Shown here: positions 1 through 64,000 of the stretch, one piece after another | How positions within the stretch are numbered: position 1 is the first letter of the stretch | Layout: the number at the start of each line of letters is the position of its first letter | DNA from: an uncultured Bacteroidota bacterium | GTDB taxonomy: Bacteria > Bacteroidota > Bacteroidia > NS11-12g > UBA9320 | NCBI GenBank assembly: GCA_937124965.1 | Contig: CAKZLB010000013.1 | Span: 1-64,000 of the forward strand | Direction: 5' to 3' | DNA: 64,000 nt | Notes under the pieces: model-generated | What the model saw: the letters and a program-made list of their open reading frames with translations, nothing else | The model's database searches: none | What the model was told of the DNA's origin: nothing | Program-made: the position numbers and the translations under genes

Positions 1-456
1 CTAAATCTTCACAAAACCGCCTTGTCTATTGACTTTTATGAAATTCTAAACCTATAAAGAAGAATCGAACTCAGGTTATCATTAAAAGGCAAAAAAAACG
101 CCTAAGTATAACCAAGGCGTTTTTTGCAATTTCTTGCGATAATGTAGTACACTAGTAATGACACATTATTTTCTTTTAACATATCTAGTAACTTCCAACG
201 GTGGACTCCATATCCTAAAATACTGCCCGACGTTATTACCAAATAATCAACCCAAAGTTACATTACATAACCATTAGATAAATTAACACTGAGATATTTA
301 GTGAAATAAATTGGAGAGCATGTTCAAACGCAAACAAAACAGAAATAATTAAGATTATTTACCCCTTAAACAGTACTTAACACCATAGTTTTCAACAAGA
401 AAGGGGCTTCCAAACTACTCCACAATTTTCGCAAACAGTATGAAAAAGCAAAAATC
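1..456. other. Intergenic region, possible tail of an upstream gene
   Basis: No complete gene is visible. Frame 1 on the + strand is open from base 1 to a TAA at 55-57 and could be the last 18 codons of a gene starting outside the window, but it is too short to identify. A perfect bidirectional terminator hairpin follows at 93-125. The stretch 130-456 is AT-rich with no convincing ORF, RNA gene or repeat. Confidence 0.4.
93..125. terminator. Bidirectional intrinsic terminator
   Basis: Perfect inverted repeat AAAAAACGCCT / AGGCGTTTTTT with an 11-base loop. The A-run on one side and T-run on the other let it act on either strand. It probably ends whatever gene lies to the left of the window. 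Confidence 0.8.
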
Positions 457-1101
457 TTAGCCAACTGAAAAACGCAAGTACTTTATTTTTTTACCTTCTT
501 CCAACCACATTTTTTCATAAAACGTTTGAATGTTTAACTCTTCTGGTCGCTCATCCCAGTTATAGACATCATCAACATCAACCAGCGTTTTAAAGTTGTT
601 TTCATGAATCACTTCTTTGGTAAACTCATACAACAATGTACTGTCACACTTTAAATTAATGATTAACGGTTTAATAGAAATTTCTATGTATTTTTTTATA
701 AAGTTTAAATGTGTCAATCTTTTTTTTGCTTTCCCATCGCGAGGCTGTGGGTCTGCAAATGTGATCCAAATTTCACTAACTTCTTCGTGTGAAAAGTAAT
801 CTGTAATTCGACCTATTTGACATCGTAAGAAAGCTGCGTTTGGGATATTTTCATCTGTGGCAGTTTTGGCTCCTCTCCATATGCGGTTACCCTTAATATC
901 CACTCCTATGAAATTTTTATCGGAAAACAATTGTGCTAAACCAAGAGTATACTCACCTTTACCACAGGCTAGTTCAAGAACAATAGGATTATCGTTTTTA
1001 AAAACACTAGACCACTTCCCCTTAGGAGCTTCATTGTGCTCAAAAACATTTGAAAACTCTCGTATTTCCGCAAATTTTGCAAGCTTATTTTTGTTCCCCA
1101 T
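457..1101 (-). CDS. trmB: tRNA (guanine-N7-)-methyltransferase TrmB
   Basis: Predicted SAM-dependent methyltransferase that makes m7G46 in the variable loop of tRNAs in the cytoplasm. The 214-residue length is normal for TrmB. The SAM-binding motif I is seen as LELACGKGEYTLGLA (about residues 42-56), followed by a GVDIKG strand end. The family signature DPQPRDGKAKKRL (about 117-129) corresponds to the usual DPWPKxRHxKRR region, and a C-terminal TFYE segment also matches the family. It starts 36 bases downstream of pntB on the same strand, so it may be cotranscribed with the transhydrogenase genes. No own promoter was seen. Family assignment is secure; operon membership is inferred. Confidence 0.93.
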   Translation of the reverse strand: MGNKNKLAKFAEIREFSNVFEHNEAPKGKWSSVFKNDNPIVLELACGKGEYTLGLAQLFSDKNFIGVDIKGNRIWRGAKTATDENIPNAAFLRCQIGRITDYFSHEEVSEIWITFADPQPRDGKAKKRLTHLNFIKKYIEISIKPLIINLKCDSTLLYEFTKEVIHENNFKTLVDVDDVYNWDERPEELNIQTFYEKMWLEEGKKIKYLRFSVG

Positions 1102-1136
1102 AACTGAGCTGCAAGTTTATATAAAACGGGAGATTA

Positions 1137-2525
1137 TTAATCTAGATTCTTCAATTCGTTTACCAACTCCGACAAAACTTTTTTTGCATCACCAAACAAC
1201 ATATTCGTTTTGTCTTTAAAAAATAACTCATTCTGAATTCCAGCATAACCAGCGTTCATACTTCGTTTATTTACAACAATACTCTTTGCATTTTCTACCT
1301 CAAGAATAGGCATTCCGAAAATGGGGCTGTTTGGATCCGTTTTGGCTGCTGGGTTTACCACATCATTCGCACCTACAACTAAAACAACATCGGTTTGAGC
1401 AAATTCTGGATTCACGTCCTCCATTTCTTTAAGCTTATCATAGTCTACATTACTTTCAGCGAGCAAAACGTTCATGTGACCAGGCATTCTACCGGCAACT
1501 GGGTGAATAGCATAAGCGACCTCCACTCCTCTTTCCTCGAGTAATGTTTCTAATTCCTTAACAACGTGTTGAGCTTGTGCAACTGCCAAGCCATAACCAG
1601 GAACTATCAAAACCTTAGACGAATAATTCATCTGTACGGCCAAATCACTGGCAGATATTTCAGTCACATTGCCTTGTGGCCCATTCGACGTGGATGAGCT
1701 AGCAGCTTCTCCAAATGCACCGAAAACAACACTGTATAATGGACGATTCATTGCCTTGCACATAACCAAAGTCAGTAATGTTCCAGCAGAACCAACGAGT
1801 ATCCCACCTGTTAGCATCACTTGATTATCATATAGAAATCCCCCAAAGGCAGCTGCCAATCCAGTAAAGGAGTTTAATAGGGAAATCACCACGGGCATAT
1901 CCGCTCCTCCGATTGGAAGCACGAACAAAACACCATATACTAACGACAAAGTAAACAGCAGATACAAATGGGTTAACGAATAATCTTGAGCAAAAACGAT
2001 ATAAACCGCATATCCCACCAAACCAACTAGTATGACCGTATTTAATATATTGTACTTTGGAAGACGGATTGCATTTTTCAATGTACCATTGAGTTTTGCC
2101 CAAGCAATCATGCTACCGCTAAAAGACACTGAACCAATCAACATACCTGCTAACACAACACCTAACTTACCTGGAAAATGTGCTGCGATATTCGGAAACT
2201 CAATCAAACCAATAAGTGCTGCACAAGCCCCACCCATTCCGTTAAACAGTGACACCAACTCAGGCATCTTCGTCATTTGCACCTTTTTCGCTGTCAACCA
2301 GCCTATGATGGTACCAAGAATAATCGCTCCAAAAATTAAGGAGTATATAATTGGGCTTACAGGTTCTTCCCGTAACAAAATTGTTCCGACAATCGCAGCA
2401 ATCATACCGCCTGCAGCAATTAGATTACCCCTTCTAGCAGTTTTAGGATTACTCAACATCTTTAACCCTAGTATAAAAGTTACAGATGCTATCAGGTAAA
2501 CTATATGTATTATTTCAATGTTCAT
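1137..2525 (-). CDS. pntB: NAD(P) transhydrogenase subunit beta
   Basis: Inner-membrane subunit of the proton-translocating transhydrogenase, which uses proton motive force to reduce NADP+ with NADH. The 462-residue protein has about eight to nine hydrophobic helices in residues 1-260. The cytoplasmic NADP(H)-binding domain III follows, with IVPGYGLAVAQAQH (about 306-319), the HPVAGRMPGHMNVLLAE segment and VVLVVGANDVVNPAA near the C-terminus, all hallmark PntB motifs. It is the third gene of pntA1-pntA2-pntB, 25 bases after pntA2. Splitting the alpha subunit into two genes is common in bacteria outside Enterobacteria. Confidence 0.96.
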   Translation of the reverse strand: MNIEIIHIVYLIASVTFILGLKMLSNPKTARRGNLIAAGGMIAAIVGTILLREEPVSPIIYSLIFGAIILGTIIGWLTAKKVQMTKMPELVSLFNGMGGACAALIGLIEFPNIAAHFPGKLGVVLAGMLIGSVSFSGSMIAWAKLNGTLKNAIRLPKYNILNTVILVGLVGYAVYIVFAQDYSLTHLYLLFTLSLVYGVLFVLPIGGADMPVVISLLNSFTGLAAAFGGFLYDNQVMLTGGILVGSAGTLLTLVMCKAMNRPLYSVVFGAFGEAASSSTSNGPQGNVTEISASDLAVQMNYSSKVLIVPGYGLAVAQAQHVVKELETLLEERGVEVAYAIHPVAGRMPGHMNVLLAESNVDYDKLKEMEDVNPEFAQTDVVLVVGANDVVNPAAKTDPNSPIFGMPILEVENAKSIVVNKRSMNAGYAGIQNELFFKDKTNMLFGDAKKVLSELVNELKNLD

Positions 2526-2550
2526 TTTCTCGTTTTTTAGTAAAGCCCAA

Positions 2551-2859
2551 CTACTTTTTCTTTTTGAACATTTCTAACATTCTATCAGTAACTACAAAAC
2601 CGCCAACCACGTTTAACGTTCCAAGGAGTACAGCCAAAAAGCCTAAACTCAATGCTAAATAATTGGTTGGTTCAGAATCTAACATGACTAAAATTGCTCC
2701 TATTATAACGACTCCGTGTATTGCGTTTGCTCCAGACATAAGAGGCGTATGAAGAACGGCAGGAACATTCCCAATTACCTCAACACCAACAAAAATCATT
2801 AGGATTACAATGAAAATAATATCCTTGTTGCTTGTGAAAAATTCAATGACTGATTCCAT
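2551..2859 (-). CDS. pntA2: NAD(P) transhydrogenase subunit alpha part 2
   Basis: Small 102-residue membrane protein supplying the transmembrane helices that sit at the C-terminus of the single-chain E. coli PntA. Three to four hydrophobic helices are visible, including VILMIFVGVEVIGNVPAVLH with the family motif around PAVLHTPLMSGANAIHG, then two more helices and a basic tail ending KKKK. It lies between pntA1 (9-base gap) and pntB (25-base gap) on the same strand, so the three subunits are almost certainly translated from one mRNA. Confidence 0.95.
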   Translation of the reverse strand: MESVIEFFTSNKDIIFIVILMIFVGVEVIGNVPAVLHTPLMSGANAIHGVVIIGAILVMLDSEPTNYLALSLGFLAVLLGTLNVVGGFVVTDRMLEMFKKKK

Positions 2860-2868
2860 GTTATTTAC

Positions 2869-3969
2869 TTATGATGACAATTTCTGATTATTAATAATTA
2901 ACGTGCCTTTTGTAATTTCATCCTCAAAGTCCCAGTTAAAGGATCCGTCTGTAACTAGATGACTCAGAAACGTATCTATGTTTCTGCTTAAAAGTTCACT
3001 TGCATTTGTTGGTATTTGTGCAGGAAAATTACTCACTCCAACAATTTTCACCCCCTTGTGCACAACGATTTCATCGGGCTTGCTTAAAGCTGTATTCCCT
3101 CCTTTTGCTACCGCCATATCTACGATTACGGAACCATTTTTCATCAATTCGATTTGCTCTCTGGAAATCAAAATTGGTGCTTTCGCTCCCTGCACCAAAG
3201 CGGTGGTTATTACTAAATCTGCGTTAGCTAGAGACTTATTAACTGCCTCTTTTTGTTTTTGTAAATAATCTTCAGTGACCTCTTTGGCGTAACCACCTTC
3301 TGTTTTTACACCATCATCTTCAACCGAGATAAACTTTGCTCCCAGCGATTCCGTTTGTTCTTTACATTCAGGTCGCACATCGGTAGCTTCAACAACTGCC
3401 CCAAGACGTTTTGCGGTGGCAATTGCTTGTAAACCAGCAACACCAACACCAAAAATTAAGACTTTAGCTGGCGTAACAGTACCTGCTGCTGTCATTAACA
3501 TAGGAAAAATTTTACCTAAATTATCCGCACCACTAATAACTGCTTTATATCCAGACAAATTACTTTGTGAGCTAAGCACGTCCATGCTTTGTGCTCGACT
3601 AATTCGTGGCATAGCATCTAGGCTAAATGCGGAAACACCTGTTGCTGATAATGCATCTATCAATGAGTCATTTAAGCGATGGAATAATTGAGAAATCCAG
3701 ACTTTTTCTGGACCGAGTTCAGAGATTTGTTCAGAAGTTGGCGGGTTAATTTTAACAACAATGTCTGCTCGTTTGATTGCATCAGAAAAACTGTTTGCTA
3801 ATTCACCTCCAGCCGCAATATAGTCTTCATCTTTAAAAGCAGCTTTTTCACCAGCTCCTTTTTCGATGATTACATCTATGCCTATTTTTTTTAACTTGGA
3901 AATTGACTTTGGCACAAGTGCTACTCGCGTTTCTCCAGTTTCCGACTCTTTTAATACTGATAGTTTCAA
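2869..3969 (-). CDS. pntA1: NAD(P) transhydrogenase subunit alpha part 1 (NAD-binding)
   Basis: Soluble domain I of the transhydrogenase, which binds NAD(H) and passes hydride to domain III of PntB. The 366 residues show the AlaDH/PNT N-terminal domain (KESETGETRVALVPKS, residues about 7-22) and a Rossmann fold with LIFGVGVAGLQAIATAKRLGA (GxGxxG-type) and EATDVRP as the NAD ribose-binding strand. The segment VIVDMAVAKGGN is also a PNT signature. First gene of the operon; a GGAGAG sequence lies about 12 bases before the ATG, and a near-consensus TAACTTTA box lies about 40 bases upstream, neither conclusive. Confidence 0.95.
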   Translation of the reverse strand: MKLSVLKESETGETRVALVPKSISKLKKIGIDVIIEKGAGEKAAFKDEDYIAAGGELANSFSDAIKRADIVVKINPPTSEQISELGPEKVWISQLFHRLNDSLIDALSATGVSAFSLDAMPRISRAQSMDVLSSQSNLSGYKAVISGADNLGKIFPMLMTAAGTVTPAKVLIFGVGVAGLQAIATAKRLGAVVEATDVRPECKEQTESLGAKFISVEDDGVKTEGGYAKEVTEDYLQKQKEAVNKSLANADLVITTALVQGAKAPILISREQIELMKNGSVIVDMAVAKGGNTALSKPDEIVVHKGVKIVGVSNFPAQIPTNASELLSRNIDTFLSHLVTDGSFNWDFEDEITKGTLIINNQKLSS

Positions 3970-4035
3970 GGGACTCTCCTAATTTTACGTAAAGTTAGAA
4001 GAAATCATGTGACGGAAAAGGTTTTTGTTGAAATG

Positions 4036-4605
4036 CTAGTTATCTGTTATGGTGTAGATTATTGTAACAGTATTAGACTGATCGAACTTTATTTTGTGAT
4101 ATTGGTTCTTTCTATACTCTAGCTTATACACGAGCTGATGCCCGTTCCCAGTGCCATCTCCTGTATAACATGTATTAATGTTTTTCAGGATTAGACGGTC
4201 TGAGCGATTAATCACTCTCCCGTTTGGAGAACTAGAAACGCCTATGTTCCCATCACCAGAGCCAGAGTAATTTAATGGAGTCACTCTTAATCGAAGACCA
4301 TTTGGAATTGAACCTGATGCCATTCGTACATATATTTTTCTTGATGCATTAGATTTCTTTCCTGTAACAGACGAATAGTTCAGCCACAAAGAACTATCAA
4401 CAGCGGCAGACACCCCTACCATGGATCCCGCTTCAGTTGGTGTTTCTAAAGCCAATGTTATGTTTTTACTCCCGACCGATTCTATGTCCATAATAGCCAC
4501 CTCAGGGATTGCAATAGTTAAGGTGGTTTCTACGTTGTCATTGCTTTGTGCAACAACAAACAATTTAGTCAAAATGACTATGCTAGTTATGAATAGGCGT
4601 TTCAT
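4036..4605 (-). CDS. Secreted protein of tandem paralog family, copy 1
   Basis: Function unknown. It is the first of four neighbouring paralogs on the same strand (with 4896-5465, 5693-6262, 6320-6910). The start is set at the ATG giving MKRLFITSIVILT, which begins a normal signal peptide (cleavage near VVAQS) and matches paralog length (190 aa); an upstream in-frame ATG would add 30 residues unlike the others. Shared features are an IPEVAIMDIE strand, a PTEAGS turn, DSSLWLNYSSV, a GS(I/V)P(N/S)GL segment, CYTGDGTGNGHQLVY and a final TIIYTITDN. The alternating hydrophobic pattern suggests a beta-sandwich, resembling surface or fimbria-like subunits. That comparison is inference only. Confidence 0.8.
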   Translation of the reverse strand: MKRLFITSIVILTKLFVVAQSNDNVETTLTIAIPEVAIMDIESVGSKNITLALETPTEAGSMVGVSAAVDSSLWLNYSSVTGKKSNASRKIYVRMASGSIPNGLRLRVTPLNYSGSGDGNIGVSSSPNGRVINRSDRLILKNINTCYTGDGTGNGHQLVYKLEYRKNQYHKIKFDQSNTVTIIYTITDN

Positions 4606-4895
4606 GCGAGTAGTAAATAATAAAATAGTTGTGTGCTCTTGCGAACATTTAGAAGTTTTCAATTGATGTTCCAAAAGGATATTTTTTAATCTCACGATTA
4701 AACACTTTCACTCAAAACCTACACAAACTACTGCTTATCAGACATTTAATAAAGCATGATACTAATCTATCAATTACAATTCAACCTCCAAAAAGCACAA
4801 AAGAATCACTCAAAACGGGAAACGGCTTTCATTTTGAAACAACAGGAACTCCTAACGGAAAACTATAAATAGGTCATTAAAAACGATTCTAACAT

Positions 4896-5465
4896 CTAAT
4901 TATCGGTAATAGTGTACAATACCGATACGGTGTTTGAGTCGTCAAAGTCTATCCGATTATATTGGTTATTTCTGTACTCAAGCGTGTACACCAGTCGATG
5001 TCCATTCCCCACCCCGTCTCCAGTGTAACATGTTCGAATATTGCGAACAATTCTTCTGTCATTACCATTAAGAATTTTTCCGTTGGTTGCAATTCCATGA
5101 GTACCATCACCTGAACCGGTGTAGGCACCAGCTGTTACCCGCATTCTAAGTCCAGACGGCACAGAACCAGAAACAATCCGAGCATAAATACTTCGATTAG
5201 CTTCTAGCGCCTGACTTCTAACCGAAGAATAGTTTAACCACAGAGAGCTATCAGCGGCAGCGGTCAAATCTAACATTAAACCAGCTTCGCTCGGAGCTTC
5301 AACCACTAACGATATACTTTGTGACCCAGGACCTTCAATGTCCATAATTGCCACTTCAGGAATCGCAATAGAAACAGTACCATTTGCGGTTTCATCTTCT
5401 TGCGCTTGAGCAAATAAAACCGTTAAAAGAAAAAATGAAAGGATTAATATCTTAGACTTAAACAT
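4896..5465 (-). CDS. Secreted protein of tandem paralog family, copy 2
   Basis: Unknown function, 189 residues with a clear signal peptide (MFKSKILILSFFLLTVLFAQAQ). It is the closest relative of copy 1: it repeats IPEVAIMDIEGPGS, EAPSEAGLM, DSSLWLNYSSVRS, SGSVPSGLRMRV, the CYTGDGVGNGHRLVY block and the C-terminal VLYTITDN. The two cysteine-containing blocks are confined to copies 1 and 2, whereas copies 3 and 4 have serine in the equivalent position (SSYTGVGVGNGH, SSNTGKGVNKGH). Intergenic spacers of 200-290 bases separate the copies, so each may have its own promoter. Confidence 0.82.
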   Translation of the reverse strand: MFKSKILILSFFLLTVLFAQAQEDETANGTVSIAIPEVAIMDIEGPGSQSISLVVEAPSEAGLMLDLTAAADSSLWLNYSSVRSQALEANRSIYARIVSGSVPSGLRMRVTAGAYTGSGDGTHGIATNGKILNGNDRRIVRNIRTCYTGDGVGNGHRLVYTLEYRNNQYNRIDFDDSNTVSVLYTITDN

Positions 5466-5692
5466 TGAAGCAGGTTAAAGCATTTAGTAAGCTGTAAAAT
5501 TACTTAATCGAAAAAATTGTACAAAAGATGACTCGAAGTGCATATCACTAGATATAACTAATTTTTACAAAAAACAACCATAAATAATTGGTTATCAGTA
5601 GTTTAATTTTTTGTCATTTTTAAACTGTAGTGAAGTGAGAATTGTACACTAATGAAACTTTAGCCTTTAATAAAGACTTCAAAACCAAAACT

Positions 5693-6262
5693 TTAGTCTG
5701 AAATTGTATAGACTAATCGAACTTGTTGAGACGATTGAAAGTCCAATTGTTGGTATTGCGACTGATTAACTTTCAGAGAGTAGACCATTTGATGACCATT
5801 ACCTACACCTACTCCTGTGTAACTTGATTCGATATCTTGAACCAATTTTTGTTCAATATTGGTTAACGTTACATTACCAGATGGAATACCAAGACTGCCA
5901 TTGCCGTTACCTGCATATGGTTTAGCGGAAACACTTAACAAGGTGCCAGGCGGTACAGAACCATCCGCAATTCGAACATAAATGTTGGTTGAGGGTCGGC
6001 TTGAGCTTCCTTTGATGAAACTATAATTTAACCAAAAACTTGAGTCAGATACTTGGTTTAAAATTGGCCTTCCTGCTTCAACAGGTCCAACTAATGATAG
6101 TTGCAAAACGCTATTTCCAGTTACGTTAACCAAGCTTACTTCAGGAATTTGTATAGCAACTGTGTGATCAGCAGTATTGTTTTCTGGCGAAACAGATTGA
6201 GCAGAAACTTTGATAAAAGTGCTCAAAAAAAACAGTATAACAAGGCTGACTATTCGAATCAT
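5693..6262 (-). CDS. Secreted protein of tandem paralog family, copy 3
   Basis: Unknown function, 189 residues, signal peptide at the N-terminus (MIRIVSLVILFFLSTFIKVSAQS). The family blocks are IPEVSLVNV, GPVEAGRP, DSSFWLNYSFIKG, DGSVPPGTLLSV, SYTGVGVGNGHQMVYSL and a final LVYTISD. It lacks the terminal asparagine and the cysteine of copies 1-2. The leader before the ATG resembles that of copy 4 (a GTAGTAGT-like stretch just before the start), which supports duplication of gene plus leader. Confidence 0.82.
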   Translation of the reverse strand: MIRIVSLVILFFLSTFIKVSAQSVSPENNTADHTVAIQIPEVSLVNVTGNSVLQLSLVGPVEAGRPILNQVSDSSFWLNYSFIKGSSSRPSTNIYVRIADGSVPPGTLLSVSAKPYAGNGNGSLGIPSGNVTLTNIEQKLVQDIESSYTGVGVGNGHQMVYSLKVNQSQYQQLDFQSSQQVRLVYTISD

Positions 6263-6319
6263 TTGACTACTACGTTGTTACGAAAATAACAAAATAGTAT
6301 GAGAAATAGTTTATTCGAC

Positions 6320-6910
6320 CTAATCAGTGAGGGTATATACGATAGTTAAAACAGACGGAGCCGTATAATTAACTATGTTATAGTTTGTTAAATCAAGTGA
6401 GTAAACTAGTTGATGCCCTTTGTTTACACCTTTACCTGTATTCGATGATTTAATGTTCTGAATGAGCATTTGGTCGACGCTGCTCAGAGTCACAGTGCCT
6501 GTCGGCACACCTTTATTTCCTTTACCATGACTGGTACTTGACTTAGCTTTAACGTTTAGATCCATTCCACTAGGAACAGTTCCAGCACCTATCTTCACAA
6601 ACACATGGCATTTTGGACGTGTATTTTTTCCTTTCAAAAAGGTGTAATTCACCCAAACAGAACTGTCTGCAGTGTTAGTAGCTCCCAAACCAGCTTCTGC
6701 CGGACCATTTAAACCAAGTGAAACTGTAGTATTTGTATTACTCCTTAATCCTAGAAGTGCAACTTGGGGAATATTAACCGAAACGTTACGGCCATATGCG
6801 TAGCCGTTTCCGTTGCCATTTCCATTTCCGTTACTATTACCTTGAGAATAGGCCATAAACGAAGACGAAATACCAACAATAATTAAGATTATTGTTTTTA
6901 ATGCTTTCAT
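6320..6910 (-). CDS. Secreted protein of tandem paralog family, copy 4 (Gly-Asn rich N-terminus)
   Basis: Unknown function, 196 residues. After the signal peptide (MKALKTIILIIVGISSSFMAYSQ) comes a low-complexity run of alternating Gly and Asn (about residues 24-36) that the other copies lack. The paralog core then follows: IPQVALLGL, GPAEAGL, DSSVWVNYTFLKG, GTVPSGMDLNV, SSNTGKGVNKGHQLVYSL and IVYTLTD. It is the most upstream copy and the only one with a good -7 box nearby (6945-6952). It may be the first gene of a partly cotranscribed cluster. Confidence 0.82.
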   Translation of the reverse strand: MKALKTIILIIVGISSSFMAYSQGNSNGNGNGNGNGYAYGRNVSVNIPQVALLGLRSNTNTTVSLGLNGPAEAGLGATNTADSSVWVNYTFLKGKNTRPKCHVFVKIGAGTVPSGMDLNVKAKSSTSHGKGNKGVPTGTVTLSSVDQMLIQNIKSSNTGKGVNKGHQLVYSLDLTNYNIVNYTAPSVLTIVYTLTD

Positions 6911-6944
6911 TTTAGTAGTAGTACGTTACTGTAATAACGTGATG

Positions 6945-6952
6945 CAAATATA
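6945..6952 (-). promoter_or_regulatory. Bacteroidota -7 promoter box before paralog copy 4
   Basis: On the minus strand the sequence is TATATTTG, an exact match to the Bacteroidota -7 consensus TAnnTTTG, 34 bases upstream of the copy 4 start. No TTG at the expected -33 spacing was found. Confidence 0.5.
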
Positions 6953-7039
6953 TAAACAATATTTAAATATATTCCTATAATGGGATGAATTGTTCCCATA
7001 TTGGTTTTTGTGACATTTCAACTCAACTACATTTAGATG

Positions 7040-7047
7040 TACATTTG
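7040..7047 (+). promoter_or_regulatory. Bacteroidota -7 box for the FtsE gene
   Basis: TACATTTG matches TAnnTTTG and ends only four bases before the ATG at 7052. With the usual spacing, transcription would begin at or next to the start codon, implying a leaderless mRNA. It also excludes the in-frame ATG at 7037, which precedes the box. Confidence 0.5.
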
Positions 7048-7051
7048 CGCT

Positions 7052-7738
7052 ATGGACAACGGCATCGTACGCTTGCAAAATGCTTTCATATTTCAGACAA
7101 ACAACAATCTAGTATTACATGATGTCGACATAAATCTGCAAGCCTCCGAGTTCGCATATTTGATTGGAAAAACAGGTAGTGGGAAGTCCAGTCTTTTAAA
7201 AACGTTATACGGAGAATTACCGCTTAGAGAAGGAAAAGGAATAGTTGCAGACATGGACCTTACTGAGTTAAATCGTAAAACAGTTCCCTTGCTTCGACGA
7301 AAAATTGGAATTGTATTCCAAGACTTCCAGCTTCTGTCAGATCGAAATGTTCAAGAAAACCTCATGTTCGTATTAAAAGCAACGGACTGGAAAGACAAAT
7401 CAAAGATGGCAAAACGTTGCGCTGAAGTACTCGAATTGGTTGGACTGGCAACTAAAGATTACAAAATGCCCCATGAATTATCGGGAGGAGAACAACAACG
7501 AATTGTTATTGCACGAGCGTTATTAAACAACCCTTCGTTAATTCTGGCTGATGAACCTACTGGGAACCTGGATCCAGATGTTTCTGATGACATAATGAAA
7601 TTACTCCATACAATTAGTGAAAGAGGTACGGCGATATTGATGGCAACCCATGATTATCGCTTAATTAATAAATACCCTGGCACGATTTACAATTGTGCAA
7701 ACAACACAATTTCTAAAAAATCAGATTTTTTAGAATGA
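7052..7738 (+). CDS. ftsE: Cell division ABC transporter ATP-binding protein FtsE
   Basis: ATPase that would pair with the membrane protein FtsX to couple ATP hydrolysis to septal peptidoglycan hydrolase activation at the inner membrane. Motifs seen are Walker [11 protein letters not shown]-loop VFQDFQLL, signature LSGGEQQR, Walker [13 protein letters not shown] and the switch histidine in MATHDYR. The [18 protein letters not shown] segment is typical of FtsE rather than LolD. The start is placed at ATG 7052 because the -7 box overlaps the longer ORF start at 7037. No ftsX gene adjoins it here; in many Bacteroidota the two are unlinked. LolD-type function is the main alternative. Confidence 0.82.
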
Positions 7739-7789
7739 TTATGACCTTAGTCGGATAAAATTTCTCCTCATATTTATCTTGATTATTTT

Positions 7790-7797
7790 TACTTTTG
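7790..7797 (+). promoter_or_regulatory. Bacteroidota -7 box for the CX4CH lipoprotein gene
   Basis: TACTTTTG matches TAnnTTTG and lies 17 bases before the ATG at 7815. It lies inside the longest possible ORF (from 7779), which argues for the downstream start. Confidence 0.45.
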
Positions 7798-7814
7798 GCG
7801 CAAAAGAAAACAGA

Positions 7815-8192
7815 ATGAAAAAAATAATTTTAGCACTAACCATCTTTGCCGGCCTTTTTATGGTTGGATGCGATGAAGATGACGAACCTACCAAAACGAC
7901 AAATACCCAACCTCAAGAGTTGTGTGACAGCTTAAATATTACGTATGACGCACACATTAAAGCGATTGTTGACATGTCGTGCAATACTGCTTCTTGCCAC
8001 GCAAGTTCTGCAGGAGGTTTTAAACTTGGAACATATGCTGAAGTAAAAGCAGCCGCAGAGAAAGAAAATTTCTTAAAAGCTATAAAACATGAAGATGGTG
8101 CTGTAAACATGCCGATGGGAGCGTCAAAATTAAGTGATGAAAATATCCAGAAATTTGAATGTTGGGAAAAAACTGGGTTTACTGAGAAATAA
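7815..8192 (+). CDS. Lipoprotein with cytochrome-like CX4CH motif
   Basis: A 125-residue exported protein. The signal peptide ends in a lipobox with Cys19 (GLFMVGC) followed by an acidic DEDDEP stretch, so it should be a lipid-anchored envelope protein. The motif C56-NTAS-C61-H62 resembles a c-type haem site but has four rather than two residues between the cysteines, and NMPMG near residues 98-102 could supply an axial Met. This arrangement occurs in small lipoproteins of Bacteroidota related to cytochrome c-like domains (family knowledge). Haem attachment is inferred, not certain; C37 and C116 are additional cysteines. It lies 76 bases after ftsE and ends at a bidirectional terminator shared with dnaG. 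Confidence 0.75.
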   Translation: MKKIILALTIFAGLFMVGCDEDDEPTKTTNTQPQELCDSLNITYDAHIKAIVDMSCNTASCHASSAGGFKLGTYAEVKAAAEKENFLKAIKHEDGAVNMPMGASKLSDENIQKFECWEKTGFTEK

Positions 8193-8213
8193 TAAAGATA
8201 CTTTGAATATCAG

Positions 8214-8247
8214 AAAGTCGGGATGTGAACGCGTTCCGACTTTTTTT
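8214..8247. terminator. Bidirectional terminator between lipoprotein gene and dnaG
   Basis: AAAGTCGG / CCGACTTT stem with a 14-base loop and a T-run. It overlaps the dnaG stop codon region and can serve both convergent genes. Confidence 0.75.
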
Positions 8248-10177
8248 ATTCAGGCAGAACACCGTCAATACCGAGAAGTTCTGTAATCGTTCTTCTTATC
8301 TGAAGGATTTTAAAAACCTTGGCCTGAGCTATAGCTACATCCTCATCTGTTGTCGCTTCTTCCAATTGAACCATGGCTTTTTTATAAAAATGGCTAATGC
8401 GATATAATTTGAGATAATTTAAATTCTCGGTAACCACTTTCTTATAGTTTTTGCTGTCAACCTCGACAAATATTTCATGAGTTTCCCACCATGCAGGACT
8501 TAATTGATACTTAACTGAAAGCACATTTGCGGCAATTTTCGCTAACGATTTATGTTTGGTAAAAAACGATTCGTCAAGATGGTCGTTAAACGTATAGTAC
8601 TCTTTTGCTTCGTCAATACACTCCGCAAATTCCGGGTCTTCAAAAACGTAGCCATCCTCTTCCAATTCACTAAAAATAAAACCAGCCATGTCTATTTCGT
8701 CGTCATATGGTTCTTTACCATACAGTATCAACGACTCAATAATTGCTTGCTCTTTAATTCGTTTAGATGCTTCAGTTTGAGGCTGGATGGCAACGGTAGG
8801 TTCAATAAAACTACTCTGACTTGACTCATTACTTGCTTTCCGATTAAACTCTTTCGTTGCTTGATTTTTGAGGCGTTTAGCCTCAGCCATTAAAAGTTCC
8901 TCTTCAAACTTTAAAATATTGGCGGTCTGTTTAATAAAAGCATTTCTCTTTAGAGGATCCGGAATCTTTACAATGCTTGCAAGAACATCTCTGGCCGTTT
9001 CAGATAAACTAACTGAGTCTTCTCCTTTGTCCTTTAACAAAACCTCCGTTTTGAAAGTCACAAAATCTCGCTGATTTGATTGAATGAATTCTTTAAGACC
9101 AGATCCGCCTAATTTTCGGCAGTATGAATCTGGATCCTCTCCTTCTGGAAATTCAACAACTTTTACGTTTAAACCTCCTTCAAGTAACAAGTCGACACCT
9201 CTCATTGCCGCTTTCAAACCAGCCGCGTCACCGTCAAATAACATAGTCACACCTTCCGAAAAACGTTTAATAAGTTTTACCTGATCTGGGGTTAATGCTG
9301 TTCCACTCGTTGCTACCACATTCTCAATTCCACTCTGTGATAGCATCAAGACGTCAAGATATCCTTCTACTAAGTAAACATTCTCTTCCTGACGAATTGC
9401 TTTTTTAGCATGATACAAGCCATACAAAACCGATGACTTATGATACACCTCGTTTTCTGGCGAGTTGATATACTTTGGACTCTTTTTGTCACTTGTAAGT
9501 TGGCGCCCTCCAAAACCAACGACTTTACCTCCAATGTTACGAATTGGAAACATAACTCGTTCCCTATAAACATCATAAAAGCTAACCTCAGAACTCTCTG
9601 AATTTCGTTGTTTTATAAGACCCGCTTTCTCTAAAATACCCGTATCATATCCTGATTTTACTGCGTAGTTGTAAAAGTTTTCCCAACTATTTTTACCATA
9701 GCCTAAGGCAAATTTTTCTATAGTCTGATCGGTTAAACCACGTTCTTTGAAATAGGAATATCCAACCGTTCGACCTTCATCATCCTCCGTTAAACTTTTA
9801 TGAAAATAGTTTTTAGCAAATTCAAGAGAAGCATATAAACCCTCTCGGAGTTTAACCTGTTCCGAAAGTTCTTCTTTGTTGCCTGACTCTTCCTCAATTT
9901 CTATGTGGTATTTCGAAGCGAGGTGCCTGAGTGCTTCAGGGTAGTTCATTTTTTCGATTTCCATTACAAAATCGATAACGTTACCGCCTCTTCCACAGCC
10001 AAAACATTTGTAAATCCCTAGATTGGGACTAACCTTAAAGGAAGGAGATTTCTCGTTATGAAAAGGACACAACCCTCCTAACCCACTGCCAGATCTCTTT
10101 AGTTTAACATAGTCTCCTACAACTTCCTCAACGGAAGCCGCTGAAAATATTTGATCGATTGTACTCTGGCGAATCAT
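8246..10177 (-). CDS. dnaG: DNA primase DnaG
   Basis: Synthesizes RNA primers at the replication fork. The 643-residue protein has the N-terminal CHC2 zinc-binding domain with Cys37, His40, Cys58 and Cys61 (LCPFHNEKSP ... YKCFGCGRGG). The catalytic core follows, with ERVMFPI and GFGGR and the TOPRIM segment starting at LVEGYLDVL, plus LFDGDAAG supplying the metal-binding acidic residues. The C-terminal third is the less conserved DnaB helicase-interacting part. Length and domain order are normal for bacterial primases. The gene is convergent with the upstream lipoprotein gene and divergent from the M20 peptidase gene. Confidence 0.96.
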   Translation of the reverse strand: MIRQSTIDQIFSAASVEEVVGDYVKLKRSGSGLGGLCPFHNEKSPSFKVSPNLGIYKCFGCGRGGNVIDFVMEIEKMNYPEALRHLASKYHIEIEEESGNKEELSEQVKLREGLYASLEFAKNYFHKSLTEDDEGRTVGYSYFKERGLTDQTIEKFALGYGKNSWENFYNYAVKSGYDTGILEKAGLIKQRNSESSEVSFYDVYRERVMFPIRNIGGKVVGFGGRQLTSDKKSPKYINSPENEVYHKSSVLYGLYHAKKAIRQEENVYLVEGYLDVLMLSQSGIENVVATSGTALTPDQVKLIKRFSEGVTMLFDGDAAGLKAAMRGVDLLLEGGLNVKVVEFPEGEDPDSYCRKLGGSGLKEFIQSNQRDFVTFKTEVLLKDKGEDSVSLSETARDVLASIVKIPDPLKRNAFIKQTANILKFEEELLMAEAKRLKNQATKEFNRKASNESSQSSFIEPTVAIQPQTEASKRIKEQAIIESLILYGKEPYDDEIDMAGFIFSELEEDGYVFEDPEFAECIDEAKEYYTFNDHLDESFFTKHKSLAKIAANVLSVKYQLSPAWWETHEIFVEVDSKNYKKVVTENLNYLKLYRISHFYKKAMVQLEEATTDEDVAIAQAKVFKILQIRRTITELLGIDGVLPE

Positions 10178-10247
10178 TAAGGCAAAGTAAGGAAAGTTTT
10201 TATTATCACAGCCTTGTACTTTCGAGGTTTTGTGAATCTCTATAAGT

Positions 10248-10255
10248 TATCTTTG
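10248..10255 (+). promoter_or_regulatory. Bacteroidota -7 box for the M20 peptidase gene
   Basis: TATCTTTG matches TAnnTTTG exactly and ends four bases before the ATG at 10260, which again suggests a leaderless transcript. A TTG occurs 15 bases upstream of the box, shorter than usual. Confidence 0.5.
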
Positions 10256-10259
10256 CCTT

Positions 10260-11450
10260 ATGATCATTGAGCAAATCAAGGAAATCTCTGAAGGCATATT
10301 TGAGGAAATTCGTGCTTTTCGAAGGGATATGCACCAACACCCAGAATTGTCTTTTCAAGAAGTTGAAACTCAAAAAAAGGTTCGTGTGTATCTAGAGAAG
10401 ATTGGAGTTGACAGTATTGAAACATGTGCCACAACTGGACTAGTTGCTTTGATTAAGGGTAAAAACCCAGCTAAAAAAACTGTTGCGTTGCGCGCAGACA
10501 TTGACGCCCTCCCCATTAATGAACTAAATGAGGTTCCTTACAAATCTCAAAACCAAGGGGTGATGCACGCTTGTGGACATGATGTTCATACAAGTTCTCT
10601 TTTAGGTGCAGCAACAATACTAACACAACTAAAAAGTGAATTTGAAGGGACTATTAAACTAGTCGTTCAACCAGGAGAGGAAAAGCTGCCAGGTGGAGCA
10701 TCAATAATGATCAAAGAAGGTGTTTTAAACAATCCAGATGTAGACGCGATGGTTGGCCAACATGTGATGCCGCTAATCGATGCCGGAAAAGTCGGATTTC
10801 GAAGTGGATTGTATATGGCAAGTGCCGATGAGATTTATATTACCATTCATGGGAAAGGTGGTCACGGCGCTCACCCTCACATGAATATTGATCCAGTAAC
10901 CATAGCTGCACAAGTTATAACTGCCTTACAACAGGTTGTAAGTCGTTCGGCTAAACCAGCAATGCCAAGTGTTTTAAGTATTGGTAAAATAATTGGATTG
11001 GGAGCAACAAACGTTATCCCGTCCAAAGTCGAAATGGAAGGAACATTCAGAACATTTAATGAAAAATGGAGGATGGAAGCTCACGAAAAAATAGTACAAA
11101 TCACAACTCAAATAGCTGAAGCTTTTGGTGCGACATGTGACGTTGAAGTCAGAAAAGGATATCCTTTTTTAAACAATGACGAACAAAAAACCGAAACTGC
11201 TCGCAAAGCTGCTATTGAATATTTAGGTGAAGAAAACGTTGAAGAGTTGGATATTTGGCCTGCTGGTGAAGACTTTGCTTATTTTTCACAGGAAGTTCCT
11301 AGTTGCTTTTATCGATTAGGTATTCGCAATGAAGAAAAAGGAATTACATCAATGCTACACACTCCGACCTTCGACATCGATGAGAAAGCGCTAAAAGTAG
11401 GTGCTGGATTGATGGCGTACATCGCTATAACTGAGTTAGGAGAAGCATAA
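10260..11450 (+). CDS. M20 family metal-dependent amidohydrolase
   Basis: Predicted zinc- or manganese-dependent amidohydrolase that removes acyl groups from N-acyl amino acids or related amides. The 396 residues follow the M20D layout: RRDMHQHPELSFQE near residues 21-34, the metal-binding HACGHDVH at 103-110, the catalytic acidic segment QPGEE about 140, GKGGHGAHPH in the dimerization lid region, and WPAGEDFAYFSQ plus MLHTPTFDIDE at the C-terminus. No signal peptide is seen, so the protein is cytoplasmic. Substrate cannot be told from sequence: aminoacylase, hippurate hydrolase and IAA-amino-acid hydrolase-like enzymes share these motifs. Confidence 0.9.
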   Translation: MIIEQIKEISEGIFEEIRAFRRDMHQHPELSFQEVETQKKVRVYLEKIGVDSIETCATTGLVALIKGKNPAKKTVALRADIDALPINELNEVPYKSQNQGVMHACGHDVHTSSLLGAATILTQLKSEFEGTIKLVVQPGEEKLPGGASIMIKEGVLNNPDVDAMVGQHVMPLIDAGKVGFRSGLYMASADEIYITIHGKGGHGAHPHMNIDPVTIAAQVITALQQVVSRSAKPAMPSVLSIGKIIGLGATNVIPSKVEMEGTFRTFNEKWRMEAHEKIVQITTQIAEAFGATCDVEVRKGYPFLNNDEQKTETARKAAIEYLGEENVEELDIWPAGEDFAYFSQEVPSCFYRLGIRNEEKGITSMLHTPTFDIDEKALKVGAGLMAYIAITELGEA

Positions 11451-11495
11451 CACACGTTGGTTATTTCTTGACAGCTATTGCACTATCTTGTGTGC

Positions 11496-11867
11496 ATGAC
11501 CCAGAAAACTAACAAACAAATTCTTGGCAATAAGGGGGAAAAAGTTGCAATTAATTACCTTACTAAAAAAGGATACACAGTCCAACACACCAATTATAGA
11601 ATTGGAAGAGCTGAAATTGACATTATCGTAACGAAAAATAGTGATACTGTTTTTGTTGAGGTTAAGACGCGGTCTACTATCAAATTTGGTTATCCAGAAG
11701 ATTTTGTTTCGTTCAAACAACAGAAAACTCTAATTGATGCTGCTGAAAAATTTGTTAACGAGTGTGTCGAAATTACCTCCATTCGTTTTGATGTGATATC
11801 AGTGATTATAGAAAACAACATTGTACGAGTACGACATTTTGAAGACGCATTCTGGCCTTTGTTATAA
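11496..11867 (+). CDS. YraN / UPF0102 family nuclease-fold protein
   Basis: A 123-residue member of the UPF0102 family, which has a restriction-endonuclease-like fold but an undefined cellular role. Visible signatures are GNKGEKVAINYLTKKGY at the N-terminus, NYRIGRAEIDIIV, and the FVEVKTR motif, giving the D...ExK catalytic-like residues. The ATG at 11496 (MTQKTNKQ) is preferred over 11478 because family members begin only a few residues before the G(x)xGE motif. It follows the M20 gene by 45 bases and may be cotranscribed. Confidence 0.88.
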   Translation: MTQKTNKQILGNKGEKVAINYLTKKGYTVQHTNYRIGRAEIDIIVTKNSDTVFVEVKTRSTIKFGYPEDFVSFKQQKTLIDAAEKFVNECVEITSIRFDVISVIIENNIVRVRHFEDAFWPLL

Positions 11868-11918
11868 TGATAAATTTTCGGCTTCTTTGTAAGTAGATAC
11901 CTTTAATAAATACTAGTC

Positions 11919-12875
11919 ATGAGTAAATCTGGAGCAGGAGGAGTTTTTGCCGCCATTCTCACAATGTTTGCCGGTGGTGCTTCAATACTACGTTCTTGCA
12001 GCAAAGCCGATGATGTTGCGCGACTGGGGAAATTCGGCAGTCAGATAGATAATGTAGATGATTTCGGAAGAGCAGGCAGATATTCACGAAACGCAAATAG
12101 AATGGGAGATGCAGCTGGTTATGCTAAATCTGCAAATACGTATCAAAAAAATCCATATGCTCTCTTTGAACATTTTGCCGAGACCAAAGCACGTAAAGTT
12201 GTAGAGGCAGAAGAGCTGGCATACTTAAAAAAATCCAAACCAGAATTTGCTAAAGAGTTCGAGAAGCTTGACCAAAACCCTGCTTATCAGGCTGATAATC
12301 TAAAGCATCAAAAAGCAATTAAAGACTTAAAGTCGAAGTACCTGACTAAGCAAGATGTAGTTCGTTTCGCAAAAACGCTTAAAACGGTTCGCTCTATCCT
12401 TAAAGTTAAAGACTTGTACTACTCAGCAGATAATCGTGGTACCGACGAAGATGAAGAATTGTTATCTCCAAAAATGGTTGAACTAATCAGCACAAAAAAT
12501 AGTAGAACAAACAGTATTACAATACCAAAAGGCTTTACGGTATTAAACTCGGTAACATGCAAAAATGTTGCGAATGTTTGGGTAGATACAAGTATAGCCA
12601 TTACGCTTTATCATCTGCCTGGTTCAAAAGATAGAATGCGATGGGAGTTTGCAAGAAAAGCTCGAGGCACTTATATTGGAGGCTTTGGTCGGGTTTCATC
12701 TACAATAAAGCACGGCATGGATTCTACTTATGTCTTAAATTACAGAATGGGAAAAAGATTTGGCATCATAGAAAGCGTCCCAGGCAACTCGAACTATTGG
12801 ATTGAAATTGAGTCGGATAGCCTGCATTATATAAGAAATAGTGCTTGGGATTTATTCGAAAAAATCACTCGGTAA
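11919..12875 (+). CDS. Hypothetical protein
   Basis: A 318-residue protein I do not recognise. The N-terminus has a short hydrophobic stretch (GGVFAAILTMFAGGASIL) that could be a membrane anchor. A repeated Gly/Asp/Arg-rich segment follows (LGKFGSQIDNVDDFGRAGRYSRNANRMGDAAGYA), then a charged helical region (residues about 85-160) and a C-terminal beta-rich part from residue 190 containing WVDTSIAITLYHLPGS and YWIEIESDSLHYI. It lies between yraN and the ribosomal protein operon. The coding look is good, with host-like codon use. Confidence 0.75.
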   Translation: MSKSGAGGVFAAILTMFAGGASILRSCSKADDVARLGKFGSQIDNVDDFGRAGRYSRNANRMGDAAGYAKSANTYQKNPYALFEHFAETKARKVVEAEELAYLKKSKPEFAKEFEKLDQNPAYQADNLKHQKAIKDLKSKYLTKQDVVRFAKTLKTVRSILKVKDLYYSADNRGTDEDEELLSPKMVELISTKNSRTNSITIPKGFTVLNSVTCKNVANVWVDTSIAITLYHLPGSKDRMRWEFARKARGTYIGGFGRVSSTIKHGMDSTYVLNYRMGKRFGIIESVPGNSNYWIEIESDSLHYIRNSAWDLFEKITR

Positions 12876-12893
12876 CTTCAATCACATTAAGGG

Positions 12894-12924
12894 TTGATAT
12901 TATAGCCTTAAAGAGGTATTTTTG
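12894..12924 (+). promoter_or_regulatory. Promoter of the rpsF-rpsR-rplI operon
   Basis: TTG at 12894-12896 and TATTTTTG at 12917-12924 are separated by 20 bases, a full match to the Bacteroidota TTG-N17-23-TAnnTTTG promoter. The -7 box overlaps the longest ORF start (12922), so translation must start at ATG 12952. Confidence 0.75.
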
Positions 12925-12951
12925 CCGACTTTTAATTTTTTAAAAAATAAA

Positions 12952-13320
12952 ATGGAAAAGAAACAGTATGAGTCTGTGATTATTTTAACACCCGTACTGT
13001 CTGAAAAACAAATGGACGATGCCATTGCAAGCTTCAGACAGTTGATCACAGAAAACGACGGTGAGGTTACCCATGAAGAAAATTGGGGTCTTACTAAGCT
13101 TGCCTACCCAATCCAGAAAAAAGTTACTGGATTTTACCACATTTTTGAGTTCAGTGCACCAAACGACTTGGTTGCAAAACTTGAATTGGCTTACCGAAGA
13201 GACGAACAAGTAATGCGTTACTTTACGTTAGCACTTAACAAGCACGCTGTTAAGTACAACGAACGTCGCAAGAATGGAGAGTTTAACAAAAAGAAAGCAC
13301 CTGAAAAAGAATCGGTATGA
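12952..13320 (+). CDS. rpsF: Small subunit ribosomal protein bS6
   Basis: Ribosomal protein of the 30S platform that pairs with bS18 on 16S rRNA. The 122 residues start [20 protein letters not shown] and include [15 protein letters not shown] and YHIFEFSAP, family-typical segments, with a lysine-rich tail. The start at 12952 is preferred over the in-frame ATG at 12922 because the promoter -7 box covers 12917-12924. The leader is AT-rich with no Shine-Dalgarno, as usual for Bacteroidota ribosomal genes. Its stop overlaps the rpsR start by four bases, consistent with translational coupling. Confidence 0.96.
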
Positions 13321-13586
13321 GTAAGAGAAAATCATCAACGAATTACGTATTCAGAAATCGCCCAATTGACAGAGGCGACAAGTACTGTCGTTTCAAGAAA
13401 AGTGGCATAAAGTACATCGATTACAAAAACCCAGACTTCTTGTTGAAGTTTGTAAATGAACAAGGAAAAATTTTACCAAGACGTATTACAGGAACTTCTT
13501 TGAAGTACCAAAGAAAAGTTGCTCAAGCGGTAAAACGCGCTCGTCATATTGCGGTACTTCCTTTCGTTACGGATCAATTAAAATAA
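13317..13586 (+). CDS. rpsR: Small subunit ribosomal protein bS18
   Basis: 89-residue 30S protein binding next to bS6. Signature segments are [38 protein letters not shown] and [15 protein letters not shown], a textbook bS18 sequence. The cysteine CRF lies near residue 24 but no CXXC zinc pair is present. It is second in the rpsF-rpsR-rplI operon, with 24 bases to rplI. Confidence 0.97.
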
Positions 13587-13610
13587 GTCTAACTTTATAA
13601 TCGCATTAAA

Positions 13611-14054
13611 ATGAAAGTAATATTAAAAGAAGATGTAATAAAACTTGGTTATAAAGATGACGTGGTTGAAGTAAAAAACGGTTACGGCCGCAATTACTTA
13701 ATCCCTCAAGGTTTAGCATCAATCGCTACTCCTTCAAGTCTTAAAGTTTTAGAAGAAAACATCAAGCAAACTCAGCGTAAACAAGCGCAAGTAATTGCAG
13801 ATGCTGAAGCTATGGCTAAATCATTAGAAGGAGTTAGTCTTTCTATTGGAACTAAAGCTGGTAGCAACGGTAAAATATTTGGATCAGTAACCACTATTCA
13901 AATAGCTCAAGCATTGAAAGATGCTGGTCACGAAATTGACCGTAAGAAAATATCTATCACTGGTGACATCAAAGAACTTGGTGAATACAAAGCGAAGGTA
14001 TTATTGTACAGAGGTATCGAAACAGAAATCGATATCAATGTAATCAACGAATAG
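13611..14054 (+). CDS. rplI: Large subunit ribosomal protein bL9
   Basis: 147-residue 50S protein that reaches out from the L1 stalk base. The N-terminal domain VILKEDVIKLGYKDDVVEV and the GYGRNYLIPQGLA motif are clear, followed by the long central helix (EENIKQTQRKQAQVIADAE) and the C-terminal domain with GKIFGSVTTIQIAQAL. Last gene of the operon, followed by a strong terminator. The last 41 codons plus terminator are duplicated about 920 bases downstream (14852-15027). Confidence 0.97.
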   Translation: MKVILKEDVIKLGYKDDVVEVKNGYGRNYLIPQGLASIATPSSLKVLEENIKQTQRKQAQVIADAEAMAKSLEGVSLSIGTKAGSNGKIFGSVTTIQIAQALKDAGHEIDRKKISITGDIKELGEYKAKVLLYRGIETEIDINVINE

Positions 14055-14079
14055 TAAACAATAACTAAAACATATTTCA

Positions 14080-14113
14080 ATCCCGTAAATTTTTGGTTTA
14101 CGGGATTTTTTTT
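14080..14113 (+). terminator. Terminator of the rpsF-rpsR-rplI operon
   Basis: ATCCCGTAAA / TTTACGGGAT stem with a seven-base loop followed by eight Ts. A degraded copy occurs after the rplI duplicate. Confidence 0.88.
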
Positions 14114-14142
14114 GTTCGTTTATTTAATAGAATGATTTGAAT

Positions 14143-14604
14143 TTATGACGTTGCCCAATGCAGTACATACGTCATCAAAAGCACTAAAAGGACTAATAAC
14201 ACAATCGAAATTGACACGGACGTCCTTCTCTTTTTCCTTTCATAATCAGTCTCGTCGACTAAAAAATTCCAGCCGCACACACCACAAACTTGATATTCAA
14301 TTGCCGTTAGTGGCTTACCTGAGTCTAATCCAAATGCTTTGTTATTACCATGAAACTCTTCCTTATTCTTCAATATTTTTTTCGACGTGCAACGCGGACA
14401 TATTTTTTTATCGTGGTCTCTAATGTCAATGGCTAACTTTTCTTGAACCATTTTATCCATATACTCTTGAGATAACTTACGAGATATAACTTCCTCTTGG
14501 ACCTGATTATTCACAGAAGTCGCAATTAAATCCTTTTTGAAAGCAACAATGAAGGCAAGTTCGAAATCCTCATATTCAGCAAGTTTTTTAGTTAGGCTAG
14601 ACAT
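14143..14604 (-). CDS. Zinc-ribbon protein with C-terminal membrane anchor
   Basis: Unknown function, 153 residues. An N-terminal helical region (about 1-65) is followed by a zinc ribbon made of Cys69-x2-Cys72 (CPRC) and Cys107-x2-Cys110 (CGVC). A basic stretch ERKKRR follows, then one hydrophobic helix (about 129-148) near the C-terminus, so it may be tail-anchored with the zinc ribbon in the cytoplasm. It lies on the opposite strand to rplI and is bracketed by the rplI 3' end and its duplicate, which makes an inserted cassette plausible. Confidence 0.7.
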   Translation of the reverse strand: MSSLTKKLAEYEDFELAFIVAFKKDLIATSVNNQVQEEVISRKLSQEYMDKMVQEKLAIDIRDHDKKICPRCTSKKILKNKEEFHGNNKAFGLDSGKPLTAIEYQVCGVCGWNFLVDETDYERKKRRTSVSISIVLLVLLVLLMTYVLHWATS

Positions 14605-14851
14605 GTACCGTTAAATTTATGTTTCTGACTTGTGGGTTATTGTTACACGGTAAAATTACAAAGCACTTTTCGAAGTGTCGTAATGATTTTACTCAGCTTA
14701 TTTTTTCGTGCGTTTCCAAACTGAGCAAATCCCCAGAAATAATCATGTATTGACCCTCCGACAATTGTCCACTGTATCTTGTCCTGAAATAGGTTGACAC
14801 AAGTTGTGTGAGCATGAACAATAAATTAAAAAGCGGAAAACGATTTTAATA

Positions 14852-14975
14852 CGAAATTGACCGAAAGAAAATATCTATTACTGGTGACATCAAAGAACTT
14901 GGTGCTTACAAAGCGAAGGTATTGTTTTACGGAGGTATCGAAACAGAGATCGATATCAATGTAATCAACGAATAG
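14852..14975 (+). pseudogene. Duplicated 3' fragment of rplI
   Basis: The fragment begins inside the rplI C-terminal domain (EIDRKKISITGDIKEL) and runs in frame to the same stop (EIDINVINE), with a few substitutions such as E to A and YR to YG. It has no start codon or promoter, so it is a gene remnant. The similarity continues past the stop through a degraded copy of the rplI terminator to 15027. The low divergence indicates a recent event. Confidence 0.9.
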
Positions 14976-14995
14976 GAAACAAAAACATATTTCAA

Positions 14996-15027
14996 TCCCG
15001 TAAATATTCATTTCCGGGAATTTTTTG
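14996..15027 (+). terminator. Degraded duplicate of the rplI terminator
   Basis: TCCCGTAAAT / ATTTCCGGGA stem with one mismatch and a T6 run, copied together with the rplI fragment. It probably still terminates weakly. Confidence 0.5.
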
Positions 15028-15173
15028 CTTTTATTTTGGAAATAGTATAACTAAAAAAGTTACGTCTAAAACAAATAATTTAAACTGCCTCAAATCACAC
15101 GAGTTACTGACTAGCATCAAAAAACTAGTCAATAGTTGCGTAGAACTTTGTGATACACTAATTACCCAAAACT

Positions 15174-18100
15174 ATGCGGCAAATTTTACTCATTACCTTT
15201 TTAACAGTATTTTACAACTTAGGATACTCAGCAACAATATCCTCCAAATCTAGTGGTGGCGATTGGCAGTCCACCTCCACTTGGGTTGGCAGCACAATCC
15301 CAACAGCCACTGATGACGTTATTATCAATGGAACTGTCTCAGGAGGTGGGGTCTGCAACGACTTAACAGTTTCAACAGCTGCGATATTACAAAACCGAAG
15401 CGGTTACGGAGAAACAGTTACTGCATATGGAGATATTACAAACAATGGTAAAATATCTTCATCGGCATCAGGATCATTCTACATAAGTGCATATGGACTT
15501 ATTAAAAACTATGGAATATGGCAGAATTCGCAGTTATTCCTGTATCAAACTGGTAACGCATTGTTTTATCAATCTTCAGGAAAGTACTTTAACAACATGA
15601 CCATAACTGCGCAATCCGGTAAAGCGGATTCTTTGATTATGAAAACCGATGTTCAATTCAAGTCATGCTACTACACATACAGTGGCACCAACAAAAGAAT
15701 ACTTCATTCTACAGGATATACTTTAAATCTAACGGATTGTGATGTGGCCAACTTCGACTTCCATTCAAACGATATAATCGAACTGGAAAACACTAAGGTT
15801 CGAAGTTGTACTTTTAGGGGTAACGGAAAAATTCAAGGTTCATTCAATGTAAACCAGTCTGCCACCTTTGATGGTAATCTTACGCTTGAAGGTAGAATGA
15901 CAAACACAAATGGATATAGCGCAACAATACATATTAAAGGACAGATGACAAACAGTGACACGATTGAGGTGAACAAGTCTGGATACTTAACAATTTATCA
16001 GAATGGCGACTTTGTAAATAACGGAAAGTATTGTCCTACATCTACTTATTTCAAATCTGGAAATTCGCATAAGATATCTCAATCAGCTGGCAAGTACTTT
16101 GAAGGAAATTACTATAGCCAGGGCGCTGATACAGTCATTCTAGAATCGGCACTTCATTTCAAAAAAGTTTCTTTTTACGGCAATGTTGGAAGTGGAAAAG
16201 GAGTAATCAATTCAACTGGGCATGCATTGCGCATAGACACTTCTACCATTTTCTCATCAACCATTGTGTCGAACGACACTTTATTATTGAAGGGTTCCGT
16301 TATTAATAGCACTTCGGTAGTCGGTAATTTTTGGATAAAAGGCAACTATAACGTTTACGGCTCAACAGACTTCGTTGGGAATATTTTCAACGAAGGTGTA
16401 GTACACAACTCCCCTGGCTATGGGGTTAGTATCGTTTATGAAGGGAATCTTATAAATGATGGCACCATTTCATTACACCCTAGTGGAGGATCTTTTACTA
16501 TAAACCTGCGTGCCAATATCACAAATAATGGAGAATTTCATCCATCTTCAACTCTTATACAGGGAGACAGTTTGTTAACATTCAGACAAAACAAAACCTC
16601 CTATTTTGAAGGAAGTTACGCTACCCAAGACACTTCTGGGGGAATAAAGCTAGGCTCAAGCCTCACATTTCAAAGTGCAAATATAAATTGGCTAAACAAT
16701 TACCCATACTCTCAAATAGTAACTAATGGTTTCAATTTACACCTCAATAAGTGCGAGGTAAGACAAGTACGATTTATTAGTGAAGACACCTTAAACCTTG
16801 ATGGGTCGTTCTTTTCAAACATCCAAACTTTTAAAACTCCGAAGCTAACTGGTAACATTCGCCTGTATGGAAACTCAATATTCAACAATGGATTAATAAA
16901 CTTAGATACCATTTACCAGAATCCCGGTAGCGGCATAAGTACAGATTTTTATGGCTCGATCGAAAACTACGGTGCGATAATCAAACATCCAAATGGTGGA
17001 GTTTTAAACATAAACTTATACGGCGATTTGTACAATGCTGGAATTTATCGTCCAAACAGCACCTATTTAATGGGCTCAAAACCTAAAGTATTTAAACAAA
17101 ATCAAGCATCCGTTTTTGAAGGAACATACATTTCGGAGGATACTTCTGGAGGAATTGAACTGGGTTCAAATGTTACATTTAATGGAGTTACAATTGATTG
17201 GGTAAACAAAGAGCCATACTCCAAAATTGTTACAAGTGGTCATTCACTTAACATTCTTAACTCTGATATAAAACAAGTTAGGTTTATTAGCTCGGATACA
17301 TTGAACTTAGATGGTACGCTTATTAGAAATATTCATACCCATCAAACTCCTAAACTTAAAGGAAACATCAGGTTATATGCAAACACTAAGTTTATTGACG
17401 GCTTAATAAATTTAGATACAATTTATCAAAACCCAGGGAATGGTATCCCTACGGACTTTTATGGCAAAGTAGAAAACTACGGTGCTATAATTCGACACCC
17501 AAGTGGCGGTGTCTTAGTAATAAACTTATTCGGAGAACTATACAACGCTGGTATTTATCGACCAAGTACTACATACTTAAAAGGAACGGAACCTAGGCTT
17601 TTATCCCAAAACAAATCGTCATTTTTTGAAGGAACGTTTGTCGCAGAAGACACTTCTAGCGGAATCAAATTGGGCTCTAGTCTAAATTTGAATTCCGTGA
17701 ATCTAAATTGGGTAAACAAAGCTCCTTTTGCGAAACTGGTAACAAATGGGCATAATCTAAACCTTATAAATTCTGAGGTGAAACAAATTAGGTTCGTAAG
17801 CACAGATACGTTAAATCTTGATGGCTCTCAACTCAGTAACATACAAACTGTTCAGAAGCCAACTCTCACGGGTAATGTGGCGTTATATAACAATACAAAG
17901 TTTAATGACGGATTTATTAATCTTGATACAATATTCCAAAATGCCGGTTATGCAATATCAACGGAAATTTACGGTACAATTGAAAATTATGGTGCTATAA
18001 TTCAGCACCCAAGTGGTGGTATTTTATCAATGTATTTATACGGAGAGTTAAACAATTTTGGCATTTACCACCCAACAAACACGTACCTTAAAGGACCGAA

Positions 18101-21100
18101 TCCTATACTTTTCAAACAGTCTAAAAACACACAATTTGAGGGTAATTATTACGCTGAAGACACTTTAAGTAGTCTAAAGTTGGGTAGTAACATTGGCTTC
18201 AGCAATGCGAATTTAGACTGGCATAATTTCGAACCATACGCAACAATAAACACGAATGGTTTTCAATTAACATTAGACAATTCAAATCTACGAGACATCC
18301 ATATTACGAATTCTGACTCGTTACACTTAAATGGTACTAAACTGACTAATACACTTATTGAAGGAGCACCAATCACAACTGGGGTTTGTGATTTAAATTC
18401 CAACGTTACATTCCTTTCTGATGTAAAGAATCTTGGGACACTTCACAATCTAGCTGGTTACGCGATATCAACGACATTCAAAGGAAAGGTAACCAACCTT
18501 GGACGCATCGCAAACAATGCAAACGGAGGTTATTTAGACGCTGATTTTGCGGCGGGTATAACCAATCATGCGTTTTTTCAAGTTGGTTATTTAAATTTTT
18601 CAGGAAATAATACAAGGTCAATCAACGGTATCAATGCAAAAGCGATTAAAGGAATATGCTACGTCAACGATAGCATGACATTTACAGATGAAAATCATTT
18701 ACCAAACCTTAGAGTGACGACACCTTATGTTTTAACCATCGACACAAATAGTGTATTAACCTGTGATGATATAGACAACAATAGTTTTGATCAAATTCGA
18801 AATAGAGGAAGTATTCGAACCAATCGAACTACAAATAATTATAGTGAATTCAAGTATGATAAGCTTTCGGCCTGGTTCTATAATACAAACATATCCTCTC
18901 TCCTCGTTGAATCTTATGGTGAACAACAGCATCCTTTCACCGAAAATGCTATAAACTACTGGTGGCGACTAAAACCAACTCCAGTGGAAGCAACCGACAC
19001 ATTGAAGAAGTTACTATTGTCGTATGATGAATCACTTTTAAATAGAAATGATGAATCAGCGTTGGATGTATATTTCTCACCAAATGCTGGTTTAAATTGG
19101 CGCAAAATTGAGGAAGATGTAACGGTTGACACAGCTTCAAATACAATTCAATTAGTAAACGCACCATCTTATGGACACTATGTTGTTTCTGGGCAAGGTC
19201 TTGAAATCCTGTCATTTAAACCAACGATTAACCGAGCCGAGCCGAGAGTATTTGGCAACAAAGGTTCTGTCACTATCTATGGTTTTGGCGTTGGACTAAA
19301 TGACTCAATGAAACTTACCCTCAAAAAAACTGGATCATCGGATATAACTGCGGATACAATGTATCTTACGGATGTAAAAGGTGAATCCTTTTTAGCAGTG
19401 TTTAATGTGGACATGGCTAATGTTGGAACCTACAGCTTACACATTGAAACTCCGGGAGAAGATCCGATGGTTTTAGACAATTACTTTAAAATTGAGGAAG
19501 CTGAGTGGCCCAAACCTTGGGTTGTACTAAGCGGTAGAGACAGATTCTTACTTAACCGATGGCAGACATTCAATATTAACTACGGCAACTTAACTAATGT
19601 CGATGCTCAAGGAGTACCACTATTTTTCGTAGTAAATGATATTCCTGATATGGAAGTAATCTTTCCTGATGTACAGATTAGTGTGCCTAAATCCTTTACG
19701 GACGATGGATGGACACAGTGGAAAGACACGACGATTGATTTGTTCTACATAAGTGACAGTCTAACTGGATTTGAAGGACAACGAATGAGAATTTATCCAT
19801 TCTACATCCCCTTTATACCAGCATTAAGTTCAAACTCAGTCCGTGTAAAAATTAAAGCTACTCAAAATTTGGATATGACAGTTTGGGTAACGGACCCATT
19901 AATTCAAGGATTTGAGAAGCTTAAAAAAGCGAACACACCTCCCGAAGTTGCTGCTTGCCTAGCAAAAGTAGCAGGCAAATATTCTTGGGATAAGGCAATT
20001 GACCTCATACCTGGCTATGACTGTTATAAACTCGCATACAAGGTAACAGAAACTGGCGCCAATCATGTTTTAAAAGATCCAAATGAACCAGAGAAACCTG
20101 CAACATGGGGAAGTTGGCTAGTCACTGGTTGGGGATGGGCTTGGAGCATCGCTGATTGTGCAGGAGATTTAATTCCAATATCTAAAGGCGTTAAAATCGG
20201 GAAAGATTTAATCGGTTTAGGTTTTGACATAAAATCGAACTACGATGCAAGTCAAGAGTGTTGGGACAAGTTTAGAGCTAAGAATAAAGGAAAACATAAA
20301 AGTAATGCAGTAAACTCCTTCGATCCCAACGAAATTACTGGACCTATTGGTTACGGTGATGATCACTACATCAGCTCCGAAAGTAACTTAGTGTATACAG
20401 TATTTTTCGAGAACAAAGATTCTGCCACGGCTCCAGCGTCTGACGTTATTGTATACGACACAATAGATGTTGACCAGTTTGATTTAAATACATTTAGCTT
20501 TAACTCAATAACAATCTCAGATAGCACCTATAAGATTCAGGCATTTTCAAAAGAGTTTAGGCTATTGATTGACCTTTCTCCTCGTATTAATAGCATTGTT
20601 CAAGTAACTGGAAATCTTGATACTATTTCAGGAGAAATCAAGGTAACATATCTAACGCTCGACAAGAGCACCCTTGAATTTATCGAAGATGTTGATTTAG
20701 GGTTTTTGCCACCAAACAAAGTATCACCTGAAGGAGAAGGAAACTTCAGTTACAGTGTATCTTTAGCTAAAGATATTCAACACGACGAAGAAATAATAAA
20801 TAAAGCCTTAATCTTTTTCGACTTCAATAAGCCGATTGCAACTAACATTCACTCGAACAAAATTGACAAAAAAGCCCCACAAAGTGAGGTAATAAGCTTA
20901 AGTCCAATTACGACAGATTCCACGTTTATCGTGGAGTGGGCTGGAGTTGATCCAGGTTGTGGTATTCAGACGTACTCTGTATTTGTATCTATTAATGACA
21001 GCGCATACGTTGCTTGGAAAAGCAATACAAGTTTAATGTCCGACACTTTCTATGGCAGAGACAAATATGACTACAAGTTCTACTCCGTTGCTACCGATAG

Positions 21101-21419
21101 TCTTGGTTTATCTGAAATTGCGCCAGACAAAGCTGATACCGAAACATCGGTTATTGACAAGAGTGGTATCAATGAACTCAATAAAATGGGAGTTTCGGTG
21201 TTCCCAAACCCGGTTCATGACCAATTATATGTCGACCTGACCCAAGCAGCAACTACAAATGTTAGTTTTTATCAATTAGATGGAAGATTAGCAAAAGTTG
21301 TATCGGTTGCACGAGAGAGAAATACGATAGATATAACTGATTTAGAATATGCGATCTATATTATCAAAATATCAAATAATAATTTGACCACATACGGTAA
21401 AATAATAGTTCAAGAATAA
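15174..21419 (+). CDS. Giant repeat-rich secreted protein with T9SS sorting domain
   Basis: A 2081-residue exported protein. Signal peptide MRQILLITFLTVFYNLGYSA is followed by a SGGDWQSTSTWVGSTIPTA opening typical of G8-like/autotransporter-like beta-helix surface proteins in Bacteroidota. Residues about 60-1300 form many beta-helix-like segments; three near-identical units of about 171 residues recur (LDTIYQNPG...FYG..ENYGAII.HP near residues 575, 747 and 916), with more diverged units before and after. Around residue 1715 a SFDPNEITGP segment starts a domain known from large bacterial surface proteins (FENKDSATAPASDVIVYDT, GFLPPNKVSPEGEG). The C-terminus (about 1998-2081) is a type A T9SS sorting domain: VFPNPVHDQLYVDL ... 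YAIYIIKIS ... GKIIVQE. It is expected on the cell surface or in the medium; substrate or adhesin role is unknown. Confidence 0.9.
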   Translation: MRQILLITFLTVFYNLGYSATISSKSSGGDWQSTSTWVGSTIPTATDDVIINGTVSGGGVCNDLTVSTAAILQNRSGYGETVTAYGDITNNGKISSSASGSFYISAYGLIKNYGIWQNSQLFLYQTGNALFYQSSGKYFNNMTITAQSGKADSLIMKTDVQFKSCYYTYSGTNKRILHSTGYTLNLTDCDVANFDFHSNDIIELENTKVRSCTFRGNGKIQGSFNVNQSATFDGNLTLEGRMTNTNGYSATIHIKGQMTNSDTIEVNKSGYLTIYQNGDFVNNGKYCPTSTYFKSGNSHKISQSAGKYFEGNYYSQGADTVILESALHFKKVSFYGNVGSGKGVINSTGHALRIDTSTIFSSTIVSNDTLLLKGSVINSTSVVGNFWIKGNYNVYGSTDFVGNIFNEGVVHNSPGYGVSIVYEGNLINDGTISLHPSGGSFTINLRANITNNGEFHPSSTLIQGDSLLTFRQNKTSYFEGSYATQDTSGGIKLGSSLTFQSANINWLNNYPYSQIVTNGFNLHLNKCEVRQVRFISEDTLNLDGSFFSNIQTFKTPKLTGNIRLYGNSIFNNGLINLDTIYQNPGSGISTDFYGSIENYGAIIKHPNGGVLNINLYGDLYNAGIYRPNSTYLMGSKPKVFKQNQASVFEGTYISEDTSGGIELGSNVTFNGVTIDWVNKEPYSKIVTSGHSLNILNSDIKQVRFISSDTLNLDGTLIRNIHTHQTPKLKGNIRLYANTKFIDGLINLDTIYQNPGNGIPTDFYGKVENYGAIIRHPSGGVLVINLFGELYNAGIYRPSTTYLKGTEPRLLSQNKSSFFEGTFVAEDTSSGIKLGSSLNLNSVNLNWVNKAPFAKLVTNGHNLNLINSEVKQIRFVSTDTLNLDGSQLSNIQTVQKPTLTGNVALYNNTKFNDGFINLDTIFQNAGYAISTEIYGTIENYGAIIQHPSGGILSMYLYGELNNFGIYHPTNTYLKGPNPILFKQSKNTQFEGNYYAEDTLSSLKLGSNIGFSNANLDWHNFEPYATINTNGFQLTLDNSNLRDIHITNSDSLHLNGTKLTNTLIEGAPITTGVCDLNSNVTFLSDVKNLGTLHNLAGYAISTTFKGKVTNLGRIANNANGGYLDADFAAGITNHAFFQVGYLNFSGNNTRSINGINAKAIKGICYVNDSMTFTDENHLPNLRVTTPYVLTIDTNSVLTCDDIDNNSFDQIRNRGSIRTNRTTNNYSEFKYDKLSAWFYNTNISSLLVESYGEQQHPFTENAINYWWRLKPTPVEATDTLKKLLLSYDESLLNRNDESALDVYFSPNAGLNWRKIEEDVTVDTASNTIQLVNAPSYGHYVVSGQGLEILSFKPTINRAEPRVFGNKGSVTIYGFGVGLNDSMKLTLKKTGSSDITADTMYLTDVKGESFLAVFNVDMANVGTYSLHIETPGEDPMVLDNYFKIEEAEWPKPWVVLSGRDRFLLNRWQTFNINYGNLTNVDAQGVPLFFVVNDIPDMEVIFPDVQISVPKSFTDDGWTQWKDTTIDLFYISDSLTGFEGQRMRIYPFYIPFIPALSSNSVRVKIKATQNLDMTVWVTDPLIQGFEKLKKANTPPEVAACLAKVAGKYSWDKAIDLIPGYDCYKLAYKVTETGANHVLKDPNEPEKPATWGSWLVTGWGWAWSIADCAGDLIPISKGVKIGKDLIGLGFDIKSNYDASQECWDKFRAKNKGKHKSNAVNSFDPNEITGPIGYGDDHYISSESNLVYTVFFENKDSATAPASDVIVYDTIDVDQFDLNTFSFNSITISDSTYKIQAFSKEFRLLIDLSPRINSIVQVTGNLDTISGEIKVTYLTLDKSTLEFIEDVDLGFLPPNKVSPEGEGNFSYSVSLAKDIQHDEEIINKALIFFDFNKPIATNIHSNKIDKKAPQSEVISLSPITTDSTFIVEWAGVDPGCGIQTYSVFVSINDSAYVAWKSNTSLMSDTFYGRDKYDYKFYSVATDSLGLSEIAPDKADTETSVIDKSGINELNKMGVSVFPNPVHDQLYVDLTQAATTNVSFYQLDGRLAKVVSVARERNTIDITDLEYAIYIIKISNNNLTTYGKIIVQE

Positions 21420-21436
21420 GAAGTGTATACCTGATT

Positions 21437-21468
21437 AAAAAGCGGGGAAATTATTTCTCGCTTTTTTT
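21437..21468. terminator. Bidirectional terminator
   Basis: AAAAAGCGGGGAAAT / ATTTCTCGCTTTTT stem between the convergent giant secreted protein gene and the IscA-type gene, with A and T runs on both sides. Confidence 0.8.
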
Positions 21469-21823
21469 ATGCTGAAAAACTTTCTCCGCAACCGCAAGTC
21501 TCTTTGGCATTTGGATTATTGAAAACAAATCCACGAGTATTTAAACCATATTCGTAGTCAACCTCCATACCTATGACGTACATCACGTGAGCCTTGTTCA
21601 TTATTACAGGTATCCCTTCAACCAAGTATTCATTGTCATTTTCCTCCTTTTGATCAAAGGCAAGCAAATATGATAGACCAGAACAACCTCCACCTTTAAC
21701 ACCTATTCGTAAGTATGGTGCTAAATCTTCAGTTCCTTCTGCTTGTATTTCATGTAATTTACGAATGGCTCCTTCTGTAAATTTTAAAGGAGCATCTGTC
21801 ACCACATTTTTTGTATCAATCAT
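21467..21823 (-). CDS. Iron-sulfur cluster assembly/insertion protein, HesB/IscA family
   Basis: A-type carrier that binds and transfers Fe-S clusters. The protein from ATG 21823 is 118 residues (MIDTKNVV...). The three conserved cysteines are present: GVKGGGCSGLSY and the C-terminal CGCGESF. The segment FVFNNPNAKETCGCG is typical. The ATG at 21823 is preferred over 21862 because a TAAATTTG -7 box lies between the two (21827-21834) and family members start near here. ErpA, SufA and IscA cannot be separated with confidence; no suf genes adjoin. Confidence 0.92.
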   Translation of the reverse strand: MIDTKNVVTDAPLKFTEGAIRKLHEIQAEGTEDLAPYLRIGVKGGGCSGLSYLLAFDQKEENDNEYLVEGIPVIMNKAHVMYVIGMEVDYEYGLNTRGFVFNNPNAKETCGCGESFSA

Positions 21824-21826
21824 ATG

Positions 21827-21834
21827 CAAATTTA
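21827..21834 (-). promoter_or_regulatory. Bacteroidota -7 box for the IscA-type gene
   Basis: Minus-strand TAAATTTG matches TAnnTTTG and lies three bases before the ATG at 21823. This implies a leaderless or nearly leaderless transcript. Confidence 0.5.
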
Positions 21835-21910
21835 TCGATTTTTTAAACATTAAAATTGTCAATGATTACGTTTAAACGTTAGATTTACACTTTATATTGA
21901 ACAATTCGAA

Positions 21911-22456
21911 ATGACATTTTTAGCAATTGACTCATGGGGTTTATTCATTGAAATCCTTCACTTCACCATTCCGGCGATCATCGTTTTTTTAGTTGCATAC
22001 TTTATGCTAAAAAAGATGCTTGATGAAGATTTTAAACGCAAAGAACTAGAAACGAGAAGCAAGCGTACAAAAAGTCTAACACCAATGAAACTTCAGGCGT
22101 ATGAGCGACTTACAATATTATTGGAGCGATTGCGATTGGATAATTTGGTTATGCGACTAGCTGACCCATCGCTAACAGCAACCGAGTTTAAACACCTTTT
22201 AACAAAAGCAATAAATGAAGAGTTTAATCACAACGTATCACAGCAGATATATATTAGTGATCAAGCATGGCAAATGATTAAATATGCAAAAGAAGATGCG
22301 TTAAACACCATTAACAATTGCTATAAAGATATGTCTGAGTTTTCTAAAAGTACTGATTTAGGTAAAGCTGTTTTAAGTGATGTTTTGGAGAAAAGAACGG
22401 ACTTAGTTGCAACTGCTATCACCTTCCTTAAAAAAGAAATTGATCTTGTATTCTAA
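21911..22456 (+). CDS. Conserved membrane-anchored hypothetical protein
   Basis: 181 residues. The N-terminal hydrophobic helix (about 11-30, IEILHFTIPAIIVFLVAYFML) is followed by a charged helical cytoplasmic domain with KSLTPMKLQAYERLTILLERL and a C-terminal helical region. I recognise the layout from conserved uncharacterised Bacteroidota proteins but know no function. It lies upstream of and overlaps the following 5'-nucleotidase C-terminal domain gene. Confidence 0.8.
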   Translation: MTFLAIDSWGLFIEILHFTIPAIIVFLVAYFMLKKMLDEDFKRKELETRSKRTKSLTPMKLQAYERLTILLERLRLDNLVMRLADPSLTATEFKHLLTKAINEEFNHNVSQQIYISDQAWQMIKYAKEDALNTINNCYKDMSEFSKSTDLGKAVLSDVLEKRTDLVATAITFLKKEIDLVF

Positions 22457-23219
22457 TCACACTAAAAGTCGCAACGCAGTATTATTAATTGCAGCAATTC
22501 TACTAATTGGTTGCAACAGAAAAGCATTTACTCATGTATCTGATGCTCGTCTCAATCAGTTTGATACCAGCTGGACTGAAACGAATTCTAAAATTGACAA
22601 AATGATTCGCCCTTTTCGAGAGCAAATCAAACAAGAAATGAATGAGGTGGTTGGTTACTCTTCCAAAGAAATGGTGAAAGCAAGACCAGAATCGGCATTA
22701 GGAAATGTACTTGCTGACATGTTGTTAAATTTTGGAATCAAAGAAATCGACCCTGAAATTGATTTATGTGTTATGAATTATGGAGGTTTCAGAGTTCCAA
22801 TTCCTGAAGGTCAAATAACTCGAGGAAAGGTTTTTGAATTAATGCCCTTTGAAAACACCTTGACACTTGTTACCATTACCCAAAAACAGTTAGCCGAATT
22901 GGCTGACCATATTTATCAAAAGGGAGGAGAACCGTTTAGTTCATCGTCAATCGTGCACCTTATAACTTTAGACAGCACAAGTCTGTTCACATTTTATGAT
23001 GATGAAATGAATTCAAAAGAAGAGTACCGTATTTTAACATCGAACTATCTAGCCGACGGAGGTGATGGATTCTCAGTATTTTTGAATGGTACAAAAAGAG
23101 AAGACAGTCGTTGGTTGATTCGAAGTGCAATTATTAAATCTCTTCAAGAAAATACTAGTATCGAAAAACCATTGAATGGCACTATCGACGGACGAATAAT
23201 ATTAGACGCTAATGAATAG
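22407..23219 (+). CDS. Lipoprotein with 5'-nucleotidase C-terminal domain
   Basis: Carries only the substrate-binding C-terminal domain of the 5'-nucleotidase/UshA family. A hydrophobic stretch with lipobox (AILLIGC) near residues 27-36 anchors it to a membrane. The domain signatures are ESALGNVLADMLL, NYGGFRVPIPEGQITRGKVFELMPFENTL and SNYLADGGDGFSVF. The catalytic metallophosphatase domain is supplied by the next gene (23212-24123), which overlaps by eight bases, so the two probably form one split enzyme. The ATG at 22407 overlaps the previous gene by 50 bases; a TTG start near 22440 is an alternative. Confidence 0.88.
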   Translation: MQLLSPSLKKKLILYSNHTKSRNAVLLIAAILLIGCNRKAFTHVSDARLNQFDTSWTETNSKIDKMIRPFREQIKQEMNEVVGYSSKEMVKARPESALGNVLADMLLNFGIKEIDPEIDLCVMNYGGFRVPIPEGQITRGKVFELMPFENTLTLVTITQKQLAELADHIYQKGGEPFSSSSIVHLITLDSTSLFTFYDDEMNSKEEYRILTSNYLADGGDGFSVFLNGTKREDSRWLIRSAIIKSLQENTSIEKPLNGTIDGRIILDANE

Positions 23220-24123
23220 AAGAAATTTTATTTTAGCAACAGGAAAGGCAGCTATTGGCGCAGCTATTTCTACAACACCTCTAGTTGTAGTGGGAAAAAA
23301 CAGATCCAGGCTAAGTGTATTATTTACAAACGATTGGCATAGCCGAATTGATCCGTTTCCAATGGATGGAGGTAAGTATCAAGGGCTAGGCGGGGCAAGT
23401 AAACGTGCTGCGTTAATTGCTAAAATTCGAAATCAAGAAAAACACACTTTATTATTAGATAGTGGCGACATATTTCAAGGCACTCCATATTTTAACGTTT
23501 TTGGAGGAAAGTTGGAGTTTGAACTAATGAGCGCTATGAAGTATGATGCTGCGACATTGGGCAACCATGATTTTGACAATGGTATAGATGGGTTGGTTAA
23601 ACAACTGCCGTTTGCCACGTTCCCATTTATCAATTGTAATTACAACGTTGAGGATACAATTTTAAAAGACCACATTATTCCATATAAAATTTTTAATAAA
23701 GGCGGAACACGAATAGGTGTTTTAGGAGTAGGAATAAAATTAGATGGGCTTGTTTCTAAAAAATTGTATGGAAATGTGGTATATCAAGACCCGATTCAAA
23801 AAGCAAATGAGGTTGCAGAACAATTAAAAACAAAATTAAAATGCGACTTGATAATTTGTTTATCTCATTTAGGCTTTGATTATAAGTCAGATAAGGTATC
23901 TGACATCACATTAGCGAAACAAACCAGTCACATAGACTTAATACTTGGAGGTCATACTCATACGTTTTTAGAGACCCCAAAACAGGTTATCAACAATCGA
24001 AACAAAGTTGTTAACATCTTACAAACAGGATGGGCAGGTATAAATCTTGGAAAAATTGATTATGAACGACATAGCAATTTGGAGGCACAAATTGGTGGCA
24101 ATTCCATGGTTAAAATAAATTAA
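23212..24123 (+). CDS. Metallophosphatase (5'-nucleotidase N-terminal domain), Tat signal
   Basis: Calcineurin-like metallophosphoesterase, the catalytic half of a 5'-nucleotidase. The N-terminus MNRRNFILATGKAAIGAAIS looks like a Tat signal (RRNFI), suggesting export in folded form. Metal-binding motifs run in order: TNDWHSRI, DSGDIFQGTPY, LGNHDFDNG, LSHLGFDY and GGHTHTFL. The 303 residues contain no C-terminal nucleotidase domain; that is encoded just upstream. Tat for this half and lipoprotein export for the other imply assembly in the periplasm or at the membrane, which is inference. Confidence 0.9.
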   Translation: MNRRNFILATGKAAIGAAISTTPLVVVGKNRSRLSVLFTNDWHSRIDPFPMDGGKYQGLGGASKRAALIAKIRNQEKHTLLLDSGDIFQGTPYFNVFGGKLEFELMSAMKYDAATLGNHDFDNGIDGLVKQLPFATFPFINCNYNVEDTILKDHIIPYKIFNKGGTRIGVLGVGIKLDGLVSKKLYGNVVYQDPIQKANEVAEQLKTKLKCDLIICLSHLGFDYKSDKVSDITLAKQTSHIDLILGGHTHTFLETPKQVINNRNKVVNILQTGWAGINLGKIDYERHSNLEAQIGGNSMVKIN

Positions 24124-24245
24124 AACACAAGCCTAATTAGATTTTTTTTCTAACTTTTTTTTAGACAATTTTACCCACGATTTGAAGCTCAAAGGATCGC
24201 AATTCATGAGCAAAATCTCTAAATAGCTTATAACTAAAAACTTAA

Positions 24246-25688
24246 ATGACTGCAGAACACGAAAAGGTATGGAAGAACTGTTTGTCCTTAATTAAGGACA
24301 ATGTAAACCCTCAAAGTTTTAAGACTTGGTTTGAACCAATTAAACCATTAAAAGTTGAGGATAAGAATTTGACCATACAGGTTCCTAGTCAGTTTTTTTA
24401 CGAGTGGCTTGAAGAGCACTATGTGACTCTTTTAAGGAAGGCGCTAGACCGAGAACTTGGAGTTGGTTCCAAACTTGAGTATAGCATAATTGTGGATAAT
24501 AGCAATACCAATGCACGTAATCCACATGCCTACACTATTAACATGCCAACCAGAAACGCTGGCTACAACAACAAAAATGAGGTGGGCATTCCTCTAAACG
24601 TAAATGCCAACATCCACAACCCGTTTATTATTCCGGGTCTAAAGAAAATAAACATTGATAGCCAATTAAACCCCAACTATACTTTTGACAATTTTATTGA
24701 AGGCGATTGTAATCGACTAGCTCGTTCAGCAGGTTTTGCTGTTGCGAACAAGCCAGGAGGAACAGCTTTCAACCCTCTAATGATTTTCAGTTCAGTTGGA
24801 TTGGGAAAAACGCATTTAGTTCATGCCATTGGCAATCGAATTAAAGAGGTTTCACCAAACAAGTCTGTGTTGTTCGTATCATCTGAGAAATTTGTCAACC
24901 AGTATGTAGATTCTTGTAAAAACGGAAACAACAACGATTTCTTGAACTTCTACCAACTGTTGGATGTATTAATTGTCGACGATGTTCAGTTTTTTGCTAA
25001 AAAGGAAAAAACACAAGAAATTTTCTTTCAAATTTTCAACCACTTACATCAAAACGGAAAACAAATCATCTTAACTTCAGATCGAGCTCCAAGAGACTTG
25101 AAAGATGTAGATGAGCGGTTACTTTCTCGATTTAAGTGGGGTTTATCTGCTGATCTTCAGGTGCCTGATTTAGAAACTCGTATTTCTATACTTGAGCACA
25201 AAATGTATGAAGATGGTATTAAATTAAATGCTGAAGTAGTTGAGTATGTTGCACACAACATTGATTCAAACATTCGTGAACTTGAAGGAGCACTAATTTC
25301 ATTACTTGCTCAAGCTTCTCTAAATCGTAAGGATATTGATTTAGATTTAGCTAAGAAGATGGTTAAAAACTTCGTTAAGAATGCTTCACGTGAGATTTCT
25401 ATTGAGTACATCCAGAAGTTAGTATCTGATTATTACTCATTGTCAATCGAACAATTAAAGTCAAAAACACGGAAACGAGAAATTGTTCAAGCTCGGCAGA
25501 TATCCATGTACTTTGCAAAACAACTTACAAAGGCTCCATTGAAGAAGATTGGAATGCACTTTGGTGGTCGTGACCATTCTACTGTTATTCACGCTTGTCA
25601 AACAGTTAGCGATTTGATGGATACCGATCGTAAGTTTAAAAGCGATGTAGAAGAAATTTCAAAACGTATAAAGATCAATACATTTTAA
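24246..25688 (+). CDS. dnaA: Chromosomal replication initiator DnaA
   Basis: AAA+ ATPase that binds DnaA boxes and opens the origin. 480 residues with domain I at the N-terminus (WKNCLSLIKDNVNPQSFKTWF), a variable linker rich in Asn (about 85-145), Walker A SSVGLGKTHLVHAIG, Walker B LLDVLIVDDVQFF, sensor motif LTSDRAPRDL, and the domain IV signature GGRDHSTVIHAC near residue 440. No cluster of DnaA boxes was found in the flanks, and dnaN does not follow, so this is probably not the origin itself. It ends at a strong terminator. Confidence 0.97.
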   Translation: MTAEHEKVWKNCLSLIKDNVNPQSFKTWFEPIKPLKVEDKNLTIQVPSQFFYEWLEEHYVTLLRKALDRELGVGSKLEYSIIVDNSNTNARNPHAYTINMPTRNAGYNNKNEVGIPLNVNANIHNPFIIPGLKKINIDSQLNPNYTFDNFIEGDCNRLARSAGFAVANKPGGTAFNPLMIFSSVGLGKTHLVHAIGNRIKEVSPNKSVLFVSSEKFVNQYVDSCKNGNNNDFLNFYQLLDVLIVDDVQFFAKKEKTQEIFFQIFNHLHQNGKQIILTSDRAPRDLKDVDERLLSRFKWGLSADLQVPDLETRISILEHKMYEDGIKLNAEVVEYVAHNIDSNIRELEGALISLLAQASLNRKDIDLDLAKKMVKNFVKNASREISIEYIQKLVSDYYSLSIEQLKSKTRKREIVQARQISMYFAKQLTKAPLKKIGMHFGGRDHSTVIHACQTVSDLMDTDRKFKSDVEEISKRIKINTF

Positions 25689-25711
25689 TCAAGTCGCATT
25701 TGATTTAATGT

Positions 25712-25741
25712 AAAAGCCTCGCAACTGCGGGGCTTTTTTTA
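25712..25741 (+). terminator. dnaA terminator
   Basis: AAAGCCTCGC / GCGGGGCTTT stem (one G-U pair) with a four-base loop and a run of seven Ts, 24 bases after the dnaA stop. Confidence 0.85.
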
Positions 25742-25764
25742 TACAACAAATCAGATACACTTAC

Positions 25765-25917
25765 AAACCTTCCTCCAATGACGTCCTTCAGAAGTGTGAG
25801 GAGGCACGACGAGCACAGACTCTTCGCTCCTCCTAACGTCGGTCGCTCTGAGTGACGGGTACCAGGAAGATTGGAGTTCCGAGAAACAGCGTTCGTGAGT
25901 GACGTCGCGGAAGGAAT
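25765..25917 (+). repeat. Dispersed repeat copy R1 (SERSEES-type)
   Basis: About 150-bp repeat starting AAACCTTCCTCCAATGACG and containing ACGTCGGTCGCTCTGAGTGA and GAGAAACAGCGTTCGTGAG. The same blocks recur at 26331-26450 and 26533-26698. The reverse strand reads LRATDVRRSEES-like peptides in other copies, a sign of the widespread noncoding repeats often mis-called as genes. It lies immediately downstream of the GIY-YIG gene. Confidence 0.85.
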
Positions 25918-25931
25918 TTGTCTTTGACTAG

Positions 25932-26240
25932 TTACTCATCATCTTTTAACTGAGATGTTAAATCTGACATCGATTCATTAAAACCATGAATTAAGTCAAA
26001 CTTGTACGATCGACTTTTCCCTTTAATAAACTTTTCCGCCGCAATTGCTTCGATGATAGTGTCATAAAACTTATAGTAAAGCAAGATTCCTACCTCATAT
26101 CGTGCAGAGAAACTTCGCGGATAAAACTTCGTTTTATGCTGAAACATCCGACGTCTAAGATTACTTGTAACGCCTGTATAAAGCACATTTCGCCCTCTGT
26201 TTGAAATTATATATACAAACCCGCCTTTACCGAAATACAT
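25932..26240 (-). CDS. GIY-YIG domain protein
   Basis: 102-residue single-domain GIY-YIG nuclease-like protein. It shows GFVYIISN, LYTGVTSNLRRRMFQH (the GIY...YIG core with catalytic Arg), and a C-terminal helix with EAIAAEKFIKGKSRSYK carrying the conserved Glu. Length is typical of the small UPF0213-like putative endonucleases. It is flanked by three copies of a dispersed repeat, an association seen in many Bacteroidota genomes; whether the nuclease moves or processes the repeats is unknown. No partner gene adjoins. Confidence 0.88.
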   Translation of the reverse strand: MYFGKGGFVYIISNRGRNVLYTGVTSNLRRRMFQHKTKFYPRSFSARYEVGILLYYKFYDTIIEAIAAEKFIKGKSRSYKFDLIHGFNESMSDLTSQLKDDE

Positions 26241-26330
26241 TAACTTATGTTTTGATACGAATATGTTGTTTAAACATTATTCGACATAACTCTAATATCC
26301 AAACGTTGGTAACAAACATCCGTGGTTGAA

Positions 26331-26450
26331 ACAGACTCTTCGCTCCTCCTACCGTCGGTCGCTCTGAGTGACGGGTACAAGGAAGGTTGGGATTTCGAGA
26401 AACAGCGTTCGTGAGAGAAGTAGTGGAAGGACGGAACGTGATTGAGAACA
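26331..26450 (+). repeat. Dispersed repeat copy R2, 5'-truncated
   Basis: Shares ACAGACTCTTCGCTCCTCC, the CGTCGGTCGCTCTGAGTGAC block and GAGAAACAGCGTTCGTGAGA with R1 and R3, and shares GTAGTGGAAGGACGGAACGT with R3 only. It lacks the first ~65 bases of R1 and R3. Same orientation as the other copies. Confidence 0.85.
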
Positions 26451-26532
26451 GAAACCGAGGTGGACAACAGCTTGCGTCGGAAACAGCTTACTTAGACTTC
26501 ATCATTTGTAGCAACATCCCACGTAGCACTCG

Positions 26533-26698
26533 AAACCTTCCTCCAATGACGTCCTTCAGAGGTGCGAGGAGGCACGACGAGCACAGACTCTTCGCTCCTC
26601 CTAACGTCGGTCGCTCTGAGTGACGGGTACCAGGTGGATTGGGATTTCGAGAAACAGCATTCGTGAGAGAAGTAGTGGAAGGACGGAACGTGATTGAA
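26533..26698 (+). repeat. Dispersed repeat copy R3
   Basis: Full-length copy in the same orientation as R1, with the start AAACCTTCCTCCAATGACG and the R2-like 3' end GTAGTGGAAGGACGGAACGT. It combines features of R1 (5') and R2 (3'). It lies between the GIY-YIG gene and the secDF terminator. Confidence 0.87.
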
Positions 26699-26737
26699 GA
26701 CAAGACTCAAGGTCGGTGAAGACCTGGTAGCTGACAT

Positions 26738-26773
26738 AAAAAAAGGCCTTCTACACAAAGTAGAAAGCCTTTA
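26738..26773. terminator. secDF terminator
   Basis: AAAGGCCTTCTAC / GTAGAAAGCCTTT stem with a five-base loop and flanking A and T runs, downstream of the secDF stop on the minus strand. Confidence 0.8.
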
Positions 26774-26794
26774 ATATCGTAGAATTAAAAAATT

Positions 26795-29700
26795 CTATTG
26801 CTCTTTCTTTTTCATAAAGTCAACAACAATTGGAGTTGCAATACAGATAGAAGAATAAGTACCAACTGCCACACCAATCAATAGTGCGAATGTGAAGCCT
26901 TTCAATCCTTCTCCTCCAAACAAGAATAAAATAATAACAACCAACAACGTCGTTAATGACGTTACCAACGTTCTACTCAATGTTTGATTAATTGCATCGT
27001 TGATGACACCTGATGTGTTTTTCTCGTATTTGTGTAAACCAAGGAATTCTCTAACTCTATCAAATACAACCACTGTATCGTTAATCGAATAACCAACAAC
27101 GGTCAAGATCGCTGCAATAAATGCCTGATCAACATCCATTGAAAAGCTTACGAACATTGGCAAAATCGAGTACAACGAGAATACAATAAGTACATCATGG
27201 AACAATGCAACCGTTGCACCTAAACCGTAACCCCATTTTCTAAATCGTGCTACAATGTAAATAAACATTCCAATTAGCGACAAGATAATCGCCAATGTTG
27301 AATCTCGCTTAATGTCCTCAGCTATGGTAGGTCCAACTTTAGATTCTGATAAAACCGACTTTTCAGTTGCACCAAACTTCTCAAGACCACTAATTATTAA
27401 TGCTTTTACTTCTTTACCAACTGAAGAATCTTTATCATTAATTCTATATGATGTTGTGATTTTATAATCACCTTCTGTACCATATGTTTTTACCTCAACA
27501 TTTCTGTTGGTTTCAGTAGATTCACTAGCATCAAGTGCTTTTTTAATCTCTAATTGGATTTCTTCCGTGTTTGATGCACCATCAATATCCATTACGTAAG
27601 ACCATCCACCTTTAAAATCAATACCAGTATTCACACCACGTGTGATCATTGAGCCTAGACCAGCTAAGATGATTACTGCAGATACGATATAAAACTTTTT
27701 TCTATTTCCGATGAAGTTGTAACTAAACGTCTTCAACATGTTTTTACTTCCGCCGGTGTTGAATGCGATCTCATTTCCTTTTTCAATATCTCTTTCAACA
27801 AAAAGTCTTGTTAATAAAATAGACGTGAACAAAGAAGATAAGATACCAATTAATAAAATGATACCGAAACCAGCAACAGGACCTTTCCCTAAAGTCATTA
27901 AGATGATTGCAGCAATCAAGGTTGTAACGTTTGCATCAATGATTGATGTTAAAGCCGCTTTGTAACCGTGTCGCACGGCAGCTTTAAAGCCTTTTCCAGA
28001 TGCAAGTTCCTCTTTAATCCTCTCGAATATCAGTACGTTTGCGTCTACCGCCATACCAATGGTTAGTACAAGACCAGCCATCCCTGGAAGTGTTAGCGCT
28101 GCACCGTAACCAGACAATACTCCTAGAATAAAGAATAAGTTCGCTAACAGAGCAATCACGGCATAAATACCTGCTTTACCGTAGTAGAACATCATGAATA
28201 CAATAACCGCTAAGAATCCAATAGCAAGTGAAATCAACCCTGCGTTAATCGCTTTCGCACCTAACGTCGGTCCAACAACCGTTTGCTCAACAACTCGTGT
28301 TGGCACTGATAATCGACCAGCTTTTAAGATATTACTTAAATCTTCTGCATCTTCCATAGTGAAGTTACCAGAAATGCTTGAACTTCCGTTTGGTATAACT
28401 CCTTGTACAGTAGGTGCACTATATACAGCTCCATCAAGTACAATTGCAATTGCTTCTTTATTTGCCTTACTTGACGCTTGTTCTGTAATAATTTTCCATT
28501 CTTTGGCAGCAACACTGTTCATTAACATTGTTACTTCATACTGACCATTTGGATTGATTGATGGACGAGCATTATCAATTACGTCACCGTCTAAGACTGG
28601 CTTTCTTCCATTAACACCTCTTAATGCATATAATGTGTAGAAACCATCTGGTGTCTTATCAAAACTCCATTTAAAGATTAAGTCATCTGGGAACTGCGCA
28701 GCCACCAATGAATCATTAAACTGCTCATCAAAAAACTCTTTTTCTGTATCTTTTACGTATCCAATAAAGCTTGTAATTCTCACATTACCTTGTTCGTCTT
28801 GAGGCAGAGCCATTCGAGACATTAACGGATATTCCAACATCTGCTCTTCACGCGTAAGCTCTTCTTGAGCTTGCGTTGTATCTGGAACATTCGAGTCAAC
28901 AACTACGCCATTCGAATCAACTGCAAGAGGTTCTGCTTCTACAATTGGGTCATCTGATTTTTCATTCAAATCAAGACCTTTCGCCTTCTCAATTGCATCT
29001 GGTTTTTCCTCTTCAGCAGTTGTGTCTTCTGGAAGTTGAGCTTTTAACTTGTCTGAAATAATGCTTCGTGCATCTTCAAAGTATTTGTAAACCTCTTCGT
29101 TGTTGTATACTTCCCAAAACTCTAATTGTGCAGAGCTCTGAATCAAATCAATCACACGATCTGGATTGTCAACACCAGGTAGCTCAACTAAGATTCTACC
29201 ATTGTCTAATTGTTGAACGTTGGGTTGTGTTACATTAAACTGGTCAATACGTGTTCGAATTACTTGGTAAGTCTCTCCTACTTTTGCTTTCTCCTCCTTT
29301 TTTAACCATTCGTATATATCCTCATTTGTTGAGTTATATTGATTTGGAAGATCCGCTTTTCTATTTTTAGTATAAAAAATACGAGCTAAACCTGTTTCTG
29401 CATTGTTCGTCAACGCTTGGTATTCAGCTGCAAAGTAATCTACAAAGCTACCTTGACCTTTATAGTTTGCTTCTGCTTTATCAAGAGCTTCTCTAAACTG
29501 AGGGTCTTTATCTTCACCACCCAAACCGTAGATCATGTCTTTAGATGAAATTTCAACAGTAACGTTCATTCCACCCTGAAGGTCAAGTCCTAAGTTAATC
29601 TCTCTTAACTTACAATCTTGATAGGTATATCCAAAAACTGGGTAAACCTCTTCGCTCAACATTGAATCACTGATTTGTTTGTAAACCTTAGCATAATCAG

Positions 29701-29845
29701 ATGATGTATCTGACCCTACTTTAGCAATTGCCTCTTCTTTAATTCCCTTTTCTACATTGTTTGAAACTAATGTAAAAGACAATTGGTAAAGGCAAACGAT
29801 GGCCAACAAAATCACCAAAAACTGTACAAATCCTTTATTCTTCAT
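26795..29845 (-). CDS. secDF: Fused protein translocase SecDF
   Basis: Inner-membrane protein that uses the proton gradient to help pull exported proteins across the Sec channel. About 1016 residues from ATG 29845 (MKNKGFVQFLVILLAIVCLY, first transmembrane helix). The start at 29899 adds 18 unlikely residues. SecD hallmarks are LGLDLQGGMNVTVEI, IRTRIDQFNV and ELPGVDNPDRV. A glutamate- and aspartate-rich insertion follows (about residues 300-370), then TM helices with GLVLTIGMAVDANVLIFERI. The SecF half has GIDFKGG and TVVGYSINDTVVVFDRVRE. The SecD-SecF fusion is the normal Bacteroidota arrangement. Confidence 0.97.
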   Translation of the reverse strand: MKNKGFVQFLVILLAIVCLYQLSFTLVSNNVEKGIKEEAIAKVGSDTSSDYAKVYKQISDSMLSEEVYPVFGYTYQDCKLREINLGLDLQGGMNVTVEISSKDMIYGLGGEDKDPQFREALDKAEANYKGQGSFVDYFAAEYQALTNNAETGLARIFYTKNRKADLPNQYNSTNEDIYEWLKKEEKAKVGETYQVIRTRIDQFNVTQPNVQQLDNGRILVELPGVDNPDRVIDLIQSSAQLEFWEVYNNEEVYKYFEDARSIISDKLKAQLPEDTTAEEEKPDAIEKAKGLDLNEKSDDPIVEAEPLAVDSNGVVVDSNVPDTTQAQEELTREEQMLEYPLMSRMALPQDEQGNVRITSFIGYVKDTEKEFFDEQFNDSLVAAQFPDDLIFKWSFDKTPDGFYTLYALRGVNGRKPVLDGDVIDNARPSINPNGQYEVTMLMNSVAAKEWKIITEQASSKANKEAIAIVLDGAVYSAPTVQGVIPNGSSSISGNFTMEDAEDLSNILKAGRLSVPTRVVEQTVVGPTLGAKAINAGLISLAIGFLAVIVFMMFYYGKAGIYAVIALLANLFFILGVLSGYGAALTLPGMAGLVLTIGMAVDANVLIFERIKEELASGKGFKAAVRHGYKAALTSIIDANVTTLIAAIILMTLGKGPVAGFGIILLIGILSSLFTSILLTRLFVERDIEKGNEIAFNTGGSKNMLKTFSYNFIGNRKKFYIVSAVIILAGLGSMITRGVNTGIDFKGGWSYVMDIDGASNTEEIQLEIKKALDASESTETNRNVEVKTYGTEGDYKITTSYRINDKDSSVGKEVKALIISGLEKFGATEKSVLSESKVGPTIAEDIKRDSTLAIILSLIGMFIYIVARFRKWGYGLGATVALFHDVLIVFSLYSILPMFVSFSMDVDQAFIAAILTVVGYSINDTVVVFDRVREFLGLHKYEKNTSGVINDAINQTLSRTLVTSLTTLLVVIILFLFGGEGLKGFTFALLIGVAVGTYSSICIATPIVVDFMKKKEQ

Positions 29846-29896
29846 TCGTCTATATAAATATATATTATGTATGTCTTCCCGTTTTTTGGAAGTCCG

Positions 29897-29904
29897 CAAA
29901 AGTA
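29897..29904 (-). promoter_or_regulatory. Bacteroidota -7 box upstream of secDF
   Basis: Minus-strand TACTTTTG matches TAnnTTTG and lies 51 bases before the ATG at 29845. It overlaps the region of the longer ORF start at 29899, which supports the shorter protein. Confidence 0.5.
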
Positions 29905-29958
29905 ACGGTTTTTTTTAATCCCTAAAAGGTGAAAGAAACAAAGAATAAAATGGTTTCC

Positions 29959-30585
29959 CTAAGCATTAATTAGCTGGTTTAAATGATTGGTCAAAACCTC
30001 AAAACTTCGCTCAAAATGAGTGTTATTTACTATAATTAGATCTACGTCATTTCGATAAGGCAATAGGTAACGCTTATATGCTGGCAGTACGTGTTGCTCC
30101 CACTGGTATTCAATTTGTTCGGGAGTCATCCCACGCTCTTTAGCGTCTCGCGTCATTCTACGTTTAAGCATTATATCAAGACTCGCTTCAACATAAAGCT
30201 TTAAGTCAAACAGGGAATCTAACTTTGGGTCGGTATAAATAAATAAGCCCTCGACCACAATCACTGACGACGACTTGAAAACGATTTCTTTTGGAAACAC
30301 GCTAGGATTGTTAAACGTGTATTCAACTATTTGAACGTCTTGGCCCTTTTTCAGTTTTTTAATATCTCGCACTAATCGCTTAAAATCGATGCCTTCAGGT
30401 AAGTCAAAATTGATTTCCCCGTTTTCATCAACTATTTGCTCAGATAGCGGACGATAATAATGGTCTTGTGAAATCACACAAATCTGATCTGCTGAATATA
30501 ATTCTTGCAGTCGATTTATTAACGTTGTTTTACCTGAAGCACTTCCTCCAGCAATACCTATAATATATGGTTGTTCTATTTCCAT
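29959..30585 (-). CDS. udk: Uridine kinase
   Basis: Phosphorylates uridine and cytidine in pyrimidine salvage, cytoplasmic. 208 residues from ATG 30585 (MEIEQPYIIGIAGGSASGKTT), with the P-loop GGSASGKTT, the SQDHYYRP substrate-binding motif, the lid-associated VVEGLFIYTDP and RRMTRDAKERG segments. An in-frame ATG 15 bases upstream (30600) is possible but would add only five residues. It lies between secDF and the divergent efflux regulator. Confidence 0.95.
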   Translation of the reverse strand: MEIEQPYIIGIAGGSASGKTTLINRLQELYSADQICVISQDHYYRPLSEQIVDENGEINFDLPEGIDFKRLVRDIKKLKKGQDVQIVEYTFNNPSVFPKEIVFKSSSVIVVEGLFIYTDPKLDSLFDLKLYVEASLDIMLKRRMTRDAKERGMTPEQIEYQWEQHVLPAYKRYLLPYRNDVDLIIVNNTHFERSFEVLTNHLNQLINA

Positions 30586-30741
30586 TGAATAACGCTGCAA
30601 AGTAATGTGTTTTTAAAGATTGATTCTAATGATTAGTGTTTCTTGTTTTAGATTTATTCACCAGATTTTGCTCCCGATAAACGTTTACAGTATTTCGACA
30701 AAAAACTTTGGAAACTTTAAATACTCTAAAAGTTTCCGCTT

Positions 30742-30749
30742 TACATTTG
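30742..30749 (+). promoter_or_regulatory. Bacteroidota -7 box of the tetR-efflux operon
   Basis: TACATTTG matches TAnnTTTG, ten bases before the ATG at 30760. The gene order implies transcription of the regulator together with the efflux genes, so the TetR protein may act on this site. Confidence 0.5.
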
Positions 30750-30759
30750 CGCCGCTTTA

Positions 30760-31371
30760 ATGGACACAAAAGAACAGATATTAACGAAATCATTAGAACT
30801 CTTCATGCGCTTTGGAATTAAAAGCGTGAGCATGGATGATATTGCTCGTGAAGTTGGAATCAGTAAAAAAACGCTTTATCAGCATGTTTCTGACAAAAGA
30901 GACTTGGTTAATCGAACTTTTGAGCGTCACATTCAAAATGACGAAACAAAGTGTTTAAATGTAATGTCGACCTCCGTAAATTCTATTCAGCAATTAATAG
31001 ATTTAGCTAAACATCTTGTTTCAACTTTTTCGGGAATGAATCCAAGTACAGTATTTGATATTCAGAAGTATTATCCAACTAGCTGGAAACTCTTTGATTA
31101 TCATAAACATTCCTTTATCAATAAGCAAATTCAGGACAATCTTGAAGCAGGAATAAAGTCGGGATTATACCGTCCTGAAATCAATGTAGAGATTGTAACC
31201 AAGTTTTATATCTCATTAATCGACGCAACCATCAACCCAAAGGTATTTCCCAACACTGGAATGCAACATGTAAAAATATTCGTTCAACTTTTCGACTACC
31301 ACCTGCACGCTATTATGAGTAATGCAGGAAAAGTATATTTTAACTCTAACAAAGAATCTATTTTCAATTAA
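30760..31371 (+). CDS. TetR/AcrR family transcriptional regulator
   Basis: 203 residues. The N-terminal TetR helix-turn-helix is clear: ILTKSLELFMRFGIKSVSMDDIAREVGISKKTLYQHVSDKRDLV, with the recognition helix in GISKKTLYQHV. The C-terminal ligand-binding part is unlike any I can name. It sits directly before a TolC-MFP-RND efflux set (four-base gap to tolC-like gene), so it is probably the autoregulated repressor of that pump. Known relatives in Bacteroidota precede similar pumps. Confidence 0.9.
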   Translation: MDTKEQILTKSLELFMRFGIKSVSMDDIAREVGISKKTLYQHVSDKRDLVNRTFERHIQNDETKCLNVMSTSVNSIQQLIDLAKHLVSTFSGMNPSTVFDIQKYYPTSWKLFDYHKHSFINKQIQDNLEAGIKSGLYRPEINVEIVTKFYISLIDATINPKVFPNTGMQHVKIFVQLFDYHLHAIMSNAGKVYFNSNKESIFN

Positions 31372-31375
31372 TCCA

Positions 31376-32734
31376 ATGAAACAACTCTTTTTCCTATGTA
31401 TCTGTGTGTTAAGTCTAACAGGCTTTGCGCAAACACAGGTATTGACCCTAGAACAAGCCGTTGACTACGCATTAAAGCATAATGCGGATGTTCAAAGCGC
31501 TACGCTTTCTGTAGAAGGAAGCAAACAAGAAGTGAAAAGCGTTATCGCAACTGGATTACCACAAGTGACTGCAAGTGGTAATTTTACGCATAACGTTCAA
31601 ATTGCTTCACAGCAACTTCCTGACTTTATATCACCTGCGGTTTATGGTGTTTTGATTCAAGAAGGACTACTTGGACCTGAAAGTTTTAAAGCTGGACAGC
31701 CTCAAACACTAGCTTTTGGAGCGCCAAGTTCATTAACTGGGATGGTTAATTTAAATCAGTTGTTGTTTGATGGAACCTACTTTCTTGGACTAAAGGCAGC
31801 TAAACAATATGTTAAAATGAGCGAGCTACTTGAGGAAAACACCAAGATTACCACGATTGACAATGTTAAAAAATCGTATTACGCAGCCTTAATCACGGGC
31901 AGAAACGCGAAGTTGTTAGAATCTAGTTTACAAACTGTTAACAAAACATACGAGGAAACAAAAGCTTTGTTAGAAGCAGGGTTTGCTGAGCAATTAGATG
32001 TTGACCGTTTGGCATATGCCAAATCGAATCTTGAAACTCAAAAGAGCAATCTCGAAATGCAAAAGACTATTTTGTTAAACATGTTAAAGGTATCCATTGG
32101 GATGGATGTAAATACAGCGATTACATTGGATGAAACACTAAAAGAACCAACTGTAGATGCAAACTCAACCGTTGATGTAAGCAATAGAATTGAATCAAGA
32201 ATAATGTCTCAAAAACTATTGTTGGATAGTTTAACGATTAAGCGATATCAAGTTGGATATTACCCAAGCTTGCGCTTAAACGCTACCTATCAACAAAACA
32301 GTTTTGCAGAGGAAGCAGAATTCAAAGGATTAGGAAAAACGTGGAATCCTGGGACTCTGTATGGTATTAGCTTGAGCATTCCAATTTTCGACGGTTTTTA
32401 CAAACAGTCAAAAATTGCTCAATCAAGAGTGGAACTTGAGAAAGACAAATTCATGTATATGAATACTCAAAACCAGCTTTTGTTTCAAGTTGAACAAGCA
32501 AAAGTGAACGTAGCTATGAAAACCAAAAACTTAGAAAATCAAAAAAAGAACAAAGCATTAGCGAAATCTATTTACGAAACGTCAAAAATTAAATTTCAGG
32601 AAGGCGTAGGATCTTCTTTCGAACTAATTCAAGCACAATCGGATCAAACGCAAGCGGAAATTTCATATAGCAACGCATTGTATGAATTAATTGTTGCAAA
32701 TATTGACTTACAAACAGCCTTAGGCAAAAACTAA
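31376..32734 (+). CDS. TolC-type outer membrane efflux protein
   Basis: Outer-membrane channel of a tripartite efflux pump. From ATG 31376 (MKQLFFLCICVLSLTGFAQT, signal peptide) it is 452 residues. The long ORF start at 31322 lies inside the regulator gene and would destroy the signal peptide. OEP repeats are seen: LTLEQAVDYALKHNADVQSA near the N-terminus and the related SNALYELIVANIDLQTALG near the C-terminus, with long coiled-coil helices between. Second gene of the operon. Confidence 0.93.
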   Translation: MKQLFFLCICVLSLTGFAQTQVLTLEQAVDYALKHNADVQSATLSVEGSKQEVKSVIATGLPQVTASGNFTHNVQIASQQLPDFISPAVYGVLIQEGLLGPESFKAGQPQTLAFGAPSSLTGMVNLNQLLFDGTYFLGLKAAKQYVKMSELLEENTKITTIDNVKKSYYAALITGRNAKLLESSLQTVNKTYEETKALLEAGFAEQLDVDRLAYAKSNLETQKSNLEMQKTILLNMLKVSIGMDVNTAITLDETLKEPTVDANSTVDVSNRIESRIMSQKLLLDSLTIKRYQVGYYPSLRLNATYQQNSFAEEAEFKGLGKTWNPGTLYGISLSIPIFDGFYKQSKIAQSRVELEKDKFMYMNTQNQLLFQVEQAKVNVAMKTKNLENQKKNKALAKSIYETSKIKFQEGVGSSFELIQAQSDQTQAEISYSNALYELIVANIDLQTALGKN

Positions 32735-32759
32735 CCAATACAAAAAATTGAATACAAAA

Positions 32760-33917
32760 ATGAAATTAATTAAAAATATTACCCTAGTCTTGACCATAGC
32801 GGTTGTCATTGCATCCTGTGGTTCAAAAAATGAAGGTACTTTAGCTGAGAAGAAAAAAGACCTAACAAATGCAGAAAAGTCTCTGGACTCCATCAAAACT
32901 GTAATTGCCACTTTAAAAGAGGAAATAAAAGAGTTAGATACAACTGCTCGTGAAAAGACGTTCCCTGTAATGGTTCAAGAAATTGCAAAAGGCGCTTTTC
33001 AAAACCCATTTCAAATTCAAGGTTTGGTCGAGTCTGATCAAAACGTATTAATCTCTCCTGAGGTTCCAGCCAATGTTGTTAACATTCACGTTCGCGAAGG
33101 ACAGCGCGTTTCTAAGGGACAACTTATTGCAAGTTTAGACGGTTCAATCGCGAGTTCTCAGATTTCAGAATTAAAAAATGCACTTGAGCTAGCTGAAATC
33201 AATTTCAATAAACAGTCGAAACTATGGGAACAAAAGATTGGAAGTGAAATGCAATATCTTCAAGCAAAAAATCAATATGAAAATCTTCAAAAAAGTTTAG
33301 CTACTGCTCAAGCTCAATTAGGTAAATATTCATTGCGATCGCCAATCTCTGGAACAGTGGATGAGATTATGGCTAACCCTGGAGAATTGGTTGGAGGAAT
33401 GACCAGTGGACCGGTTGCTCGTATAGTAAATTTGAAAGACATCAAAATCAAAGCAAATGTTTCAGAACGCTATATCGGTCAGATAAAAGCTGGACAATCA
33501 ATCATGTTAAACTTCCCTTCACTTGGTTTACAAATGCCTGAAAAAGTATTAGCAGTGAGTAACGTAATTGATGTAAACAACAGAACATTTGTAGTTTATG
33601 TAAAGCCAACAAAAAACTTAAACCTCTTAAAACCAAATTTATTGGCTCTGATTACAGCATACGATTATGTAGACGAGGATGCAATCAGTGTCCCAACTAA
33701 ATTGGTTAGAACGGATGGTGACAAGTCATTTGTCTTTGTAATAAAAGAACAAGGTCAGAAAAAGATTGTTGAGAAGCGTTATATCGAAATTGAAAAACAA
33801 TTCCCGAGCGAAACGTTAATTAAATCTGGTATAGAGCCTGGTGACCTATTAATCACTGAAGGTGTAAACAGCGTTATTGTTGGTGATGAAGTCAAAATCA
33901 TTACACCAGCTGCATAA
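32760..33917 (+). CDS. Efflux RND transporter periplasmic adaptor (MFP), lipoprotein
   Basis: Membrane fusion protein linking the RND pump to the TolC channel. 385 residues from ATG 32760 (MKLIKNITLVLTIAVVIASC), with a lipobox Cys20, so lipid-anchored in the periplasm. A coiled-coil segment (AEKKKDLTNAEKSLDSI) precedes the lipoyl-like halves PANVVNIHVREGQRVSKGQLIA and SPISGTVDEIMANPGELV, with a beta-barrel domain after. The gene lies 25 bases after the tolC-like gene and 40 before the RND gene. Confidence 0.94.
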   Translation: MKLIKNITLVLTIAVVIASCGSKNEGTLAEKKKDLTNAEKSLDSIKTVIATLKEEIKELDTTAREKTFPVMVQEIAKGAFQNPFQIQGLVESDQNVLISPEVPANVVNIHVREGQRVSKGQLIASLDGSIASSQISELKNALELAEINFNKQSKLWEQKIGSEMQYLQAKNQYENLQKSLATAQAQLGKYSLRSPISGTVDEIMANPGELVGGMTSGPVARIVNLKDIKIKANVSERYIGQIKAGQSIMLNFPSLGLQMPEKVLAVSNVIDVNNRTFVVYVKPTKNLNLLKPNLLALITAYDYVDEDAISVPTKLVRTDGDKSFVFVIKEQGQKKIVEKRYIEIEKQFPSETLIKSGIEPGDLLITEGVNSVIVGDEVKIITPAA

Positions 33918-33957
33918 TTCATTTTAAGAAAATCATTAAACACCTTATAAAAGTGAA

Positions 33958-36900
33958 ATGAAAGAAATTATAAAAGAGTTTAAACTCTCAAGTTGGGCGG
34001 TTAACAACAAAATCAGTGTTTATGTGATGATGGCAATCATCCTGATCATTGGTCTGCGTAGTTACTCGTCTATGCCAAAGGAGAGTTTTCCAGAGGTTAA
34101 ACAACCTATAGTTTATATTAATACTGCCTACCCGGGAAACTCTCCTATTGACATGGAGAATTTGGTGACCCGACCTTTAGAAAAAGAAATAAATACCATT
34201 ACTGGTTTAAAGAAACTAACTTCTACGAGCATTCAAGACTTTTCAGTAATTATTGCTGAGTTTGAACTGAGTGTTAAAGGAGATAAGGCACTTCAAGAGG
34301 TTAAAGATGCAATTGACAGATCCAAAATGGATCTTCCAAACGATTTGCCCGCTGATCCTTCAGTGATGGAGATGGATTTTTCGGAGTTTCCTGTAATGAA
34401 CGTAAACGTTTCTGGAAATTACTCACAAGATAAGTTAAAAGAGTATGCCGAGTTTTTAGAAGACAAAATGGAAAGTCTTTCTGAAGTCTCTTCAGTAGAC
34501 ATTTCTGGTTTAACGGAAGAAGAAGTTGAAATAAGCATTGATCGAGTAAAAATGGAAGCATTAGAGCTTTCATTAAACGATGTTGAACAAGCCATCTCAG
34601 GTGAAAATGTAACGATGAGTGGTGGTGATATCCGAAGTATTGAAGGGAACGACATCACACGAAGAAATATTCGTATCGACGGTGAGTTTAACAACTGGAG
34701 AGATATTGAGGATGTTATCATCAAAAACGAATTCCAAAACATTGTTTATTTAAGAGATATCGGGGAAGTAACTTTTGGCCCAAAAGAGGCCACAAGTTAT
34801 GCTCGATTGAATGGAAATAGAGTTGTAACGCTCGACATAAAAAAGAAGAGTGGTGGCAACCTTATCAACGCAGCAGAAAAAATCCAAGAGATTGTTAAAA
34901 ATGCTCAATCTGATGTTTTTCCTAAAGATTTAGAAGTAGTTATTACGAACGACCAAAGTAAGATGACCAAAAATATGGTTACAAACTTGGAGAATAGCAT
35001 AATCATGGGTGTACTCTTGGTTGTTGGAGTACTTGTATTCTTCTTAGGTGTAAGAAACTCAATGTTTGTGGGCATTGCAATTCCTCTTTCTATGGTTATG
35101 GGTATTGCCATTTTGAACTTTAGTGGTACAACACTAAACATGATGGTTTTATTCTCACTTATTTTGGCGCTGGGTATGCTGGTCGACAACGGGATTGTTA
35201 TTGTAGAAAATATCTACAGGCAATTCTCTGAAAAAGGCGAAACCAAAGACAACGCATCTAAACACGGTACTGGAGAAGTTGCAACAGCAATTATTGCGTC
35301 AACAGCTACCACCGTTGCGGCATTCATTCCACTTCTATTTTGGGAAGACTTAATGGGTGAATTTATGAAATACCTGCCGATAACGCTGATAATAGTACTA
35401 TCGTCTTCATTATTTGTTGCACTTGTTATAAACCCAGTTTTGACTTCTGATTTTATAAAAATTGGCAATAAGGAAAAATCGAAGACCAGCAGTTTCTGGG
35501 TAAAAAATGCCATTACACTTGGTATTGCAGTTATACTATATTTAGCTGGAGCACCTTTGCTCGGTGGAATTTTCATCGCGGCTGTTTTGATTTCCATCAT
35601 TAACAGATTCTATTTAACACCAGTAGGAAACTGGTTTATGAATAAGATCATGCCGAAAATAGAAAATTGGTATGCTAGATTTTTAACAAATGCGTTATCG
35701 GGCATGAAACCAATATTTTATATGATTGGTGTTGTGATTCTCTTCATTGCAACCATGGTCATATTCGCGGTTAACCCACCACCATTAGTTTTCTTTCCTG
35801 ATAGTCAGCCTAATTATGTAAATGCTTTTATTGAAACACCATTAGGCACAGACATCGAGAAGACAAATGAGATAACTAAAAAGCTTGAAAAGCGAATTAC
35901 AGCAGCAGTACAAAATGATAGTGCAGTGGTTGAAGCTGTTTTAGCTCAAGTTGGGGAAAAGACTGCAGATCCAAACGAGGGTCCACAAAGTGGTTCTTCT
36001 CCTCATAAAGCACGTATAACCGTTTCTTTCTTAGAATTTGAAAAGCGTGTTTTTTTAATGGAAGATGGACGAACAACCAGTGACATAATGCAAGCCATTA
36101 AGGATGCATGCCTTGATTTCCCAGAGGCTAAAATTACTTTTGGTAAAGACAATATGGGACCTCCAACTGGTAAGCCGATTAATGTTGAAGTAAAAGGTGA
36201 AGATTACATTACGCTTATCGGTGAAGTAGAAAAGATTAAAAAGAAGATGGAAGACCTTAACCTTCAAGGCGTCGATCAGCTGAAGACAGATTTAGAGTTG
36301 GGTAAGCCAGTTTTAGAAATATCTATTAATCAAGAATCTGCCCGTCGATTTGGATTGAGTACAATGCAAATTGCAGGTACTATTCGTACCGCTTTGTTAG
36401 GTAAAGAAATATCTAAATACAAAGAGGGAGAAGACGATTACGAGATTCAATTACGGTTAAATGAAAACTATCGTTACAACCTGAATAACCTGTTGAATAC
36501 ACGGATTACATTTAGAAACATGGCAACAGGCAAAATTAGTCAAGTACCAATATCTGCTGTAGCTGATGTAAAATATAACTCGACCTATGGTTCGGTAAAA
36601 CGAAAAGACATGGATCGTGTAATTAGTATTTTCTCTGAAGTTGAAGAAGGTGCAAATGCAAACGAATTGGTTGCCGAGTACAAGAAGCTACTAGAAGATC
36701 ACCATATGAAGGAAGGTTATGAGTTTAAATTTACGGGAGAACAAGAAGAACAAGGAGAGTCTATTGACTTTTTGATGAGTGCCATGTTATTAGCAGTTTT
36801 CTTAATATTCCTAATTATTGTAACTCAGTTTAACTCAATTGCAGGGCCATTCATCATTTTATTATCTGTAGTTTTCAGTACGATTGGAGTATTCCTTGGC

Positions 36901-37389
36901 TTTTCATTATCTCAAAACACATTCTCATTTATGATGTCAGGAATTGGGATAATTTCACTCGCTGGAATTGTGGTGAATAATGCAATTGTACTCGTGGATT
37001 ATACCAATCTCTTGCGCCAACGAAAAAGAGCCGAAAAAGGTTTAGATCCTATGAAAGGTAAACTTGAAGCTTCCGAAATTGTAGAAACTATAGTTGAGTC
37101 TGGACGAACAAGGTTAAGACCAGTACTATTGACAGCGATAACAACCGTTTTAGGATTGTTCCCATTGGCGATTGGATTTAACATCAACTTTAACAGATTA
37201 CTTACTGAAGGTCAGCCAGAACTATACTGGGGTGGTCAGAACGCAGAATTCTGGGGACCAATGGCATGGGCCGTTATTTACGGGTTAATTTTCGCAACGT
37301 TCTTAACATTGGTTATTGTTCCAGTTATGTACTTTATAAGTGATAAAGGAACCTTAAAAATCAAAAATATCGTTAACAGTTTTAGTTAG
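33958..37389 (+). CDS. RND efflux transporter permease
   Basis: Inner-membrane proton-driven pump of 1143 residues, larger than AcrB-type average (about 1040). Motifs include PKESFPEVKQPIVYI and YPGNSPIDMENLVTRPLEKE near the N-terminus, the charged TM4 motif SLILALGMLVDNGIVIVENI, and the TM10-11 region with GIVVNNAIVLVDYTNLL and LRPVLLTAITTVLGLFPLAIGF. The extra length is in a mid-protein hydrophobic insertion (about residues 510-590) and a C-terminal segment. Substrate is not predictable; HAE1-like drug efflux is most likely. The operon ends at the terminator at 37407-37440. Confidence 0.95.
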   Translation: MKEIIKEFKLSSWAVNNKISVYVMMAIILIIGLRSYSSMPKESFPEVKQPIVYINTAYPGNSPIDMENLVTRPLEKEINTITGLKKLTSTSIQDFSVIIAEFELSVKGDKALQEVKDAIDRSKMDLPNDLPADPSVMEMDFSEFPVMNVNVSGNYSQDKLKEYAEFLEDKMESLSEVSSVDISGLTEEEVEISIDRVKMEALELSLNDVEQAISGENVTMSGGDIRSIEGNDITRRNIRIDGEFNNWRDIEDVIIKNEFQNIVYLRDIGEVTFGPKEATSYARLNGNRVVTLDIKKKSGGNLINAAEKIQEIVKNAQSDVFPKDLEVVITNDQSKMTKNMVTNLENSIIMGVLLVVGVLVFFLGVRNSMFVGIAIPLSMVMGIAILNFSGTTLNMMVLFSLILALGMLVDNGIVIVENIYRQFSEKGETKDNASKHGTGEVATAIIASTATTVAAFIPLLFWEDLMGEFMKYLPITLIIVLSSSLFVALVINPVLTSDFIKIGNKEKSKTSSFWVKNAITLGIAVILYLAGAPLLGGIFIAAVLISIINRFYLTPVGNWFMNKIMPKIENWYARFLTNALSGMKPIFYMIGVVILFIATMVIFAVNPPPLVFFPDSQPNYVNAFIETPLGTDIEKTNEITKKLEKRITAAVQNDSAVVEAVLAQVGEKTADPNEGPQSGSSPHKARITVSFLEFEKRVFLMEDGRTTSDIMQAIKDACLDFPEAKITFGKDNMGPPTGKPINVEVKGEDYITLIGEVEKIKKKMEDLNLQGVDQLKTDLELGKPVLEISINQESARRFGLSTMQIAGTIRTALLGKEISKYKEGEDDYEIQLRLNENYRYNLNNLLNTRITFRNMATGKISQVPISAVADVKYNSTYGSVKRKDMDRVISIFSEVEEGANANELVAEYKKLLEDHHMKEGYEFKFTGEQEEQGESIDFLMSAMLLAVFLIFLIIVTQFNSIAGPFIILLSVVFSTIGVFLGFSLSQNTFSFMMSGIGIISLAGIVVNNAIVLVDYTNLLRQRKRAEKGLDPMKGKLEASEIVETIVESGRTRLRPVLLTAITTVLGLFPLAIGFNINFNRLLTEGQPELYWGGQNAEFWGPMAWAVIYGLIFATFLTLVIVPVMYFISDKGTLKIKNIVNSFS

Positions 37390-37406
37390 CATATTCATTA
37401 TTTTCA

Positions 37407-37440
37407 AAAAGAGTCAGAAGTTATCTTCTGGCTCTTTTTT
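37407..37440 (+). terminator. Terminator of the efflux operon
   Basis: AAAAAGAGTCAGAAG / CTTCTGGCTCTTTTT stem with a four-base loop and a T-run directly after the RND gene. Confidence 0.88.
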
Positions 37441-37456
37441 TTGGCGTGTACTTAAG

Positions 37457-37464
37457 TATTTTTG
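37457..37464 (+). promoter_or_regulatory. Bacteroidota -7 box of the deaminase gene
   Basis: TATTTTTG matches TAnnTTTG and ends four bases before the ATG at 37469, again indicating a leaderless mRNA. A TTG lies 13 bases upstream, closer than the normal spacing. Confidence 0.5.
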
Positions 37465-37468
37465 ACAG

Positions 37469-37960
37469 ATGAATGATTACACCTTTGACGAAGCTTTTAT
37501 GCAACGATGTATAGAACTTGCTCAAGCAAGTGTGAACCGTGGTGATGCTCCATTCGGAAGTTTAGTAGCTCGTGACGGTGAGTTAATTGCCGAAGGTTTA
37601 AATGATGCTCAAACTAAAGTCTCGGAACATGCAGAAGTAATAGCATTGCACAATGCGCATTCACATCTCGGCACATCTGATTTAACAGGCTGCACCTTGT
37701 ATACAAGTTGTGAACCATGCCCAATGTGTTCTTTTATGATTCGAGAATACAAAATATCTCGAGTCGTTTATGCTTTACCTTCTCCATTTATGGGTGGTCA
37801 TAGTAAGTGGAATATTTTGGACGATGCAGAACTCGAACAATTTAAACCATTTTTCGGAAAACCTCCAGAGGTTATTGGTGGTTATTTAGAAAAGGAATCA
37901 AAAGAGGTGATGAACCAAACCCCATTTTGGATGTTTGGTTCAGAACACAAAAAACAATAG
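37469..37960 (+). CDS. Nucleoside/nucleobase deaminase family protein
   Basis: 163-residue zinc-dependent deaminase of the CMP/dCMP superfamily. The metal and catalytic motif HAEVIAL (residues about 53-59) and the second metal motif PCPMCSFMI (about 81-89) are intact. The sequence is longer than TadA and differs in its C-terminus, so a guanine or cytosine deaminase-like role is likelier than tRNA editing. It is 54 bases upstream of an M42 peptidase gene; no pathway link is obvious. Confidence 0.88.
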   Translation: MNDYTFDEAFMQRCIELAQASVNRGDAPFGSLVARDGELIAEGLNDAQTKVSEHAEVIALHNAHSHLGTSDLTGCTLYTSCEPCPMCSFMIREYKISRVVYALPSPFMGGHSKWNILDDAELEQFKPFFGKPPEVIGGYLEKESKEVMNQTPFWMFGSEHKKQ

Positions 37961-38014
37961 AGAATTAAAGGAATTACCAAAAAAGAATACAATTCACTTT
38001 CAATAAATATTTAC

Positions 38015-39085
38015 ATGAGAAAAGAGAGCAAAAAATTTTTAAAGCAATATTTAAATACAAACTCGCCAGTAGGATTTGAGACTCCTGGACAACAACTATG
38101 GTTAGAATATATAAAGCCTTATATCGATGAGTATGAAGTTGATGTATATGGTACAACCTATGGAGTGATCAATCCTGGAAAAGAGTATAAAGTTGTAATT
38201 GAGGCTCACGCGGATGAAATAGCCTGGTTTGTCAACTATATCGACGACAAAGGATACATCTATGTTGTACGAAATGGAGGAAGTGATCATCAAATTGCGC
38301 CTAGCATGCGTGTAAAGCTGCATACAAAAAAAGGGAAGGTCGATGGAATATTTGGTTGGCCAGCGATTCACGTCCGTGATCGAGCGAAAGAGGAACAACC
38401 TTCGTTAAAGAACTTAACAATTGATGTAGGAGCAAGTAGCAAAGAAGAGGTTGAAGCGATGGGCATTCATGTTGGCACTGTTGCAACATTCGATGCTGAC
38501 GCGATGGAGCTAAACAAAAAGTTCATTGTTGGTCGTGCTCTAGACAATCGAGGTGGAGGTTTTATGATAGCGGAGGTTGCTCGTTTACTTCATGAAAACA
38601 AAAAGAAACTACCATATTCTCTATATATCGTTAACGCTGTACAAGAAGAAATTGGGTTACGCGGCGCCGAAATGGTGAGTCGACGTATTAAACCAGACGT
38701 TGCGATAGTAACGGATGTGTGTCACGATACACATTCACCCATGTACAACAAAAAAGAGCAAGGCGACACAAAATGCGGAGGCGGACCGTGCATAACAACA
38801 GGGCCTGCCGTACAGAACAATCTGCTACAAATGATTATTGATGTCGCAGAAAAAAAGAAAATAGCTTTTCAACGAATGGCCGCAAGTCGATCCACAGGAA
38901 CCGATACAGATGCTTTCGCATTTAGCGATGTTGGTGTAGCTTCTGCACTAATTTCACTTCCATTAAAATACATGCATACAACTGTCGAAATGGTTGATTA
39001 CGACGATATAGAAGGCTGTATCAAATTGATGTATGAATTTTTAATTCAATTAAAAGCTGGTCACGACTTTAGATATTTCAGATAA
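38015..39085 (+). CDS. M42 family metallopeptidase
   Basis: 356-residue dizinc aminopeptidase of the FrvX/endoglucanase-M family, cytoplasmic. Motifs include VVIEAHADEIAWFVNYIDDKGY with the first metal His (EAHADE), GRALDNRGGGFM as the bridging Asp motif, VNAVQEEIGLRGAEM with the catalytic Glu-Glu pair, VTDVCHDTHSP, and LPLKYMHTTVEMVDYDDI near the end. The substrate is short peptides in characterised relatives. Starts 54 bases after the deaminase gene, probably the same transcript. Confidence 0.93.
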   Translation: MRKESKKFLKQYLNTNSPVGFETPGQQLWLEYIKPYIDEYEVDVYGTTYGVINPGKEYKVVIEAHADEIAWFVNYIDDKGYIYVVRNGGSDHQIAPSMRVKLHTKKGKVDGIFGWPAIHVRDRAKEEQPSLKNLTIDVGASSKEEVEAMGIHVGTVATFDADAMELNKKFIVGRALDNRGGGFMIAEVARLLHENKKKLPYSLYIVNAVQEEIGLRGAEMVSRRIKPDVAIVTDVCHDTHSPMYNKKEQGDTKCGGGPCITTGPAVQNNLLQMIIDVAEKKKIAFQRMAASRSTGTDTDAFAFSDVGVASALISLPLKYMHTTVEMVDYDDIEGCIKLMYEFLIQLKAGHDFRYFR

Positions 39086-39140
39086 CCACTTGTAGATCAA
39101 CTAAAGGATTCATAATTTCGAAGAAATCAAATGTAATAGT

Positions 39141-40172
39141 ATGAATCTTAAAAAAATAATTACCGCGTCTTTCTTAATTGCGATGTCATTAAGTGGATTT
39201 TCCACTATTGACACTACTGGTTTAATCGGCTATTGGCCATTTGATGGAAATGCAAATGATCAAACGGCTTATAAACACGATGGTGCTGTAACGGGTGCAG
39301 AATTAACCAAAGATCGAAATGGTAATGCCGATAAGGCTTATTATTTTGACGGATCAGGTGACTATATAAATTTAGGCAATAAGTCTACCCTAATGCCTTC
39401 TAGTTTAACGGTAAATGTGTGGTTTAGGTTAGATGATACACTTGATTTTCATAAAATCATTGGTTGTAGAAATTCCAATTATGGTGAATATGGAATGGAT
39501 ATGTACCATCATAAAGACTTTGGAATTATTACGAGTCTTGGAGCAGGTAGCACTAATAACGCAATCGGTCATCATACTCTTTTAAACCTAAAACCTGATG
39601 AATGGCATATGTTGACATTTGTTTATGACGGTGTAAATGACAAACAACGATTTGCGACCTATTTAGATTGTGAGTTTTTAGGGTATGAGAACAGAACAGG
39701 TTCTTCTGGAGGTTTAAAAAGCACCGAACGGTTAACATACAATCCCGATAATTCTTGGTACATAGGTGCTAACTCCCAATATTTTTCAGATCCGTCGTTG
39801 AATAACGGTCCTTATTACTTTGAAGGAGCTATTGACGATATAGCGATTTATAATCGTCCTTTGAACATTGAAGAAATCAAAAAGCTAGCAGGTAAAACGT
39901 TAGGTATAGCCTTTGCGTATAGTCCCAACGCTAATATTTACCCAAACCCATCATCGGGTGATGTTCATGTAAAAACAGAAGGGTTGGCGTATGATGGAAA
40001 CTCTGTGATAAATATATATGACAATATTGGTCATCTTGCTCACTCATTGAACGTAACAGCAGATTTGATGTCAATTAAATTGGAAGAATACGTAAACCGA
40101 GGCATATATTTCATGGAAGTTGTTAAACCAACTGGCGTTGCAATTTTGCGCAAAACCTTGATTTTAGAATAG
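39141..40172 (+). CDS. Secreted LamG-domain protein with T9SS sorting domain
   Basis: 343 residues. A signal peptide (MNLKKIITASFLIAMSLSGFS) is followed by a concanavalin-like/LamG domain (about 25-250) with the usual opening GLIGYWPFDGNANDQTAYKHDG, KAYYFDGSGDYINLG, and the closing FEGAIDDIAIYNRPLNIEEIKKL. The last 75 residues form a T9SS sorting domain (IYPNPSSGDVHV ... YVNRGIYFMEV ... LRKTLILE). It should be exported through the T9SS to the surface, possibly binding glycans. No obvious partner gene adjoins. Confidence 0.92.
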   Translation: MNLKKIITASFLIAMSLSGFSTIDTTGLIGYWPFDGNANDQTAYKHDGAVTGAELTKDRNGNADKAYYFDGSGDYINLGNKSTLMPSSLTVNVWFRLDDTLDFHKIIGCRNSNYGEYGMDMYHHKDFGIITSLGAGSTNNAIGHHTLLNLKPDEWHMLTFVYDGVNDKQRFATYLDCEFLGYENRTGSSGGLKSTERLTYNPDNSWYIGANSQYFSDPSLNNGPYYFEGAIDDIAIYNRPLNIEEIKKLAGKTLGIAFAYSPNANIYPNPSSGDVHVKTEGLAYDGNSVINIYDNIGHLAHSLNVTADLMSIKLEEYVNRGIYFMEVVKPTGVAILRKTLILE

Positions 40173-40239
40173 ATACGGTATATCGCTTGGAATCGACCAT
40201 ATGACGTAACGAAATCTATTGCAACCACCTTTCGGCTAA

Positions 40240-41274
40240 ATGTATAGAATTCTTTTAATTGCAATTTTTATATGTCAATATAGTCTTTCCTTAGGCACCA
40301 TACTTAATGATTCACTGTGGTCTATTGTAACGACTCAGCGTATACAAAACATTGAAGCCACCATTTTCGAGCTTGCGAAAACAGGTAGTATACATGCGTA
40401 TCACAAAGCTCAGAGTTCCGCCCCTTTAAATCCTGTATCATTAGAACATACTGGCATTTTTGAGCTTCGTGTTGCCAATCACTCAGGCGAAGACTCATCC
40501 ATAAGTCTGAATTTTAACCCGAAATACTTTAGTGGCATTGGATTTTACCGTAGCGTTTCTCACGACATATTAGATGGAAGTTCGACAACCAGATTAGAAC
40601 AGATATCTCTGCGGCACCAGCCTGCTTCTGCTGCATACACATTAAGTCCTTTGGCAATTTGTTACGTTCGTTTATCTGACTTACGTAGTTTCTTATCCAA
40701 CGACGACCTTCAATGTATCTTAGCCCTTGACGTAGTGGCAAAAAGTCAGTTAAATTTTGAAGATGTAACAAAAGATCAGCAAATTAGAAGTAACAGCATC
40801 TCAAAAGCTTCAGAGATGACTCACGAGCAAGTTTTAAAAACATCAAACACGAAAAAACTTTATAGCTCATTATTTCTAACATCACTCACAAATTATGTAT
40901 GGTCTGGTTATAAAATTTATGCAGATACAAAAGGTAAAAATGAGCTTGTGACCGCAGACGTAATCAAGGCCAATATAAATATCAAAGTACCAACGAATGA
41001 TACGCCATCTCGAAAGTACAACTACGGTATGTACTCAATTGCTTTGACAATTGACAGTACATCAGAGGTGTCTGTTGTTAGAAATAAAAAACAAGAGGCT
41101 TTAATTAAAGTTGTTTTAGTTCCTAATGAGGATAAACAAGAACGAACAGATTTCAATGAAAATCGGATATTTTACATTTTGTTAAAAGAGTTATATAGTC
41201 AACAAAACGCCCAAACACGTATAATATCTAAACAGGTTATCAGCAAGTTATTAGAAAACGACTACTCTAAATAA
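40240..41274 (+). CDS. Hypothetical secreted protein
   Basis: 344 residues with a probable signal peptide (MYRILLIAIFICQYSLSLG). I do not recognise the family. The N-terminal third is helical, with IQNIEATIFELAKTGSIHAY. The middle is beta-rich (GIFELRVANHSGEDSSISLNF), and the C-terminal part around residues 190-320 contains LFLTSLTNYVWSGYKIYADT and FYILLKELYSQQNAQTRIIS. No cysteine-rich or T9SS tail. It may be a periplasmic or outer-membrane associated protein. It starts 67 bases after the LamG gene. Confidence 0.75.
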   Translation: MYRILLIAIFICQYSLSLGTILNDSLWSIVTTQRIQNIEATIFELAKTGSIHAYHKAQSSAPLNPVSLEHTGIFELRVANHSGEDSSISLNFNPKYFSGIGFYRSVSHDILDGSSTTRLEQISLRHQPASAAYTLSPLAICYVRLSDLRSFLSNDDLQCILALDVVAKSQLNFEDVTKDQQIRSNSISKASEMTHEQVLKTSNTKKLYSSLFLTSLTNYVWSGYKIYADTKGKNELVTADVIKANINIKVPTNDTPSRKYNYGMYSIALTIDSTSEVSVVRNKKQEALIKVVLVPNEDKQERTDFNENRIFYILLKELYSQQNAQTRIISKQVISKLLENDYSK

Positions 41275-41346
41275 GAATGTCTGGAAAATGAATATCAAAC
41301 GACAGACAAGAAGTATTTTTGAAAGAAGTAAATTAGAATGAGAGAA

Positions 41347-41832
41347 ATGAAAACACATAGAGTATTTTTTGCAGCAACGATTATCGGGTTATCATTCGTT
41401 AGTTGTAATTCAGCGAAAAATGAGTCGTCAGACAAACCTGCTGAAGCGGCTGAACAAATTGATCAACCTGCAGAGTCACAACACACTACCTTGGAGAAAA
41501 AAGGTGGGCATTCAGAAATCGCGAATGTGTCATTAGAAGAATATACTAAGATTGTTTCGTCATCATCATTTGTTGTTGTTGATATGTACACAACATGGTG
41601 CAGACCGTGTAAAGAAATGGCGCCACATCTTAAAAAAATTGCGAGCGAGTATGACGAAAGTGAATTTAAACTTGTGAAGATCGACGCAGAGAAAAACGTA
41701 GAGATGTCAAATAAACTAAAGATTGAAGGCTATCCTACCTTAAAACTATATAAAGACGGTAAAGAAGTAAATACAACTCTGGGAGGAATGAACGAAGCTC
41801 AATTAAGAGAGTTGTTTTCCAAGTACATGTAA
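41347..41832 (+). CDS. Thioredoxin-fold lipoprotein
   Basis: Predicted thiol-disulfide oxidoreductase anchored in the envelope. From ATG 41347 the signal peptide MKTHRVFFAATIIGLSFVSC ends in a lipobox Cys. A linker of about 35 residues follows, then a thioredoxin domain with the active site TTWCRPCKEMAPHLKK (Cys85-x2-Cys88), the cis-proline segment IEGYPTLKLYKDGK and the C-terminal helix NEAQLRELFSKYM. A start at 41338 adds three residues and is also possible. It is the last host gene before the tRNA-Ala and the mobile element. Confidence 0.9.
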   Translation: MKTHRVFFAATIIGLSFVSCNSAKNESSDKPAEAAEQIDQPAESQHTTLEKKGGHSEIANVSLEEYTKIVSSSSFVVVDMYTTWCRPCKEMAPHLKKIASEYDESEFKLVKIDAEKNVEMSNKLKIEGYPTLKLYKDGKEVNTTLGGMNEAQLRELFSKYM

Positions 41833-41934
41833 AACGTATCACGAAAAGCATTTACAAGTCAATTTGGCCATACGTTAGTTTTTGCATTACATTACAAATC
41901 CAATAAGATTTGGGGGGATTAGTAAATAATAATT

Positions 41935-42008
41935 GGGGGATTAGCTCAGTTGGCTAGAGCGTTTGACTGGCAGTCAAAAGGCCACCGGTTCGAGCCCGGT
42001 ATTCTCCA
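41935..42008 (+). tRNA. tRNA-Ala (anticodon GGC)
   Basis: The cloverleaf folds by hand: acceptor GGGGGAT / ATTCTCC with the G3-U70 pair that marks tRNA-Ala; D-arm GCTC/GAGC; anticodon stem TTTGA/TCAAA with loop CTGGCAG (anticodon GGC, reading Ala codons GCC and GCT); T-arm ACCGG/CCGGT around TTCGAGC; discriminator A. Only CC of the CCA end is encoded. The 3' half is the attachment site used by the integrated element. Confidence 0.93.
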
Positions 42009-42009
42009 C
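41967..42009 (+). other. attL (tRNA-Ala 3' half)
   Basis: CTGGCAGTCAAAAGGCCACC followed by the T-arm and acceptor end, repeated at 52942-52984. Identical except for two bases in the T-loop/T-stem region (GAGCCC here, GAATCC there), both compatible with tRNA folding. Confidence 0.88.
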
Positions 42010-42029
42010 CCTGACTTTCAACACATTAG

Positions 42030-42057
42030 GCCTCGTAATTTTTATGGGGCTTTTTTG
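42030..42057 (+). terminator. Terminator after tRNA-Ala
   Basis: GCCTCGTAA / TTATGGGGC stem with G-U pairs, a short T loop and a T6 run, 21 bases after the tRNA. It lies on the element side of attL. Confidence 0.65.
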
Positions 42058-42080
42058 TTTGCACGCCATTTGCACGCAAA
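42058..42080 (+). repeat. Left end repeat, two TTTGCACGC motifs
   Basis: A 23-bp sequence made of two TTTGCACGC 9-mers separated by CA and followed by AAA. The identical 23 bp in the same orientation occur at 52816-52838. The position about 50 bp inside attL suggests arm-type binding sites for the tyrosine integrase (inference). Confidence 0.7.
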
Positions 42081-42106
42081 TATAGCTAAATTGACGGCCA
42101 ATCAGT

Positions 42107-42400
42107 TCAAGGCAAAAATTGCTTTGGCAGGTCACGGCTTCCATGCAAAATGCGCACGATAAATGTACGGGTTTTTATGATGCGGTAGAAAATGATGTGA
42201 TTATCCTTTGCAAGGCTGCGCAAGCCTTTTCTGATTTCACTGCGCTCACGCCCTATTTTGGGGTTCTCAGATAAATGCACAAATGACGCTTTAAATTCAA
42301 GCACGTAACTATCAGCTTGGTTTAAACCAAATTCGGCTACTGTGAAATCGTAAATATCTTCTAGATCTTGCTGCGCGCGCTTTGAGAGATCAAATGCCAT
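42107..42400 (-). CDS. parE: RelE/ParE family toxin
   Basis: 97-residue toxin of the RelE/ParE superfamily. The family features are an N-terminal LSKRAQQDLEDIYDFTVAEFG helix region, the NPKIGRERSEIRKGLRSL segment, HIIFYRII and the C-terminal VRILHGSRDLPKQF. ParE-type toxins poison DNA gyrase; RelE-type cut mRNA, and the GSRDLPK tail favours ParE. Its start overlaps the antitoxin stop by one base. The pair has a diverged relative at 53168-53688 beyond the other end of the element. Confidence 0.92.
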   Translation of the reverse strand: MAFDLSKRAQQDLEDIYDFTVAEFGLNQADSYVLEFKASFVHLSENPKIGRERSEIRKGLRSLAKDNHIIFYRIIKTRTFIVRILHGSRDLPKQFLP

Positions 42401-42633
42401 TATGCTTCATGCTCTTTGCGCTTTTTTGCAATAATATCCTCGACGCTCATCGTGCTAATTGGGCTGTCCCAGCCCTTGGCGATTTCACCGCGCAGCTCGT
42501 CAATAATGCGATTACGATATATTTGATGAAGGCGCAACGCATCACGCACCAATTCACTGGCATTTTGATAGTCGCCCGTCTTAATTTGTGTGGCGATATA
42601 TTTTTCTTGTTTCTCTGTTAGGCTAACATTCAT
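42400..42633 (-). CDS. parD: ParD-like antitoxin
   Basis: 77-residue ribbon-helix-helix antitoxin preceding its toxin. MNVSLTEKQEKYIATQIKTG forms the DNA-binding strand and helix, YQNASELVRDALRLHQ the second helix, and the tail WDSPISTMSVEDI should wrap the toxin. An AGAGG Shine-Dalgarno-like sequence lies eight bases before the ATG. The module likely stabilises the element and autoregulates at the upstream promoter. It is about 88 percent identical by hand count (9 differences in 77) to the second ParD at 53455-53688. Confidence 0.92.
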   Translation of the reverse strand: MNVSLTEKQEKYIATQIKTGDYQNASELVRDALRLHQIYRNRIIDELRGEIAKGWDSPISTMSVEDIIAKKRKEHEA

Positions 42634-42663
42634 GGCGTACCTCTTTGAATATTTCTGTTTCTA

Positions 42664-42694
42664 CAAAGATAACATTATTGGCCATATTTAGCAA
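42664..42694 (-). promoter_or_regulatory. Promoter of parDE copy 1
   Basis: On the minus strand TTG and TATCTTTG are separated by 20 bases, a full match to the Bacteroidota promoter, 30 bases upstream of parD. The same architecture stands before parDE copy 2. Confidence 0.72.
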
Positions 42695-42815
42695 ATACGG
42701 ACATTCAGCTGCATTGACGGGATGTCTGTTACCCAAAACTAAAAATACGTCTTAATTAAAAAACACCTCAAAAAAGCCCCCACATAGCTGATTGAAGAGG
42801 TTTTTATAATTCAGG

Positions 42816-43829
42816 CTAAACATTATAATCAAAGCATGGCGGTGGAATAGGGTGCTGGTTATTAGAAGCCGAAGCTTGTGAGTTTTTGAATATTCTAACC
42901 AATGAAGGGTTTGAGTGTTCTTGCAATATGGGCTTTGATGAAGCCGTGAACTGGCCGTTCATCCTTGATTTGTCCTTCTTTGCTTTAACCGCGCTCACAA
43001 TTTCATTCGCCATGGGTAATTCCCCAATATTTTTGAGCTTCTGCCGAATATCTTTAGCGCGCTGCTTTTTTAACTGTCTGGATAATGAATTAATTTTCCC
43101 CTGACCATCCACCAGCACAAACCCGCGCCTGTCACCATTGCACAGCCTATAGCCGATTTGCGCAAGGGCAGAGTTGAACGCTTTGCCGCTATCAGAGGCA
43201 CGGTAAAGCCGTTCAATCTCCGCAGCGTCTTCGGCCTGTTGCTCGCGATGTTTGACAAGGCCGAGCGTGCGCCCAGCTTTGGCCTCTCTCCTGCGCCGCG
43301 CATTATTCACAGCACGTTGCTTGCACAGAACTTTTCCGTCATTACGCTCAAATTTTTCAGCCCAATTTGAAAGCGTAATTCGATCATATGACGGCACCGC
43401 CATAATCCCCGTTTCGGGATGAACAAGATTGCAGATGACATGGCAGTGCTGGTGGGCCGTATCGCCAATATGCGCCACAATAACGGCCTCATGCTCATCA
43501 AGGCGCAGCAACCGCAAGGCCCCCATAGCGGCTTGCAGCATCGTATTTTTATCGGGGTTTTGCGTTGGGTGCCATGACAGGCTGAAGCTATAAACCGCGC
43601 CTGTCGTTGCTTTGCGTCCCGTTAAAACCTGCCTAGTGTCGATTTTCAGCCGCTGTGCATGCAGGGCCGTAAACGCCATCCAGCGCATTGCGCGATGGGC
43701 GCAGTCCGTTGGCAAATTAAGCGTGTGGCTCCATGCAACGCGCTGGCTCGTGCTGGCATTTTTATCGAATAAATAATATCGCCCGGCTGAGACAAAGCTG
43801 TGCCCGCGGCGTGCAATGCGGGGAACCAT
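42816..43829 (-). CDS. Relaxase, MOBP-like (MobA/VirD2 family)
   Basis: Predicted DNA relaxase that nicks at oriT and covalently carries the strand during mobilization. In 337 residues the N-terminus has MVPRIARRGHSFVSAGRYYL with candidate nucleophile tyrosines 18/19. The metal-binding histidines are in AHIGDTAHQHCHVICN (His120, 126, 128, 130), followed by HPETG. A basic region (NNARRRREAKAG) and a flexible C-terminal tail follow. It starts right after the mobC stop with no gap, so both are one unit. Base composition is richer in GC than the host. Confidence 0.88.
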   Translation of the reverse strand: MVPRIARRGHSFVSAGRYYLFDKNASTSQRVAWSHTLNLPTDCAHRAMRWMAFTALHAQRLKIDTRQVLTGRKATTGAVYSFSLSWHPTQNPDKNTMLQAAMGALRLLRLDEHEAVIVAHIGDTAHQHCHVICNLVHPETGIMAVPSYDRITLSNWAEKFERNDGKVLCKQRAVNNARRRREAKAGRTLGLVKHREQQAEDAAEIERLYRASDSGKAFNSALAQIGYRLCNGDRRGFVLVDGQGKINSLSRQLKKQRAKDIRQKLKNIGELPMANEIVSAVKAKKDKSRMNGQFTASSKPILQEHSNPSLVRIFKNSQASASNNQHPIPPPCFDYNV

Positions 43830-44174
43830 TTATTCTTCCATGAGGTTTGAGGTGAGGGCGTCTATTCTTTCGCACAAAACCACAAGATCAAGCGGTGTGT
43901 GCTTGCCTGTTGCATTCAGCTTGCGGGCAATCTGGTTCAAATTTGTGCCGATCTTCTTAAGCTGAAAAATCAGAGGCGCGTCAACGGCTTGGTGCGCCAC
44001 AATGATTTTTCCGTGCAGGCCAAGCGCGCGCAAATATACACTGGTGGACATGCCAGTACGCTTTGCGCGGCTGGTGATCGTGGATTTTTCGCTGCGGCTA
44101 CAGCGTATATTAATAACGCAGGCTTGCGCCGAACGAGAATATGTTTTGAACTTATGGCGCGAAAATGGCGGCAT
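43830..44174 (-). CDS. mobC: MobC-like relaxosome accessory protein
   Basis: 114 residues from ATG 44174. MobC proteins bind near oriT and help melt the DNA for the relaxase. Visible features are RCSRSEKSTITSRAKRTGMSTSVYLRALGL (ribbon-helix-helix-like) and LIFQLKKIGTNLNQIARKLNA, the family signature. The ATG at 44174 is preceded by a strong GAAAGGAAGC Shine-Dalgarno six bases upstream; the in-frame ATG at 44189 overlaps that element and is unlikely. Its stop abuts the relaxase start. Confidence 0.85.
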   Translation of the reverse strand: MPPFSRHKFKTYSRSAQACVINIRCSRSEKSTITSRAKRTGMSTSVYLRALGLHGKIIVAHQAVDAPLIFQLKKIGTNLNQIARKLNATGKHTPLDLVVLCERIDALTSNLMEE

Positions 44175-44213
44175 ATAGCTTCCTTTCATTTATGGTGGTT
44201 TGAACTCTGATTT

Positions 44214-44295
44214 TTTGACCCTACGCAAGCCGGGTCAAAGGGGGTGCACGGGGGAATTCTTCCCCCTGCCAAGATCGTTTTTGTATATACAAAAA
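44214..44295. other. Candidate origin of transfer (oriT)
   Basis: Three inverted repeats are packed upstream of mobC: TTTGACCC / GGGTCAAA (44214-44239, ten-base loop), GGGGGAATTCTTCCCCC (44250-44266), and the 18-bp palindrome TTTTTGTATATACAAAAA (44278-44295). Hairpins next to a mobC-relaxase pair are typical of oriT. The nick site cannot be placed; GGGGTGCAC between the first two hairpins is the nearest thing to a core. Confidence 0.5.
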
Positions 44296-44398
44296 CATAT
44301 CTTGCTACTCTTAGTTATTTTTGATTTTTATCTTTTGATCATTTGGGTCAGGTGCACCAGTTTGCATCGTCAATGCACTGCAGTTTTGTGCCAGCGCA

Positions 44399-44487
44399 AT
44401 GACGATTGAAAATCGCTACTGTTATGATGCATTGTCCTCAAAGTTTTCGAGATGTGGGTTTTGGGAGAGTGCTATAACGGCCTTGCG
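44399..44487 (+). repeat. 88-bp direct repeat, left copy
   Basis: Runs from ATGACGATTGAAAATCGC to GGCCTTGCG and covers the last 22 codons of the serine recombinase gene plus 23 bases beyond. The near-identical right copy is at 47361-47448 (two substitutions and one single-base indel). Together they bracket the recombinase cassette. Confidence 0.92.
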
Positions 44488-46056
44488 CAATAACTCATTG
44501 GTTCGCAAACAATCCACCAACTCGCGCCATTCTTCTAAGCTTCTTTTTTGTGGGAATAAATCGAAGGGAGTGTTTAATGAATACAACAACTTACCCCCTT
44601 TCATCTCTAGGTTCGCAAAGACGAAGTTCACTAATCGACGTTTTTGGGGGATGGTCGAACCTTTGAAGAGCTCTGATGATTTAGAGGCGATGTTTAGTAG
44701 ATTAATAAACGCATCATTAAACCCGTCATTCCCGGCTCTGTGCGCTTTTATCTGCACATTTACGTCCCGCAATTCATTTTCTAGATTTAACCGTTTACGG
44801 GCGTAGTCCTCTTCTGATATTACTTTTTCTGCCAATAAATCCATGATGCGGTCAATCTTCGCAATTAAGGCTACATGCCTTTTATGAAGCTCATTAAAAT
44901 GCCTGTTTCTATATTCTCGCTCGATATAAGCGGTGTTTTGAATGTAGGTTTTGACCGCTTCAAATAATTCTTCTGGTAGGTGCAGTTCGTCAATAATGCC
45001 CTTTACCTGTTCCAAAATCTTTTCTTCACGGATGAACATTTTCTTGTCTGGCTGATCTGGATTTGCACAGCGCAGATATGTCCAGCTCGCAGTTTTACCG
45101 TTTTTATAAGTTTTTGTTTTGGTGTCGGCTGTGACCACCTTGCCAGAGGTTGCGCATTTGATTAAGCCTCTAAACACAAATTCCTTTCCAGCATATTTAA
45201 AAGGTTTTTTGTTCCATGATTTCAAAACATCCTGACATTGCTCGAATAATTCTTGCGTGATTAATGGTTCATAAACATGAGGGTAGGGCTTGCCTTTAAC
45301 CTCCATCTGCCCAAAATAAAACGGGTTGGTTAAAATGCGATGGAGATGAGATTTATTTAAAAAAGATTGATTGCCAGATTTGTTGCGCAAACCCCATTCT
45401 GTGCACTCCTTCAGCAGCTCAGGGATTGTGTAGCTTCCTGTAGAGTATTCCTGAAATAATCGCCGCACAAGCAGCCCACGATCTGGATCAATACTAATCC
45501 AGCTTTTACCGTTGGGCTTTTTAACATTTAGATAACCAATCGGGGCTTGGGAAATATACTCCCCTTGCCGAACTTTTTGCTCGATAGAGCGCCTCACATT
45601 GTCCCGCATGGAATCAATGTAGGACTGCGCCATAATCACGCCCATTGACCACATTAGCCGCTCCTGAGAAACAGAATTCTTATGAATGATGTAGTTCTCT
45701 GTATTAAAATGGAGCTCGATTTTACCTTCATTGATCAAAGCATCAAGCAACGGGTGCTCTTTAAATGAGCGTTGCACCCGGTCAACCTTGTCAGCAACCA
45801 AGGCAATGATTTCTTTTTGGCTGCGGATGAATTTAATGACTTCCATAAATTTACGGCGGTCGCCTTGGGTAGAGCTTTCTGTGATGGCGAAAGATTTTAT
45901 GATGTTTAGGTCTTTGCGCTGGCAATAACTTTCAAGGCGGTGGGTTTGTGCGTCAATAGAATAGCCGTCTTCCTGCTCACGTGATGACACACGGGCAAGA
46001 ATAACGGCTCTGCGGGCGCTTAGCTTGTTTGATAAATCATATAGGTTGGACATCAT
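44422..46056 (-). CDS. Large serine recombinase
   Basis: 544-residue site-specific recombinase. The resolvase catalytic domain starts at VILARVSSREQEDGYSIDAQ with the probable nucleophile Ser24, and has VADKVDRVQRS as the conserved Asp/Arg helix. The Recombinase domain follows (about 165-275, with APIGYLN and LHRILTNPFYFGQMEVKG). Then comes a diverged zinc-ribbon-like part without clear cysteine pairs (CATSGKV ... YLRCANP), and a coiled-coil segment (about 370-440). The gene overlaps the small gene upstream by four bases (ATGA), so they are coupled. An 88-bp copy of its 3' end sits beyond the cassette at 47361. It may mobilise its own segment or invert or excise part of the element. Confidence 0.9.
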   Translation of the reverse strand: MMSNLYDLSNKLSARRAVILARVSSREQEDGYSIDAQTHRLESYCQRKDLNIIKSFAITESSTQGDRRKFMEVIKFIRSQKEIIALVADKVDRVQRSFKEHPLLDALINEGKIELHFNTENYIIHKNSVSQERLMWSMGVIMAQSYIDSMRDNVRRSIEQKVRQGEYISQAPIGYLNVKKPNGKSWISIDPDRGLLVRRLFQEYSTGSYTIPELLKECTEWGLRNKSGNQSFLNKSHLHRILTNPFYFGQMEVKGKPYPHVYEPLITQELFEQCQDVLKSWNKKPFKYAGKEFVFRGLIKCATSGKVVTADTKTKTYKNGKTASWTYLRCANPDQPDKKMFIREEKILEQVKGIIDELHLPEELFEAVKTYIQNTAYIEREYRNRHFNELHKRHVALIAKIDRIMDLLAEKVISEEDYARKRLNLENELRDVNVQIKAHRAGNDGFNDAFINLLNIASKSSELFKGSTIPQKRRLVNFVFANLEMKGGKLLYSLNTPFDLFPQKRSLEEWRELVDCLRTNELLRKAVIALSQNPHLENFEDNAS

Positions 46057-46238
46057 TCATTTTCTCCCAGCTCGTTGTTGATTTCAATAAGTATGGTAAA
46101 GAAGCCCACAAGATTTGTGGCGGCTTTACGGGCTTCCAGTAACGATAATGGTGGGTCATATAATGTAGAAATTTGATGGGCTATGCTATTGAATAAGTCT
46201 TCGTTTGATTGGTCTGGTTTGGCGGGGTTTTGTGTCAT
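46053..46238 (-). CDS. Small hypothetical protein coupled to the serine recombinase
   Basis: 61 residues from ATG 46238 (MTQNPAKPDQSNEDLF). Its stop overlaps the recombinase start by four bases. A strong GAAAGGAAGC Shine-Dalgarno six bases upstream decides the start; the longer ORF start at 46262 has none. The sequence is a single amphipathic-helix-rich domain (EDLFNSIAHQISTLY, LLEARKAATNLVGFFTILIEINNEL). Function unknown; it could be a recombination directionality or accessory factor by position. Confidence 0.65.
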   Translation of the reverse strand: MTQNPAKPDQSNEDLFNSIAHQISTLYDPPLSLLEARKAATNLVGFFTILIEINNELGENE

Positions 46239-46720
46239 GTGCTTCCTTTCTGCAATAGACAATGAAAAGCCATCAGGCCATAGGCCTGTGGCTCAATTTG
46301 GGGTGGGTGAAAAAGTTATGAGGCTTTCGCCCCATCAAAAAACAATGACGCTCTCCTGCTATGTGGGAGCGTTCACGCCATTGTTTTTAGGCCTATAATC
46401 GGCAAATTCTTTTATATGTGGTTTGAAGTTGGTTGTGTTTTAGCACGGGTCATTGACATATCTTAAAACTTAAGCGGAGATTGTTAATTGACGAAGTGAA
46501 TTTTAAATTAAAAGCCCTGAAAAGTCAAGGGGCATTGCAGTGGTATGTTTTGCTACAGACATCACGCACTTGGAGCTTCACGTGCATAGCCTTGATCGAT
46601 TTTTATTGTTTTAAAATTCGCTCTGTAATTTGAAAATCATTGTTTTATTTTGTTCAGATTGAAAAGTGTTGCATCCGACATTATGTTTTTAGACAAAATG
46701 CTAAACTTTACTTATCTTTA
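46239..46720. other. Intergenic region with two hairpins
   Basis: No convincing gene. A GCCATCAGGCC / AGGCCTGTGGC imperfect hairpin lies near 46270-46293, and a long hairpin at 46338-46388 pairs AAAAACAATG with CATTGTTTTT and ACGCTC with GAGCGT around an eight-base loop plus a bulge. The second looks like a bidirectional terminator. The rest (46400-46720) is AT-rich; nothing else seen. Confidence 0.5.
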
Positions 46721-47335
46721 TCAATACTGTCTTGCATACAAATGGCCAGCTTTATTTATTCCGCCTATTTGGTCTGGATTTAATGTGGGTAAACTCTTGC
46801 CAAATTTAACCTCAAGCGCCTCAATAATTTTGGGAGCTGCCGCAGTTGGATATTTGTATTTATGGTTGTAACCATCGTTCATATTTACGACCCTCATCAA
46901 TTTAATTTCTTCTCTAAACATGGTTGAGTCCATCTCCCTATCCCAGAGACTGCTGACATCACTAAAGAACAAGAATTCTTGTGAAAGAAAACCAAAGTAT
47001 TTGTCACGCGCATTAATTAATTGCTCATGATTTACTGAAAGTACTTGTTGGCAAGGAGCTAGTTGAATGTCACAATCTGTTAATTCCGGGCCAACCGTCA
47101 AACCGATAATGCTCTTATTGCTTAGATGTATATGTTTCATGTCGAATGCTTCATTAGCTATTTCACGTAATAAAAAGCTTGAAATTCTGAAGGAGTCCTC
47201 AAAATTCTTGTAGTCAATTGCTTGCAATTTATTAATCTCCTTATTCCATTTATAGCTATATAATTTTAACATATGACGGAATTGAGGCGCGTTGTCAATA
47301 AAATTAATATGGTAGAAATTGTAAAAGAATGACAA
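46721..47335 (-). CDS. Orphan hypothetical protein
   Basis: 204 residues, no family recognised. No signal peptide or membrane helix. It is rich in aromatic residues at the start (MSFFYNFYHINF), with LKLYSYKWNKEINKLQAIDY, a central SNKSIIGLTVGPELTDC segment and a C-terminal SLPTLNPDQIGGINKAGHLY. The composition is much more AT-rich than the recombinase next to it, so it may have a different origin. It lies inside the segment bracketed by the 88-bp repeats and ends 482 bases from the small coupled gene. It may be cargo such as a defence or regulatory protein, but nothing specific supports that. Confidence 0.6.
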   Translation of the reverse strand: MSFFYNFYHINFIDNAPQFRHMLKLYSYKWNKEINKLQAIDYKNFEDSFRISSFLLREIANEAFDMKHIHLSNKSIIGLTVGPELTDCDIQLAPCQQVLSVNHEQLINARDKYFGFLSQEFLFFSDVSSLWDREMDSTMFREEIKLMRVVNMNDGYNHKYKYPTAAAPKIIEALEVKFGKSLPTLNPDQIGGINKAGHLYARQY

Positions 47336-47360
47336 AAGGGCTTTGTTTTTAACTTTTACT

Positions 47361-47448
47361 ATGACGATTGAAAATCGCCACTGTTATGATGCATTGTCCT
47401 CAAAGTTTTCGAGATGTGGGTTTCGGAGAGTGCTATAACGGCCTTGCG
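47361..47448 (+). repeat. 88-bp direct repeat, right copy
   Basis: Copy of 44399-44487 in the same orientation. It includes the last codons of the serine recombinase gene but is followed by unrelated sequence, so it is a truncated duplicate. One single-base deletion and two substitutions separate the copies. Confidence 0.92.
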
Positions 47449-47499
47449 GGCGAGAGCTGTGTTTGGGCACATTCACACTCTTCCTCAGGGACTGACAAT

Positions 47500-47757
47500 T
47501 CATCGTGCGGCTAGCATACTTCGCGGGCGAACATAAATAGCTCCTCCATCATGGGTTAAGACCATATTCGATGCATACAGCAATCTTCCTTCTTCAGAGG
47601 AGGGGCTAGAAGAATCGTCGACATTGCATAGCCGCATGTCTCCTGAGCGGCGGCAGGAAACAATCGATATGTATACGCGATGCTCAGGTCGAGATCTTAC
47701 TCCACCTCCGCTATGTGGAACAGCTGGATCATAGATAGAATACATCAAAATTCCCAT
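47500..47757 (-). CDS. Doubtful small ORF
   Basis: 85-codon ORF divergent from the helicase gene, rich in Arg and Ser (VYISIVSCRRSGDMRLCNVDDSSSPSSEE). No family recognised, no Shine-Dalgarno and no signal peptide. It occupies most of the 350-base gap between the 88-bp repeat and the helicase gene. It could be a small regulator of the helicase gene or chance coding; I cannot decide. Confidence 0.25.
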   Translation of the reverse strand: MGILMYSIYDPAVPHSGGGVRSRPEHRVYISIVSCRRSGDMRLCNVDDSSSPSSEEGRLLYASNMVLTHDGGAIYVRPRSMLAAR

Positions 47758-47763
47758 AATGCA

Positions 47764-47792
47764 TTGACTTTGTTATGGATGCGCGTTAAAAC
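47764..47792 (+). promoter_or_regulatory. Sigma70-like promoter before the helicase gene
   Basis: TTGACT and TAAAAC are separated by 17 bases, resembling a proteobacterial -35/-10 pair rather than the host TTG/TAnnTTTG type. The -10 ends six bases before the ATG at 47799, implying a very short or absent leader. Confidence 0.35.
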
Positions 47793-47798
47793 ACCTTC

Positions 47799-50700
47799 AT
47801 GCAAAAAGAGCGTGTGTTTCATTATATCAAACAGGCTGTAGATGAGCTTGTTGAGCAGGACAGATTTGATACGGGTGATGAGTTTAGGCTAACTCAACGC
47901 CAAGCTCTGCACGACTATGCTGAAGACCTAGTTGATGACACTCTAAGTTTAAATGAAAAACTTACCGGGTTCTTTGAAATTCCTACTGGTATTGGTAAAA
48001 CAGCCCTGTTTCTCTCGATAATCGGCAAAGCTCATCATGCTGCAAAAGCCAATGGTGAAGAAATGCGCTCTGTCATTGTCGTGCCCCGCACCAAAATTAT
48101 GCGTGATACGTATAATAAGGATGCCAAAAAGTTTATACCTGATTTGATTGATGATATTGGTCGGCATGGTGATGGGCATAAAGAAAAAGACAAGCCCATT
48201 ATGCTGATGACCTATAGAGCTTTTGAAAAACTGACAAAGTCATATGAGCTGGGGCCTGAGAATGTTGATCTGTTGGCTACAGATGAATCACACCGCGGTA
48301 TCTCTGAAAATATGACCGACAATGTAGTTAGTGCTTATCAGGATACGGATACTGCTTTGTTGGGCTTTACGGCATCTTCTGAATTTGATGATGCAAGATC
48401 TGTCTATAACACTCATCGCCGCGCTATTTATGAGAAAAAAATCGGTCAGGCCGTTCGGGAGGGCGAGCAGCTCGCAGAATATATCCAAACCCAGAATTAT
48501 ATTATTCGCGTTGAGCCACAAGACTTGAAAGAGCTGCAGAAAACCTTTTATGCGGTTGCGCTCAGTGATACCGACTACAAAACACGCATGAAGCAAGCGG
48601 CGTGGAATAAAGCGATGATACGCGTATTGCGTGATGGTCGTGATGAGCGCACGAAAGAACCCTTAACGGACAATCAAGGAGGATTATACGTACAAGATAC
48701 AACGCATGCAGATGTGCTGGAAACACAGTTAAATGCTGATCCTGTTTTAGCACAAAGAGCAGCCGCACAAGGCTATAAAAAAATGGCTGTAGCCATTCAT
48801 TCTCATAGAAGTAAGGCCGCAAACAGACAGGCTTTCAAGGATTATGAGGCTGGCAAAATCTTGATGATTGTAGGCGATGATATGTTCAAAGAAGGGTATG
48901 ATTACCCGCCAATGAAAACCGTGCTTGATTATCAGCGCGGCTCTCTGGTGGATAAAGTTCAGATTTTGGGACGCGGCGCGCGTCGCTGGTTTAATGAGCG
49001 CAAGGATCGATATGAAGGCCTTACATTCATCGACAGCATTATCTATATCGGTTCGGATGATGACAAAATTGATTTGCAACGTGAGACCAGAGCTAGACGA
49101 AATGCTGTTACGGCGAGAGATGTTATGAATGGTGAGGCTTATGTTTTAAGTCCGAAAGAAGCTAAAAAGGAAGAAGCGCTCAAAGAAAAAGATCTGACAT
49201 ACAAACGCGGTAAAGTCATTTTCCCAGACGATGACAATATCAAGGAATATACAGACCTTGAGGCTCTTGAGACATTTTCAAGTGAGCAGGGGGAATTTAA
49301 AAAAGATAGATTTAAGGGATATGAGCCTATACCAGAAGAGGATTTAGCTTTTCTAAGGTCCGAGGCAGAACGCACAGGTCTTGGGGGAAGCGCCATATTT
49401 AGCACAACCAACCTCTGGCCAAATGGTTTGACTGGAAGTCATGCCGCAGACGTTGTTCATGGCGACAACAAAACTTCCCGCCCCATATGGATTGGTGCAC
49501 TTAAAGCCACCTACATTATACAACCTGATAGTGAAAATGAGCCTATATCAGAAGAAGATTTAGCTTTCCTAAAGTCCGCGGCAGAACGCACAGGGGTCGG
49601 CGGGAAAATCATATTTAAATCTATCACAACTCCACCCACAGGACTTAATAAAGAAAATGCGTATGCTTTAGTTGCTGGAAAGAGGAAAAACGCTCCACCA
49701 TCATGGATTAAAGCACTAAAAGAAGCTTACCTTCTGCTACCTGATGCCAAAACGAAAAAACCTATATCTAAGGGAGATTTAGAATTCTTACAAAGTGAAG
49801 TTACACGAACAGGTTTAACAGGAGGCGCTATCTTCAAGATGATAAAGGATCCTCCAGAAGGATTTGACGGGAGAATTTCAGGCAACGTTGTTCGTGGTGT
49901 ACGAAAATACCTTCATCCATTATGGGTTAAAACATTAAAGAAAGCTTATCGGAAACAGCCCACTTCCAATTTAAAAAAAGTAAAGCAAGAACCCATATCT
50001 AAAGAAGACTTCGCTTTCCTGAAATCCGAAGCAGAGCGCACAGGGTTGAAGGGGGCTGAGGTATTTAACCGAATGAAAAAACGGCCAGAAGGCATGACAA
50101 AAAGGCATGCCGCAAGTATTCAAAGTGGCGAAAAACATGCCGCCCCACCTAGCTTCACACAAGCCTTAAAGGTAGGCTATAAAAATCAACTAGATAAGAT
50201 AATAAAATATAAACCAATTTCATACGCTGAGTGGAAATTCTTGAGATCTGAAGTTGACCGCACGCGCCTAAATGGAGCCGCTGCTTTTAATTTAATAGAA
50301 CATTCACCAGAAGGCATGACAAAATTTGATGCCAATGACATTATAGTTCACCAAAAAGCTAAGCCTTCTGCCTTTATAAAGGCTTTGAAAGAAATTTACG
50401 CGAAACAACCGGATGCCACACCTAAGCCAAGACCCAAATTAGAACTGATTTCTGAAGAGGACCGTGCTTTCCTAAAATCCGAAGCTAAACGAACAGGTTT
50501 AGGGGGAAGAGGTATCTTTTATTATATAGAAACTGCTCCATACAATATGACACCTAGATATGCAGAAAAGATTCTAAAAGGGCAGAAATCTGCTCCACTG
50601 TCATATGTAGACACACTCAAAAAAGCGTACAAAGAACAGCCAAATGCAAAGAAAGGGCCCAAATTAGAGCTTATTTCTGAAGAAGACCGTACTTTTTTGA

Positions 50701-51161
50701 AATTAGAGGTTCAGCGGACAGGATTAAGGCCCCACACTATCTTCAATTATATAGAAGAACTTCCGGAAGGTATGACAAAAAGATACATAAGCCACATTAT
50801 AGATGACGATAAAAAATATGCACCGCCTTCATATATTATCGCACTAAAGGTTGTCTATCAAAAACAACTTGATGCAAAACCGCAAGAGCCAAAGCCAAAA
50901 CCAGAACCTATTTCTCAAGAAGATCTTGCTTTTCTTAAGTCCGAATCCAAGCGAACAAGTTTATCCGGTTATGTTCTCTTCAATCGTATTGCACACCCAC
51001 CGCAAGGCATGACTCAGAGCCAAGCCAATAAAATTGTTGCGGGTAATAGGAAATCTGCACCGCCTTTGTATGTAGAAGCACTGAAAAATAGCTTCTTGCA
51101 ACAACCAGACAAAAAACCATCAAGCAATAATCAACTACCGCCAGACGAATTGGGTATGTAG
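47799..51161 (+). CDS. SF2 helicase with C-terminal tandem HTH-like module array
   Basis: 1120 residues in two parts. Residues 1-500 are an SF2 DEAD/DEAH-type helicase: Walker A PTGIGKT (62-68), motif II DESH (162-165), motif III GFTAS (189-193), and motif VI QILGRGARR (388-396) are all intact, like the ResIII/type I restriction motor class. No nuclease or methylase motif is visible. Residues 509-1107 are eight tandem modules of about 70-80 residues. Each runs P-I-S-x-E-D-x-x-F-L-(K/R)-S-E, then R-T-G-L and I-F, then P-E-G-M-T, A-x-x-I, APPS(Y/W)(I/V)xALK and Y-x-x-Q. The pattern fits a helical DNA-binding fold, and Lys/Pro-rich linkers separate several modules. Function is unknown. DNA translocation or unwinding guided by the array is the best inference; defence or element replication are both possible. 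No Shine-Dalgarno is present. Confidence 0.88.
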   Translation: MQKERVFHYIKQAVDELVEQDRFDTGDEFRLTQRQALHDYAEDLVDDTLSLNEKLTGFFEIPTGIGKTALFLSIIGKAHHAAKANGEEMRSVIVVPRTKIMRDTYNKDAKKFIPDLIDDIGRHGDGHKEKDKPIMLMTYRAFEKLTKSYELGPENVDLLATDESHRGISENMTDNVVSAYQDTDTALLGFTASSEFDDARSVYNTHRRAIYEKKIGQAVREGEQLAEYIQTQNYIIRVEPQDLKELQKTFYAVALSDTDYKTRMKQAAWNKAMIRVLRDGRDERTKEPLTDNQGGLYVQDTTHADVLETQLNADPVLAQRAAAQGYKKMAVAIHSHRSKAANRQAFKDYEAGKILMIVGDDMFKEGYDYPPMKTVLDYQRGSLVDKVQILGRGARRWFNERKDRYEGLTFIDSIIYIGSDDDKIDLQRETRARRNAVTARDVMNGEAYVLSPKEAKKEEALKEKDLTYKRGKVIFPDDDNIKEYTDLEALETFSSEQGEFKKDRFKGYEPIPEEDLAFLRSEAERTGLGGSAIFSTTNLWPNGLTGSHAADVVHGDNKTSRPIWIGALKATYIIQPDSENEPISEEDLAFLKSAAERTGVGGKIIFKSITTPPTGLNKENAYALVAGKRKNAPPSWIKALKEAYLLLPDAKTKKPISKGDLEFLQSEVTRTGLTGGAIFKMIKDPPEGFDGRISGNVVRGVRKYLHPLWVKTLKKAYRKQPTSNLKKVKQEPISKEDFAFLKSEAERTGLKGAEVFNRMKKRPEGMTKRHAASIQSGEKHAAPPSFTQALKVGYKNQLDKIIKYKPISYAEWKFLRSEVDRTRLNGAAAFNLIEHSPEGMTKFDANDIIVHQKAKPSAFIKALKEIYAKQPDATPKPRPKLELISEEDRAFLKSEAKRTGLGGRGIFYYIETAPYNMTPRYAEKILKGQKSAPLSYVDTLKKAYKEQPNAKKGPKLELISEEDRTFLKLEVQRTGLRPHTIFNYIEELPEGMTKRYISHIIDDDKKYAPPSYIIALKVVYQKQLDAKPQEPKPKPEPISQEDLAFLKSESKRTSLSGYVLFNRIAHPPQGMTQSQANKIVAGNRKSAPPLYVEALKNSFLQQPDKKPSSNNQLPPDELGM
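49323..51120 (+). repeat. Coding array of eight HTH-like modules
   Basis: Eight in-frame repeats of about 220-235 bp within the helicase gene, starting near residues 509, 581, 654 and so on. Core positions are strongly kept (ISxEDxxFLKSE, RTGL, PEGMT, APPSxxxALK), while the residues between RTGL and PEGMT and around the AxxI helix vary from module to module. Codons diverge between modules, so the array is old rather than a recent expansion. A ninth, detached module tail lies at 51498-51577. Confidence 0.9.
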
Positions 51162-51222
51162 ATCGAATTCGTACGGGACCCGAATTAACTCCATAAGTGA
51201 TTGGTGTGTTTCAGATGTGAAA

Positions 51223-51249
51223 AAGGGCAGGTATGATCTGCCCTTAATC
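51223..51249 (+). terminator. Terminator after the helicase gene
   Basis: AAGGGCAG / CTGCCCTT stem with a seven-base loop, 62 bases downstream of the helicase stop. The following T-run is weak. Confidence 0.55.
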
Positions 51250-51357
51250 AAAGATCAAGATACCAGCAACATTTTTAATTATGGCTAAAACTTTAACTTT
51301 TAGTAGCGGTATCTGTGACGTTTCGTAATATAATTTTTGCAGATGATAAATAGAATA

Positions 51358-51509
51358 GGGGCTGTCGTAGATAACCAAGAAAGGTTATCATTATGGTCAT
51401 GCGCAAGAGTCGTTTAAGCACCTACAAACAAGATCGATTAATCGAACATTTTGTGTCGGGATCAACGGCCCGTACAGCGGCAAAGTTGATCAATGTAAGC
51501 AACATGTAG
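51358..51509 (+). mobile_element. IS1595-family insertion sequence remnant (left end)
   Basis: GGGGCTGTCGTAGATAACC at 51358-51376 looks like an IS1595-type terminal repeat. An ORF starting at 51393 reads MVMRKSRLSTYKQDRLIEHF and then HFVSGSTARTAAKLI, the N-terminus of ISXO2-like transposases, but stops after 38 codons at 51507-51509. The remainder of the IS is missing. Family call rests on recalled sequence similarity. Confidence 0.65.
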
Positions 51510-51577
51510 CTAGAATGATTGCAGGCAAGCACAAAAAAGCACCGTTATCTTGGACTAAAGCAATGTTGGATCAATAA
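51498..51577 (+). pseudogene. Detached ninth module tail of the helicase array
   Basis: In a different frame from the transposase remnant the sequence reads QHVARMIAGKHKKAPLSWTK followed by AMLDQ and a stop. This matches the second half of the helicase modules (A-x-x-I-x-x-G-K-x-K-x-APPSWxKALK). It is joined directly to the truncated transposase, so an IS insertion plus deletion probably cut off the end of a longer array or of a second array gene. Confidence 0.75.
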
Positions 51578-51579
51578 AA

Positions 51580-52797
51580 CTATAGCGCCGTAATGTCTTC
51601 ATTTAGTTTATCTACCGCATCGCTGGATAGGCCGTTTAGGTAGATTTGGGTGGTTTTTAGGTTTTGGTGGCCTAGCATTTCTGAGATTGCGGTTACGGGG
51701 ATGCCTTTGTTGTTGGCTAGTGACGCAAAGCTGTGGCGGCTGACATATGAAGTTAGGTTTTCTTCGATGCCGCAGAGTTTTCCGAGTTCTTTTAGCTTTT
51801 TGTTATAGCGCTTTCGCGCCCATTTAATGTCTTTATGCTGTTCAGCGAGATTGTCTCTTTTGACGATTGAGAACACAAAATCCTCGGCTGATTTATTCTT
51901 GGTATAGTCATTAAAAATATCACTGAGCGCCGCATTAATTTTAATGTCGTATTCCTGATGCGTTTTTGAGCGTTGATATTTAACGCGGCCATCGACGATA
52001 TTTTCTATACGCAACAGCGCAATATCTTTAAACGGCATGCCCATCAAATTAAATGATACCTGAAACATGTCCTTTGCAAATCGTAGGGGATGAGAGGGCT
52101 CTAGCTCCAAACTAAATATTTTTTTGAGCGCAGCTATATTGATAGCCCGCTTTTTTGTTTTGGTGGTTTTGATGGTGTAATCCTTAAAGGGATAATGCCC
52201 CGCATCAATTATTCCCGCCTTGATGGCACGGTTATAAATGGCGCGAATGGTTTTCATGTACATCGCAAGACTGTTCCAGCCATTGCCCTTTGATAAATGA
52301 TGCGTTTCAAAATCCTGCAAGAATTTTAGATTGATTTGTCTGAACAGCAAATCCTTCTCGCCCACATACCGCTTGACCACCCCCGCAACGGCAGCGTAGG
52401 CATCAGCATTGCCAATACGGTTGGCTTTTCGCAATTCCGTGATTAGGGTTTTTGTGTAGATAAAGAAACTCTTGCTGTTTTGTTGCGGCTGGATTTTTCC
52501 TTTCAACTGCACAACAGACAAAGAATTGAGCGCATCATCTTCGTCCAGTTTGGTGATGATATCGAGCGCTGCGGCTTTCTTTTTATCGAGATAATTATTC
52601 AACCGTGCAACGGATTCCGTGCCGCGATATGACTTTTTGATTTTTCGGTTTTTCTCATCCCAGTCCGTTTTTTGTACGTAATGCCCCGTTTGAATGGTGC
52701 TGGTTTTTCGAAAATGCGACAAGCGTAAAACAATGGGATATGATCCGTCCTTTCTAGCTCTGCGCATATCAAGCGCGATGGTGATACTCGTATTCAT
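51580..52797 (-). CDS. int: Tyrosine recombinase/integrase (Bacteroidota type)
   Basis: Integrase responsible for the tRNA-Ala insertion. 405 residues from ATG 52797 (MNTSITIALDMRRARKDGSY). The N-terminal arm-binding domain (about 1-90, YPIVLRLSHFRKTSTIQTG) and the SAM-like core-binding domain (about 105-205) are typical of Bacteroidota conjugative-transposon integrases. The catalytic domain has SRHSFAS, EMLGHQNLKTTQIYLNG with the nucleophile Tyr. The first catalytic Arg is replaced in NLMGMPFKDIALL, as in many Bacteroidota relatives. The longer ORF start at 52833 reads through the end repeat and is unlikely. The gene lies 144 bases from attR. Confidence 0.93.
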   Translation of the reverse strand: MNTSITIALDMRRARKDGSYPIVLRLSHFRKTSTIQTGHYVQKTDWDEKNRKIKKSYRGTESVARLNNYLDKKKAAALDIITKLDEDDALNSLSVVQLKGKIQPQQNSKSFFIYTKTLITELRKANRIGNADAYAAVAGVVKRYVGEKDLLFRQINLKFLQDFETHHLSKGNGWNSLAMYMKTIRAIYNRAIKAGIIDAGHYPFKDYTIKTTKTKKRAINIAALKKIFSLELEPSHPLRFAKDMFQVSFNLMGMPFKDIALLRIENIVDGRVKYQRSKTHQEYDIKINAALSDIFNDYTKNKSAEDFVFSIVKRDNLAEQHKDIKWARKRYNKKLKELGKLCGIEENLTSYVSRHSFASLANNKGIPVTAISEMLGHQNLKTTQIYLNGLSSDAVDKLNEDITAL

Positions 52798-52815
52798 CCA
52801 TTTAATCGTTTTATA

Positions 52816-52838
52816 TTTGCACGCCATTTGCACGCAAA
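52816..52838 (+). repeat. Right end repeat, two TTTGCACGC motifs
   Basis: Identical to 42058-42080 in the same orientation and about 100 bp inside attR, overlapping the longer possible integrase start. Candidate integrase arm-type site or autoregulatory operator. Confidence 0.7.
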
Positions 52839-52941
52839 CTTTGAGTTTATATGTATTGATATGATGCTATATGATGAGTAAAGCCCTGATAATCAACTTA
52901 ACAAACATCATATGATTTCATTTAATATCAAAATTTTTCGT

Positions 52942-52984
52942 CTGGCAGTCAAAAGGCCACCGGTTCGAATCCGGTATTCTCCAC
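52942..52984 (+). other. attR (tRNA-Ala 3' half duplicate)
   Basis: 43-bp copy of the anticodon-loop to acceptor part of tRNA-Ala with two differences from attL. It is not a complete tRNA; the upstream sequence is unrelated. Confidence 0.88.
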
Positions 52985-52993
52985 AAGAACAGA

Positions 52994-53085
52994 ATCTCAC
53001 GATAGTGAGATATTTCATTTTTGGAGATCATCCCAAGCCCGCTTGAGGATGAGTTGCAAAATGAAATATAAAACCCGATAGGGTT
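52994..53085 (+). other. Hairpin-rich segment between tRNA-end fragments
   Basis: Four stems in under 100 bp: ATCTCAC/GTGAGAT (52994-53011), TATTTCATTTT/AAAATGAAATA (53011-53068) enclosing CATCCCAAGC/GCTTGAGGATG (53029-53051), and AACCC/GGGTT (53072-53085). Could be a structured RNA or a folded recombination site. No coding potential. Confidence 0.45.
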
Positions 53086-53122
53086 CTGGACTTGGGCTGG
53101 AGGTTTGTATGGATGGCTCCGC

Positions 53123-53141
53123 AATCCGGTATTCTCCACAA
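53123..53141 (+). other. Second partial tRNA-Ala 3' end
   Basis: AATCCGGTATTCTCCACAA is identical to the 3' part of attR and its next two bases (52968-52986), 155 bp further on. It may mark the end of an older element inserted at the same tRNA. Confidence 0.75.
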
Positions 53142-53167
53142 AGCAAGACAGTATTGTCCACCTTGGA

Positions 53168-53455
53168 TTAAAAGTGCTGCGGTAAATCCCGACTTCCATG
53201 CATGATTCGCACAACGCGCAATCGGTATTTAATGATGCGGTAAAAAATAATATGATTATCCTTGGTGATGCTGTATAATCCTCTTTTGATTTCGTTTCGC
53301 GCACGACCTATTTGGGGATTCTTAGACAACAGCTCAAATGAATTTTTAAACTCAAGTAAATAACTATCTGCCTGGTTTAATCCGAACATAGCAACTGTAT
53401 AATCGTAAATATCTTCAAGATCCTTTTCAGCGCTCGTGGAAAGTTCATACGGCAT
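53168..53455 (-). CDS. RelE/ParE family toxin, second copy
   Basis: 95-residue paralog of the toxin at 42107-42400. It has the same layout: DLEDIYDYTVAMFGLNQADSY, NPQIGRARNEIKRGLYSI, DNHIIFYRII, and the VRIMHGSRDLPQHF end. It is considerably more diverged from copy 1 than the antitoxins are from each other. It lies outside attR, so it is a remnant of a separate insertion or of chromosomal origin. Stop and antitoxin junction as in copy 1. Confidence 0.92.
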   Translation of the reverse strand: MPYELSTSAEKDLEDIYDYTVAMFGLNQADSYLLEFKNSFELLSKNPQIGRARNEIKRGLYSITKDNHIIFYRIIKYRLRVVRIMHGSRDLPQHF

Positions 53456-53688
53456 TACCCCTCGTGTTCTTTTCGTTTTTTCGTAATTATATCTTCGACA
53501 CTCATTTTACTAACTGGGCCATCCCACCCTTTGACTATTTCACCACGCAGTTCGCCAATAATGCGATTGCGATATATTTGGTGCAAACGCAGCGCATCAC
53601 GTACTAATTCACTGGCATTTTGATAGTCGCCAGTTTCAATTTGTGAGGCGATATATTTTTCTTGTTTCTCTGTTAGACTGACATTCAT
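53455..53688 (-). CDS. ParD-like antitoxin, second copy
   Basis: 77-residue ribbon-helix-helix antitoxin with nine substitutions relative to copy 1 (for example YIASQIETG, GELRGEIVKG, KMSVEDIIT). It overlaps the toxin by one base. The high antitoxin conservation against lower toxin conservation raises the possibility of cross-neutralisation between the two modules, in which the outside copy could act as an anti-addiction module. Confidence 0.92.
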   Translation of the reverse strand: MNVSLTEKQEKYIASQIETGDYQNASELVRDALRLHQIYRNRIIGELRGEIVKGWDGPVSKMSVEDIITKKRKEHEG

Positions 53689-54062
53689 GGCGTTTCTCTC
53701 TATAATTTATCCTTCACCAAAGATAACCAACATTGTCCATATTTAGCAAATACAGACAAATATCTATGACATCCAATCGAACTTCAAGGTGTACTTGGTA
53801 GTTAAAATCAATTAGTAAAATTGCACCATCTATTAAATGTTAAGGCACAGCATACCTTTCAGTGATTCATTCAACCTTATTAATTGGCAATCGATTACCC
53901 TCTTGTTATAAATTCATTATCAAGCGCGTACAGTTCCTATACTAGCTTGAGGTATTTAAAACCTAAAATCAAAAGAGTACAATACCAAACGTTCGGATGA
54001 CGAAGAATGACAGATAAATATTAAGTATAATAAACTCTTAGAAAAAAGGTAAATTTAAACCT
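53689..54062. other. Junction region between element remnant and host
   Basis: 374 bases. The first ~70 resemble the region upstream of parD copy 1 and hold the promoter. From about 53760 the sequence is AT-rich with no gene, RNA or repeat recognised; the right limit of imported DNA lies somewhere here. Confidence 0.5.
53718..53749 (-). promoter_or_regulatory. Promoter of parDE copy 2
   Basis: Minus-strand TTG and TATCTTTG separated by 21 bases, matching the Bacteroidota promoter and mirroring the promoter before copy 1. The shared segment with TGTCCATATTTAGCAAATAC may include the ParD operator. Confidence 0.7.
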
Positions 54063-54833
54063 ATGAAAAAATTCCTTGTTTGTTTCAGTATCATTTTTCT
54101 GGTTACTTCGAGCATGGCTCAAACTATTGTCACTGACCGCCCAAATCAAACGGACGCTTCTTTAACCGTTCCTAAAAAAAGTCTACAAATTGAAAGTGGA
54201 GTTAGATATACCAATACGGATTTAACCAATAGTGATTTTGTTGAGCGAAATATCCTATTACCAACAAGTTTGTTTCGAGTAGGACTCACTCAACAAATAG
54301 AACTTCGATTATTAAGTCAGGTAGAGCTAAATTCGATTGCTCAATACGGTAGAAAAGATCCCTATATCGCTGGTTTTAGCAATTTAGAAGTTGGAACAAA
54401 AATTCAACTTTTCCGAAATGAAAATTCAATACATCAGGTTGCAATTGTGTCCAACCTTGGTGTGCCAACTGGTTCCATCGATATTAATGAATCTGAAGTT
54501 TACACAGTTTCCAAACTATGTGTTTCTCACCAATTTTCAGAGGACTTCAATCTTGGGTATAATCTTGGATACTCGGCTATTGGAGGTATTGAGAACTTCA
54601 TCTATTCTGTCGCTTGTGGTTTCTCTATAAATGAAAAACTTGGTTTATACTGCGAACCTTTTGGCTCATTTAATTTAGACCGCACGTTTAAGCGTAATTA
54701 TGAAGTTAGTTTTGATGCAGGCCTAACATACTTGTTAAACGATAATACGCAGTTTGACTGGTCTTTCGGAACTGGAATAGATGGTCGTAAGATGAACTAC
54801 ATTGCTGCTGGCTGCAGTTGGCTCATCAAATAA
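54063..54833 (+). CDS. Outer membrane protein, MetA-pathway/transporter-like
   Basis: 256 residues with a signal peptide (MKKFLVCFSIIFLVTSSMAQ). The opening TDRPNQTDASLTVPKKSLQIESG is typical of the family annotated as putative MetA-pathway phenol-degradation proteins, which are outer-membrane barrels. Alternating beta strands follow (GLTQQIELRLLSQVEL, LGYNLGYSAIGG, LTYLLNDNTQFDWSFGTG) to a C-terminal W-L-I-K. Role in transport is not established. It is the first clearly host gene right of the element and convergent with recG. Confidence 0.82.
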   Translation: MKKFLVCFSIIFLVTSSMAQTIVTDRPNQTDASLTVPKKSLQIESGVRYTNTDLTNSDFVERNILLPTSLFRVGLTQQIELRLLSQVELNSIAQYGRKDPYIAGFSNLEVGTKIQLFRNENSIHQVAIVSNLGVPTGSIDINESEVYTVSKLCVSHQFSEDFNLGYNLGYSAIGGIENFIYSVACGFSINEKLGLYCEPFGSFNLDRTFKRNYEVSFDAGLTYLLNDNTQFDWSFGTGIDGRKMNYIAAGCSWLIK

Positions 54834-54834
54834 C

Positions 54835-56925
54835 CTAACTCACTCGACTCCAATCGGTAAAACCTTTCATTTTTTGTAAGTGATTCCGTAACGATAAATT
54901 ATCCGGATGCTCCAACTTTGAGTCTTTTTCCAAAACCAGAAATGCTTCTTCACGCGCTCTTTCTAGCAATCCCTCATCTTTAGTAATACTCGCCAATTTT
55001 AAATCGAGTAAACCGCTTTGGCGCGTTCCTTCAATGTCTCCTGGACCTCTGAGTTTTAAATCAAATTCAGCGATTTCAAATCCGTCGGTCGATTGAACCA
55101 TTGCCGCCAATCGCTGTTTGGCAACTTTGGTAAGCTTGTTACCAGTCATTAGTATGCAATACGATTGTTCTGAGCCTCTCCCTACCCTACCTCTTAACTG
55201 ATGAAGTTGAGCTAACCCGAATTTCTCTGCGCTTTCGATAATCATTACTGTCGCATTTGGAACATTTATGCCAACTTCAATCACTGTTGTTGACACAAGA
55301 ATTTGACTTTCATGATTTTTAAAACGATTCATCACAGCATCCTTCTCGTCTGGTTTCATTCTACCGTGAAGCATATCAATTTGATACTTAGGTCGCTCGA
55401 AATATTCTATCAGATGGTCAAACCCTTCTTGCAAGTTCTTGTAATCCAATGTCTCTGACTCTTCAATCAGCGGAAACACAATGTATACTTGTCGACCAGC
55501 ATCCACTTGTTCTTTTACAAAACCACGAACTCGCAATCGATGGCTTTCTGTTCGATGAGCAGTTTTAATGGGCTTTCTGCCTCCTGGCAATTCATCAATT
55601 TTGGAAACATCTAAATCACCATAAACCGTCATAGCCAATGTCCGTGGAATTGGAGTCGCTGTCATCACTAACACATGAGGCGGCAGTGCTGATTTACTCC
55701 AAAGTTTAGCTCGTTGCGCTACACCAAATCGATGCTGCTCATCTATAATAACTAATCCTTGATTTTTAAAAACCACAGGGTCTTCGATCAGCGCATGTGT
55801 GCCAATCAGAATGTGTATGTCGCCGTTTGCTAAGTCTTGAAGTAATTCTTTTCTAACGGATTTCTTCGTACTGCCTGTCAGTAATTCAGCTTTAAGTCCA
55901 ATTGCCGCTAAAGGCTCTTTAAATCCCTCGTAATGCTGGGTTGCCAAGATTTCTGTTGGTGCCATTAACGACGCTTGACACCCGTTGTCTATTGCAATTA
56001 ATATAGACAAAATAGCCACGATACTTTTTCCTGAACCAACATCTCCTTGTAAGAGTCGATTCATTTGCTGACCGCTACCCATATCAGCACGAATTTCTTT
56101 GATAACTCTTTTCTGCGCATTCGTTAATTCAAAGTTCAACTGACTGTTGTAAAACGTATTAAAATACTCACCAATCGTTTTAAAAACTAAACCTGGAATT
56201 ATTGCACGATTCTTTTTCAACCTCAGAATTGAGAGCTGAAGAATAAAAAACTCATCAAATTTTAAGCGCTCAAGTGCAGAATTCATCTCCTGAACATTTC
56301 CTGGATTATGAATCCATTTATATGCGAGCGATCGTTCAATTAATCCTTGCTTTTGAAGAATTGCTTCTGGCAAATATTCCGGTATATGAAATTGAGTATT
56401 TTCAAAAAGGGCTAGAAATAATTTGCGATACACTTTGTTATCAATCTTGCGATTGCGTAACATTTCAGTATTGGGATAAACTGGCTGAAACTGAGGTAGA
56501 CCTAATTGTGTTTCTGGTGGTTCTAGTTCTGGGTGGGCAAAGTTTATTTTACGGTTAAACACTGAAGGTTTACCAAATAACACATATTGCTTATTTGGAA
56601 TCAATGCTGATTTAAGCCACTTTACTCCTTTAAACCAAACTAACTCAACCGAACCTGTTTCATCAGCAAAAGTGGCTGTAAGTCGCTGCTGTCGTTGCTG
56701 TCCAATTACGTTCAAATTAGACAGTACGCCTTTAATTTGAACATACGGCATTTCTCCTGTCAACTCATTAACTTTTTGAAATTTCGTGCGATCTACATAT
56801 CGAAACGGAAAATAATTTAGTAAATCTTCAAACGTAAAAATACCAATCTCTTTTTGGAGCAACTCAGCCCTTTGAGGGCCAACTCCTTTTAAATATTCAA
56901 TCGGTGTTTTTAGAAAAGTACTCAA
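54835..56925 (-). CDS. recG: ATP-dependent DNA helicase RecG
   Basis: Reverses stalled replication forks and processes Holliday junctions. 696 residues with a wedge/OB domain at the N-terminus (YLKGVGPQRAELLQKE, LLNYFPFRYVDRT), then the helicase core: LLQGDVGSGKSIVA (motif I), LVIIDEQHRFGVAQR (motif II), MTATPIPRTLA (motif III), and LHQLRGRVGRGSEQSYC (motif VI). The C-terminal RecG wrap segment FDLKLRGPGDIEGTRQSG is intact. The gene lies in a cluster on the minus strand with the CPBP protein gene upstream. Confidence 0.97.
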   Translation of the reverse strand: MSTFLKTPIEYLKGVGPQRAELLQKEIGIFTFEDLLNYFPFRYVDRTKFQKVNELTGEMPYVQIKGVLSNLNVIGQQRQQRLTATFADETGSVELVWFKGVKWLKSALIPNKQYVLFGKPSVFNRKINFAHPELEPPETQLGLPQFQPVYPNTEMLRNRKIDNKVYRKLFLALFENTQFHIPEYLPEAILQKQGLIERSLAYKWIHNPGNVQEMNSALERLKFDEFFILQLSILRLKKNRAIIPGLVFKTIGEYFNTFYNSQLNFELTNAQKRVIKEIRADMGSGQQMNRLLQGDVGSGKSIVAILSILIAIDNGCQASLMAPTEILATQHYEGFKEPLAAIGLKAELLTGSTKKSVRKELLQDLANGDIHILIGTHALIEDPVVFKNQGLVIIDEQHRFGVAQRAKLWSKSALPPHVLVMTATPIPRTLAMTVYGDLDVSKIDELPGGRKPIKTAHRTESHRLRVRGFVKEQVDAGRQVYIVFPLIEESETLDYKNLQEGFDHLIEYFERPKYQIDMLHGRMKPDEKDAVMNRFKNHESQILVSTTVIEVGINVPNATVMIIESAEKFGLAQLHQLRGRVGRGSEQSYCILMTGNKLTKVAKQRLAAMVQSTDGFEIAEFDLKLRGPGDIEGTRQSGLLDLKLASITKDEGLLERAREEAFLVLEKDSKLEHPDNLSLRNHLQKMKGFTDWSRVS

Positions 56926-56947
56926 ACCACTGTGTTGTTTTTATTCC

Positions 56948-57961
56948 TTACGATAAATCTCGACTTAGTTTTCCAATGTATGCGCCTAACTCCATCAACC
57001 ATGCAATACCCATATGAACAACTATACCGCCCCATATAGAGCGACTGTAGAATGCTAAAATCCCTAACAAACTTCCTCCAAAAAACGAAGAAATAGTTTC
57101 AACCATAGGTTTGCCAAAATGAATGGAAACATAAAATGCAGCCATTGGTAATATAGACCCTGGTCCGACGTATCGAATAAATGCAAGTACTAAAAAGCCT
57201 CTAAAGAAGTATTCAATCGACACAAAATCTAACCCATAAACCAATTCATAAAACAGCAAATGAAGTTGTGGTGGCTCCACTCCATATCCAAAATAGTACG
57301 TTAAGTTTTTTAATCCTCTTGGGTAATATCCACCAAAGTGATCGGTTAATCCGAAGCCGATGACAAAAGGAAGCATCACCAATAAAATTATAAAATATGG
57401 TCGTAGATTGAAATTTTTAATGGTAAAACCATACGGCGATGTATTGTATTTTCTATCCCATAACCAATAAATAGTGATCGGCAACATGGCTGCTACCATT
57501 TTAGTTATATCTCGAATTACTCGATTCCAAAAACGCACAAAACGTTCAAAATCAAACATTTCTGGATCAAAATAATAAACCGAATATTGGCGAAATGAAA
57601 ACACGGAAACAGCAAAAAAGCAAAGGAACCAAAAGCCAGGCTTTTTTAGTAGATCGAATCTCTTTGATGACACTATATAACCTCCGTACGCAACCATAAA
57701 CGGAAATCCGTAGAGGCACATATGATACCAAAACACTCCAATTTTACCAATCCATTGAGCTCTAAACTCACGATAAAAACTGTAGGTTCCGTCGGGATAC
57801 GCCCAATAAATATAGCACGCTAAAAATGCGACTAGAAAAAGAAGATACTTCCAGTTGAACTCTTCAACAATATACTTTTTTATGTATCCAAAAAACTGAC
57901 TAAAGTGTTTTGAAATGAATCGGACTAATGGATTCGAACCCTGAGTGACGATTTCACTCAT
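56948..57961 (-). CDS. CPBP-family intramembrane protein, altered active site
   Basis: 337 residues with about eight hydrophobic helices. The CPBP (Rce1-like) region is at the C-terminus: VSIEYFFRGF (Glu250, Arg254), FYVSIHF (His281) and VVHMGIAW (His316). The usual paired EExxxR has Ile249 in place of the first Glu, which is the presumed general base in Rce1, and the last motif lacks the usual Asn/Asp. It may be an inactive or specialised relative. It lies two bases before the YqeY gene stop, same strand. Confidence 0.8.
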   Translation of the reverse strand: MSEIVTQGSNPLVRFISKHFSQFFGYIKKYIVEEFNWKYLLFLVAFLACYIYWAYPDGTYSFYREFRAQWIGKIGVFWYHMCLYGFPFMVAYGGYIVSSKRFDLLKKPGFWFLCFFAVSVFSFRQYSVYYFDPEMFDFERFVRFWNRVIRDITKMVAAMLPITIYWLWDRKYNTSPYGFTIKNFNLRPYFIILLVMLPFVIGFGLTDHFGGYYPRGLKNLTYYFGYGVEPPQLHLLFYELVYGLDFVSIEYFFRGFLVLAFIRYVGPGSILPMAAFYVSIHFGKPMVETISSFFGGSLLGILAFYSRSIWGGIVVHMGIAWLMELGAYIGKLSRDLS

Positions 57962-57963
57962 TT

Positions 57964-58407
57964 TTAAGAAAGTAACTGTTTAACTTTATCAGCGATGATT
58001 TTTCCATCAGCCTTACCTTTCATTTGTTGAGACGCCATTCCCATTACTTTCCCCATGTCTTTCATTCCAGCTGCCCCTACTTTTTCGATTATACTTTTGA
58101 CTGCCTCCTCGATTTCTTCAGAACTTAGTTGTTTTGGCAGAAACGTTTCAATTACGGCTAACTCCTCTTCTTCAATAACGGCTAAATCTTCTCGATTTTG
58201 TTCTTTATAAAGTGCCAATGAGTCTTTTCGTTGTTTGGCCATTTTAACCAATGCACTTATTTCATCTTCTTCCGTTGGACCTTTTCCCCCAGACGTATTT
58301 AAAATTAACAACGCTGATTTTATCGCACGCAAAGATCGAAGTGTCGCTTGATCTTTTGCTTTCATAGCAACTTTCAGTTGCTCATTGATTTTTTCTGTAA
58401 GACTCAT
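57964..58407 (-). CDS. GatB/YqeY domain-containing protein
   Basis: 147 residues, standalone YqeY-like domain related to the tail domain of the GatB amidotransferase subunit. Signatures are MSLTEKINEQLKVAMKAKD at the N-terminus, LRSLRAIKSALL, and the KQLSSEEIEEAVKSII ... GMKDMGKVMG ... GKADGKIIADKVKQLL end. Family members are suspected of binding tRNA; the cellular role is not known. Probably the first gene of a YqeY-CPBP-recG unit. Confidence 0.93.
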   Translation of the reverse strand: MSLTEKINEQLKVAMKAKDQATLRSLRAIKSALLILNTSGGKGPTEEDEISALVKMAKQRKDSLALYKEQNREDLAVIEEEELAVIETFLPKQLSSEEIEEAVKSIIEKVGAAGMKDMGKVMGMASQQMKGKADGKIIADKVKQLLS

Positions 58408-58572
58408 GTGTCAAAGATAAAAGATTTAGGAGTTCATGAGCAACTCAAACCGTATTTGTGTGTGATTTTCAGTGGATTAAAATACTCTCATAGAGAAATC
58501 CACACTTTCTCCATTTCATAAAATAATCGCAACGCAAAATGTATCTTCGAAGGAAGTTCAAGACTTTATTTT

Positions 58573-61500
58573 ATGCCCGATTTTTGTCACCTACATTGTC
58601 ATTCTCAATTCTCACTACTTGATGGAGCAGCCAGTATTCCTGGTATGATTTCAAAAGCTAAAGCCGATGGCATGAAGGCTGTTGCGCTTACAGATCATGG
58701 GAACATGTTTGGTGTTTTCAAATTTGTAGTTGAGGCAGAACGTCAAGGGGTAAAACCGATTGTGGGTTGTGAGTTTTATGTCGTTGAAGATCGATTTCAG
58801 CGCTCGTTTACAGGAGGTAAAAAAGACAAGCGATATCATCAACTAATGCTTGCTAAAAACCATGAAGGATATAAAAATCTCTCAAAACTATGTTCGCTAG
58901 GATTTATTGATGGATTGTATGGTAAATATCCAAGGATCGACAAAGAACTCATCAAGAAACATAGCGAAGGTATTATTGCAACTACCTGTTGTATTGGTGC
59001 TGAAGTGCCACAAGCTATTTTACATAAAGGCGAAGAAGAAGCTGAAAAGATCTTTTTAGAATGGCTGGATATTTTTGGTGATGATTACTACATCGAGATT
59101 ATGCGTCATGATTTAGAAGATCTAGATAAAACGGGTAAAAGCCAAGAGTATGTGAATCAGGTTTTATTAAAATGGTCGAAAAAATATGGTGTTCCAGCTG
59201 TCGCAACAAACGATTCGCATTACGTCGAAGAAGAAGACTTCAATGCGCACGACATCCTGTTGTGTATAAATACTGGTGATTTGCAAAGCACCCCAGTTGG
59301 GGAAGGTCGAGATTTTCGTTTTGGGTTCCCAAATAGTCAGTTTTATTTTAAAACTCAAGCGGAAATGCTTGAGAAGTTTAAAGACGTTCCTGAAGCAATA
59401 GATAACACAAATTTAATCGTCGATAAGATTACACCGCCGAAGCTCAAACAAGATGTTCTTCTTCCCCACTTCGTTTTGCCTCCTGGCTTTAAAGACCAAG
59501 ACGAATACCTCCGACACCTTACGTATGAAGGTGCAAAAAGGCGTTACGGAGAAATTACCGAAGTTGTGCGTGAACGACTCGATTTTGAATTAGCGACAAT
59601 TGCAAAAACAGGATATCCTGGATACTTCTTGATTGTTCAAGATTTCACGACAGTTGCACGCGAATTAGGCGTTGCTGTTGGACCTGGTAGAGGTTCTGCA
59701 GCGGGTTCTGCCGTGGCCTACTGCGTTGGAATTACAAACGTGGATCCTATTAAGTACGACTTACTGTTTGAGCGTTTCTTAAATCCTGAAAGAGTGTCCC
59801 TTCCAGATATTGATATTGACTTTGACGATGTTGGTAGAGGAAAAGTTATCGATTACGTTATTGACAAATACGGAAAAAATAACGTTGCTCAAATCATTAC
59901 CTATGGATCGATGGCAGCAAAGTCTTCGATTCGAGACGTTGGACGAGTGTTGGATTTACCACTTCCAATCGTTGATAAAATTGCCAAAAAAGTCCCAGAT
60001 ATTTCGTTGAATAAACTGTTCAATATGGACTTAAAGGAGTTGAAGCAAAAACTCAATTCCGACCAAATGCAGCAGGTTGACGAATTGCGTTTAATGCGTG
60101 AGGGTACAGATTTAGAAAGTCAGGTGCTTAATCAAGCGGTTGCTTTAGAAGGTTCCGTTCGAAATACGGGTATTCATGCATGTGGAGTGATTATTACACC
60201 TGAAGAGATTACGAATTTAATTCCGGTTACCACTGCAAAAGATTCTGATTTATTGGTAACGCAATTTGATAACAGTGTTGTAGAAGATGCTGGACTTCTA
60301 AAAATGGACTTTTTGGGATTACGAACTTTGTCCATTATTAAAGATGCAATTGTTCTTATAGAAGCTAAACACGGAATAAAAATTGATCCAGACGAAATCC
60401 CCCTTGATGACGAATTAACTTACGAATTATTTCAACGAGGTTCTACCGTGGGTATTTTCCAATTTGAGAGCGAGGGGATGCAGAAACATCTTCGTTCGTT
60501 AAAGCCAACAAAGTTTGAGGATTTGATAGCGATGAATGCCCTTTACCGTCCTGGCCCGATGGAGTATATTCCAAACTTTGTCAACCGGAAGCACGGTCGT
60601 GAAGAAATCATTTACGACGATCCAGACATGAAAGAATACTTGGAAGAAACGTATGGTATTACGGTCTATCAGGAGCAAGTAATGTTACTTTCTCAAAAAC
60701 TTGCTGGTTTTTCAAAAGGTCAAGCCGACAGTTTGAGAAAAGCGATGGGTAAGAAAAAGAAATCGCTCATCGACGAAATGAAACCGAAGTTTATTGAAGG
60801 CGCAGCTGAGCGGGGGCATGAGGCGGAGGTAATGGAAAAAGTTTGGAAAGATTGGGAAGCATTTGCCGCATATGCGTTCAATAAGAGTCACGCTACTTGC
60901 TACTCAGTGGTTGCGTTTCAGACCGCATACTTAAAAGCTCATTATCCAGCTGAATATATGGCTGCGGTTTTAACCCACAACATGAGCGATATCAAAAAGC
61001 TGTCAATGTTTATGGAGGAATGCCGTAACATGAAGCTGCAGGTGTTGAGTCCAGATGTGAATGAAAGTCTTTTGACATTTTCTGTAAACCAGGAAGGAAA
61101 TATCCGTGTGGGAATGGCAGCAATAAAAGGAGTTGGAGAAGCCGCGGCAGAAGAAATTGTACGTGAACGAACTGAAAATGGTCCGTATGAAGGCTTGTTT
61201 GATTTGACAAAGCGAGCAAATCTTCGCACCATTAATAAAAAGTCGTTAGAAGGACTGGCATTGGCTGGTGCATTCGACCAATTTGAAGGCTACCATAGGG
61301 CTTTGTTAGTTGAAAAAGGAGGCGAAGGTGGATCAAATGGAATTGAACTTGCGGTTCGCTATGGTAATGATTTTCAAGCACAGCAAGCAACCGCACAAGC
61401 ATCACTTTTTGGTGGAGATTCTGCTGTTACATTAAGTGAGCCTAAATTTCCCGAGGTTACTCCCTGGAACAAAATGGAAAGTTTGAACCGCGAAAAGGAA

Positions 61501-62115
61501 ATTATTGGAATGTACATTTCCGGTCATCCGTTGGATAACCACAAAACAGACATTGATTTCTTTTGTAATACCAAAGTTCAAGAACTTTCGGATTTGGGAA
61601 AAATGGGTAACAAGTCTGGGCTAAAATTCGCAGGTATCGTTACTTCTCATCAAAGTCGAATGAGCAAAAACGGCAAAGCATTTGGAATTTTCAGTTTAGA
61701 AGATTTCAGTGGCTCAAGCGAATTCATGCTGTTTGGCGATGATTATGCAAAGTTTAAAGGCTACCTAGCACCCAACTCTATGTTGTTTATCACCGCTAAG
61801 ATTCAAGGTAGATATTACGATGAAACCGTAAAAGAAATCAAAATAATGAGCATTGATTTCTTGCATGATATTCGTGAAAAATATCTAGAGCAATTAACGC
61901 TGACCATCAATTTGGAGGAATTAGATGACCATTTAGTAAACAAACTTCACAGCTTGGCATCCGGCGAGAAAGGAAACGCAAGCCTAAACTTGGAGGTTAT
62001 CGACTTTAAAGACAAATACAAAGTTGATATGTATTCGACCGCTTTTAAGATAAATGTAAACAACGAATGGATTGATGCTCTTAATTCCTTGGGATTAGAA
62101 TATAAAATCAATTAG
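58573..62115 (+). CDS. dnaE: DNA polymerase III subunit alpha
   Basis: Replicative polymerase subunit of 1180 residues. The PHP domain opens with FCHLHCHSQFSLLDGAA and continues with LTDHGNMFGVFKF. The catalytic palm has GRGSAAGSAVAYC and PDIDIDFDD (about residue 411, the metal-binding aspartates). Further motifs are LYRPGPMEYIPNFVNRK and YAFNKSHATCYSVVAFQTAYLKAHYP, followed by the helix-hairpin-helix GMAAIKGVGEAAAEEIV and an OB domain (LKFAGIVTSHQSRMSKNGK). Length is normal for DnaE1. A TATCTTCG sequence about 37 bases upstream is a near match to the -7 box. Confidence 0.97.
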   Translation: MPDFCHLHCHSQFSLLDGAASIPGMISKAKADGMKAVALTDHGNMFGVFKFVVEAERQGVKPIVGCEFYVVEDRFQRSFTGGKKDKRYHQLMLAKNHEGYKNLSKLCSLGFIDGLYGKYPRIDKELIKKHSEGIIATTCCIGAEVPQAILHKGEEEAEKIFLEWLDIFGDDYYIEIMRHDLEDLDKTGKSQEYVNQVLLKWSKKYGVPAVATNDSHYVEEEDFNAHDILLCINTGDLQSTPVGEGRDFRFGFPNSQFYFKTQAEMLEKFKDVPEAIDNTNLIVDKITPPKLKQDVLLPHFVLPPGFKDQDEYLRHLTYEGAKRRYGEITEVVRERLDFELATIAKTGYPGYFLIVQDFTTVARELGVAVGPGRGSAAGSAVAYCVGITNVDPIKYDLLFERFLNPERVSLPDIDIDFDDVGRGKVIDYVIDKYGKNNVAQIITYGSMAAKSSIRDVGRVLDLPLPIVDKIAKKVPDISLNKLFNMDLKELKQKLNSDQMQQVDELRLMREGTDLESQVLNQAVALEGSVRNTGIHACGVIITPEEITNLIPVTTAKDSDLLVTQFDNSVVEDAGLLKMDFLGLRTLSIIKDAIVLIEAKHGIKIDPDEIPLDDELTYELFQRGSTVGIFQFESEGMQKHLRSLKPTKFEDLIAMNALYRPGPMEYIPNFVNRKHGREEIIYDDPDMKEYLEETYGITVYQEQVMLLSQKLAGFSKGQADSLRKAMGKKKKSLIDEMKPKFIEGAAERGHEAEVMEKVWKDWEAFAAYAFNKSHATCYSVVAFQTAYLKAHYPAEYMAAVLTHNMSDIKKLSMFMEECRNMKLQVLSPDVNESLLTFSVNQEGNIRVGMAAIKGVGEAAAEEIVRERTENGPYEGLFDLTKRANLRTINKKSLEGLALAGAFDQFEGYHRALLVEKGGEGGSNGIELAVRYGNDFQAQQATAQASLFGGDSAVTLSEPKFPEVTPWNKMESLNREKEIIGMYISGHPLDNHKTDIDFFCNTKVQELSDLGKMGNKSGLKFAGIVTSHQSRMSKNGKAFGIFSLEDFSGSSEFMLFGDDYAKFKGYLAPNSMLFITAKIQGRYYDETVKEIKIMSIDFLHDIREKYLEQLTLTINLEELDDHLVNKLHSLASGEKGNASLNLEVIDFKDKYKVDMYSTAFKINVNNEWIDALNSLGLEYKIN

Positions 62116-62131
62116 TTTGACAAAACCTAAA

Positions 62132-62815
62132 ATGCTTCGTAAAACCATAATCAGTGTTTATTTTGTGTTCTTTAGCCAATTTTTAGCGATTAGTCAAACG
62201 GGTACAAATCACCATTTCAACGTTACTGCTTTTAAAGTACTATCCACCAAAAACGAAGCGAATATGCATCGATATGGTCTTAGCTTAAGCAAAACTGAGA
62301 CACATCATTTTAATGAAAAAGTTGGTGTTGATCTTGGCGTGGGATATACATTTACTAATCTGATGTCTTCCGATATTCCATTCAGCGGTATACTTTCTGG
62401 CTGGACAGAAATACGTCATAGTGAATCTATGCACATTGTCAATGTCCCGCTTGGTTTGAGAATTAACATTACCCCGAGATTAAACGTCCTGGCCGGGTAC
62501 CAATTTGGCTTTACATTTCGCGATTACAAAAAAACTGAAACTTGGTTATATAGAGGGAATGGCAGTGGAAATGTAGTTTCTAAAACTACACTTATCAGTT
62601 CCAAAGGAAATTATCAAAATCAGCTAACAAACTGTTTTCAGGCTGGAATTAATTACTATTTTCCTTATAATGAAAACCGTGTTTCATTGGGTTTAATGTA
62701 CTCTGTTTATCCTCGGAAGTTCAGTTACAATTATTCAGGAACCACTCAGCAATTCAGAGCAAGTCAGGTTGGAATTACAGTAAGCTATGTAATCGAAAAA
62801 ATCGACAAACACTAA
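62132..62815 (+). CDS. Outer membrane beta-barrel protein
   Basis: 227 residues from ATG 62132 (MLRKTIISVYFVFFSQFLAISQ, signal peptide). An alternative TTG start 15 bases upstream is next to the dnaE stop and less likely. The alternating hydrophobic strands (VGVDLGVGYTFTNL, LNVLAGYQFGFTF, VSLGLMYSVYPRKF) and the terminal SQVGITVSYVIEK fit an eight-stranded porin-like outer membrane fold. Function unknown. It closely follows dnaE but is unlikely to relate to replication. Confidence 0.78.
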   Translation: MLRKTIISVYFVFFSQFLAISQTGTNHHFNVTAFKVLSTKNEANMHRYGLSLSKTETHHFNEKVGVDLGVGYTFTNLMSSDIPFSGILSGWTEIRHSESMHIVNVPLGLRINITPRLNVLAGYQFGFTFRDYKKTETWLYRGNGSGNVVSKTTLISSKGNYQNQLTNCFQAGINYYFPYNENRVSLGLMYSVYPRKFSYNYSGTTQQFRASQVGITVSYVIEKIDKH

Positions 62816-62922
62816 CTATTACCAGTGACTACGTCGGTTCTATTTATGCCTTTCCTAATAATGTTAGGCAACTTTCTATAAAAAATCGTGTCTATATATT
62901 AAACTGACTCATTATTTTTTAA

Positions 62923-64000
62923 ATGAAATCACTCCTACAGATTATTATTATCCTTGTTTGCACATCAACATTGGTGTTCGGACAAACACCTACAAAACCA
63001 TCCTCTAACTTCACTTTTCAAGCAATTAGTTGTGACTCCATTAAGATTTCGTGGAAACCCGGTAATGGCAGTAGTCGTGTTGTTTGGGTTACGAAAACGG
63101 AAGATCTTGATGGAAGTGTACCAAAAGAAGGATATTTATATGTCGGAAAATCCAGTTTTGGCAGCGGCAGTAGAATCGGCACAAAAACGTATTGCGTGTA
63201 TAACGGCCAAGATTCAACAGTGACCGTATCAGGTATTGAAGCTAACAAAGAGTACACGATATCAATTTATGAATACAATAGAAACACCTCAGTTAATTAT
63301 TTGATAACTGGTGGCACAAATGTTTTAAAGGTAAAAAACGAAAACTTAAATGCTAAATTTAAGACTAACCAACGATACCAATGCCTCTCCGGAAACAAGT
63401 ACATTTACACCAATCAATCGTCAAACAGTCTTTCTGGAGCTATGACCTATTCATGGAAAATAGGAGATTCAGTTACAGCTTCTAAAGATCTTACATATAC
63501 TCATAACAAAGGTGGGGTCATTCCCGTAGAGCTAACAGCAAAATTTGGTTCATGTTTCTCAACGTTTTCTCAAGACGATACCGTTGTTGTGCCATGGAAT
63601 TTAGATTTCTATCTTGATACGATCTCAGGAAATGATTCTATACAATGTTTAGTCAATAACGAATTCAACTTTATAAACTCGTCAACACCACCAGACCAAC
63701 CAATTTATGGCACGTATGATAGGACACGGAGTAAGTGGTTTACCAATCACGGTGAAATCGGACGTCTATACGACTTTAAATTAAACACGACTAAACCAGA
63801 CACCTTAGCTGTAACCCTTGTTATTGGAAGACAAGTTAGTTTTGGACGACAATTTTGCGATGATAGCATTACAAAAAAATATTATGTCCGCTATCCTATT
63901 TTTGATTCAACCAAAATAGTTTGCTCAGATAGTGTTTGGGATAGACACTCATCAGCACCACTGGCGTTTAGGCTAGACCAATTCAGTCATCAATCAACGT
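62923..64000 (+). CDS. Secreted fibronectin type III protein (truncated by window)
   Basis: ORF open from ATG 62923 to the window end (359 codons, no stop). Signal peptide MKSLLQIIIILVCTSTLVFG is followed by a fibronectin type III domain (about 30-140: NFTFQAISCDSIKISWKPG ... SGIEANKEYTISIYEYN). Then comes a Ser/Thr- and Asp-rich beta region with paired cysteines (RYQCLSGNKYIY, FGSCFSTFSQDD) resembling PKD-like domains. The C-terminus lies outside the window; similar proteins end in a T9SS sorting or gliding-motility tail, which is only an expectation. Confidence 0.85.
   Translation, partial: MKSLLQIIIILVCTSTLVFGQTPTKPSSNFTFQAISCDSIKISWKPGNGSSRVVWVTKTEDLDGSVPKEGYLYVGKSSFGSGSRIGTKTYCVYNGQDSTVTVSGIEANKEYTISIYEYNRNTSVNYLITGGTNVLKVKNENLNAKFKTNQRYQCLSGNKYIYTNQSSNSLSGAMTYSWKIGDSVTASKDLTYTHNKGGVIPVELTAKFGSCFSTFSQDDTVVVPWNLDFYLDTISGNDSIQCLVNNEFNFINSSTPPDQPIYGTYDRTRSKWFTNHGEIGRLYDFKLNTTKPDTLAVTLVIGRQVSFGRQFCDDSITKKYYVRYPIFDSTKIVCSDSVWDRHSSAPLAFRLDQFSHQST

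Follow-up and report, generated by a model that had tools for sequence, protein, structure and literature searches.

What does a superfamily 2 (SF2) helicase that ends in a long array of small repeated modules do for the mobile element that carries it, or for the host? We addressed this question for an open reading frame of an uncultured Bacteroidota bacterium, located at 47799-51161 on the plus strand of the window (the whole 64,000-nucleotide stretch of DNA that was analyzed), which has an ATG start and zero internal stops. A sequence-only reading had described an SF2 helicase followed by eight in-frame modules of about 75 residues; the motifs lie where they had been placed, and a module HMM recovers all eight modules at E values of 1e-31 to 1e-34 in a whole-genome search. 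Our preferred answer, to which we assign a probability of roughly 0.4, is that the protein is a DNA translocase whose address is set by an evolvable array of helix-turn-helix (HTH) modules, and that it acts on its own against other mobile DNA. The gene and its helicase core are organized as follows.

47799..51161, plus strand, intact ORF of 1120 aa: SF2 helicase core, linker and eight-module array
47799..49238, plus strand, SF2 (ResIII/XPB-like) helicase core, aa 1 to about 480 (Pfam, alignment of the cores of seven relatives)
47982-48002, plus strand, helicase motif I, PTGIGKT, aa 62-68
48282-48293, plus strand, helicase motif II, DESH, aa 162-165
48363-48377, plus strand, helicase motif III, GFTAS, aa 189-193
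48960-48986, plus strand, helicase motif VI, QILGRGARR, aa 388-396

The Walker A, DEx(H), SAT-like and QxxGRxxR motifs are all present, together with Pfam matches to ResIII (E 2.2e-17) and DEAD (2.1e-7) and a Helicase_C match below the cut-off (E 0.001). With a profile of seven family cores, the nearest solved structures included XPBII (E 2e-13) and a type I restriction R subunit (3e-11). XPBII and type I R subunits are double-stranded DNA motors; as an SF2 motor of the ResIII/XPB/type I-R kind, the core probably translocates on double-stranded DNA. Between the window gene and its copy in the alphaproteobacterial genome G353, pN of the core is 0.21 and pS is saturated; the core is under strong purifying selection. 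As had been proposed from the sequence, no nuclease or methylase domain was matched in the protein by Pfam, PADLOC and other profile searches, and the neighboring ORFs include no nuclease, methylase or specificity partner. PADLOC 2.0.0 matched generic helicase-core parts only, with no full-length system protein and partners, and no defense genes adjoin the gene.

The tail of the protein, aa ~510-1105, consists of modules that start at aa 510, 582, 655, 732, 806, 883, 958 and 1037, with a spacing of 72-79 aa. All eight were located by reading frame, alignment and the module HMM; module 4 is the one used for the structural model described below.

49326..49532, plus strand, module 1
49542..49751, plus strand, module 2
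49761..49967, plus strand, module 3
49992..50198, plus strand, module 4 (the structure-modeled one)
50214..50417, plus strand, module 5
50445..50651, plus strand, module 6
50670..50879, plus strand, module 7
50907..51116, plus strand, module 8

The modules align over 70 columns, of which I2, F9, L10, R16, T17, F25, P32, L59 and K60 are invariant, and the eight-module pattern is far beyond chance. The strict core that had been claimed holds for its R-T, F, P and L-K positions, and fails for the 'PEGMT' string, which occurs in only 3 of the 8 modules. The linkers between modules are short and partly proline/lysine-rich (e.g., PDATPKPRPKLEL and DAKPQEPKPKPEP), a composition that suggests a beads-on-string arrangement, and the array has a net charge of +27. 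No model in Pfam, NCBIfam, PHROG or PADLOC describes the modules, and a published description of the helicase-module family was not found in open-access text, in line with the proposal that the family is undescribed. Two broken pieces of module sequence flank the gene.

47423..47599, plus strand, degenerate module fragment, remnant of a separate module gene (module HMM E 2.5e-11 at 47423-47596; one TAA)
51506..51577 (approx.), plus strand, C-terminal fragment of another module, ARMIAGKHKKAPLSWTKAMLDQ-stop (DNA repeat, reading frame)

A short ORF at 51393-51577, abutting the module-gene tail, resembles the N-terminus of an IS1595-type transposase; it has no NCBIfam match.

An element of ~10.97 kb, at 42010-52984, carries the helicase-module gene as cargo. 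That the gene travels on mobile DNA had been suggested earlier, and the att repeats in a tRNA-Ala gene, mobA/mobC and two recombinases bear this out.

41934..42011, plus strand, tRNA-Ala(GGC), the integration target
41962..42009, plus strand, left att direct repeat, 48 nt, within tRNA-Ala(GGC), 92% identical to the right one
42816..43829, minus strand, relaxase, MobA/VirD2-like (Pfam 2.2e-16)
43830..44189, minus strand, MobC/NikA-like relaxosome protein (Pfam)
44422..46056, minus strand, large serine recombinase (Resolvase 1e-16, Recombinase 5e-13)
46721..47335, minus strand, hypothetical protein of 204 aa without Pfam match
51580..52833, minus strand, tyrosine integrase at the right end (Arm-DNA-bind_5, Phage_int_SAM_5; Pfam)
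52937..52984, plus strand, right att direct repeat, 48 nt

With its integrase, its att repeats at a tRNA gene and its relaxase, this is an integrative mobilizable element; no conjugation genes were seen among the ORFs between 42010 and 52984. The best plasmid matches of the relaxase are mainly proteobacterial. GC content is 0.39-0.52 inside the element and about 0.37 outside. A T9SS sorting domain protein is encoded close by, which points to a T9SS-bearing host of Bacteroidota type. A ParD/ParE toxin-antitoxin pair occupies the element's left end (42168-42703). Beyond the right att repeat, at 53223-53758, lies a copy with ~74% identity; the two pairs are spaced 11055 apart, and the second one points to an older element that had inserted at this tRNA-Ala. 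Copies of a direct repeat of ~90 bp (97%) lie on either side of the serine recombinase and the 204-aa ORF, at 44399-44487 and 47361-47448; the right copy is the 3' end of a recombinase gene fused to a module fragment.

We then turn to the relatives of the gene. The module HMM had no match in the other Bacteroidota genomes of a 296-genome sample, and no module relative was found in plasmid and phage collections or in peptide-pattern scans of viral contigs. The alignments A2-A10 used as pattern queries included designed rows that shaped the patterns, and are not counted as evidence. When 85k species were scanned with a degenerate DNA pattern, 104 stretches matched; the only two that score with the module HMM both belong to the metagenome-assembled genome 'Alphaproteobacteria bacterium HKST-UBA31' (G353). 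Four matches from a DNA pattern scan of viral contigs were dropped since none scored with the module HMM, as were weak Deinococcus and Piscinibacter matches after inspection; a Bosea helicase (25% core identity) had, by eye, no recognizable modules of the window type. Within one alphaproteobacterial order, the core was matched in 9 of 142 genomes (one match weak), and the distribution is scattered. The relatives of the window gene are alphaproteobacterial.

The G353 core is 66% identical to that of the window. Its helicase reaches the end of one contig and its modules begin another; as the two ends overlap by 11 nt, the order of helicase and modules appears to be the same, with at least 5 modules, if the contigs join. 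The search for other helicases with such modules that the sequence-only reading had called for did reveal a family: seven readable relatives have 2-11 tandem modules, delimited by manual cutting, which belong mostly to one divergent superfamily and in one case to an unrelated repeat. G386 (31% identity over 838 aa) has four type A modules, the kind found in the window, and G391 has three near-identical type B modules (about 80-85% identical). Five type D modules are found in G441, eleven type E modules in G403, two E-like modules in G417 and six type C modules in G457. The module types are related in a chain-like manner, with hhalign probabilities of 90 for A-B, 92 for B-E and 96 for D-E, and of 1 for A-D and 15 for A-E; types C and F are unrelated to the others. 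In G390 (L171 7723-9024) a truncated relative has a single type B-like module in frame ahead of its helicase core; the frame stops short of motif VI, and an integrase gene lies nearby. More distant SF2 helicases of two other alphaproteobacterial genomes (G851, G694) have tails made of tandem repeats of two further, undescribed kinds.

L158 6951-9776, distant SF2 helicase ending in six or so repeats
L159 6689-9763, distant SF2 helicase ending in six or so repeats

The core thus appears to be preserved, whereas the tail differs in module number, in sequence and in one case in kind, and the range of 2-11 modules among the readable relatives suggests that arrays gain and lose units. A tree of the modules of the window, G353 and G386 supports neither independent expansion nor one-to-one orthology.

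Several of these genes (G353, G391, G457, G403 and G417) are solitary among housekeeping genes; in G391 the helicase sits between two genes that flank a different gene in the relative G379. Three further genomes have arrays of 3-4 B-kind modules each without a helicase. The array of G452 adjoins a serine recombinase, that of G442 has an integrase-like gene within 4 kb, and that of G421 has a VirD4/TraG-type gene 2 kb away.

L188 5171-5836, helicase-free tandem array, alphaproteobacterial mobile element, without Pfam match
L189 5199-6137, helicase-free tandem array, alphaproteobacterial mobile element, without Pfam match
L190 4723-5946, helicase-free tandem array, alphaproteobacterial mobile element, without Pfam match

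The proximity of these arrays to mobility genes suggests that such modules turn up repeatedly in the mobile DNA of Alphaproteobacteria.

Two alternatives are to be weighed against this genomic setting. The protein could be an initiator whose array binds origin repeats of the element while the motor melts the origin, a role in element replication that the sequence-only reading had also allowed. The herpes simplex virus (HSV) origin-binding protein, which combines an SF2 helicase with a sequence-specific DNA-binding domain at its C-terminus, provides a precedent for this architecture (PMC12543377), and the present element is mobilizable and encodes no recognized replication initiator. Nevertheless, no iteron-like tandem repeats were found within the element, and several relatives are solitary chromosomal genes without an adjoining relaxase or integrase; both weaken the replication reading. 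Module number and sequence also change fast, which is unexpected for a fixed origin, and we regard an initiator as unlikely. We give no more credit to a transcription or DNA-repair remodeler, XPB- or SWI2/SNF2-like, that works at particular chromosomal sites rather than on foreign DNA. XPB-type translocases are closest to the core, some relatives weakly match SWI2_SNF2/SNF2 models, and there are chromosomal singletons beside housekeeping genes; the patchy presence (9 of 142) and the carriage by a mobile element across phyla argue against a core housekeeping role.

What the modules bind was approached through their predicted fold. Module 4 was modeled with AlphaFold2 using an alignment of 17 natural modules, giving a pLDDT of 90.6 and four helices at 6-19, 23-29, 39-47 and 55-70. 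The modules had no sequence-profile match to HTH models; the PDB neighbors of the type A module in Foldseek and VIA-align were nearly all lambda-repressor-like or POU-specific DNA-binding domains, with EDF1 and a Red-beta domain also among them. These scores are weak (best Foldseek E 0.6, none under 0.5; VIA Z up to 6.5) and consistent with one another, and agree with the HTH-like character proposed earlier. The type C module of G457, treated identically, had no PDB match with Z of 2 or more, which is not evidence of a new fold. The base contacts of the 434 repressor recognition helix, which we take through an alignment of helix 3 to correspond to model positions 39, 40, 43 and 44, allowed the contact columns to be predicted. 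The alternation of conserved and variable positions noted earlier follows this prediction, in that variable positions fall on the predicted base-contacting residues. In six arrays, which are partly homologous and not fully independent, and with two longer modules left out, the four columns are more variable than column sets drawn at random (p 0.030, 0.030, 0.020, 0.002, 0.006 and 0.017; Fisher 4e-7). They rank 1-6 among 60-71 slid windows of the same spacing (Fisher 5e-5), and three held-out module-only arrays show a weak trend in the same direction (p 0.25, 0.20 and 0.05; combined p 0.06). In the G391 modules all four predicted contact positions vary and the adjacent buried ones are constant. 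A caveat is that exposed residues vary in any repeat family. Moreover, pN is below pS among the three near-identical G391 modules, and this codon comparison, on counts too small for dN/dS, does not show diversifying selection.

These results bear on a third alternative, in which the modules bind protein or RNA instead of DNA, e.g., as a scaffold. HTH-like folds can have other roles, as the EDF1 and Red-beta matches recall; some arrays are not basic (those of G391, G403 and G417 are not positively charged), and the type C repeat of G457 lacks a match to a DNA-binding fold. The structural neighbors of the type A module are, however, nearly all DNA-binding domains and variability concentrates at the predicted DNA-reading positions, so that we find this reading quite improbable. 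Least credible is a functionless passenger, i.e., a transferred alphaproteobacterial gene that is unexpressed in its present host or decaying like the adjacent fragments, since the 3.4-kb frame is open and the window and G353 copies are under strong purifying selection, although the flanking module fragments are broken and the other sampled Bacteroidota are without the gene.

We return to the reading of the protein as a translocase addressed by its array. The tail would be a string of lambda-repressor-like HTH modules on short linkers that docks on DNA through several units, and the modules differ at residues expected to read bases, so the array could form a composite DNA address. Once docked, the ATP-driven motor would move along or remodel the bound DNA, and its translocation would displace replication or transcription complexes or keep a competing plasmid, phage or element from establishing itself. 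As there is neither a nuclease nor a constant partner, a plausible outcome is that bound complexes are displaced or that a competing element meets a roadblock in its replication, transcription or transfer; the protein may work on its own, needing no nuclease beside it, and as cargo would be of benefit to the element or the host. The patchy distribution, solitary genes, mobile carriage and changing arrays fit a role in an arms race. DNA binding, sequence specificity, translocation on double-stranded DNA and a role against mobile elements are what we infer. The address model is weakened by the weak structural scores, the three non-basic arrays and the held-out arrays that show only a trend, and the role against mobile elements by the lack of adjoining defense genes and by PADLOC hits limited to generic helicase parts. 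It is doubtful, in our estimate, whether the family amounts to a new class of protein-only, evolvable DNA-addressing machines coupled to a motor acting on foreign DNA, in which recognition-helix residues change between modules and arrays evolve by gain and loss of units and by their replacement with other kinds of repeat.

Should the arrays read DNA, the family would represent a naturally modular protein in which recognition of a multi-part sequence is linked to an ATP-driven motor, with module sets that have diversified in related bacteria. It would offer a new mechanism of defense or competition that needs neither a nuclease nor a guide RNA, and programmable DNA binding would gain a new scaffold. 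Relatives with 2-11 modules make a recognition code directly testable.

Compared with known systems, the protein shares its helicase core with the SF2 translocases of the ResIII/XPB/type I R-subunit group, as seen with Pfam and in the profile comparison with solved structures. It differs from type I and III restriction subunits in having no nuclease, methylase or specificity subunit and in its C-terminal HTH-like array. HA-repeat (PF03457) helicases have a similar layout, an SF2 helicase with several small helical repeats behind it that presumably bind nucleic acid; PF03457 had no match in the modules or at these loci and none over the cut-off in 13 genomes, in a search without a positive control. 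The four-helix module model has its best structural neighbors in XRE/lambda-repressor-like HTH proteins (HipB, SinR, C proteins) and the POU-specific domain, from which the modules would differ by occurring in 2-11 tandem copies per chain, by a longer loop between helices 2 and 3 and by the missing sequence match to HTH models. The idea of units that share a conserved scaffold and vary at their reading positions recalls TALE and PUF proteins, whereas TALE repeats are 33-35 aa long with a di-residue code and the unit here, as already argued from its length, is not TALE-like, being 72-79 aa, predicted to be a globular HTH and fused to an ATPase. HSV UL9 likewise joins an SF2 motor to a C-terminal sequence-specific DNA-binding region, but it has one C-terminal domain and is a viral replication initiator, whereas the window family has a variable tandem array (PMC12543377). 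In essence, the gene represents a new family within the SF2 helicases with tandem nucleic-acid-binding tails.
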